Source: a virus
Strand: one strand, 5' to 3'
DNA length: 25,163 nt
Virus record (IMG/VR): IMGVR_UViG_3300042898_001706
Span: 1 to 25,163 of that record
Below the pieces are notes generated by a model. That model saw only the letters and a program-made list of their open reading frames with translations. It made no database searches and had not been told where the DNA came from. Below are positions 1-25,163 of the stretch, piece after piece. The translations under genes and the position numbers were made by a program. Position 1 is the stretch's first letter; each line of letters begins with the position of its first letter.

Positions 1-48
1 CGGACTTTTTTTCATCCAAATAGGAGAAACGGAGTTTCGCAGAATTAA

Positions 49-486
49 CTATAGCGTATTGCATATCTTATCCAACTCAAACGGTAAAACAATAGAGTCA
101 AGATTAAATAGGTTCTTGATGAACCTTTGGTGATGCTCGGACCTTACGATGAGCTTCAGCTTAGATAACGTCTCGTATGTTTTGACAAAGTCATATGGCT
201 TCATCAAAAAGGCCAGATCCATCATATAATACGCTTTTTTGGCCCTTATGGTTGTCATTTTGAGTATATCGGCTGACATTAGGCAAGTCGCCACTAGAGT
301 CCAATCATATGCATTGGCGATCTCTGTGATATTCATGATGGAGAAATCGGCTGGCAGAACCTGAGAGCTTAGGTTCACATAGAAGAGAGAGGCTTCGCCC
401 AGTCCCCTAGCCTTCTTGTTCAGTTCCTCGAACACCATTATGGATCGTTCTGAAAAGTTAGTATCGGCTACTATTAAACCAAGCAT
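49..486 (-). CDS. Glycosyltransferase-like phage protein (145 aa)
   Basis: Probably a glycosyltransferase-related protein of unknown substrate. The protein has an N-terminal hydrophobic strand (MLGLIVADTNF) and, at about residues 86-125, the pattern YYMMDLAFL followed by LKLIVRSEHHQRFIKNLFN. I recognise this pattern from the N-terminal half of GT-B-like proteins in large phages; that link is from memory and weak. There is no signal peptide or membrane segment. The ATG start follows GAGG with about 7 bases of spacing. Its start overlaps the end of the upstream gene by 13 bases, so it is the last complete gene of the glycan cluster in this window. At 145 aa it is too short for a complete GT-B enzyme, so it may be one domain, a partner of the next protein, or a degenerate copy. 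Confidence 0.6.
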   Translation of the reverse strand: MLGLIVADTNFSERSIMVFEELNKKARGLGEASLFYVNLSSQVLPADFSIMNITEIANAYDWTLVATCLMSADILKMTTIRAKKAYYMMDLAFLMKPYDFVKTYETLSKLKLIVRSEHHQRFIKNLFNLDSIVLPFELDKICNTL

Positions 487-1163
487 TTTTTGTCCTCTAA
501 TATCTTTTTGGCCACTGCAGAAAACCCTAAATCATTAATGATCTGAGCCAGTCTGTCAAAATTTGTATGACCAGCAAAAATGCTGGTCTTGGACATAGTA
601 TGCTTAAATTTTTTGCCCTTAATCCCCTTGATCGCTTCAGATATGAACTCTTCTTTTGTCGAAAACTTTAGGGGGTTCCCATCTCCGGCGATTATGTCCA
701 GCTCTCTATATCCGATATCTGATCTAGGAATCGGCGAGACTTTAGCCGTCTTATAGATGGACCAACACTCGCCAATCTGGATAGAGCCAGAATAGCACGG
801 TAAAAGAGAAGCTGATCCAAAGAAGTTCCTCACATTGTATCCGAGTCGATATAGGTCCAACAATGAAGAGTCCATATCGGATATTGGACCAATGTATGAG
901 ATATCGGACTCATATTTTGGTGTATTGTGTGGCTCAGTATAGGATATTAGATTGATGAACGGGCGGATAGAGCCAATTTTGCTGAGGTCATATGCTCCGG
1001 GCGTCTTTTCTGGCTCATCAGTGAATACCAAGTCTGCACCGAAATCAGAAACTGATTGGCCATCGTATTTGGTCATGAATCCGACTTCCATAAGACTCTT
1101 TAGTGGAGCCATCAGGGTATGAATTCTAAAGTCATTTTTAGATGTTATCACTAGCGTTTTCAT
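474..1163 (-). CDS. CgeB/GT-B-like glycosyltransferase-related protein (229 aa)
   Basis: Likely a glycosyltransferase-like protein of the GT-B/CgeB type; donor and acceptor are unknown. Visible features are an N-terminal Rossmann-like strand (MKTLVITSKND), a central SDISYIGPISD segment like the domain junction of CgeB-type proteins, and ECWSIYKTAKVSPIP followed by GYRELDIIAGDGNPL. The last resembles the C-terminal sugar-nucleotide site of GT-B enzymes, where a conserved acidic residue and a G-[GD]-x-P turn occur. The protein is shorter than usual (350-400 aa is common), so it may work with the 145-aa protein downstream. The start overlaps the nucleotidyltransferase stop by 26 bases, which points to one transcript. 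The Shine-Dalgarno sequence is weak (GGAG about 14 bases upstream), so translation may be coupled to the gene in front. Confidence 0.6.
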   Translation of the reverse strand: MKTLVITSKNDFRIHTLMAPLKSLMEVGFMTKYDGQSVSDFGADLVFTDEPEKTPGAYDLSKIGSIRPFINLISYTEPHNTPKYESDISYIGPISDMDSSLLDLYRLGYNVRNFFGSASLLPCYSGSIQIGECWSIYKTAKVSPIPRSDIGYRELDIIAGDGNPLKFSTKEEFISEAIKGIKGKKFKHTMSKTSIFAGHTNFDRLAQIINDLGFSAVAKKILEDKKCLV

Positions 1164-1785
1164 AGTCTTTATTTATCTCCACTGTTTTAACACCATCATA
1201 GACAATAGACATCGTAATCTCTTTTAAGAGCATATTGATGTACTCAAAAGTCATCTTGTTGTTTCTGAACGAGTTTATCGTTCTCTTAGCGATCTGAAAG
1301 TCCTTTTTGCAGATATAGGCTATTTGGCCCCACTTCTCTGGAAGACCATAGGACAAATGGATAACCATTCCATCTGAATATGCGACTCCGACACTTTTCT
1401 TGTCATCATTTGACGACAGCACCAGAGATGACCTATTCGAGCAACACAGACTCGCCTCATTGAAAATCATGTCTCCATGAATGATATAGACTGCGTCATG
1501 CCTTATTGCATTTATGGCTAGCCTGAGACTCTCGGTCTGGCTAGTTAGCTTGTAGTTATAGTTGAGCAGAACACGAATGTCATACTCTCTTTTACTGATG
1601 TGTTTGACGATCCTGTCATGGCCAACACCAGTTACGACAAGAATATCTGCCTTCTTGTCAAACTTCTGTATAGTTTTGATCTGATGGTCTAGTACAGTCA
1701 GTCCATTATACTCTAATAGGGCCTTTGCCCCTCTAGTCTGCATCGACCTTCCTGCCCCAGCAGAAAGCAATATATAGGTGCTCAT
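1138..1785 (-). CDS. MobA/GlmU-like nucleotidyltransferase (215 aa)
   Basis: Predicted NTP_transf_3-type nucleotidyltransferase (GT-A fold), an enzyme that joins an NTP to a sugar phosphate, phosphocholine or similar small molecule. The signature is at the N terminus: LLSAGAGRSMQTRGAKALLEY (residues 6-26) matches LxAGxGxRMxxxxPKxLLxxxG, except that Ala replaces the usual Pro before the conserved Lys. The metal-binding Asp is probably in YIIHGDMIF (around residues 99-107). The length of 215 aa is normal for a single-domain member. The start lies in an ATGA overlap with the stop of the preceding gene. Surrounded by glycosyltransferase-like genes, it probably makes an activated sugar or alcohol-phosphate donor for them. 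The exact substrate cannot be read from the sequence; CTP- and UTP-using relatives are equally possible. Confidence 0.8.
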   Translation of the reverse strand: MSTYILLSAGAGRSMQTRGAKALLEYNGLTVLDHQIKTIQKFDKKADILVVTGVGHDRIVKHISKREYDIRVLLNYNYKLTSQTESLRLAINAIRHDAVYIIHGDMIFNEASLCCSNRSSLVLSSNDDKKSVGVAYSDGMVIHLSYGLPEKWGQIAYICKKDFQIAKRTINSFRNNKMTFEYINMLLKEITMSIVYDGVKTVEINKDYENASDNI

Positions 1786-2150
1786 ATTACAATCTTAAAA
1801 ATTGGGCGAGGAATATAGGAAATGACATTATTCTTGCAGATTTCCTCTAGTGGGTTTTTGGTTTTGCATTCCACCAGTAGAGATGTCTTATAGAGCATTC
1901 CGGGATACGTTGTCCTTATTGACGGGAACATGCTGTGCAGGGAGTAAGTACCATACTGGTCGAAATAGTCGCCATAATAGGCGGCTGCATCTTTGAGCCA
2001 AGGTCTTGGATCTTCTGCCAATTCACCCAGAGTTATATCTATCGCATAGTCGCCCTGTAGCTCGCTATACTCTTTGAGAATAACGACCTCATCGACAAAT
2101 GGACTAGTCTTAGGAGCTTTGTCCCGAAATGTATAGCCGATAATCTTCAT
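1782..2150 (-). CDS. Hypothetical protein in glycan cluster (122 aa)
   Basis: I do not recognise this family. The open frame reaches an ATG at 2180, but the ATG at 2150 (protein begins MKIIGYTFRDK) is preferred because GGAAAG precedes it with 8 bases of spacing and the 2180 start has no ribosome site. The protein is soluble, rich in Tyr and Pro, and ends in a beta-like YIPRPIFKIVI. The N-terminal strand MKIIGYTF is compatible with a Rossmann- or GT-A-like start, but no catalytic motif is visible. It overlaps the 3' end of the GT2-like gene by 41 bases and joins the nucleotidyltransferase through ATGA, so it is very likely co-translated with the glycan genes. Confidence 0.55.
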   Translation of the reverse strand: MKIIGYTFRDKAPKTSPFVDEVVILKEYSELQGDYAIDITLGELAEDPRPWLKDAAAYYGDYFDQYGTYSLHSMFPSIRTTYPGMLYKTSLLVECKTKNPLEEICKNNVISYIPRPIFKIVI

Positions 2151-2823
2151 CGATTTCTTTCCAGTCTTTTGTGGCACCATTTATTTCGAGCAATGTCTCG
2201 TGGATATTTCCCATTTGTCCTTTGAGTAACTTATATGCAACCGCCATATAGCTAATGATTCCGGTTGTAGCTAGATGTTTGCTCATCTTGTAATTGATAG
2301 AGTAGTTCAAGGCATTAAGCATGTCCCTATCTACTCTATCGCCAGATTTGATGAAAAAGATCCAGCCATTTTTGGATCTCTTAAACGCCTCATCGCATCC
2401 AGAGCCGCTATATAGAGATTCAACCAACATGATACAGGAGAATCTTTGTGGGCCGAATTTCTTGGACCATTTGTCGTAACCCTCAAGCAAATTTTTGGTT
2501 GTATGACATACTATAACCCTCGGAGGCTTGGGAGTGTCAAGATTATAGATATCTTCTAGGGTTTGGTCCAGATCATCACCTTCATCATGCATTACCACAA
2601 TGTTAGACTTGATATAGACGTCTTTTTCGATATCCTCAGTCGGTTCAGATCTTCGCCACATGCAAAGTCTATCAACCTTGTAGAAGGTAGACTCTTCGTC
2701 TTGGTATCTAGATAGTTCTTCTCCGGCATCTCTGAATCTCTCAAGAATAAGTAGTTTGCATCCAGTCTGTACTTTCCCGTGCATTTCCTTAAATACGCAG
2801 TCTTTACATGTTGTACTAATCAT
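2110..2823 (-). CDS. GT2-like protein with N-terminal cysteine cluster (237 aa)
   Basis: Possibly a family-2-like glycosyltransferase domain behind a small cysteine module. The start is taken at 2823 (MISTTCKDCVFKE) because GGAGGA lies about 9 bases upstream; the frame runs 12 codons further without a better site. Numbered from this start, four cysteines at about 6, 9, 21 and 54 (CKDC, QTGC, RLC) could bind zinc or an Fe-S cluster. The rest follows a GT2-like outline: NIVVMHDEGDDLDQTLEDI, VIVCHTTKN, then NGWIFFIKSGDRVDRDML at the place where GT2 enzymes carry the DxD metal site. Here the motif reads SGDR, so activity is uncertain. It overlaps the GT4 gene stop by 8 bases and the next gene by 41, inside the glycan operon. 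Confidence 0.6.
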   Translation of the reverse strand: MISTTCKDCVFKEMHGKVQTGCKLLILERFRDAGEELSRYQDEESTFYKVDRLCMWRRSEPTEDIEKDVYIKSNIVVMHDEGDDLDQTLEDIYNLDTPKPPRVIVCHTTKNLLEGYDKWSKKFGPQRFSCIMLVESLYSGSGCDEAFKRSKNGWIFFIKSGDRVDRDMLNALNYSINYKMSKHLATTGIISYMAVAYKLLKGQMGNIHETLLEINGATKDWKEIDEDYRLYISGQSS

Positions 2824-4468
2824 TGAGCCAGTCCTCCGATTGTAGTTTCCTCTTGCCACATCTCACGCTTTCCCAGAAATTGAATGTCTCAGCCTTGCCC
2901 TTGAACATTTTGATAACGTGGTCTTTGCTGAAATCTACAAAAGGAACCCTATTAAAGTAAGAGTTCTCCGAGTAGAAGAAACCACATGGATTGGGCTTAT
3001 AGGATTTGAAGTTCAGATCTCTAAGTAGGCAGTTGGCCTCATATGAGTTAATCAGGTTAGAATGGGGCAAGTAGGAAGAAATAGCCCAGTCAAGAAAATC
3101 CTTATTGTTGGTGAAATTCGGGATTTTGTCATCCGGGATCTTGATTTGTCTAAATGGTTTATCCCAAGCCCCCTTTGGAGACTGGTCGAGTGAAACCATC
3201 CACTTTCCGACTACTTCGTCCCAATTGAAGTTGCGAGAGTACTCAGACAAAGTCTTCTCAGATATCGCCGCCCTATCACTCTCCGGTAAAGAGAAAAACA
3301 TCTTCCAATAGGAGACAACCTCGTCTATCTCTGGAATTGCTCGATAGCACCCAGTTTCAAGCTCTAGGACCTTTGCCCTGAGTGGAATTGGGAATCCGCC
3401 AATTTTACGGACGATGGATTCCATTGCGGAATAGTCAGTAGACATAACTGGTACTCCACAAGCAGCCGCTTCAAGCTGGCCTATGCCCATTCCCTCGCTA
3501 TTGCTATACTGGATGTATAGATCGAATAGGTTGTATATCTTAGCCAACTCAGCGGTCGTAGCACCATTACTTACACTAGATAGCTTTGCTGCATACTTCT
3601 TACAATTTTTACATTGCTTGATCGTATCGCTAAATTTGCTGATTGATAATTTGCCGCATTCTTCGCAGGCATAGCTGAATAGGACCCGAGATGATATACC
3701 GTACTTCATCATCAATTGTGGAAGGTCCCAACCATTGTCTGGGTACGACGTATGGCAATAGAGATAAGTCTTTTCATCTCCGGTAGTGGCTAGATAAAGA
3801 GCGAAGGCCTCTAGGAGGTCGGGGAAGAGCTTTCGTCTCTGATTCCGCATGACCGTCCCAATAATCTTCCAATCGGGATCTAGGCCCATAGAGAGCCTAT
3901 GAGCGACCTTGTTGGGGACTGGCTTGAACTCGTCAGCGGCACACATCGTGACAGAGCCTATCAGATTCACCGAATCACCAGCTTGCTCCTTGATGACCCC
4001 CTCGGCCCACTCTGAGAGAGTGTAGAAGTAGTCAGCATCGGCAAATTGATTAATCCATTCTGGATTTTGTGGGGCTGAGTCCACCGTACTGGCCCAAGAC
4101 CAAGAGAAGAATGGCCTAAATGGCGAATGTTTCACCCAAGAGTCCATCCATGGGTCTTTCTGCATTATAAGGCAGTCTGGCTTAAAATCTAGGCAAGCCC
4201 TTTCAAATCTCCATGCTCCAAACTGGTTGGCCGGATTAGAGGCATATATCTGCCTTACCTCGTCTGAGTCTGTCTTAGACGGAGCCATTGGATAATTCTT
4301 CCAAGGGATCTCTTTACGTCTTTCATCATCGGCAGATCCGTAGCAGGAGATCTCGGCTACTTCATATTTCCCGGTGGCGATAAGCCGCCTGATAAGCTCG
4401 CGGCCATAAGAGGCGTAGCCTGTATTTAGATAGGAAGCCTCAGACCCAACTAGCACTCTTTTGAGCAT
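2816..4468 (-). CDS. GT4-type glycosyltransferase with internal zinc ribbon (550 aa)
   Basis: Predicted retaining GT-B glycosyltransferase that transfers a sugar from a nucleotide donor; acceptor unknown. The N-terminal domain begins with LVGSEASYLNTGYASYGREL, a glycine-rich opening like other GT4 enzymes. The donor-site domain contains IGTVMRNQRRKLFPDLLEAF (212-231) and the diagnostic SEGMGIGQLEAAACGVPV (324-341), giving the E-x7-E pair at E325 and E333. Between these, residues 268-289 hold CxxC...CxxC (C268, C271, C286, C289), a zinc-ribbon-like insert not usual in GT4. A C-terminal extension of about 100 residues after residue 450 is unassigned. The ATG follows GGAG with 5 bases of spacing and overlaps the sigma-factor stop by 19 bases. 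It is the largest enzyme of the glycan cluster and probably the main transferase. Confidence 0.85.
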   Translation of the reverse strand: MLKRVLVGSEASYLNTGYASYGRELIRRLIATGKYEVAEISCYGSADDERRKEIPWKNYPMAPSKTDSDEVRQIYASNPANQFGAWRFERACLDFKPDCLIMQKDPWMDSWVKHSPFRPFFSWSWASTVDSAPQNPEWINQFADADYFYTLSEWAEGVIKEQAGDSVNLIGSVTMCAADEFKPVPNKVAHRLSMGLDPDWKIIGTVMRNQRRKLFPDLLEAFALYLATTGDEKTYLYCHTSYPDNGWDLPQLMMKYGISSRVLFSYACEECGKLSISKFSDTIKQCKNCKKYAAKLSSVSNGATTAELAKIYNLFDLYIQYSNSEGMGIGQLEAAACGVPVMSTDYSAMESIVRKIGGFPIPLRAKVLELETGCYRAIPEIDEVVSYWKMFFSLPESDRAAISEKTLSEYSRNFNWDEVVGKWMVSLDQSPKGAWDKPFRQIKIPDDKIPNFTNNKDFLDWAISSYLPHSNLINSYEANCLLRDLNFKSYKPNPCGFFYSENSYFNRVPFVDFSKDHVIKMFKGKAETFNFWESVRCGKRKLQSEDWLND

Positions 4469-4890
4469 ATTAACTCCCCAACCTTGATTAGCCGACTTTT
4501 TACTTCTTTCAATGGTAGCTGTAATCGTCTAGCCACTTCTCTTTTACTGTGGCCTTCTGAGAGCATCCTGACCATCTCCGCATCCTCGGGACATAAGTCT
4601 GGCAAAGATTCCCAGAGTTGTGGCTCATCACTTAAACCAAGCCCACTTGGAAGGATCGTATTGGTAAAAGTCTTGTTATGTCTTTTGACGAACTTGACCA
4701 TATCCCTTCGGACGCACAGAGTGAAGAATGTACTCCTTTGTGATCTGATTGGGTCAAACTTTTTTTCAAGCCTTATAGCCGACTGCAAACCTATCTGGAA
4801 GAGGTCTTTAAAGTCATATAGGTGGGTCTTCCTATAGAGAGAGTGTGCAAGATCGGCTATAAGGGCTTCATATTTTTCGAGGATATCCAT
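4450..4890 (-). CDS. Small sigma-70-family RNA polymerase sigma factor (146 aa)
   Basis: Predicted phage sigma factor that would redirect host RNA polymerase, possibly to late promoters. From the ATG at 4890 the protein has a region-2-like block, DFKDLFQIGLQSAIRLEKKF (about 26-45), followed by TFFTLCVRRDMVKFVKRH, the helix that reads the -10 element. A region-4-like helix-turn-helix closes the protein: EDAEMVRMLSEGHSKREVAR followed by RLQLPLKEVKSRL (about 98-130). At 146 aa it lacks regions 1 and 3, the size class of phage late sigma factors such as T4 gp55. A TTG at 4923 is in frame, but the ATG is preferred because GGAG precedes it with 5 bases of spacing and it avoids overlap with the exonuclease gene. 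Target promoters are unknown; a candidate box is noted near 20401. Confidence 0.8.
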   Translation of the reverse strand: MDILEKYEALIADLAHSLYRKTHLYDFKDLFQIGLQSAIRLEKKFDPIRSQRSTFFTLCVRRDMVKFVKRHNKTFTNTILPSGLGLSDEPQLWESLPDLCPEDAEMVRMLSEGHSKREVARRLQLPLKEVKSRLIKVGELICSKEC

Positions 4891-4907
4891 AGAGACTCCG
4901 TCTGGTA

Positions 4908-5561
4908 CTAGAGGGCGAAACAATTTTCGAACTTGACAGTACCTACGGCTTTGCGGATTAGTCGCATTGATTTAATGAGAACTTCCGCTGTCATGATTAC
5001 GTCGCCGAGAGCATCGTGGGATTCTCCTTTGTCTTTCCAGCCCATGTGCTTTCTGATGAGTGAGTCAGCAGATAGACGAGTGACGTTCTTATCGTTCTCG
5101 AAAAATAAAAACATTAGTTGGAGAACATCTATCGATATTGACGGATGAAATGGGCTAGATAGTCCAGTTCTTGCCAAATCTCTTTTTAGGATTGGCGTAT
5201 CGTAGTTATTGATATTATAGCCCGCTGGTATAGGACTTTTCCATTTCGTTTTACCGTAATTGTGAGTATTCACATATGAAACAAAATTAGAGATTCCAGT
5301 CTCTAAGGTTACTCCCTTCTCAGCCAAAAGAGCATGACCCTTTTTATGGATATTAATAGCTCCGTCAGTTAATTCTTGTAGCCCAGCCTTAGCACACTCT
5401 TCTCCATATAGTGGCTTGATGAGAACATCAAATTCACTACCTTCGATGATCTCTAATCTCCTAGCATCAACACATACAGCACCAATTTGTACCACCTGTG
5501 CCGTACTAGTATCAATTCCGCTCGTCTCCAAATCGTATACGATTATGTTCTCGTAGTTAAT
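4908..5561 (-). CDS. DnaQ-like DEDD exonuclease, apparent ATT start (217 aa)
   Basis: Predicted 3'-5' exonuclease of the DnaQ/RNase T superfamily. The catalytic set is visible when numbered from an ATT at 5561: D10 and E12 in VYDLETSG, D121 in NNYDTPIL, and H182 and D187 in SHDALGD (DEDDh type). The only conventional start in frame is a TTG at 5531, which would begin inside VYDLETSG and remove the first catalytic Asp. Upstream there is no ATG, GTG or TTG before the TAG at 5631-5633. ATT at 5561 gives INYENIIVYDLE and is preceded by AGGAG with 7 bases of spacing, so a rare ATT start is the best reading. It lies between the Fe-S nuclease and the sigma gene, and could proofread, trim ends or degrade host DNA. 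Confidence 0.85.
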   Translation of the reverse strand: MNYENIIVYDLETSGIDTSTAQVVQIGAVCVDARRLEIIEGSEFDVLIKPLYGEECAKAGLQELTDGAINIHKKGHALLAEKGVTLETGISNFVSYVNTHNYGKTKWKSPIPAGYNINNYDTPILKRDLARTGLSSPFHPSISIDVLQLMFLFFENDKNVTRLSADSLIRKHMGWKDKGESHDALGDVIMTAEVLIKSMRLIRKAVGTVKFENCFAL

Positions 5562-5572
5562 TGTAATGCTCC

Positions 5573-6616
5573 TTATTCTTTTGGTTCTAAAATTACGTCC
5601 TGCCTGCCGCCCCCAGAATACACCTTCATTCTACTGAGATCGGCATACTTAGCTGTTACAGCGTCCATTCCGATTCTCTCAATCTCATTTCTCATAAAGA
5701 TGCAGGCTGGCACGTCTGGGGAAATCTCTGGAATGATTTGGGAAAAAGCACATAGATGTTTGCACTTGAAATGATTGCAGGTTTTGCTGATTACCCTTGG
5801 AAACTTATCGTCTCTGATAGTCTCGAATTGTTCCCGAATCATAAGCTCAGCCTTTTTGAAATCCTTATCATCAAAAGCGAAAGTGAACACTCCACCCGGA
5901 ACTAAGACCTTGTCGATGGTATGATCATTAATGTAGTAAATCGAAATATAGAAGTGCCTGTCCGGATATTTAAGTCTGAGAGCATAGTAGTATAGGAGAA
6001 GTTGCTTATCCTCAGCTAAGCAGTCATAGGTTTTGACCTTGTCTGTCGCCCAATTATACCTACGTCCCGTTTTGTAATCCATAATATGGAAGAAGATATC
6101 ATCTTCTTTTACAATCAAGTCAACTGTCCCTTTGAGTCCTAGTCGCCCCTCAATTACTTCATCACCGACCTTATAGGAATACTTGGCCCAGTCGTGCGGC
6201 ACCTCGACTTCGAAGAACTCTTCTACGGCATGGACGTTTTGATTTAGTGGATTCATTTCCCCATCGAAACGGGTAATTGCAAGATGTGTCCATTCTAATG
6301 TCAGTTTCTTAGAATTAGGAGGCATAATACCCGGAAACAGCTTCTCATAGTGGGCATGGGATATCTCGTTGAAGTATTCTATTGAACATTTTGAGAAGTT
6401 GATTTTGCCGAATTCTTCATCAATAAAACTTCGCTTTTTCTTAAGATGAGCCATTCTCTGTTTGCCAAGCAATTCGAGACTCTTATGGACTACCGAGCCC
6501 ATAGTACTTTTGCCATTTTGTCTATCTTGCATACCTAGCACATAAGTAAACAGATATTTTTGCGGACAAAGTTGGTATGACCCAATTGATGAGCTTCTAA
6601 GATAGGTTAGTAACAT
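5573..6616 (-). CDS. PD-(D/E)XK nuclease, RecB/AddB/Cas4-like with Fe-S cysteines (347 aa)
   Basis: Predicted DNA exonuclease of the RecB/Cas4 nuclease family. Core residues are H44 (GSVVHKSLEL), D166 (GLKGTVDLIV), and D180 with K182 in HIMDYKTGRR, which is the D...(D/E)xK metal site. Gln and Tyr motif residues follow in EDKQLLLYYYAL. Cysteines C17 (YQLCPQKY) and C280, C285, C289 (CNHFKCKHLC) have the split 1+3 arrangement that holds a 4Fe-4S cluster in AddB and Cas4. The length of about 350 aa suits a free-standing phage nuclease without a helicase domain. The ATG follows GGG with about 5 bases of spacing and overlaps the HNH gene by 20 bases. Next to a DEDD exonuclease and downstream of the recombination genes, it probably resects DNA ends or degrades host DNA. 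It is not associated with a CRISPR array here. Confidence 0.88.
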   Translation of the reverse strand: MLLTYLRSSSIGSYQLCPQKYLFTYVLGMQDRQNGKSTMGSVVHKSLELLGKQRMAHLKKKRSFIDEEFGKINFSKCSIEYFNEISHAHYEKLFPGIMPPNSKKLTLEWTHLAITRFDGEMNPLNQNVHAVEEFFEVEVPHDWAKYSYKVGDEVIEGRLGLKGTVDLIVKEDDIFFHIMDYKTGRRYNWATDKVKTYDCLAEDKQLLLYYYALRLKYPDRHFYISIYYINDHTIDKVLVPGGVFTFAFDDKDFKKAELMIREQFETIRDDKFPRVISKTCNHFKCKHLCAFSQIIPEISPDVPACIFMRNEIERIGMDAVTAKYADLSRMKVYSGGGRQDVILEPKE

Positions 6617-7496
6617 CTGTACCCTTATTAAATTCAGCTATTACTTTACACCAATTTATTAGCTCTGTGTCGGTCATATCCATCTTCATCTGGTTCACAT
6701 CTCTGTGAATCCATTGGACATTATCCTCTGTATAGTGACCCAAGCTATTAATTCGATCTAGAGATGCGGTCCTTACGTCGGTATCCCACAGTAGGTAGAT
6801 ATCGACGCCACTTATGGCACATTTTCCGTTCTGCTTCAGGAATAAGTTATAGGCAAATTCTTTCGTTATACACATCGAAATATTTCTTTGCCTAGCCCCA
6901 CTCTTAACTCCATCCCAATATTTTGATGAGAAGAATTCCCCTCGTTTACTTCTACGGGCTCTTTTCATCTTATCTGAAATTGTGACATCTCTTATGGGTA
7001 TCTCGTGATATAGGAGCCATCTTTTTACTACTGCCTTACTTTTATTACCAGCCACTTTAGCCACATCTGATAATGGTAAATTCTGTTTGACATAATATTC
7101 TTCTAGAAACTCTTTAGTATAAATATTCCCAGAATCATGTTTGCCGCTTCTGTATATCTTGAATTTTCTCAGATATTGGCTGACCGAGTTACTGGAACTT
7201 ATACTATTTTCTCTTGCAATTTGCTGTACACTCTTTTTCAGAGTAACATATTCTCGCTTTAGAAAGTCTTCAGTAAGAATGTCTCTAACATTATTCCCAG
7301 ACCAATTTCCGTGGCTGTAGTTAATATTCTTAGCGAATTCGGCAGGAGTCCTTCTGGGAATTTTGTGCTTTCCTAAATATTCATAGACTGACCTACTACA
7401 ACAATCAACCATAGAAGCTATTTGTTCTGCCGACTTATTATCAGCAACATAGGCTTTAGTCAAAAATTCTTTGCTCAGTATCGATTCTAATCCCAT
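6597..7496 (-). CDS. HNH-type homing endonuclease-like protein with three HTH-like repeats (299 aa)
   Basis: Predicted free-standing HNH endonuclease, probably a homing element. The C-terminal third (about 215-285) has the phage HNH pattern: KCAISGVDI, SLDRINSLGHYTEDNVQWIH, then DVNQMKMDMT. D247, H254, N259, H264 and N268 are candidate active-site residues. The N-terminal part holds three tandem copies of a roughly 40-residue unit (about 8-48, 73-117 and 126-169). Each contains F-L-x4-Y-V, a helix-turn-helix-like centre (EQIASMV, QQIAREN, SDVAKVA) and a closing YL-x-K-x-KIP/IY motif; these probably bind the target DNA. The gene starts in a TAATG overlap with the dNMP kinase stop and overlaps the nuclease gene at its end, so it looks like an insertion that kept operon coupling. 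An intron association is not visible: both flanking genes appear complete. Confidence 0.82.
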   Translation of the reverse strand: MGLESILSKEFLTKAYVADNKSAEQIASMVDCCSRSVYEYLGKHKIPRRTPAEFAKNINYSHGNWSGNNVRDILTEDFLKREYVTLKKSVQQIARENSISSSNSVSQYLRKFKIYRSGKHDSGNIYTKEFLEEYYVKQNLPLSDVAKVAGNKSKAVVKRWLLYHEIPIRDVTISDKMKRARRSKRGEFFSSKYWDGVKSGARQRNISMCITKEFAYNLFLKQNGKCAISGVDIYLLWDTDVRTASLDRINSLGHYTEDNVQWIHRDVNQMKMDMTDTELINWCKVIAEFNKGTDVTNLS

Positions 7497-8320
7497 TATT
7501 CCGCCTTTGTCACAAACTCACTAAGGCCCTTTTGAACCAAGAAGTCCAGCAGTTGCTGATTTGCATCTTTGATGCCAAGAATCTCATTATCCAAAACCAA
7601 GTCGAAATCTGAGAATTCTTTGAACCCATCTTCAGATGGGTGGTTATCTCTTGTGGGTCGGCGTGTCAGTCGCACAATAGTGCCACCCTCATCTTTTACT
7701 GCCTGTGCTTCGTTGTCAAAGCGACAATCAGCAATAACGGCGACAAGCGGAGAGTCCGCTTTGATTTTGTTCATGAGCAGTTTAACCCAGACCGGCTCAT
7801 ACATGCGGCGGAAGATGTCGGTGCCTACGAATTGGAGGACTTCACGAGCGGTCATGAAGCCGGGCTTATGTGACTGAATACCTAGCTTCTCTAGGTCTTC
7901 AGTCGATAAGGACAAATCTTCGATTTGGGTGGAGCTTGCGACACCCGGCATATTCTCCCACTTCAACTTAGTCAAGCTATTCTTGTAGCTGCCGTAAGCC
8001 TGCTCATGGGAAATATCGAACATTGTGATGCAAAGCTCCTTCAACGCATCAGCGAAGTTATACATCTTCACATACGGCCAAATTCTCTGATCGGCGTACT
8101 GGACATACAGATCATCCTTGCGGGATAGGTCAAGCACCCCCATATCCTCTTTAACTTCCCCATCCTTCATATAGTGGGTATTGACCTTAAGCTCTCCAGC
8201 TTTAGTAATCTCATATTCTTTGATTACTTCGTTTAGCTTGAGCAGATGCCCATGAAGGAAGTTCGCCGCTGTAGTCTTGCCACTCTCTTTTGGTCCCGCG
8301 AGGCATACAATCTGAGTCAT
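7496..8320 (-). CDS. Deoxynucleoside monophosphate kinase, T4 gp1-like (274 aa)
   Basis: Predicted dNMP kinase that phosphorylates dNMPs to dNDPs with ATP, feeding the dNTP pool from host DNA breakdown and ThyX. The N-terminal P-loop is GPKESGKTT (9-17). The middle contains KMYNFADALKELC, and the lid or NMP-binding part has MTAREVLQFVGTDIFRRMYE followed by PVWVKLLMNKI and then IADCRFDNEAQAVKDEGG, a sequence typical of phage dNMP kinases. The C-terminal section includes LTRRPTRDNHPSEDGF. The length of 274 aa is slightly above T4 gp1 (241 aa). Start and primase stop share ATGA. The neighbourhood (primase, helicase, nucleases) supports nucleotide supply for replication. Confidence 0.9.
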   Translation of the reverse strand: MTQIVCLAGPKESGKTTAANFLHGHLLKLNEVIKEYEITKAGELKVNTHYMKDGEVKEDMGVLDLSRKDDLYVQYADQRIWPYVKMYNFADALKELCITMFDISHEQAYGSYKNSLTKLKWENMPGVASSTQIEDLSLSTEDLEKLGIQSHKPGFMTAREVLQFVGTDIFRRMYEPVWVKLLMNKIKADSPLVAVIADCRFDNEAQAVKDEGGTIVRLTRRPTRDNHPSEDGFKEFSDFDLVLDNEILGIKDANQQLLDFLVQKGLSEFVTKAE

Positions 8321-9327
8321 AGTTTTAATCCTTGAACTTCTTCTACTGACATTTCCCCAACATCGTCGATGTCGGGCACAACATGTTTCACATTGAATAG
8401 GCGACTGAGCTTGTTACAATCTTCCCTGCACTTATCTCCAGCTTCATCCCGATCAAAGACAGTGGTCACATTTGTAACCCCAGTTTTCTGCAGTAGAAGC
8501 TCCTGATGATCTGATAAGCGTGACCCGAAAATTCCAACAGCGTTCTTTATCCCGGCTTGATGGAATCTGATCACGTCACCTTGGCCCTCTACTAGTATAA
8601 TCCGACCCGCTTGGCAAATGGCCTGAAAAGCTAACCATAAACCATATAGGTGGTGAGATTTCTTAAATCCCTTTTGGTTCTTCCACTTATCTGGAGCACT
8701 TATGAGGGTTCGCCCAACACATCCGATAAAGACTTTTCCAGTTGGATCGTAGACTGGAAATACTACTCTACCATGCATCTCTTTCGCAGGATCATTACAT
8801 ATCCCAACGTCGAAGATGTCAAGAATCTCAGAGGAGAAACCTCTTTTTATGTAGAAGTCTACTGGTCTTATTAGCTTACTTCTAATTTCTTCCCTAGACG
8901 GGCCGCTAGGCCTGTCTTTGTCCCTCAAAACGATATCATTAAAAGCGTCAGAGACATAGTCAACTTGTTCTGCTCCGCAGAACGTAGAAGCAAGCTTAAG
9001 CACCTCAGTAAAAGATAAGTTGCCATTTATAGTGGCGAGCCCCCTCAGGAGCCCTATGACATCCCCACCGTACTTCTTATGGCATCCAGCAGTATTACAG
9101 AACCAACGACCACAGTACTCTGATGTGATGTCAGAGTTGATATTGAAGGCCGTTATGTTGTCACCCGCGTGGATGGGGCAGTTACAGACCAATAGTTGCC
9201 CCGAGCGGTAGGTCCTGACCCCAAAATAGTTGAGGATTTCGGGGATCTTAGCCTTCAGCTTCCCCTTCAGACTCTGGAGGTCTTTCTGGGAACTCTTTAC
9301 TTCTAGAAAGTCGTCTAACAGTGCCAA
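8317..9327 (-). CDS. DnaG-type DNA primase (336 aa)
   Basis: Predicted primase that makes RNA primers for lagging-strand synthesis. A CHC2-like zinc finger lies at residues 48-82: C50-P-I-H53 and C77-x4-C82, a slightly widened second knuckle compared with the usual CxxC. The Toprim core follows: glutamate E247 in IILVEGQGDVIRF, then D292 and D294 in VFDRDEAGDK. At 336 aa it contains zinc and catalytic domains but has little room for a C-terminal helicase-interaction domain. The start is TTG at 9327: a TGA lies three codons upstream, no ATG occurs before the zinc finger, and AAGGA is 9 bases upstream. It overlaps the helicase gene by 80 bases, the longest overlap in the window, which suggests tight translational coupling of the helicase-primase pair. 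Confidence 0.9.
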   Translation of the reverse strand: MALLDDFLEVKSSQKDLQSLKGKLKAKIPEILNYFGVRTYRSGQLLVCNCPIHAGDNITAFNINSDITSEYCGRWFCNTAGCHKKYGGDVIGLLRGLATINGNLSFTEVLKLASTFCGAEQVDYVSDAFNDIVLRDKDRPSGPSREEIRSKLIRPVDFYIKRGFSSEILDIFDVGICNDPAKEMHGRVVFPVYDPTGKVFIGCVGRTLISAPDKWKNQKGFKKSHHLYGLWLAFQAICQAGRIILVEGQGDVIRFHQAGIKNAVGIFGSRLSDHQELLLQKTGVTNVTTVFDRDEAGDKCREDCNKLSRLFNVKHVVPDIDDVGEMSVEEVQGLKL

Positions 9328-11734
9328 TTTCTCTCATCCTTGCTAATTCGCCCTTCATTTCGAGACAGATATATCCATCGTCAGTCATTCCGGGGCCATG
9401 TCTTGAAAGTACTGGTACTAGCTTGCGGTTGCCATTTTTAGGGCCGTCATCTGCGATTTCGTCTACTGATTTTTGCTTTAGGATGGTAAACGAGGTACAA
9501 AGCCAGCCAATTCTATCCGACTGTGAGATTACGTCGGCTGATTCTTTCTCTATCCCGTCCCTATTTAATTGGACAAACGATAGGCACGGTACATCATGCT
9601 CTACGCAGAAATTGTGCAGCTTTGTTGCTTGGAATCCCATAGCCTGAAATTCGGCTATGTTTTCTGATAGACCAGAGGAGTCCATCAACTTGAAATAGTC
9701 ATAGATGATTAGACAGTCTTTAGTTCTTCCAGTAGGCTCAAATCCTACTTCCTTAAGTACCCATCTTCTGGCTATAGATAAGATTTCGTCAAATCCCTTA
9801 CCGGATACATTAATGTAGTAATAAGGAATAGACGCCAAATAATCTCTTGCTTCAGCTATCGCGGACTTCTTGAGCGGATCTTTTTTGAAGTCGCCAGTCT
9901 TAATCTCATTTATCGAGATGCCGCTAATATTTGCCCATATTCTATTCCAATGGTCTTGCTCTGACATTTCAGTGTCTAGAACCAGTACAGGTAAGTTAAG
10001 CTTTCCAGACACATGCAGTGCTACATTGTCGCAGAAAACCGATTTCCCGCAATTGTGCGTAATGATATGATGATCAGTTAGGAATAAGCCATCATCATTG
10101 GAGATTCTAATGCATCTGGCGTTATCCACTCCTACCTTTTCTATCTTTACGATTGATCTTTTCAGATCTCCGATTTTCCTGTTATTCGATAGATTAGCTT
10201 TTCTGCCGAGCTTGAATGGGATAATATCCTTGGGCAGACGAATTTCACACCTAAAAGAGATAAAGGACTCCCCAAGACAGGTTGTGACCTGCGGCCTAGG
10301 AGTCGCTATCCCACCAAGGGACGTAACGATCTCACACAAGTCATCGATCAACTGCTTAGACACAGACGTAAAAGTATTTCTAGAAGTCTTTGATTTAGGA
10401 TCAATAGTACAAGACCCATCGGTGTCTAAGAGACCCCTTAGTACTTCTAACCTAACTTCTTCTGAGTTGTACTTATAGATATCTGGAATAAACTTCGTAT
10501 AGCAATTATGCCCGAAAATACCGATCTCTCTAAGCTTATTCTGAAAACCATTTATTCTGTATGATATGCATTTCTTTTTGGGGTCATCTTGATCTACTTT
10601 AATTTCATATCCAAGTCCACTGAAGTAATTGTTGACGTACTTAATAATGTCCTGATCCATACTGGTGTATGTGCAGGTCTTTATTAGTGATCCGTCTCCC
10701 AGTAGCACTCCTACTACATATGGGTCTACTGGAACATTTTGGTCCGCATATTTAGTAGAATTCGGCAGTCTTACATCCCATTTGTATTCTATTCCTTTGG
10801 ATGGATCTCCGATATAAAGGTTATTGGCGATATCCTTAGTGGATAATACCTGACTTTTCTTCTTGCTTATGCTTGTATATGGATATCTTTTATATACTTC
10901 CCACAGGTGGTCCTCGCAACAGTCTACGAAGTTTCCGTCTCTAAAATGAACCCTATAGATATCTTTGTTTTGAAAATCGAACACTTCCTCAATGGTAGAA
11001 TCTTCCATAAATGGATGTGAGATTTTATCGCCGACTGATAGATCCTCTATTCTGATTGGGCCATTTTTCGTATAGACTAGAGATCCATATCGAAGACTCT
11101 TAGTTCTAGCCCCAATCAGATCTACGCACTTTCTCAGGAACCCACCACCTATTGCCACGTCGTAAGAGGGGAATCCACTTGGCACTCCAACCTGCTTCGG
11201 CTCGTCTGACACTAGATACTCGAAGTAGTCCATACCTCCTTGACCGAGAAGTTTTGGCCGATTCTCATCTTTCTTCATGTAAGAAGTAGAGGCATTTGAG
11301 AGTGGAGTATCAACTACAGCGATGATATCAGATAGGGATTCTTCCCCAGATATCTCATTGAGGCTCTTGTAGGACTCCTTGATGGTTTCCTGCAAGTGGC
11401 GGGCGAACTGAAGTCTTCTAATCTTCTTAGCGTGCCCTAGAACACTTGAGACGTCCACTGGAGTAGCCAAGACCCCATTGAAATGCTTCAGCACATCTGG
11501 TTTGTTAACATAGTCCCCAAGAGACAAGTCTGTCGCGGCTGAGAGCAGCGACACAAAGTCAACCCTATCAGACTTGTTGATGATGTGCTTTATGCATTTG
11601 TACATCACCTTATTAAAGTCTACAGTGAATGTGCCTTCCTCAAGGAAGGCCTCTGTATCAAGGTAGCAATCAACCCCATGAGAGCATATGCCAGCTAAAA
11701 CTGCCCGCTCGCTAGCCACATTACTCAGGTCCAT
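9248..11734 (-). CDS. DnaB-type replicative helicase interrupted by an intein (828 aa precursor)
   Basis: Predicted hexameric 5'-3' replicative helicase. The N-terminal DnaB domain covers about 1-150 (SNVASERAVLAGICSHG). The RecA-like ATPase starts near 180 with VGVPSGFPSYDVAIGGGF. The Walker A loop is split by an intein: IGARTK precedes it and CGKSVFCDN follows, so the spliced loop reads ARTKCGKS, in agreement with the AxxxxGKS form of DnaB. Walker B is CLIIYDYFKLMD (674-685) and the DnaB-type motif LSFVQLNRDG is at 718-727. Removal of 349 residues leaves 479 aa, a normal size for DnaB. The unspliced precursor should be inactive because the P-loop is disrupted. The ATG follows AAAGGG with about 8 bases of spacing. 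It sits between a zinc-ribbon protein and the primase. Confidence 0.93.
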   Translation of the reverse strand: MDLSNVASERAVLAGICSHGVDCYLDTEAFLEEGTFTVDFNKVMYKCIKHIINKSDRVDFVSLLSAATDLSLGDYVNKPDVLKHFNGVLATPVDVSSVLGHAKKIRRLQFARHLQETIKESYKSLNEISGEESLSDIIAVVDTPLSNASTSYMKKDENRPKLLGQGGMDYFEYLVSDEPKQVGVPSGFPSYDVAIGGGFLRKCVDLIGARTKSLRYGSLVYTKNGPIRIEDLSVGDKISHPFMEDSTIEEVFDFQNKDIYRVHFRDGNFVDCCEDHLWEVYKRYPYTSISKKKSQVLSTKDIANNLYIGDPSKGIEYKWDVRLPNSTKYADQNVPVDPYVVGVLLGDGSLIKTCTYTSMDQDIIKYVNNYFSGLGYEIKVDQDDPKKKCISYRINGFQNKLREIGIFGHNCYTKFIPDIYKYNSEEVRLEVLRGLLDTDGSCTIDPKSKTSRNTFTSVSKQLIDDLCEIVTSLGGIATPRPQVTTCLGESFISFRCEIRLPKDIIPFKLGRKANLSNNRKIGDLKRSIVKIEKVGVDNARCIRISNDDGLFLTDHHIITHNCGKSVFCDNVALHVSGKLNLPVLVLDTEMSEQDHWNRIWANISGISINEIKTGDFKKDPLKKSAIAEARDYLASIPYYYINVSGKGFDEILSIARRWVLKEVGFEPTGRTKDCLIIYDYFKLMDSSGLSENIAEFQAMGFQATKLHNFCVEHDVPCLSFVQLNRDGIEKESADVISQSDRIGWLCTSFTILKQKSVDEIADDGPKNGNRKLVPVLSRHGPGMTDDGYICLEMKGELARMREIGTVRRLSRSKEFPERPPESEGEAEG
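10052..11098 (-). mobile_element. DnaB intein with LAGLIDADG homing endonuclease
   Basis: A full-length cis-splicing intein of 349 aa (residues 213-561 of the precursor). It starts with Ser (SLRYGSLVYTKNGPIRIEDL, block A) and ends with the penultimate His and terminal Asn of HHIITHN (block G), followed by Cys+1. Block B is DGNFVDCCEDHLW with the conserved His at 276. Two LAGLIDADG-type motifs, YVVGVLLGDG (339-348) and VLRGLLDTDG (431-440), both keep the acidic catalytic residue, so the homing nuclease looks intact. Insertion is inside the helicase P-loop between Lys and Cys, a classic site for phage and bacterial helicase inteins. Ser1 rather than Cys1 means the first acyl shift would be N-to-O. 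Confidence 0.93.
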
Positions 11735-12227
11735 TTATTTTCCCTTTAGATAAACAACTATTGCACTTGTAGGCACCTTTATCTCTTTTGAAGAGAGGAG
11801 CAACTGTTTCTTTGCTCTTACATAAAATGCACTCCATTGTTACGGACTTAAATGGCTTACGGTTTCTCGGGGTCAAAGCGACATTATCGTTGATCTGGTC
11901 TGCTCCCGGCTCGTCTGGGGCCTCTCCAGTGTCGATGAACTCAATCTGCTTAGCCCTTACGGGGCTCTTTTTCCCGCCATGTTTTGTTTTTTTTGGGGCG
12001 ATAACCTTCTTCGCTGCCTTGGCGGTCTTTTTGAGGTTGGTCTGGACTGGCCGCATTGTAAAGTCTTGAAAGTCGTTTTTCCGACCTGCGTCTGCAACTT
12101 TTCTGGGTTTGCTAGGAACTGGGACCACCTCGTCGCCATCTGGATTAAGTCCCGTTAGTTGCTTGTAAAATTCAATCACAAGCGACCAATCCTTTTTGTC
12201 GATTGCCAGCTTCAGCTTATCTATCAT
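11721..12227 (-). CDS. Zinc-ribbon protein with Lys/Pro-rich linker (168 aa)
   Basis: Function not recognised. From the ATG at 12227 (MIDKLKLAIDKKDWS) an N-terminal helical segment of about 35 residues is followed by a long, probably disordered Lys- and Pro-rich stretch (about 40-125). The C-terminal zinc ribbon is MECILCKS ... YKCNSCLS (CxxC, about 17 residues, CxxC). The upstream TTG at 12245 is in frame but has no better ribosome site. The start overlaps the gene in front by 11 bases and its end overlaps the helicase start by 14. The position between a putative recombination mediator and the helicase suggests a DNA- or protein-binding accessory factor of the replisome; this is inference only. 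Confidence 0.65.
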   Translation of the reverse strand: MIDKLKLAIDKKDWSLVIEFYKQLTGLNPDGDEVVPVPSKPRKVADAGRKNDFQDFTMRPVQTNLKKTAKAAKKVIAPKKTKHGGKKSPVRAKQIEFIDTGEAPDEPGADQINDNVALTPRNRKPFKSVTMECILCKSKETVAPLFKRDKGAYKCNSCLSKGKINGPE

Positions 12228-12705
12228 AAGATCTCTTCTTCCCAATGTCTTGGAGGATATCGGCCATTCTTTTTACTGAATCCAACTTCTGGTCGGCCTG
12301 ACAAATAACAGAAGTAAGATAAATTCTCATTTTCTCTACCTTAACAGCAAAGGTATCTTCAGCAATAATAGCCTGTCTTTTCACTTCATATTTCATGTAC
12401 TCGGAGTGATTAGACCAGTTTCTGGCCACGATGTTATGAAGTATCTCTTCACACCAAGCTCGCTTGGCGATGCATTTGTCGGTCTCTTTACGAACGAAGA
12501 TGCAATAGGAGTGAAGCTTAAATGCCCCGGCGTATGCCTCATCTGAAGAGAGGGAGATTAAGTCCTCGTGAGGCATATCCAGAATCGTCTGGACTACTGG
12601 GTCGAAGCTACAATCGGGGGTCATGAACTCAAGACAGTATCTGTCTATGAACGAAGTGAGTTCTTTTAGTCCGGTGATATCGCTGAAGCGATCAAGTTCT
12701 TCCAT
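12217..12705 (-). CDS. Putative UvsY-like recombination mediator (162 aa)
   Basis: Tentative assignment. The protein is almost entirely helical. Its C-terminal part (about 105-155) reads YEVKRQAIIAEDTFAVKVEK then IYLTSVICQADQKLDSVKRM then ADILQDI. Compared by eye with T4 UvsY, this keeps the order of a K-x-E/V-K helix, a charged loop, and the ending ALDAIKSRG...IKHIQDM. The preceding LHSYCIFVRKETDKCIAKRA may match UvsY's LYSKWLNKHSSIKKE. UvsY loads UvsX recombinase onto SSB-coated single-stranded DNA. Size (162 versus 137 aa) and context fit: it lies one gene downstream of the RecA/UvsX gene and just before the helicase block. The ATG has a very strong site (AGGAGG, 5 bases). No catalytic residues are expected or seen. 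It could instead be an unrelated coiled-coil protein or helicase loader. Confidence 0.6.
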   Translation of the reverse strand: MEELDRFSDITGLKELTSFIDRYCLEFMTPDCSFDPVVQTILDMPHEDLISLSSDEAYAGAFKLHSYCIFVRKETDKCIAKRAWCEEILHNIVARNWSNHSEYMKYEVKRQAIIAEDTFAVKVEKMRIYLTSVICQADQKLDSVKRMADILQDIGKKRSYDR

Positions 12706-13073
12706 TTGTCCTCCTCATTATGCGGCAGAGCCACCAATGTAATATCGTTCAGGTTACACCACTCTGACTTATCTCTATCTCTCTTACGAGCTAGTAAGAA
12801 GTCGGCTTTGGTCTTGTGGAAGAATGGGACAAATTCATAGTGCTGCCTACCATGTACTTCGACAGCGAGAGATATAGACGGTAGGAATATGTCCAAATAA
12901 AGCCCGCAGCCCGGCAGTGTTACCTCTTCAAAGATAACGACTCCGGGCAGGATCTCCAGTAAAAGAGAAAGGGCTTTTTGGTGAGGGGCTGACTTAGCCC
13001 TACTCTTCCGTTTGGTGGATTGCAGGATGAGCTTATGCTGCTTACCATCCAGTCCGGTAACTAAGCGAGCAAT
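12666..13073 (-). CDS. Vsr/DUF559-like nuclease, apparent ATT start (135 aa)
   Basis: Predicted small endonuclease-like protein of the PD-(D/E)XK superfamily. The core is LYLDIFLPSISLAVEVHGRQ followed by HYEF (about 58-81), with the D...ExHGxQHY pattern of DUF559 and Vsr-like proteins, then KRDRDKSEWC. The first ATG/GTG/TTG codon in frame is TTG at 12896, which would start inside this motif. The frame is open upstream to a TGA at 13098-13100 and codes a sensible N terminus (ARLVTGLDGKQHKLIL). An ATT at 13073 is preceded by AAGGAG with 8 bases of spacing (an ATC one codon earlier has 5), and would overlap the recombinase stop by 13 bases, like its neighbours. No ATG or GTG is present. It may repair mismatches, nick DNA, or be a remnant of a homing nuclease. 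Confidence 0.7.
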   Translation of the reverse strand: MARLVTGLDGKQHKLILQSTKRKSRAKSAPHQKALSLLLEILPGVVIFEEVTLPGCGLYLDIFLPSISLAVEVHGRQHYEFVPFFHKTKADFLLARKRDRDKSEWCNLNDITLVALPHNEEDKWKNLIASAISPD

Positions 13074-14104
13074 GATCCAAGCTCCTTCTTTAGGAACTCA
13101 CTGGCTGATGGAGTAGAGGAGATGAAGTCATAGACCTTCTGTTGGCCTTGAAATTTCTGCTCAGCTACTGAGGCCAGATCTGGATGCTCAGTTAGATATG
13201 GAAGTGTAAACCAAGCTCCAGCCTTTTCTATCAGGCCGAAAGATTCGCCAAGTTCAATGAATTCTTTAGTGCAGTCGATTCCATGACCAAATCTAAGATA
13301 GGAAGTAACAGTGTTACCACTTGCCCCCATAGCTGAGCAACTGATGTCACAAGTAGTCTTCTGGCCTATCTTTTTACCGTTCTCTTCCCATGGTTCGACA
13401 TGGGTAAAGTCGAGCCTATTGTCGGCTTGATACTGAACCATAACTCCACAGTCGGCCACTTTGTGCTTACCATACCCACTCGTGTTAGTGATGTAGTGGG
13501 TGATAAGAACCATTAGGATGTCATTCCTGACGACAACCTGAGCATTCTGCTTGACCCAGTGGGAAAGCATCTTAGGGAGCTGTGCTCGAAGCTTAGAGGA
13601 TACTTCGGCATCCATCTCGTCTCTTGGTAAGAGAGATGATGTAGAATCAATTACGCATACAGCCCCTCTATTCTTAGGGAGTCGGATCATAGCATTGACT
13701 GTATTCAGTATATCTTCGGCAGAAAGATCTTCTTCTTTACCGCTGATAACCTCGATCTCTTTCTTATCTAGGTTATGGATACCTGCCAAATTGTATTGCT
13801 TGATACGACTTTCCGCGTCGGCATAAATACCCCTCCGGCCTTGTGCCTGAGCATTCGCAATAAGTTGCAGACACAGAGAAGATTTGCCACACTTGGGAAC
13901 TCCAGAGATAACTGTCCAGCTACCTTCTAGGATACCACCATTTAGCCCTAGATCATAAGCTGGGCTGATACTAATACATTGCTTGTTTGACTTCTCGTCA
14001 AAAATGTCAGAACCACTACGGATAATATCTCCATACTTCTTCTTGATTGCCGCCATCCCAACGTCACCAACATCAACAGTTTCACTCTTTGCTTTTTTTG
14101 CCAT
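13061..14104 (-). CDS. RecA/UvsX-type recombinase (347 aa)
   Basis: Predicted ATP-dependent strand-exchange protein for phage recombination and recombination-dependent replication. The core opens with DLGLNGGILEGSWTVISG and the Walker A motif GVPKCGKSS (68-76). The catalytic glutamate is in YADAESR (E98), and the Walker B strand is AVCVIDSTSSLL. LPKMLSHW and LMVLITHYITNTSGYG resemble the L1/L2 region and motif that contact DNA. The C terminus is short and lacks the acidic tail of bacterial RecA, as is usual for phage forms. No intein is present even though the P-loop has the same KCGKS sequence as the helicase intein site. It leads a block with the nuclease, possible mediator, helicase and primase. 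The start ATG has AGGG about 12 bases upstream. Confidence 0.92.
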   Translation of the reverse strand: MAKKAKSETVDVGDVGMAAIKKKYGDIIRSGSDIFDEKSNKQCISISPAYDLGLNGGILEGSWTVISGVPKCGKSSLCLQLIANAQAQGRRGIYADAESRIKQYNLAGIHNLDKKEIEVISGKEEDLSAEDILNTVNAMIRLPKNRGAVCVIDSTSSLLPRDEMDAEVSSKLRAQLPKMLSHWVKQNAQVVVRNDILMVLITHYITNTSGYGKHKVADCGVMVQYQADNRLDFTHVEPWEENGKKIGQKTTCDISCSAMGASGNTVTSYLRFGHGIDCTKEFIELGESFGLIEKAGAWFTLPYLTEHPDLASVAEQKFQGQQKVYDFISSTPSASEFLKKELGSLLA

Positions 14105-14108
14105 ATTA

Positions 14109-14345
14109 CTACATTACCCTAGAAAGTAACTCATTAACCTCTATAAACGCACTTCTCTTCATCTTGAACGAAATATTTAGATTTATTTCGTCATATCTAA
14201 ACTGAGTAGAGAACAAATTTCCTTTATGGTCTCCACATATATCAGCAAAAACACTAGTGTCAACATCAACTCTGCTTATTTGAGCTTGCCCATTCTTGGA
14301 GTTCTCTAATAGTAGCTTGAAGATATCTTCTTGTGTAACGCTCAT
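14109..14345 (-). CDS. Hypothetical protein (78 aa)
   Basis: Not recognised. A small acidic protein (MSVTQEDIFKLLLENSKNG...) with predicted alternating helix, strand and helix, no cysteine cluster and no membrane segment. It starts in an ATGA overlap with the gene in front and ends 4 bases before the recombinase ATG, so it is probably translated with the recombinase. The size and position would fit a small recombination or replication accessory factor, but nothing in the sequence shows this. Confidence 0.55.
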   Translation of the reverse strand: MSVTQEDIFKLLLENSKNGQAQISRVDVDTSVFADICGDHKGNLFSTQFRYDEINLNISFKMKRSAFIEVNELLSRVM

Positions 14346-14791
14346 AGCTCACTCAATCTATTTATTTTGCCAAATGGCTTGGTCGGTACGACAACTTCTT
14401 CTACCGTCTTCTCGATAATCTTTTGACTATCTTCCATCTCTTGCTGAAATTTTTCAGCCAGAGCGACCAATTGCGGATTCTTAACAGAACAAGCATTAGT
14501 CTGCTTAAATGCTTTGATAATGCATGATGAACAAACTCTCTCAAGGAGCTTATTGATCCGCATTATCTCAAGCTGATAAGCCTTTTTGAACTTAGGATTG
14601 TTCCAAAATGACTGAGGAAGAGCCGACTTGCTAAATTCGGCCCTCCTCTTGAACAGCATTTCAGCTATGTAGTTGTCTACTGTGACACATCCCTCTTTAT
14701 ACATTGAGGGAAATGGTCTTAGATCACTCTGGTCGTATCTTTTGTACATTTTGAGACAATCTAGGGGACATTCGAGTAGCCCGAGTAGCAT
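14342..14791 (-). CDS. Hypothetical cysteine-containing protein (149 aa)
   Basis: Not recognised. The start is uncertain: GTG at 14794, ATG at 14791 or ATG at 14749 (MYKRYDQSDLRPFPSMY) are all in frame and none has a strong ribosome site. I chose 14791. The protein has cysteines at the start (ECPLDCLKMY), CSSC in the middle (RVCSSCIIKAFK) and NACS shortly after, which could bind metal. The C-terminal part (QLVALAEKFQQEMEDSQKI then IEKTVEEVV) is probably a coiled coil. It overlaps the upstream gene by 68 bases if this start is right; the 14749 start would cut the overlap to 26. Confidence 0.55.
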   Translation of the reverse strand: MLLGLLECPLDCLKMYKRYDQSDLRPFPSMYKEGCVTVDNYIAEMLFKRRAEFSKSALPQSFWNNPKFKKAYQLEIMRINKLLERVCSSCIIKAFKQTNACSVKNPQLVALAEKFQQEMEDSQKIIEKTVEEVVVPTKPFGKINRLSEL

Positions 14792-15092
14792 CACCCATTT
14801 CAGAAGCCGCCTGAGTCATTACAACGGCACCACGCTTCTTGTTCTTCATCATCAGGTCGTCGATTTTGACTGGCCTGACTCCAGCGTCTGGTGGCTTATT
14901 GGCTTCGGCCTTTTCGGCTTCTGCAACTTTCTTAGCCTCCCTCTTCTCAAGAGAGTCAAGGAAGGCTCTTACAAGCTTCACAGTCGATCCAACATCACTA
15001 GCCAAAGTCTTAATGTCTCGTGACTTGTGATGAGCAATATAGAACTTTTGAACCTTACTCAGACTTTCGGTATTCGCGGCTTGCTTTTTCAT
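14724..15092 (-). CDS. Hypothetical HTH-like basic protein (122 aa)
   Basis: Function unknown. The N-terminal part SLSKVQKFYIAHHKSRDIKT followed by LASDVGSTVKLVRAFLDSL looks like a small helix-turn-helix domain (about 10-48). It is followed by a Lys/Glu/Ala-rich helix (KREAKKVAEAEKAEANK) and a basic, low-complexity C terminus. It may bind nucleic acid. The ATG lacks a clear Shine-Dalgarno sequence but lies inside the previous gene (38-base overlap), so coupling is likely. No catalytic motif is visible. Confidence 0.6.
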   Translation of the reverse strand: MKKQAANTESLSKVQKFYIAHHKSRDIKTLASDVGSTVKLVRAFLDSLEKREAKKVAEAEKAEANKPPDAGVRPVKIDDLMMKNKKRGAVVMTQAASEMGDATRATRMSPRLSQNVQKIRPE

Positions 15093-15366
15093 AATCTTGA
15101 TAATCGCCTGATGTTAGAGCTACTAGGAACTTGTCGAAACACGCCTTGGTCACATTCTGATAAAGTCTCTCTCTTGGAAATTTAATCGAGGTTGGATCGT
15201 AGAGAGACCCATTATGGACTAGGGCCTTATAAGCACTTCTTCCGTCTGACGTCACAGACATTATGATAGCCTTTTCAGGAGTGCATTCTTTCCCTGCTTG
15301 GCCAAAACACTTGGTGACAACGACCGTCTTGCTGATTTGCGATGGATCACTGATGAACTGTGTCAT
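15055..15366 (-). CDS. Hypothetical protein (103 aa)
   Basis: Not recognised. A small soluble protein beginning MTQFISDPSQISKTVVVTK, probably beta-rich in its first 60 residues (TVVVTKCFG, AIIMSVTSDG, YKALVHNGSLYD) and helical at the C terminus (ACFDKFLVALTSGDYQDYEK). The ATG overlaps the stop of the FmdB-like gene as TAATG and follows AGGG with 6 bases of spacing. No active-site pattern can be seen. Confidence 0.55.
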   Translation of the reverse strand: MTQFISDPSQISKTVVVTKCFGQAGKECTPEKAIIMSVTSDGRSAYKALVHNGSLYDPTSIKFPRERLYQNVTKACFDKFLVALTSGDYQDYEKASREYRKSE

Positions 15367-15683
15367 TACTTACCCTCGATAAATTTGATTTTCTGTTTTT
15401 CAGTCATGTTGTTAATCTGGTTGATCTCTTTGATCTTAGCTTTCGCTGCGATCTTCCTATCTTCTTCTGCTGACTGCTTAGAAGAGCCAGCTTTCTTGGT
15501 GTTCTTCTCGGCAAGTTGGCCTAGGGTCTTGATCGACTTGACCTGACCCATAGCGGGAAAGATTAGCCGCTGCAGCCCCATCTTCTTACACTGAGGACAC
15601 TTCTTTTTTACCGGGTCTTTCACCCCCTGATATGTTTCAAACTGATGTTGGCATGCAGAGCATGCATATTCGTATTGAGGCAT
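15366..15683 (-). CDS. FmdB-type zinc-ribbon protein (105 aa)
   Basis: Predicted small zinc-ribbon protein of the FmdB/CxxC_CxxC_SSSS family. The true start is the ATG at 15683 (MPQYEYACSACQHQFE), in a TAATG overlap with the membrane-protein stop; the frame is open for 23 more codons upstream but those are not family-like. Zinc ligands are C8, C11, C29 and C32 (ACSAC and KKCPQC). After the ribbon comes LQRLIFPAMGQVKS and a Lys/Ala-rich helical tail ending KQKIKFIEGK. Family members are short regulatory-type proteins of uncertain biochemistry and occur in many large phages. A role in transcription or in binding nucleic acid is possible but not shown. Confidence 0.8.
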   Translation of the reverse strand: MPQYEYACSACQHQFETYQGVKDPVKKKCPQCKKMGLQRLIFPAMGQVKSIKTLGQLAEKNTKKAGSSKQSAEEDRKIAAKAKIKEINQINNMTEKQKIKFIEGK

Positions 15684-16015
15684 TATGCAACCAAGTAAAA
15701 GAAAAGGTATGTCTGAATAGACGCCATAATCCAGATGACTAAAAGGCTCCATCTAGTGTTCTTCCTGACCATCCACTCAAGGATGTCTGCAGCGGCCAAG
15801 AGTCCGATACACTTAAATGCGACCAGCCTCGAAACATCTATTTTGGGGTCTTCCTGACTAAATATAGTTGCAGGACAAATAGGGGAATCTTCCTTATAGA
15901 TCAGCATTCTGGCCACCAGATTCTGCTCAAATATATGGAGGCTGTCGGCATATTTGACGGTAAGATAAATATCAAAGACGGACACTAGACAGATAAATAA
16001 TACTAGAAATCTCAT
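15683..16015 (-). CDS. Small membrane protein, three predicted TM segments (110 aa)
   Basis: Unknown integral membrane protein. Hydrophobic segments are at about residues 3-20 (FLVLFICLVSVFDIYLTV), 64-80 (LVAFKCIGLLAAADILE) and 89-109 (WSLLVIWIMASIQTYLFFYL). The loop at 21-63 is polar. The start is an ATGA overlap with the previous gene. No lysis genes are adjacent, so I do not call it a holin. Confidence 0.65.
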   Translation of the reverse strand: MRFLVLFICLVSVFDIYLTVKYADSLHIFEQNLVARMLIYKEDSPICPATIFSQEDPKIDVSRLVAFKCIGLLAAADILEWMVRKNTRWSLLVIWIMASIQTYLFFYLVA

Positions 16016-16224
16016 AGCGAGTACTTGACCTTCTCAACTAGATCAAAACCTATAATCTCGCAGTTCTCTGCCTTGATCTGTAGATTCTTCTGGGGCACTT
16101 TCTTATTCACTCTGGTAAGATAGTTTTTAAGTGCTATCTTAGCATTCTTGAGCGACATATAGACATTGTCCCTGTTGGACCTAGTCTTTATCTGTACACC
16201 ATCCTGAAATAGGCGGAATATCAT
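16012..16224 (-). CDS. Hypothetical small basic protein (70 aa)
   Basis: Not recognised. The start at 16224 (MIFRLFQDGVQIKTRSNRDN) is chosen because AGGAG precedes it with 5 bases of spacing; the open frame extends to 16332 but that part lies inside phoH and is not protein-like. The protein is basic, with a probable strand-helix-strand layout: VQIKTRSNRDNVYMSLKNAK, then KNYLTRVNKK, then CEIIGFDLVEKVKYSL. It begins 8 bases after the phoH stop and is coupled to the membrane-protein gene by ATGA. Confidence 0.6.
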   Translation of the reverse strand: MIFRLFQDGVQIKTRSNRDNVYMSLKNAKIALKNYLTRVNKKVPQKNLQIKAENCEIIGFDLVEKVKYSL

Positions 16225-16232
16225 GATAGCTC

Positions 16233-16946
16233 CTAATATGAGCCGAGACCTCTGTAATCGAGTTGTTCTAGGATTCGACCAATGAGTGGATGACGAAGGA
16301 TGTCTGATGAATCGAGATTGACCATACCACACAAGTCTGGTGAGTCAAAGAGCTTCCTCTTGAGATATGATAGTCCGTCTTCTTCTCCACGAAGGTCTTT
16401 CTGATCCGTATCGCCCTCAAAAACCATCTTGCAATTTTCCCCGATTCTCGTAATGGCCATTACCGCTTGCGGCACGGTCATGTTTTGAGCTTCAGTAATA
16501 AGAACAAAACAATTCTTATAGGTGAAACCCCTCATTAGTTCGATAGCCTGAAGACAGATGGTTTCAGACTCAAGGAGTTTTTCTAGCTCGTACTTAGCCC
16601 CAATCAACTCTTCCAGATTGGCCAGAATTGGGGCGAACCATGGCTTTAGTTTATCGATAAGGCTCCCCTTGATCCATGGGAAATCTTTAGTAGATGTAGA
16701 GATCATCGGCCTAGTAACATAGATCTTTTCGTGGGGCTTATTCGGGTCTGACATGTGAGAGATAGCGGTAGACAGAGCCACCAATGATTTCCCACTACCA
16801 GATGGGCCAGAGCAGATAGTGACGTCATTATTTATGATCGAAGAAACATAATCCCTTTGATTGAGCGTTTTGGGCTTAATCAATTTATATTTGGGAGAGG
16901 GAGAGTATGGAATACTTGCTTCTGTTTTAGTTCTTCGACGTGTCAT
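16233..16946 (-). CDS. phoH: PhoH-family ATPase (237 aa)
   Basis: Predicted PhoH-like P-loop ATPase, very common in large and marine phages; the family is linked to RNA metabolism or phosphate stress, but the phage role is unsettled. Walker A is CSGPSGSGKSLVAL (G47 to S54). Other family signatures are KIYVTRPMI, DFPWIKGSLIDKLKPW, MRGFTYKNCF and VFEGDTDQKDL. The Walker B region reads CFVLITEAQNMT where PhoH proteins normally have DEAQN: the aspartate is Thr here, checked in the DNA (ACT). The length is normal for a phage PhoH. The ATG follows GGGG with 5 bases of spacing and overlaps the upstream gene by 20 bases. Confidence 0.92.
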   Translation of the reverse strand: MTRRRTKTEASIPYSPSPKYKLIKPKTLNQRDYVSSIINNDVTICSGPSGSGKSLVALSTAISHMSDPNKPHEKIYVTRPMISTSTKDFPWIKGSLIDKLKPWFAPILANLEELIGAKYELEKLLESETICLQAIELMRGFTYKNCFVLITEAQNMTVPQAVMAITRIGENCKMVFEGDTDQKDLRGEEDGLSYLKRKLFDSPDLCGMVNLDSSDILRHPLIGRILEQLDYRGLGSY

Positions 16947-17262
16947 CTGAACCCCTTAATTTGGCGTACATTTCTGAAAGCTTAAGACCTTCTGTAGTAC
17001 AGGTATACTCTATTCCATTCTCAGTAAATTCTGGCTCTATCAAGCCATCCTCTACTAATTTTGAAGTAATGTACCCATTGACGAGACTACAGATTTCTTC
17101 GTATACTACACTAAATGGAGAATCGACTCCGACCCTATTCATGCAGTAGAGAGTTATTAGTTCCCCACTTAGACCTTCCATCCGATAGTCTTGTATAGAT
17201 TGATTCTCTAAGAGGATCTCTAAGAGCTGCTCGTCATTCACATGATCGGTTATTCTTACCAT
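16927..17262 (-). CDS. Hypothetical winged-helix-like protein (111 aa)
   Basis: Function unknown. The start is the ATG at 17262 in a TGATG overlap with the nrdB stop; GGAG precedes it with 5 bases of spacing, making it better than the in-frame GTG codons just upstream. The C-terminal half, NGYITSKLVEDGLIEPEFTE followed by NGIEYTCTTEGLKLSEMY, has the helix, helix, two-strand wing, helix order of a winged helix-turn-helix domain. The N-terminal half is helical and acidic. It might be a transcription regulator or another DNA-binding protein. Its place between nrdB and phoH does not decide its job. Confidence 0.6.
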   Translation of the reverse strand: MVRITDHVNDEQLLEILLENQSIQDYRMEGLSGELITLYCMNRVGVDSPFSVVYEEICSLVNGYITSKLVEDGLIEPEFTENGIEYTCTTEGLKLSEMYAKLRGSDDTSKN

Positions 17263-18305
17263 CACCACTCCAGTGTAGCGTTAGATAGGTCGTTCTTGTA
17301 TGCCCCAATTTTGTAGGAGATAATCTCTTGCTCTTGTGGGGCAGTCTGTTTGCCTTTACTGTCGGCTTCTAGCCAACTGATTGGGTTCTTAGTACCAAAA
17401 TGCTTCTCAAGACCAGCACCTACGAGTCTCTTGTCTACCAAGGATTCGATGTACTGATGCATAATCTTCTCATTGAGGCCGATCATCCCACCGTCTTTAA
17501 ATAGGTAGGAGGCCCAAGCCTTTTCTTCGACAGCAGCCTCAAGGAACATGGAAGTGGCTTCGGCCTTGCAGGCCTCTGCCACCTCCTGAAAGCCCTCTTT
17601 CTCATTCTCTCGCATGAACTTCAGGATAGTCTGAGTGATGCTCATATGAACTGCTTCGTCGTTGCGGATCAACTTGATGATCTGTGCATTACCGCACATC
17701 TTATTATTCTGCTCAAATGCTAGAGCACAAGCGAAGCTTACATAGAATCTAACAGCCTCAAGAATGTTGGTAGCCATTAGGCCCAAATAGATTCTTTCCT
17801 TGATGGGCCGCTCACTAGCATCAAAATTAAGTGCGTCAAACGCACTCGACACTGAGTTCGCTCTCTTAACAATCTCCTCGTCCTTTAGGACATCGTCAAG
17901 CACTTCAGACGGATTCGGATATACATTGTTAATGAGATAGCTGTATGAGTAGCTGTGCAGCGTTTCAAAAGCCGCCCAGATGTTCATGCAGGCTTCCAAT
18001 TCGGGCAGACTCACATACTGAGTTAGGTTCGGAATAGCCCGAGCGATCACTGAATCCATCATCGTTTGGAACTTCAGATTCGAAGTGAAGATGAATTTCT
18101 CATGCTCACTAAGTAACTTATAGTCTCCAATGTCCTTCGACAGGGAGATTTCTTCGGGTCGCCAGAAAAATCCCAACTGCTTCTTGAAGAGCGTTAAGAA
18201 TATCTCATACTTGCATTTGTCATAGCGTTGTAGGGAGAGTCCCTCTCCTAGGAACATGGGCTGTTTTGTGGTATCGACCACCATCGTATTAAGAACACTA
18301 CGCAT
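17262..18305 (-). CDS. nrdB: Ribonucleotide reductase class I, small subunit (347 aa)
   Basis: Predicted class I RNR beta subunit, which houses the di-metal centre and tyrosyl radical used by NrdA. Numbered from the ATG at 18305, the ligands are D61 (DIGDYKLL), E114 and H117 (FETLHSYSY), E183 (TNILEAVRF), and E217 with H220 (IRNDEAVHM). The radical tyrosine is Y121, in the same H-S-x-S-Y spacing as E. coli Y122, which points to a class Ia-type enzyme. The C-terminal tail (SNATLEW) is the region that docks to NrdA. The open frame begins 18 codons earlier, but the upstream part lies in the preceding gene. The chosen start overlaps that gene by 8 bases and follows a purine-rich AAGAAG. Confidence 0.93.
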   Translation of the reverse strand: MRSVLNTMVVDTTKQPMFLGEGLSLQRYDKCKYEIFLTLFKKQLGFFWRPEEISLSKDIGDYKLLSEHEKFIFTSNLKFQTMMDSVIARAIPNLTQYVSLPELEACMNIWAAFETLHSYSYSYLINNVYPNPSEVLDDVLKDEEIVKRANSVSSAFDALNFDASERPIKERIYLGLMATNILEAVRFYVSFACALAFEQNNKMCGNAQIIKLIRNDEAVHMSITQTILKFMRENEKEGFQEVAEACKAEATSMFLEAAVEEKAWASYLFKDGGMIGLNEKIMHQYIESLVDKRLVGAGLEKHFGTKNPISWLEADSKGKQTAPQEQEIISYKIGAYKNDLSNATLEW

Positions 18306-18567
18306 TTTTCTTCTTCTTGTATCGTACAGTAATTTCGCTATACTGTGGAAAAAAAGCAATTATATGGAATGAAACGAATCGATGTAATTTCTCATCTAGG
18401 TTAGAGAAATCTCTGTTGAATAGAAATTGCATTTTCCTTATATTAAGACAATCATCTTGATCGCGTTTCACATATTCAGCATCGGCCAAGAAGGGCTGCA
18501 ATCCATTGTCTACGTGGTAGTAATACCCATCATGATTTCCTATGCCCTCTATCTCTATTAGCATCAT
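18298..18567 (-). CDS. Hypothetical protein between nrdA and nrdB (89 aa)
   Basis: Not recognised. The chosen ATG at 18567 forms an ATGA overlap with the nrdA C-terminal gene's TGA and has GGAG about 10 bases upstream; ATGs at 18576 and 18564 are alternatives. The protein begins MMLIEIEGIGNHDGYYYHVD, contains KLHRFVSFHIIAFFPQ, and ends in a very basic RYKKKKNA. It has no cysteine cluster, no clear membrane span and no glutaredoxin CxxC. Co-translation with both RNR subunits suggests an RNR-linked role, but this is from position only. Confidence 0.6.
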   Translation of the reverse strand: MMLIEIEGIGNHDGYYYHVDNGLQPFLADAEYVKRDQDDCLNIRKMQFLFNRDFSNLDEKLHRFVSFHIIAFFPQYSEITVRYKKKKNA

Positions 18568-19610
18568 AATGTACATGCTCCACCAACACAGGAGGTATCA
18601 GCCTCCTCATTGTCGTTAGGAGTGTTGTTGTAGTACATGGTACGAAGCCCATACTTGTAAGCATTAATGATATCCTGAACCACTACAGAGATTGGAATTT
18701 CCCCATTTTCGTAGTGATTGTAGTTTAGATATGTGTTAAAACTCATAGACATGTCAACCCACTTTTGGAACGCACCAGCCATCTTGATGCAATTCAGATT
18801 GCTAGTCATATCCCAAGCTATTGTGTATTGTTTCTTATTTTTTGGGTAGTTGGGTGTAAGCACCTTCTTTACCCCATTCTTAGCAATCTTCTCAGTGAGT
18901 AAGGCTCTGATCGGCTCGAATCCATTAGTGGATGAGTGGAGAACACTCGAACTTTCAGCGGGCATAATTGTTGAGAGAGTGCAATTGGATAGACCAGTTC
19001 TTGCGATCTCTGCTCTCAGCCACTCCCAGTCTTGCTTGAGTGGGAACTGGAGGTCATCCGGTAAAGATGAATGGTTGTCAATCGGGAGCCAGCCGCGTGA
19101 GTACTTGGAGGCATAGAAGTCTGGGGCACGATTGAAGAATGGTCCGTCTTCACCTGCCAGTTTCGAAGAAGCGAGAAGTAGGTTATACTGAATATACTCC
19201 ATTAAATCATTTGAGGCCTCAATCGACTCTGGAGTCTCATGGTTCATACCATTCTCTGCTAACCAAGCGGCAAAGTTAGTAATGCCGATTCCTAGGGATC
19301 TCTTTCTTTTACAGAAGAGTTCTGCTGCTGGGAATGGGTATAGTTGGTAGTCTATTAGACTGTTGAGCAGCCTCACGATAGTTTCACACACCTTTGGAAT
19401 TTCTGCGTGCTTGGTCTCAAGCAGATTGATAGAAGAAAGAATACAGATTCCAATTCTGCCATCTTGGCTATCTACAGAAGATAGGGGAGATACGGGTTGT
19501 AGGATTTCGCAGTTATGAACCAATATACCGTTGGCATAGAAATTATGATGATCTTCCGTCTGAATATCAAATACATCTTCGGTTTCTTCAATGGTTTCTA
19601 TTATTAGCAT
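18564..19610 (-). CDS. nrdA: NrdA C-terminal part fused to the C-half of a split intein (348 aa)
   Basis: C-terminal part of class I ribonucleotide reductase large subunit, made as a separate protein. Residues 1-33 are the C-intein (ending GILVHN), and C34 is the first residue of the C-extein (CEILQPVSPLSS). The extein carries the catalytic Glu of the N-x-C-x-E site right after Cys+1, the second redox cysteine in GRIGICILSS, the radical-transfer tyrosines in RTMYYNNTP, and the C-terminal CxxxxC (SCVGGACTL) that is re-reduced by thioredoxin or glutaredoxin. It contains no ATP cone and cannot work alone. Trans-splicing with the upstream 530-aa protein would give a 742-aa NrdA. The start lies inside the endonuclease gene (7-base overlap) behind AAGGG. 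Confidence 0.93.
   Translation of the reverse strand: MLIIETIEETEDVFDIQTEDHHNFYANGILVHNCEILQPVSPLSSVDSQDGRIGICILSSINLLETKHAEIPKVCETIVRLLNSLIDYQLYPFPAAELFCKRKRSLGIGITNFAAWLAENGMNHETPESIEASNDLMEYIQYNLLLASSKLAGEDGPFFNRAPDFYASKYSRGWLPIDNHSSLPDDLQFPLKQDWEWLRAEIARTGLSNCTLSTIMPAESSSVLHSSTNGFEPIRALLTEKIAKNGVKKVLTPNYPKNKKQYTIAWDMTSNLNCIKMAGAFQKWVDMSMSFNTYLNYNHYENGEIPISVVVQDIINAYKYGLRTMYYNNTPNDNEEADTSCVGGACTL
19512..19610 (-). other. Split intein, C-terminal half (33 aa)
   Basis: The protein segment from the ATG to Asn33 reads MLIIETIEETEDVFDIQTED and ends NFYANGILVHN, followed by Cys. It contains intein blocks F and G, with the penultimate His and terminal Asn needed for cyclisation. About 33-36 residues is the usual length of a natural C-intein. 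Its partner is at 20431-20739; together they make a 136-residue mini-intein with no endonuclease domain. Confidence 0.92.
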
Positions 19611-20365
19611 CTTTTAAGTACACCCTTCTGTAGGTTCAATAATTGTATACGTTCGTCGTTTTCGTGTATCTGGTAGTTTCTCACCCCATCATTGTAATAC
19701 TTCCTACCCAATATAGCATCCGAGATCTTCTTTCGAGATTCTAGACTGTATGACCTTTTAGACATGTCAAAGTCAGAATCAGAATATTCAAATCCGAGCA
19801 TACTGAGTTCTATCTTCACCAAGTCGGTGAAATTTTTGAACGAGCCGCCGAATCTATTTTTCGAAAAGCTTTGTGGATAGCTATTCTTCTTAGAGAAAGA
19901 GAACCATTCGTTGCGACCTAAACTACCATATACTATATAGAATTTTACAGCAGCATATATTAGCTCTCGATCTGTAAAACCTGAATGATTTGCGTTTCTC
20001 TCGCCTGTTGATCTTATTGAGAGCTTCTTTATCCAAGAATCTCTCTTCTCCCCTTCCAGCATACTTACACAATCGCCACCGTCTCCTCCCGATGTCAGAT
20101 TGTATCCATACAACTCCTCGTTTGATTTAAACATAGAGATATAATCTCTTTCCTTCTCTAGGGCCTCTTCCCTATACGCTGATTCAAAAAGCACAGTAGA
20201 AACAATATTCGCGACTCCGTACTTTCTGATAGCTCTATGGAAAAAGGTTTCTGATCCAGCATTTGCCAACTGAACATGCTGCCTGAGTCTTACTAGTATC
20301 CCCTTGCCAGTGACCCCAATATATTTTTTACCGTTAATCTCGTGACAATAAACTATGTGTAGCAT
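19604..20365 (-). CDS. GIY-YIG homing endonuclease between the nrdA halves (253 aa)
   Basis: Predicted GIY-YIG endonuclease, probably the homing nuclease of the split-intein insertion. The nuclease domain (about 1-95) shows HIVYCHEINGKKYIGVTG (the GIY and YIG strands; Val-Tyr replaces Ile-Tyr in the first), an Arg-rich helix LVRLRQHVQ, a candidate metal Glu in EEALEKERDYI, and YNLTSGGDGG at its end. The C-terminal part has SLESRKKISDAILGRKYYND followed by GVRNYQI, like NUMOD-type DNA-binding modules of phage homing enzymes. The start at 20365 has GAGG with 6 bases of spacing; an ATG at 20377 is also in frame. A perfect 8-bp hairpin lies directly upstream. The stop overlaps the nrdA C-part start, so that gene may rely on ribosomes from this one. 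Confidence 0.9.
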   Translation of the reverse strand: MLHIVYCHEINGKKYIGVTGKGILVRLRQHVQLANAGSETFFHRAIRKYGVANIVSTVLFESAYREEALEKERDYISMFKSNEELYGYNLTSGGDGGDCVSMLEGEKRDSWIKKLSIRSTGERNANHSGFTDRELIYAAVKFYIVYGSLGRNEWFSFSKKNSYPQSFSKNRFGGSFKNFTDLVKIELSMLGFEYSDSDFDMSKRSYSLESRKKISDAILGRKYYNDGVRNYQIHENDERIQLLNLQKGVLKRC

Positions 20366-20375
20366 TGCGTACCTC

Positions 20376-20403
20376 ATAAGTAGGATGTAAAATCTCTACT
20401 TAT
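20376..20403 (-). promoter_or_regulatory. Hairpin next to the endonuclease ribosome site
   Basis: On the coding strand ATAAGTAG, a 12-base loop and CTACTTAT form a perfect 8-bp stem. The 3' arm ends exactly where the GAGG Shine-Dalgarno sequence of the endonuclease begins and contains two bases of the alternative upstream ATG. In transcripts that include both arms this stem would obstruct ribosome binding. The structure sits in the 62-base gap between the nrdA N-part stop and the endonuclease ATG, one of the larger gaps in the window. Confidence 0.6.
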
Positions 20404-20408
20404 CTATA
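20401..20408 (-). promoter_or_regulatory. Possible late-promoter-like box TATAGATA
   Basis: TATAGATA on the coding strand matches the T4 late-promoter box TATAAATA at 7 of 8 bases. If used with T4 geometry, transcription would start near 20395, just after the 5' arm of the hairpin at 20376-20403. The late transcript would therefore lack the stem and free the ribosome site. The box alone is weak evidence in AT-rich DNA, and this phage's sigma specificity is unknown. Confidence 0.3.
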
Positions 20409-20427
20409 CGCAATATTTCAGCCTACA

Positions 20428-22020
20428 CTAGATTATTTCTAATTCGTCTGTAACTAAAAGGTTCCCGGCTTCGACATACCCTCTGTTTTTTGTGAAAATA
20501 CGATGATCTGCTGTACATCTAAGACTTCGGCCAGATTCAGAGTCTGTTATTTTTATGACCTTAGAATTGCTCTTAGTCTTTTGTACAGCGAGCACTTTAT
20601 CAAAAGTAACAGATTTCCCATCATTAGATGATATTCTGACATCAGTATAATTTGGGAATATCTCTACAAACTCTGACATTTTCACCTTCATGAGCGAGTT
20701 GTCTACTACTACGTCAACCTCGGTGTCTCCAGACAGGCAGCAGAGATTAGTCATCTGGATAAGCTCGTCCCATGATGACTGATTACAACTGTCCATGAAC
20801 ATGATATAAATTCGGCCAGTCTCAAGTCGCTCCTTAGCGATCAAGAACAGCAGGTCTCTCGCCTTTACTGTTTTGGTGAGCCTTAAGGACTTACCCTCAA
20901 CTTCTTCATACTTCTGAGTAAATTCTTTACTGCCCCAATATTGATACAGGTCGGATTCATGAGGGCAAACTAGGGTAACATCTTCATCATTCTTAACCCG
21001 ATCGAAGAAGGTCTTGTCGAGCTGAATGCAATAGTCTAACTTTTTGACCCGATTATCATCAGTCCCACGATTGTTCTTCAGAACAACTACATTCTCAATC
21101 TCATAATGCCACCAAGGCACTGACACTGTAGCTCCACCACCTCTGGTGCCATTCTGGGAGGTTGATTTTACTGTACTCTCCATGACTCGTAGGAATGGAA
21201 CAATCCCAGTAGAGATAACTTCACTATCTCGGATTGGGCAATTTTTGGCTCGAATTCGGCCCATGTTGATGCCAATGCCGCTCCTACGGGCTGTATACTT
21301 ACCTGCGACCATAGAAGAGGTAAAGATAGAGTCTAGACTATCCCCGCAATCAATCAGCACGCAAGAGCTGTAATACTTGGTGCGTGAACGCACACCAGAC
21401 AAAACAGGGGTTGGCAAGTTGATCTTGAACTTTGAGATGTAGTTATATGCCTGCTTGATTAGCTCCATACGATCTTCCCTGCCTGCGTAAAGCACCATAG
21501 GGATAAGCATGAAGGCAAACTGGGGAGTCTCAAAGATCTTCTTGGTAGACCGATCACAGATCAAATACTTCTCAATCATCTGCTGAATACCCGCATGGGT
21601 AAAGCGAAAATCCCTATCATGATTGATCATTTTGTCAATCTTGTGGATTTCTGACTCCGAGTAGGACTCTAGGAGTACGTCATCATAGACCTTCTTGTTC
21701 TTCTTGAGATGGTCTAGGAGGCGAGGTGGCAAATTACCTCCCCATACTTCCTTTCGGAGAGCGTACAGTCTAAGACGGGCTGCAACGAACTGATAGTTCG
21801 GAGCGTCTTCGCTGATCAGATTGTAGGCGGACTGAATCAAAACCTCCTGAATATCCTTCGTCTTGATCTTATTCGAGATACTAAGCTTGGCATTCATCGC
21901 GACATCGCTAGGGCTAACGTCGGAAACACCCTCACATGCCCACTCTAGTACCTTATTAACCTTCTCCGCATCAAACTCCTCCATCTTCCCGTTACGCTTC
22001 TTGACCAACAAATCTGTCAT
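20428..22020 (-). CDS. nrdA: NrdA N-terminal part fused to the N-half of a split intein (530 aa)
   Basis: N-terminal part of class I ribonucleotide reductase large subunit. An ATP-cone domain opens the protein (LVKKRNGKMEEFDAEKVNKV), which is the allosteric activity site. Catalytic-barrel signatures follow: YYSSCVLIDCGDSLDSI (first redox cysteine, C220), ARRSGIGINMGRIRA, SQNGTRGGGATVS and LKNNRGTDDNRVKKLDY. The extein ends MTNLC427, where C427 matches the thiyl-radical cysteine (E. coli C439, in NLCLE). From C428 (CLSGDTEV) to the stop is the N-intein. The ATG follows AGGG with 6 bases of spacing. This protein lacks the catalytic Glu and the C-terminal cysteines, which are in the separate gene at 18564-19610, so activity should need protein trans-splicing (427 plus 315 extein residues). 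Confidence 0.94.
   Translation of the reverse strand: MTDLLVKKRNGKMEEFDAEKVNKVLEWACEGVSDVSPSDVAMNAKLSISNKIKTKDIQEVLIQSAYNLISEDAPNYQFVAARLRLYALRKEVWGGNLPPRLLDHLKKNKKVYDDVLLESYSESEIHKIDKMINHDRDFRFTHAGIQQMIEKYLICDRSTKKIFETPQFAFMLIPMVLYAGREDRMELIKQAYNYISKFKINLPTPVLSGVRSRTKYYSSCVLIDCGDSLDSIFTSSMVAGKYTARRSGIGINMGRIRAKNCPIRDSEVISTGIVPFLRVMESTVKSTSQNGTRGGGATVSVPWWHYEIENVVVLKNNRGTDDNRVKKLDYCIQLDKTFFDRVKNDEDVTLVCPHESDLYQYWGSKEFTQKYEEVEGKSLRLTKTVKARDLLFLIAKERLETGRIYIMFMDSCNQSSWDELIQMTNLCCLSGDTEVDVVVDNSLMKVKMSEFVEIFPNYTDVRISSNDGKSVTFDKVLAVQKTKSNSKVIKITDSESGRSLRCTADHRIFTKNRGYVEAGNLLVTDELEII
20431..20739 (-). other. Split intein, N-terminal half (103 aa)
   Basis: Residues 428-530 of the N-part protein. 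Block A is CLSGDTEVDVVVD with Cys1; block B is GRSLRCTADHRIF with the T-x-x-H pair (T503, H506). The segment ends VTDELEII at the stop codon, where natural N-inteins end. Length and sequence resemble the NrdA split inteins described from marine metagenomes. The cognate C-half is at 19512-19610. Confidence 0.92.
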
Positions 22021-22061
22021 ATTCTTCCCTAGTAAAAATGAGGTGCATAGATTAATACGCC

Positions 22062-22280
22062 CTAGCTGGGCGGCGGGATCTTCTTAAATTTGGAAATCAT
22101 GGGGAATCCGAAATGTCCCAGCAAAATACAGAAAACACCATAGGCAACTGGACTAATGTTCACTAGGTCTACTATGAACTGACTGATAGAAGCGTCCGTC
22201 TTACCAGCAGAACAAACCCAAGCATCATAGATTCCAAGAATCACAAAAGTAGCCAGAACTACGATCCTAGTTGTGTTCAT
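22062..22280 (-). CDS. Small membrane protein, two TM segments (72 aa)
   Basis: Unknown. Two hydrophobic spans at about 4-22 (TRIVVLATFVILGIYDAWV) and 44-62 (PVAYGVFCILLGHFGFPMI) flank a short polar loop; the tail KFKKIPPPS is basic. This topology occurs in many small phage membrane proteins, including some holins, but there is no endolysin nearby and the gene lies before nrdA. It has a strong ribosome site (GGAGG, 6 bases) and overlaps the ATP-grasp gene by 14 bases. Confidence 0.65.
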   Translation of the reverse strand: MNTTRIVVLATFVILGIYDAWVCSAGKTDASISQFIVDLVNISPVAYGVFCILLGHFGFPMISKFKKIPPPS

Positions 22281-23007
22281 CTACTGCCTCCACTATTTTT
22301 GCAATATCGCAGTTGTACCAGCCTGCGGAAAGCAAGCTGTTCACCTCAACAACCTTATACGATCCTTCGGATCTGCAAATGTCGAGTGTCCACAGGGGAG
22401 CAGGATCATAGTCCTCCGGAATGACGGACTTGGCAAACTCTTTGGCCTCTTCCATTCGCGGGCCGCTTTCGAGTATATCACCGTAAGGTGACTGAGTCAA
22501 GACGGAACCTTTGCTTATCACGAATCTCCACTCAAGCTCCACAGGCTTCACTGGAGCAAGCATCAGGAGTTCGTCTCTGTAGAGATCAGTTGGGACTTCC
22601 GAGTCCACTACAACCCCTGTGAACGTCTTGTAGCCGCTGTTCTGTTTGATGAACATGGCCGGATGACCTAGTGAAGCCCTCAGTAAAGAAAAGGTGCCAG
22701 CTTCTACAAACAAGTGGGGATTGTTTAGGGCATAACCGCCAAAGAATGGAAGGTAGTAATTACAATCATAGACTTTATCGTAGAGCCAGCATATAGCTTT
22801 TGGCCCTTTGGACTTTTGAAGTCGTCTGCCCAGAGTGTGAGTACCATAGAAGATGTAGTCCGTAACGGGAGACTTGGAGAACGTCGGCCCATTTATTCCA
22901 TATGACACCCAACTCAGCCTATCCCCAAGAATTTCGACTAATTGTTGCTCATTCTCCTCGAAAACATCTTTTTCAACTACCCAGTCCATCTTCAATAGTA
23001 GCGTCAT
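22267..23007 (-). CDS. ATP-grasp domain protein, R2K/DUF4343-like (246 aa)
   Basis: Predicted ATP-grasp ligase-like protein that would couple ATP hydrolysis to forming a C-N or similar bond; substrate unknown. The C-terminal half has the R2K-type signature: VELEWRFVISKGSVLTQSPY, then APLWTLDICRSEGSYKVVEV and NSLLSAGWYNCDI. The first holds the Arg of the EWR strand; the second and third contain the Asp (LDIC) and Glu-Asn (VEVNS) residues that bind metal and ATP in ATP-grasp folds. MFIKQNSGYKTFTG provides a candidate ATP-binding Lys. The start is uncertain: ATG at 23007 was chosen over GTG at 23016 and ATG at 22989. Such proteins in phages may act in peptide tagging or modification. It is not visibly linked to the RNR genes except by position. 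Confidence 0.8.
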   Translation of the reverse strand: MTLLLKMDWVVEKDVFEENEQQLVEILGDRLSWVSYGINGPTFSKSPVTDYIFYGTHTLGRRLQKSKGPKAICWLYDKVYDCNYYLPFFGGYALNNPHLFVEAGTFSLLRASLGHPAMFIKQNSGYKTFTGVVVDSEVPTDLYRDELLMLAPVKPVELEWRFVISKGSVLTQSPYGDILESGPRMEEAKEFAKSVIPEDYDPAPLWTLDICRSEGSYKVVEVNSLLSAGWYNCDIAKIVEAVDEHN

Positions 23008-23015
23008 TTGCCCCA

Positions 23016-23264
23016 CTAGTCCTTGTCAATCAAACGGTCTGGAGGAATCAATTTTTTAACTTTGAAGGTCTTGTCGTACTCTATCTCTATGTACGAGGCT
23101 AGAACTGATTCGACCCTATCTATTTCTTCTTTTACCGCAGTCCTGAATCTATCAGAAAGAATAGCAGATAGGCCTACCCTATGCAAATCTCTTATATAAT
23201 CGCCAAGTGGATTATTTGACTCTAGGTAATAGGACTTAGATATTAGATCATCTATATTGCTCAT
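23016..23264 (-). CDS. Hypothetical protein (82 aa)
   Basis: Not recognised. A small, mostly helical and charged protein (MSNIDDLISKSYYLESNNPL...; FRTAVKEEIDRVESVLASYI) that ends with a basic-acidic stretch. The ATG has AGG with 6 bases of spacing. The preceding gap of 51 bases (23265-23315) holds no gene or clear hairpin. No motif suggests a function. Confidence 0.55.
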   Translation of the reverse strand: MSNIDDLISKSYYLESNNPLGDYIRDLHRVGLSAILSDRFRTAVKEEIDRVESVLASYIEIEYDKTFKVKKLIPPDRLIDKD

Positions 23265-23315
23265 TACAAACCTAATGCTAATTGTTTAATAACAAAATCC
23301 ACCTTGTCTTCTGAG

Positions 23316-23564
23316 CTACGCACTTGCAATATCAGAAATCAAAACCACTTCAGGTCCTTCTCTATCAATGATCTCACAGGAAGACTGTGTAGGATTCTGC
23401 CATGGTTCTGACCCCTCAGCACCACAATGTCTTGAAGCCAAAGATCTAGCTAGTTTTTCACTCTCGGCACGTATTACCATACCGAAGCATTTATCATACC
23501 ATGGGTCCCACGGGCTATTCATTGTTTTGATTGGTCTCAGAATCCAAAGCTTCATATCACTCAT
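23316..23564 (-). CDS. Conserved-looking phage hypothetical protein (82 aa)
   Basis: Function unknown. The protein begins MSDMKLWILRPIKTMNSPWD followed by PWYDKCFGMVIRAES, a pattern I associate with a small protein found in many phages (KLWILRP, WDPWYDK, FxxVxRAxxE). The rest contains SRHCGAEG and SCEIIDREGPEVVLISD. It is probably a compact alpha/beta fold. The start at 23564 follows GGAG with 7 bases of spacing and overlaps the DUF1508-like gene by 8 bases. Confidence 0.65.
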   Translation of the reverse strand: MSDMKLWILRPIKTMNSPWDPWYDKCFGMVIRAESEKLARSLASRHCGAEGSEPWQNPTQSSCEIIDREGPEVVLISDIASA

Positions 23565-23751
23565 AACTAATCTCCGCTGTGAGGTCTTTAGAATCGTACT
23601 GGAGGTTAAATTCCTTGGCTATCGCCTTTACCGTCTGTACGCACTTGGTCTTTGACGAATACGCCTCAGACGACGCTAGGATATTCCCATTGTCTGCAAC
23701 AAGCCGGAAGAAATATGCCCCATTTTGATTAATAACGACTTCAAATTTCAT
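23557..23751 (-). CDS. DUF1508/YegP-like protein (64 aa)
   Basis: Predicted single DUF1508 (UPF0339) domain. The signature is FEVVINQNGAYFFRLVADNG followed by NILASSEAYSSKTKCVQTVK: a strand, an NG turn, the F-R-L strand, N-G-x-I-L-x-S-S-E-x-Y and a helix. Bacterial YegP-type proteins usually carry two copies in tandem; this has one. The biochemical role of the family is unknown. The ATG follows AGGAG with 8 bases of spacing, 11 bases after the preceding gene's stop. Confidence 0.75.
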   Translation of the reverse strand: MKFEVVINQNGAYFFRLVADNGNILASSEAYSSKTKCVQTVKAIAKEFNLQYDSKDLTAEISYE

Positions 23752-23762
23752 GAGCTTCGCTC

Positions 23763-24182
23763 CTAAGAGTGTGATACGTTCCTAATTGGTGAAACCACTT
23801 CTTTTGCCGCATCCCCGCTTGCAAGTAGCCCCAACGACTTTACATATTTGACCAGTACCCCGATTGCATGCTTATCGCTTTGAGCGGCCTTGATCTCTCC
23901 AGAAATTTGGCCAGCATAAACTATGAGTTCTTCTTTACTGACTTCCTTTGGAAGATAACTGCGGAGTAGCTCATTCTCGCGGGATAGCTTGACACTATCG
24001 CCAAACTTCATAGTCTCGGTGTTACCCTTGACGATTTCGCGGCAGTATCGGATGATGAAATCATCAGTGAAGTTGTTCCTAGTTTGGCATTCCCCCAAAA
24101 CCACCTTCAGAATATCGCTAGCTAGCTGATTTCTCATTTTAGTGGCGGTAGTGATGTCTGCCTTGATTACGTCGATTAGCAT
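23763..24182 (-). CDS. GatB/YqeY-like protein (139 aa)
   Basis: Predicted YqeY-type protein, related to the tail domain of GatB. Typical features are the opening helix with ATKMRNQLASDILKVVLGEC, then SRENELLRSYLPKEVSKEEL (residues about 67-86, matching the EIxxLxxYLPxQLSEEEL pattern of YqeY) and the closing helical bundle with KYVKSLGLLASGDAAKEVVS. The length is close to bacterial YqeY (about 150 aa). In GatB the domain binds tRNA, so an effect on tRNA or translation is possible. Phage copies are known, but their role is unclear. GGAG precedes the ATG closely. Confidence 0.75.
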   Translation of the reverse strand: MLIDVIKADITTATKMRNQLASDILKVVLGECQTRNNFTDDFIIRYCREIVKGNTETMKFGDSVKLSRENELLRSYLPKEVSKEELIVYAGQISGEIKAAQSDKHAIGVLVKYVKSLGLLASGDAAKEVVSPIRNVSHS

Positions 24183-24191
24183 GGCTCCGCC

Positions 24192-24401
24192 TTATGAAAT
24201 GAGGAATATATACCATAGCCCAATAGTTAGTATGGGGATGGTTATAGGAGAGAATAATGTAGCCAGAATGAAAAATTCAACATAGTCACTATGCTTCATT
24301 CCGAACCAGTCAGCTACTTTAGACCCATATGGCTTATACAAGAAACTAGCCCAAATATGGATACATACTAGGGTGAATATTAGGCATACTGCTAATTGCA
24401 T
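24192..24401 (-). CDS. Small membrane protein, two TM segments (69 aa)
   Basis: Unknown. Hydrophobic spans at about 2-21 (QLAVCLIFTLVCIHIWASFL) and 43-67 (FFILATLFSPITIPILTIGL onward) flank a polar loop with YKPYGSKVADWFGMKHSDY. It overlaps the ThyX stop by 10 bases and ends 9 bases before the YqeY-like gene. Nothing indicates lysis or transport. Confidence 0.6.
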   Translation of the reverse strand: MQLAVCLIFTLVCIHIWASFLYKPYGSKVADWFGMKHSDYVEFFILATLFSPITIPILTIGLWYIFLIS

Positions 24402-25163
24402 TGGTATTCACCAATCAATGTTTTGCGGTACTGCACCCATCCGTACCCAAAATTCCCACCAGACAGGGGGAAAAGATCTGAGCACTCGGCCTGATGCTCG
24501 GTTGGGCTGAAGTGCTTTGATGAGACTAGACGGTCATGCAGAGCAATATCCTGAGAAACGTCTCTGGTGCCCTCGGCAGTGAGGTAGCTCACACGGGCAC
24601 ACCTTCCCGCCGATACCTTAATCAGATCATCCTTTGATAGGATCTCGTCTCCGGGGAATCCTGTCAGGGGAAGATGCCAGTCTCCCACTTCGAGAAGTTT
24701 CGGCCAAGAAGCCTTCATGCAGTCACGAGACATGTAGGCTAATTTTTGAATGTGCGGCTCTGCCTCGGGATGGCAACGCAGAGCAAAGAAGTTATTCCAA
24801 GCACCACTATTGCCAGTGCAGATAACAGTGGTCCACATCCACGGTTCAAGAATTCTATTGGCGATCTGTTTATGGAGGCCAAGTGCTAACAACTGCTTAG
24901 CATAGTACACAGAAGATGTCCTTGCGGACAACCATAGCTCTTCGCAATACTTGCTATCAGACATATATGATTGCACCGTAGAAGCATGATTACTGTCATC
25001 GTCGGGAAGATGGCAGACTCCGGTGAATCTATATTTTTCGTTTATATCTTGTATCTCTCCATATGCCTGCATCCCCTTCTGGGCCGCACCCCAATGAATA
25101 GGAATGAACGGATCTTCCTCTACCTGCTTGATGAACTTCTCAACTGGAATAGCTCTGCTGCTG
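24392..25163 (-). CDS. thyX: ThyX-like flavin-dependent thymidylate synthase, 5' end outside window
   Basis: Predicted FAD-dependent thymidylate synthase, which makes dTMP from dUMP with methylenetetrahydrofolate and NADPH. The frame is open to the window edge (256 codons visible), so the true start lies beyond 25163; the ATG at 25072 is internal. Visible motifs in order are SSRAIPVEKFIKQV, WGAAQKGMQAYGE, LHKQIANRILEPW, WNNFFALRCHPEAEPHIQKL, VSAGRCARVSYL and SSKHFSPTEHQAE. The last two resemble the ARVSY and H-x-SPxEH elements that come near the N terminus of bacterial ThyX, and the first resembles the end of its RHR-x7-S-R motif. The order looks permuted, as in a phage subfamily I know from memory. 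It serves the same dNTP pathway as NrdAB and the dNMP kinase. Confidence 0.82.
   Translation of the reverse strand, partial: SSRAIPVEKFIKQVEEDPFIPIHWGAAQKGMQAYGEIQDINEKYRFTGVCHLPDDDSNHASTVQSYMSDSKYCEELWLSARTSSVYYAKQLLALGLHKQIANRILEPWMWTTVICTGNSGAWNNFFALRCHPEAEPHIQKLAYMSRDCMKASWPKLLEVGDWHLPLTGFPGDEILSKDDLIKVSAGRCARVSYLTAEGTRDVSQDIALHDRLVSSKHFSPTEHQAECSDLFPLSGGNFGYGWVQYRKTLIGEYQCN

Follow-up and report, generated by a model that had tools for sequence, protein, structure and literature searches.

To our knowledge, AUU initiation codons are on record for a handful of cellular genes. Initiation at AUU and AUC involves a third-base mismatch with the initiator tRNA and has a low efficiency, and an excess of IF3 suppresses it (PMC2268962). 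The E. coli infC gene, which encodes IF3, carries a selected AUU start that limits expression and is IF3-sensitive, as cited in the same paper (PMC2268962). E. coli pcnB also starts with AUU, which keeps down the amount of its product, poly(A) polymerase I, an enzyme acting on nucleic acids (Binns and Masters 2002, as quoted in PMC13009471). Conserved AUH starts are accompanied by extended Shine-Dalgarno (SD) sequences in ccpN of S. aureus and B. subtilis (AUA) and in cvfC1 of S. aureus (AUU), and S. aureus reporters carrying conserved AUU/AUA starts with extended SDs yield about 10% of the AUG output (PMC13009471).

A start of this type marks an exonuclease gene in the stretch of viral DNA analysed here (25,163 nt, IMG/VR record IMGVR_UViG_3300042898_001706, hereafter the window). 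The gene (4908..5561, minus strand) comprises 217 codons and begins with ATT (5559..5561, minus). It shares AUU with infC and pcnB, and with the latter also the coding of a nucleic-acid enzyme. infC is autoregulated, its product being IF3, whereas the product of the phage gene is a nuclease, which IF3 could gate only from outside. pcnB is a single chromosomal gene, for which no family is reported in which AUU/AUC and AUG repeatedly alternate, as they do in the phage family. ccpN and cvfC1 are cellular regulators of Firmicutes, whereas the phage genes encode replication nucleases and appear to be stop-start coupled; moreover, AUU and AUC but no AUA were seen in the phage exonucleases, whereas AUA is used by ccpN. 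Features of the infC/pcnB type found in the exonuclease are an AUH codon lacking a usable ATG, GTG or TTG, the conservation of AUH, and a strong SD. Attenuation by such codons is already known (infC, pcnB, S. aureus ccpN and cvfC1), but that phage nucleases employ it recurrently appears to be new. The open-access literature searched yielded no report of phage exonucleases with AUU/AUC starts, an absence which is not proof.

The product belongs, by sequence and predicted fold, to the DEDDh (DnaQ/RNase T/TREX-like) 3'-5' exonuclease superfamily, and the corresponding activity is predicted. It matches Pfam RNase_T (PF00929; 9e-10) and PHROG 192 ('DNA polymerase exonuclease subunit'). The DEDDh motifs (DxE, the motif II Asp, and Hx4D of motif III) are all present, and residues D10, E12, D121, H182 and D187 are invariant in an alignment of 10 diverse members. 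The AlphaFold model (pLDDT 80, pTM 0.81) has an RNase H-like exonuclease fold, and was matched by Foldseek to RNase T (TMq 0.73, E 1e-10), and further to the TREX1 homologue Plex9.1 and to DnaQ domains. Fold and catalytic residues are thus common to RNase T, TREX1, Plex9.1, the DnaQ/PolC exonuclease domains and the phage protein; compared with known DEDDh exonucleases, the novelty of the phage gene lies in the start codon, and the enzyme itself is not new.

The exonuclease reading frame is bounded on the minus strand by stops at 5633-5631 and 4910-4908. Direct reading bore out the initial annotation, which had found no ATG, GTG or TTG between the upstream stop and TTG 5531, had placed this TTG within the first catalytic motif, and had noted AGGAG 7 bases from ATT 5561. 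TTG 5531 is codon 11 counted from ATT and encodes the Leu of D-L-E-T, so that initiation there would remove the catalytic Asp10. The SD sequence AAGGAG (5569..5574, minus) is separated by 7 nt from ATT, and its duplex with the anti-SD has an energy of -8.5 kcal/mol; among 24 ATG genes of the window the median is -6.4. A start at 5561 stands, with one small correction: a second in-frame ATT, at 5567, had been omitted. This codon is 1 nt away from the SD, and relative L003 has AGT instead; the conserved ATT is therefore the one at 5561. The N terminus predicted for an AUU start is (M)NYENIIVYDLETSGIDTSTAQVVQIGAVCVDAR. Folding of the mRNA near the start has nothing unusual (z 0.18).

Initiation at TTG 5531, yielding a regulatory fragment devoid of catalysis, or decay of the gene, would dispense with ATT altogether, and TTG 5531 is the sole canonical codon near the N terminus. 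However, the codons from ATT to TTG encode most of a conserved beta strand (residues 5-13) in addition to Asp10, the TTG has no scored SD, and L003-L007 lack it, their next canonical codon being at 84-90. A dN/dS of about 0.02-0.03 is not that of a dead gene. Both possibilities have a negligible probability.

Immediately upstream lies a PD-(D/E)XK nuclease gene (5573..6616, minus; Pfam PDDEXK_1, 3e-22), whose TAA stop (5575-5573) overlaps the exonuclease SD. The two genes are likely translationally coupled, judging from this overlap.

Relatives of the exonuclease were collected from 15 viral contigs. Seven contigs, which stem from different metagenomes, retain ATT (the window, L003-L007 and L013), with the same order of SD, spacer and ATT. 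ATT lineages diverge by 16-18% of nucleotides in the gene and by 16-24% in the upstream 300 nt; three of them have pairwise dS of about 1.4-1.6 and dN of 0.02-0.05. Misreading of ATG as ATT had been named as a possible refutation, and one changed base would suffice. The persistence of ATT in 7 contigs, among lineages so distant at synonymous sites, and the reappearance of ATT or ATC in at least 13 distant contigs refute an error of sequencing or assembly, which is left with almost no probability. Seven relatives have ATG at the aligned start residue (L001 and L002, 95% identical in protein, and L008-L012; range 63-95%), which answers the question of whether ATG stands in place of ATT in homologues. 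The proposal that ATT is the start is thus upheld by its conservation across lineages, by its alignment with the ATG of close relatives, and by its recurrence in distant ones.

In ATT genomes, 14 nt separate the last PD-(D/E)XK codon from the exonuclease. L001, L008, L009 and L010 carry between the two genes inserts of 303-1327 nt, which contain a short ORF, an HNH-like gene, or a reversed homing-endonuclease-like gene. Within the window clade, ATT seems to go with direct coupling to the upstream gene, as gene order suggests. The DNA tree of the exonuclease is mostly unresolved, with recombination, so that the order of gain and loss of ATT inside the clade cannot be deduced. In L025 and L027, an HTH/HNH-type gene in reverse orientation, which probably encodes a homing endonuclease, sits at the 5' end of the exonuclease, between it and the PD-(D/E)XK gene. 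In L027 the exonuclease has a new N terminus, and a leftover of the old start (ATG AAT TAC GAG) is visible; the start region may be a homing site. No close match to cultivated relatives or to a host of these phages was found. In the genome collection, the N-terminal pattern of the exonuclease matched only L287, a 3.6-kb contig of a Flavobacteriales MAG and perhaps phage DNA that was binned together with its host; a single match on such a contig is too weak to name Flavobacteriales as host.

More distant relatives, about 35-43% identical, were retrieved by alignment search. Among 80 loci, close and distant, 12 have ATT or ATC near residue 1 and lack a canonical start. A first pattern scan gave, among the matches listed, at least 109 ATG, at least 7 ATT and at least 4 ATC, and no ATA. 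When 2.9 million viral contigs were scanned specifically for AT[ACT]-N-Y/F-R-D, 13 contigs were returned, distant relatives at about 39% identity, every one with ATT or ATC; in all, an in-frame stop occurs 3-11 codons upstream, with no canonical start in between. L153 is an additional non-AUG member, outside this pattern. The first downstream canonical codon falls past the catalytic Asp in all non-AUG members except L153 (codon 7). All ATT/ATC evidence comes from metagenomic contigs, which represent many independent assemblies. On a protein tree of 113 members, start states changed at least 10 times (about 14 with shuffled labels), and a single clade of non-AUG members was rejected (AU test, p_AU 5.9e-6); the number of origins is only approximate, because the exonuclease genes are recombinant mosaics. 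In the distant clade, the gene immediately preceding the ATT/ATC exonuclease is not PD-(D/E)XK but one for a conserved small protein of about 79 aa (L238:4012-4248, L173:2877-3155, L176:10992-11225), which has no PHROG match.

The Ile codon could be internal, had the exonuclease been made as a fusion with the product of the upstream gene by frameshifting or stop readthrough. A UAG is found upstream, in frame and 4 codons before the start, in L171, L183 and L153, and these are the only members in which a readthrough fusion is possible. In L004-L007 and L013 an in-frame TAA occurs 7 codons upstream, and a -1 slip would need re-pairing of AAA on TAA; in L214 the upstream gene ends 59 nt away, and the exonuclease frame opens 5 codons before ATC. 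Slippery heptamers common to the members are missing, and a fusion would leave unexplained the strong SD at 4-7 nt. A programmed frameshift or readthrough was rejected for most members, in the lack of a frame linked across them, and a fusion is regarded as very improbable.

Strong SDs distinguish the non-AUG members. Anti-SD duplexes of -7.9 kcal/mol or lower, a cut-off set after the data were seen, are featured by 15/15 distinct non-AUG members and by 13/98 AUG members (Fisher 2e-11); about 6 of 6 phylogenetically independent pairs exhibit the association of SD and start (p 0.03). Median values in the same contigs are -5.3 for other genes and -2.7 for random positions, hence SDs are used by these phages but seldom are so strong.

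A plain genome-wide BLAST screen for non-canonical starts produced mostly noise from antisense or overlapping frames, and was replaced by two screens, one combining coding frame and SD, the other based on consensus starts. In the latter, the start was taken as the consensus ATG column of the relatives of each gene, and 838 genes of the same contigs were scored. ATT or ATC occurred in 10/105 exonuclease frames and in 0 of about 733 others; other non-canonical calls were evidently misplaced internal columns. Across twelve window-clade genomes, AAGGAG-N6-9-ATT followed by an ORF of at least 40 codons marks essentially only the exonuclease and a nuclease gene adjacent to recA, the exceptions being a single site in G001/G002/G004 and another in G010 that adjoins ATG.

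ATT could be the true start and still be nearly neutral, if a strong SD and coupled reinitiation relaxed codon identity and AUG drifted to AUU/AUC. Most non-AUG members have the start 2-14 nt from the upstream stop, and compensation by the strong SD is possible. Drift should however lead to GTG, TTG or CTG at least as easily, and none of the three was found in a matching scan of the same viral collection. Among the remaining genes of these contigs, GTG or TTG serves as start 39 times and ATT or ATC never, and ATT was preserved across near-saturated synonymous divergence. Neutral drift is accordingly considered unlikely, though less so than a fusion. The complete absence of GTG, TTG and CTG suggests that a deep, IF3-sensitive reduction, as given by AUU/AUC, is favoured.

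The best explanation, in which we have considerable confidence, is that starting at AUU/AUC attenuates translation, which is rescued by a strong SD and linked to that of the upstream gene. The exonuclease would be translated from AUU at 5561, to which ribosomes would be brought by the strong SD overlapping the PD-(D/E)XK stop; given this overlap, part of them would probably be ribosomes that end PD-(D/E)XK translation. Since the initiator tRNA should pair poorly with AUU, due to the third-base mismatch, and IF3 should discard most such complexes, the exonuclease may be made at a small fraction of the AUG level. IF3 behaviour is assumed here. Output would be kept in step with the upstream partner, if coupling holds. 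The codon would be a selected attenuator rather than an accident, having repeatedly arisen or been swapped with AUG, always in the company of a strong SD. A low level of the protein, as presumed, fits the known behaviour of AUU/AUA, the gene-specificity, the strong SD, and the presence of a second nuclease gene with an ATT start. Independent ATT/ATC starts in distant relatives, with strong SDs, make the weak start look repeatedly selected to keep the nuclease scarce. The selective reason may be toxicity, a balance of subunits with the phage polymerase, timing, or the sensing of translation capacity. Attenuation is not essential in every phage, because many family members start with AUG.

A wider reading is that a large group of uncultivated phages uses AUU/AUC initiation as a general, repeatedly evolved gate on the dosage or timing of its DNA nucleases. 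Codons discriminated by IF3 would then tie nuclease synthesis to the IF3-to-ribosome ratio of the host and to translation of the upstream gene. This extension is tentative, and we consider it doubtful. Gene finders normally accept only ATG, GTG and TTG, so that genes of this type are expected to be truncated or missed; truncation of the exonuclease would drop the catalytic Asp, and the enzyme would look dead. A family switching many times between AUG and AUU/AUC, always with a strong SD, provides a natural experiment in start-codon attenuation, and makes testable the use by phages of IF3 discrimination to set nuclease dosage.

The second ATT-start gene of the window (12666..13073, minus) is annotated as an HNH/homing-type endonuclease, and overlaps the 3' end of a recA/UvsX-like recombinase gene (13061..14104, minus; Pfam RecA 2e-15, PHROG 97 UvsX-like). 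Its SD, AAGGAG (13082..13087, minus), resides within recA codons, 8 nt from ATT 13073, and in the window 59 codons pass without a canonical start. Fourteen contigs share AAGGAG-N8-ATT-GCT unchanged. In the frame of the gene, conservation sets in at ATT: the immediately preceding codons vary (GAWI, GDCL, GARI, GACI, GDLL, GAYN), whereas codons 1-2 do not, and Val5 persists via four synonymous codons, even where ATG stands one codon later. The recA Leu overlapping the start is always TTG, whereas other conserved recA Leu residues vary among 4-5 codons. As ATG would turn this Leu into Trp, ATT may be due in part to the recA overlap. The exonuclease start is free of such a constraint.

Elsewhere in the window, a split intein divides nrdA, encoding the large subunit of class I RNR (18564-22020, minus), into two ORFs, and a GIY-YIG endonuclease gene is found between the halves, in a fractured-gene arrangement (Pfam intein, GIY-YIG and RNR matches). 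A DnaB-like replicative helicase (9248-11734, minus) carries an intein with a LAGLIDADG-like domain. The HTH + HNH/endonuclease VII-like gene at 6597-7496 (minus), located between the dNMP kinase and PD-(D/E)XK genes, is possibly a free-standing homing endonuclease of the L025/L027 type. Directly downstream of the exonuclease, the gene at 4450-4923 (minus) encodes a small protein matching sigma-70 region 2, and likely starts at the ATG just past the exonuclease stop, not at the listed TTG 4923.
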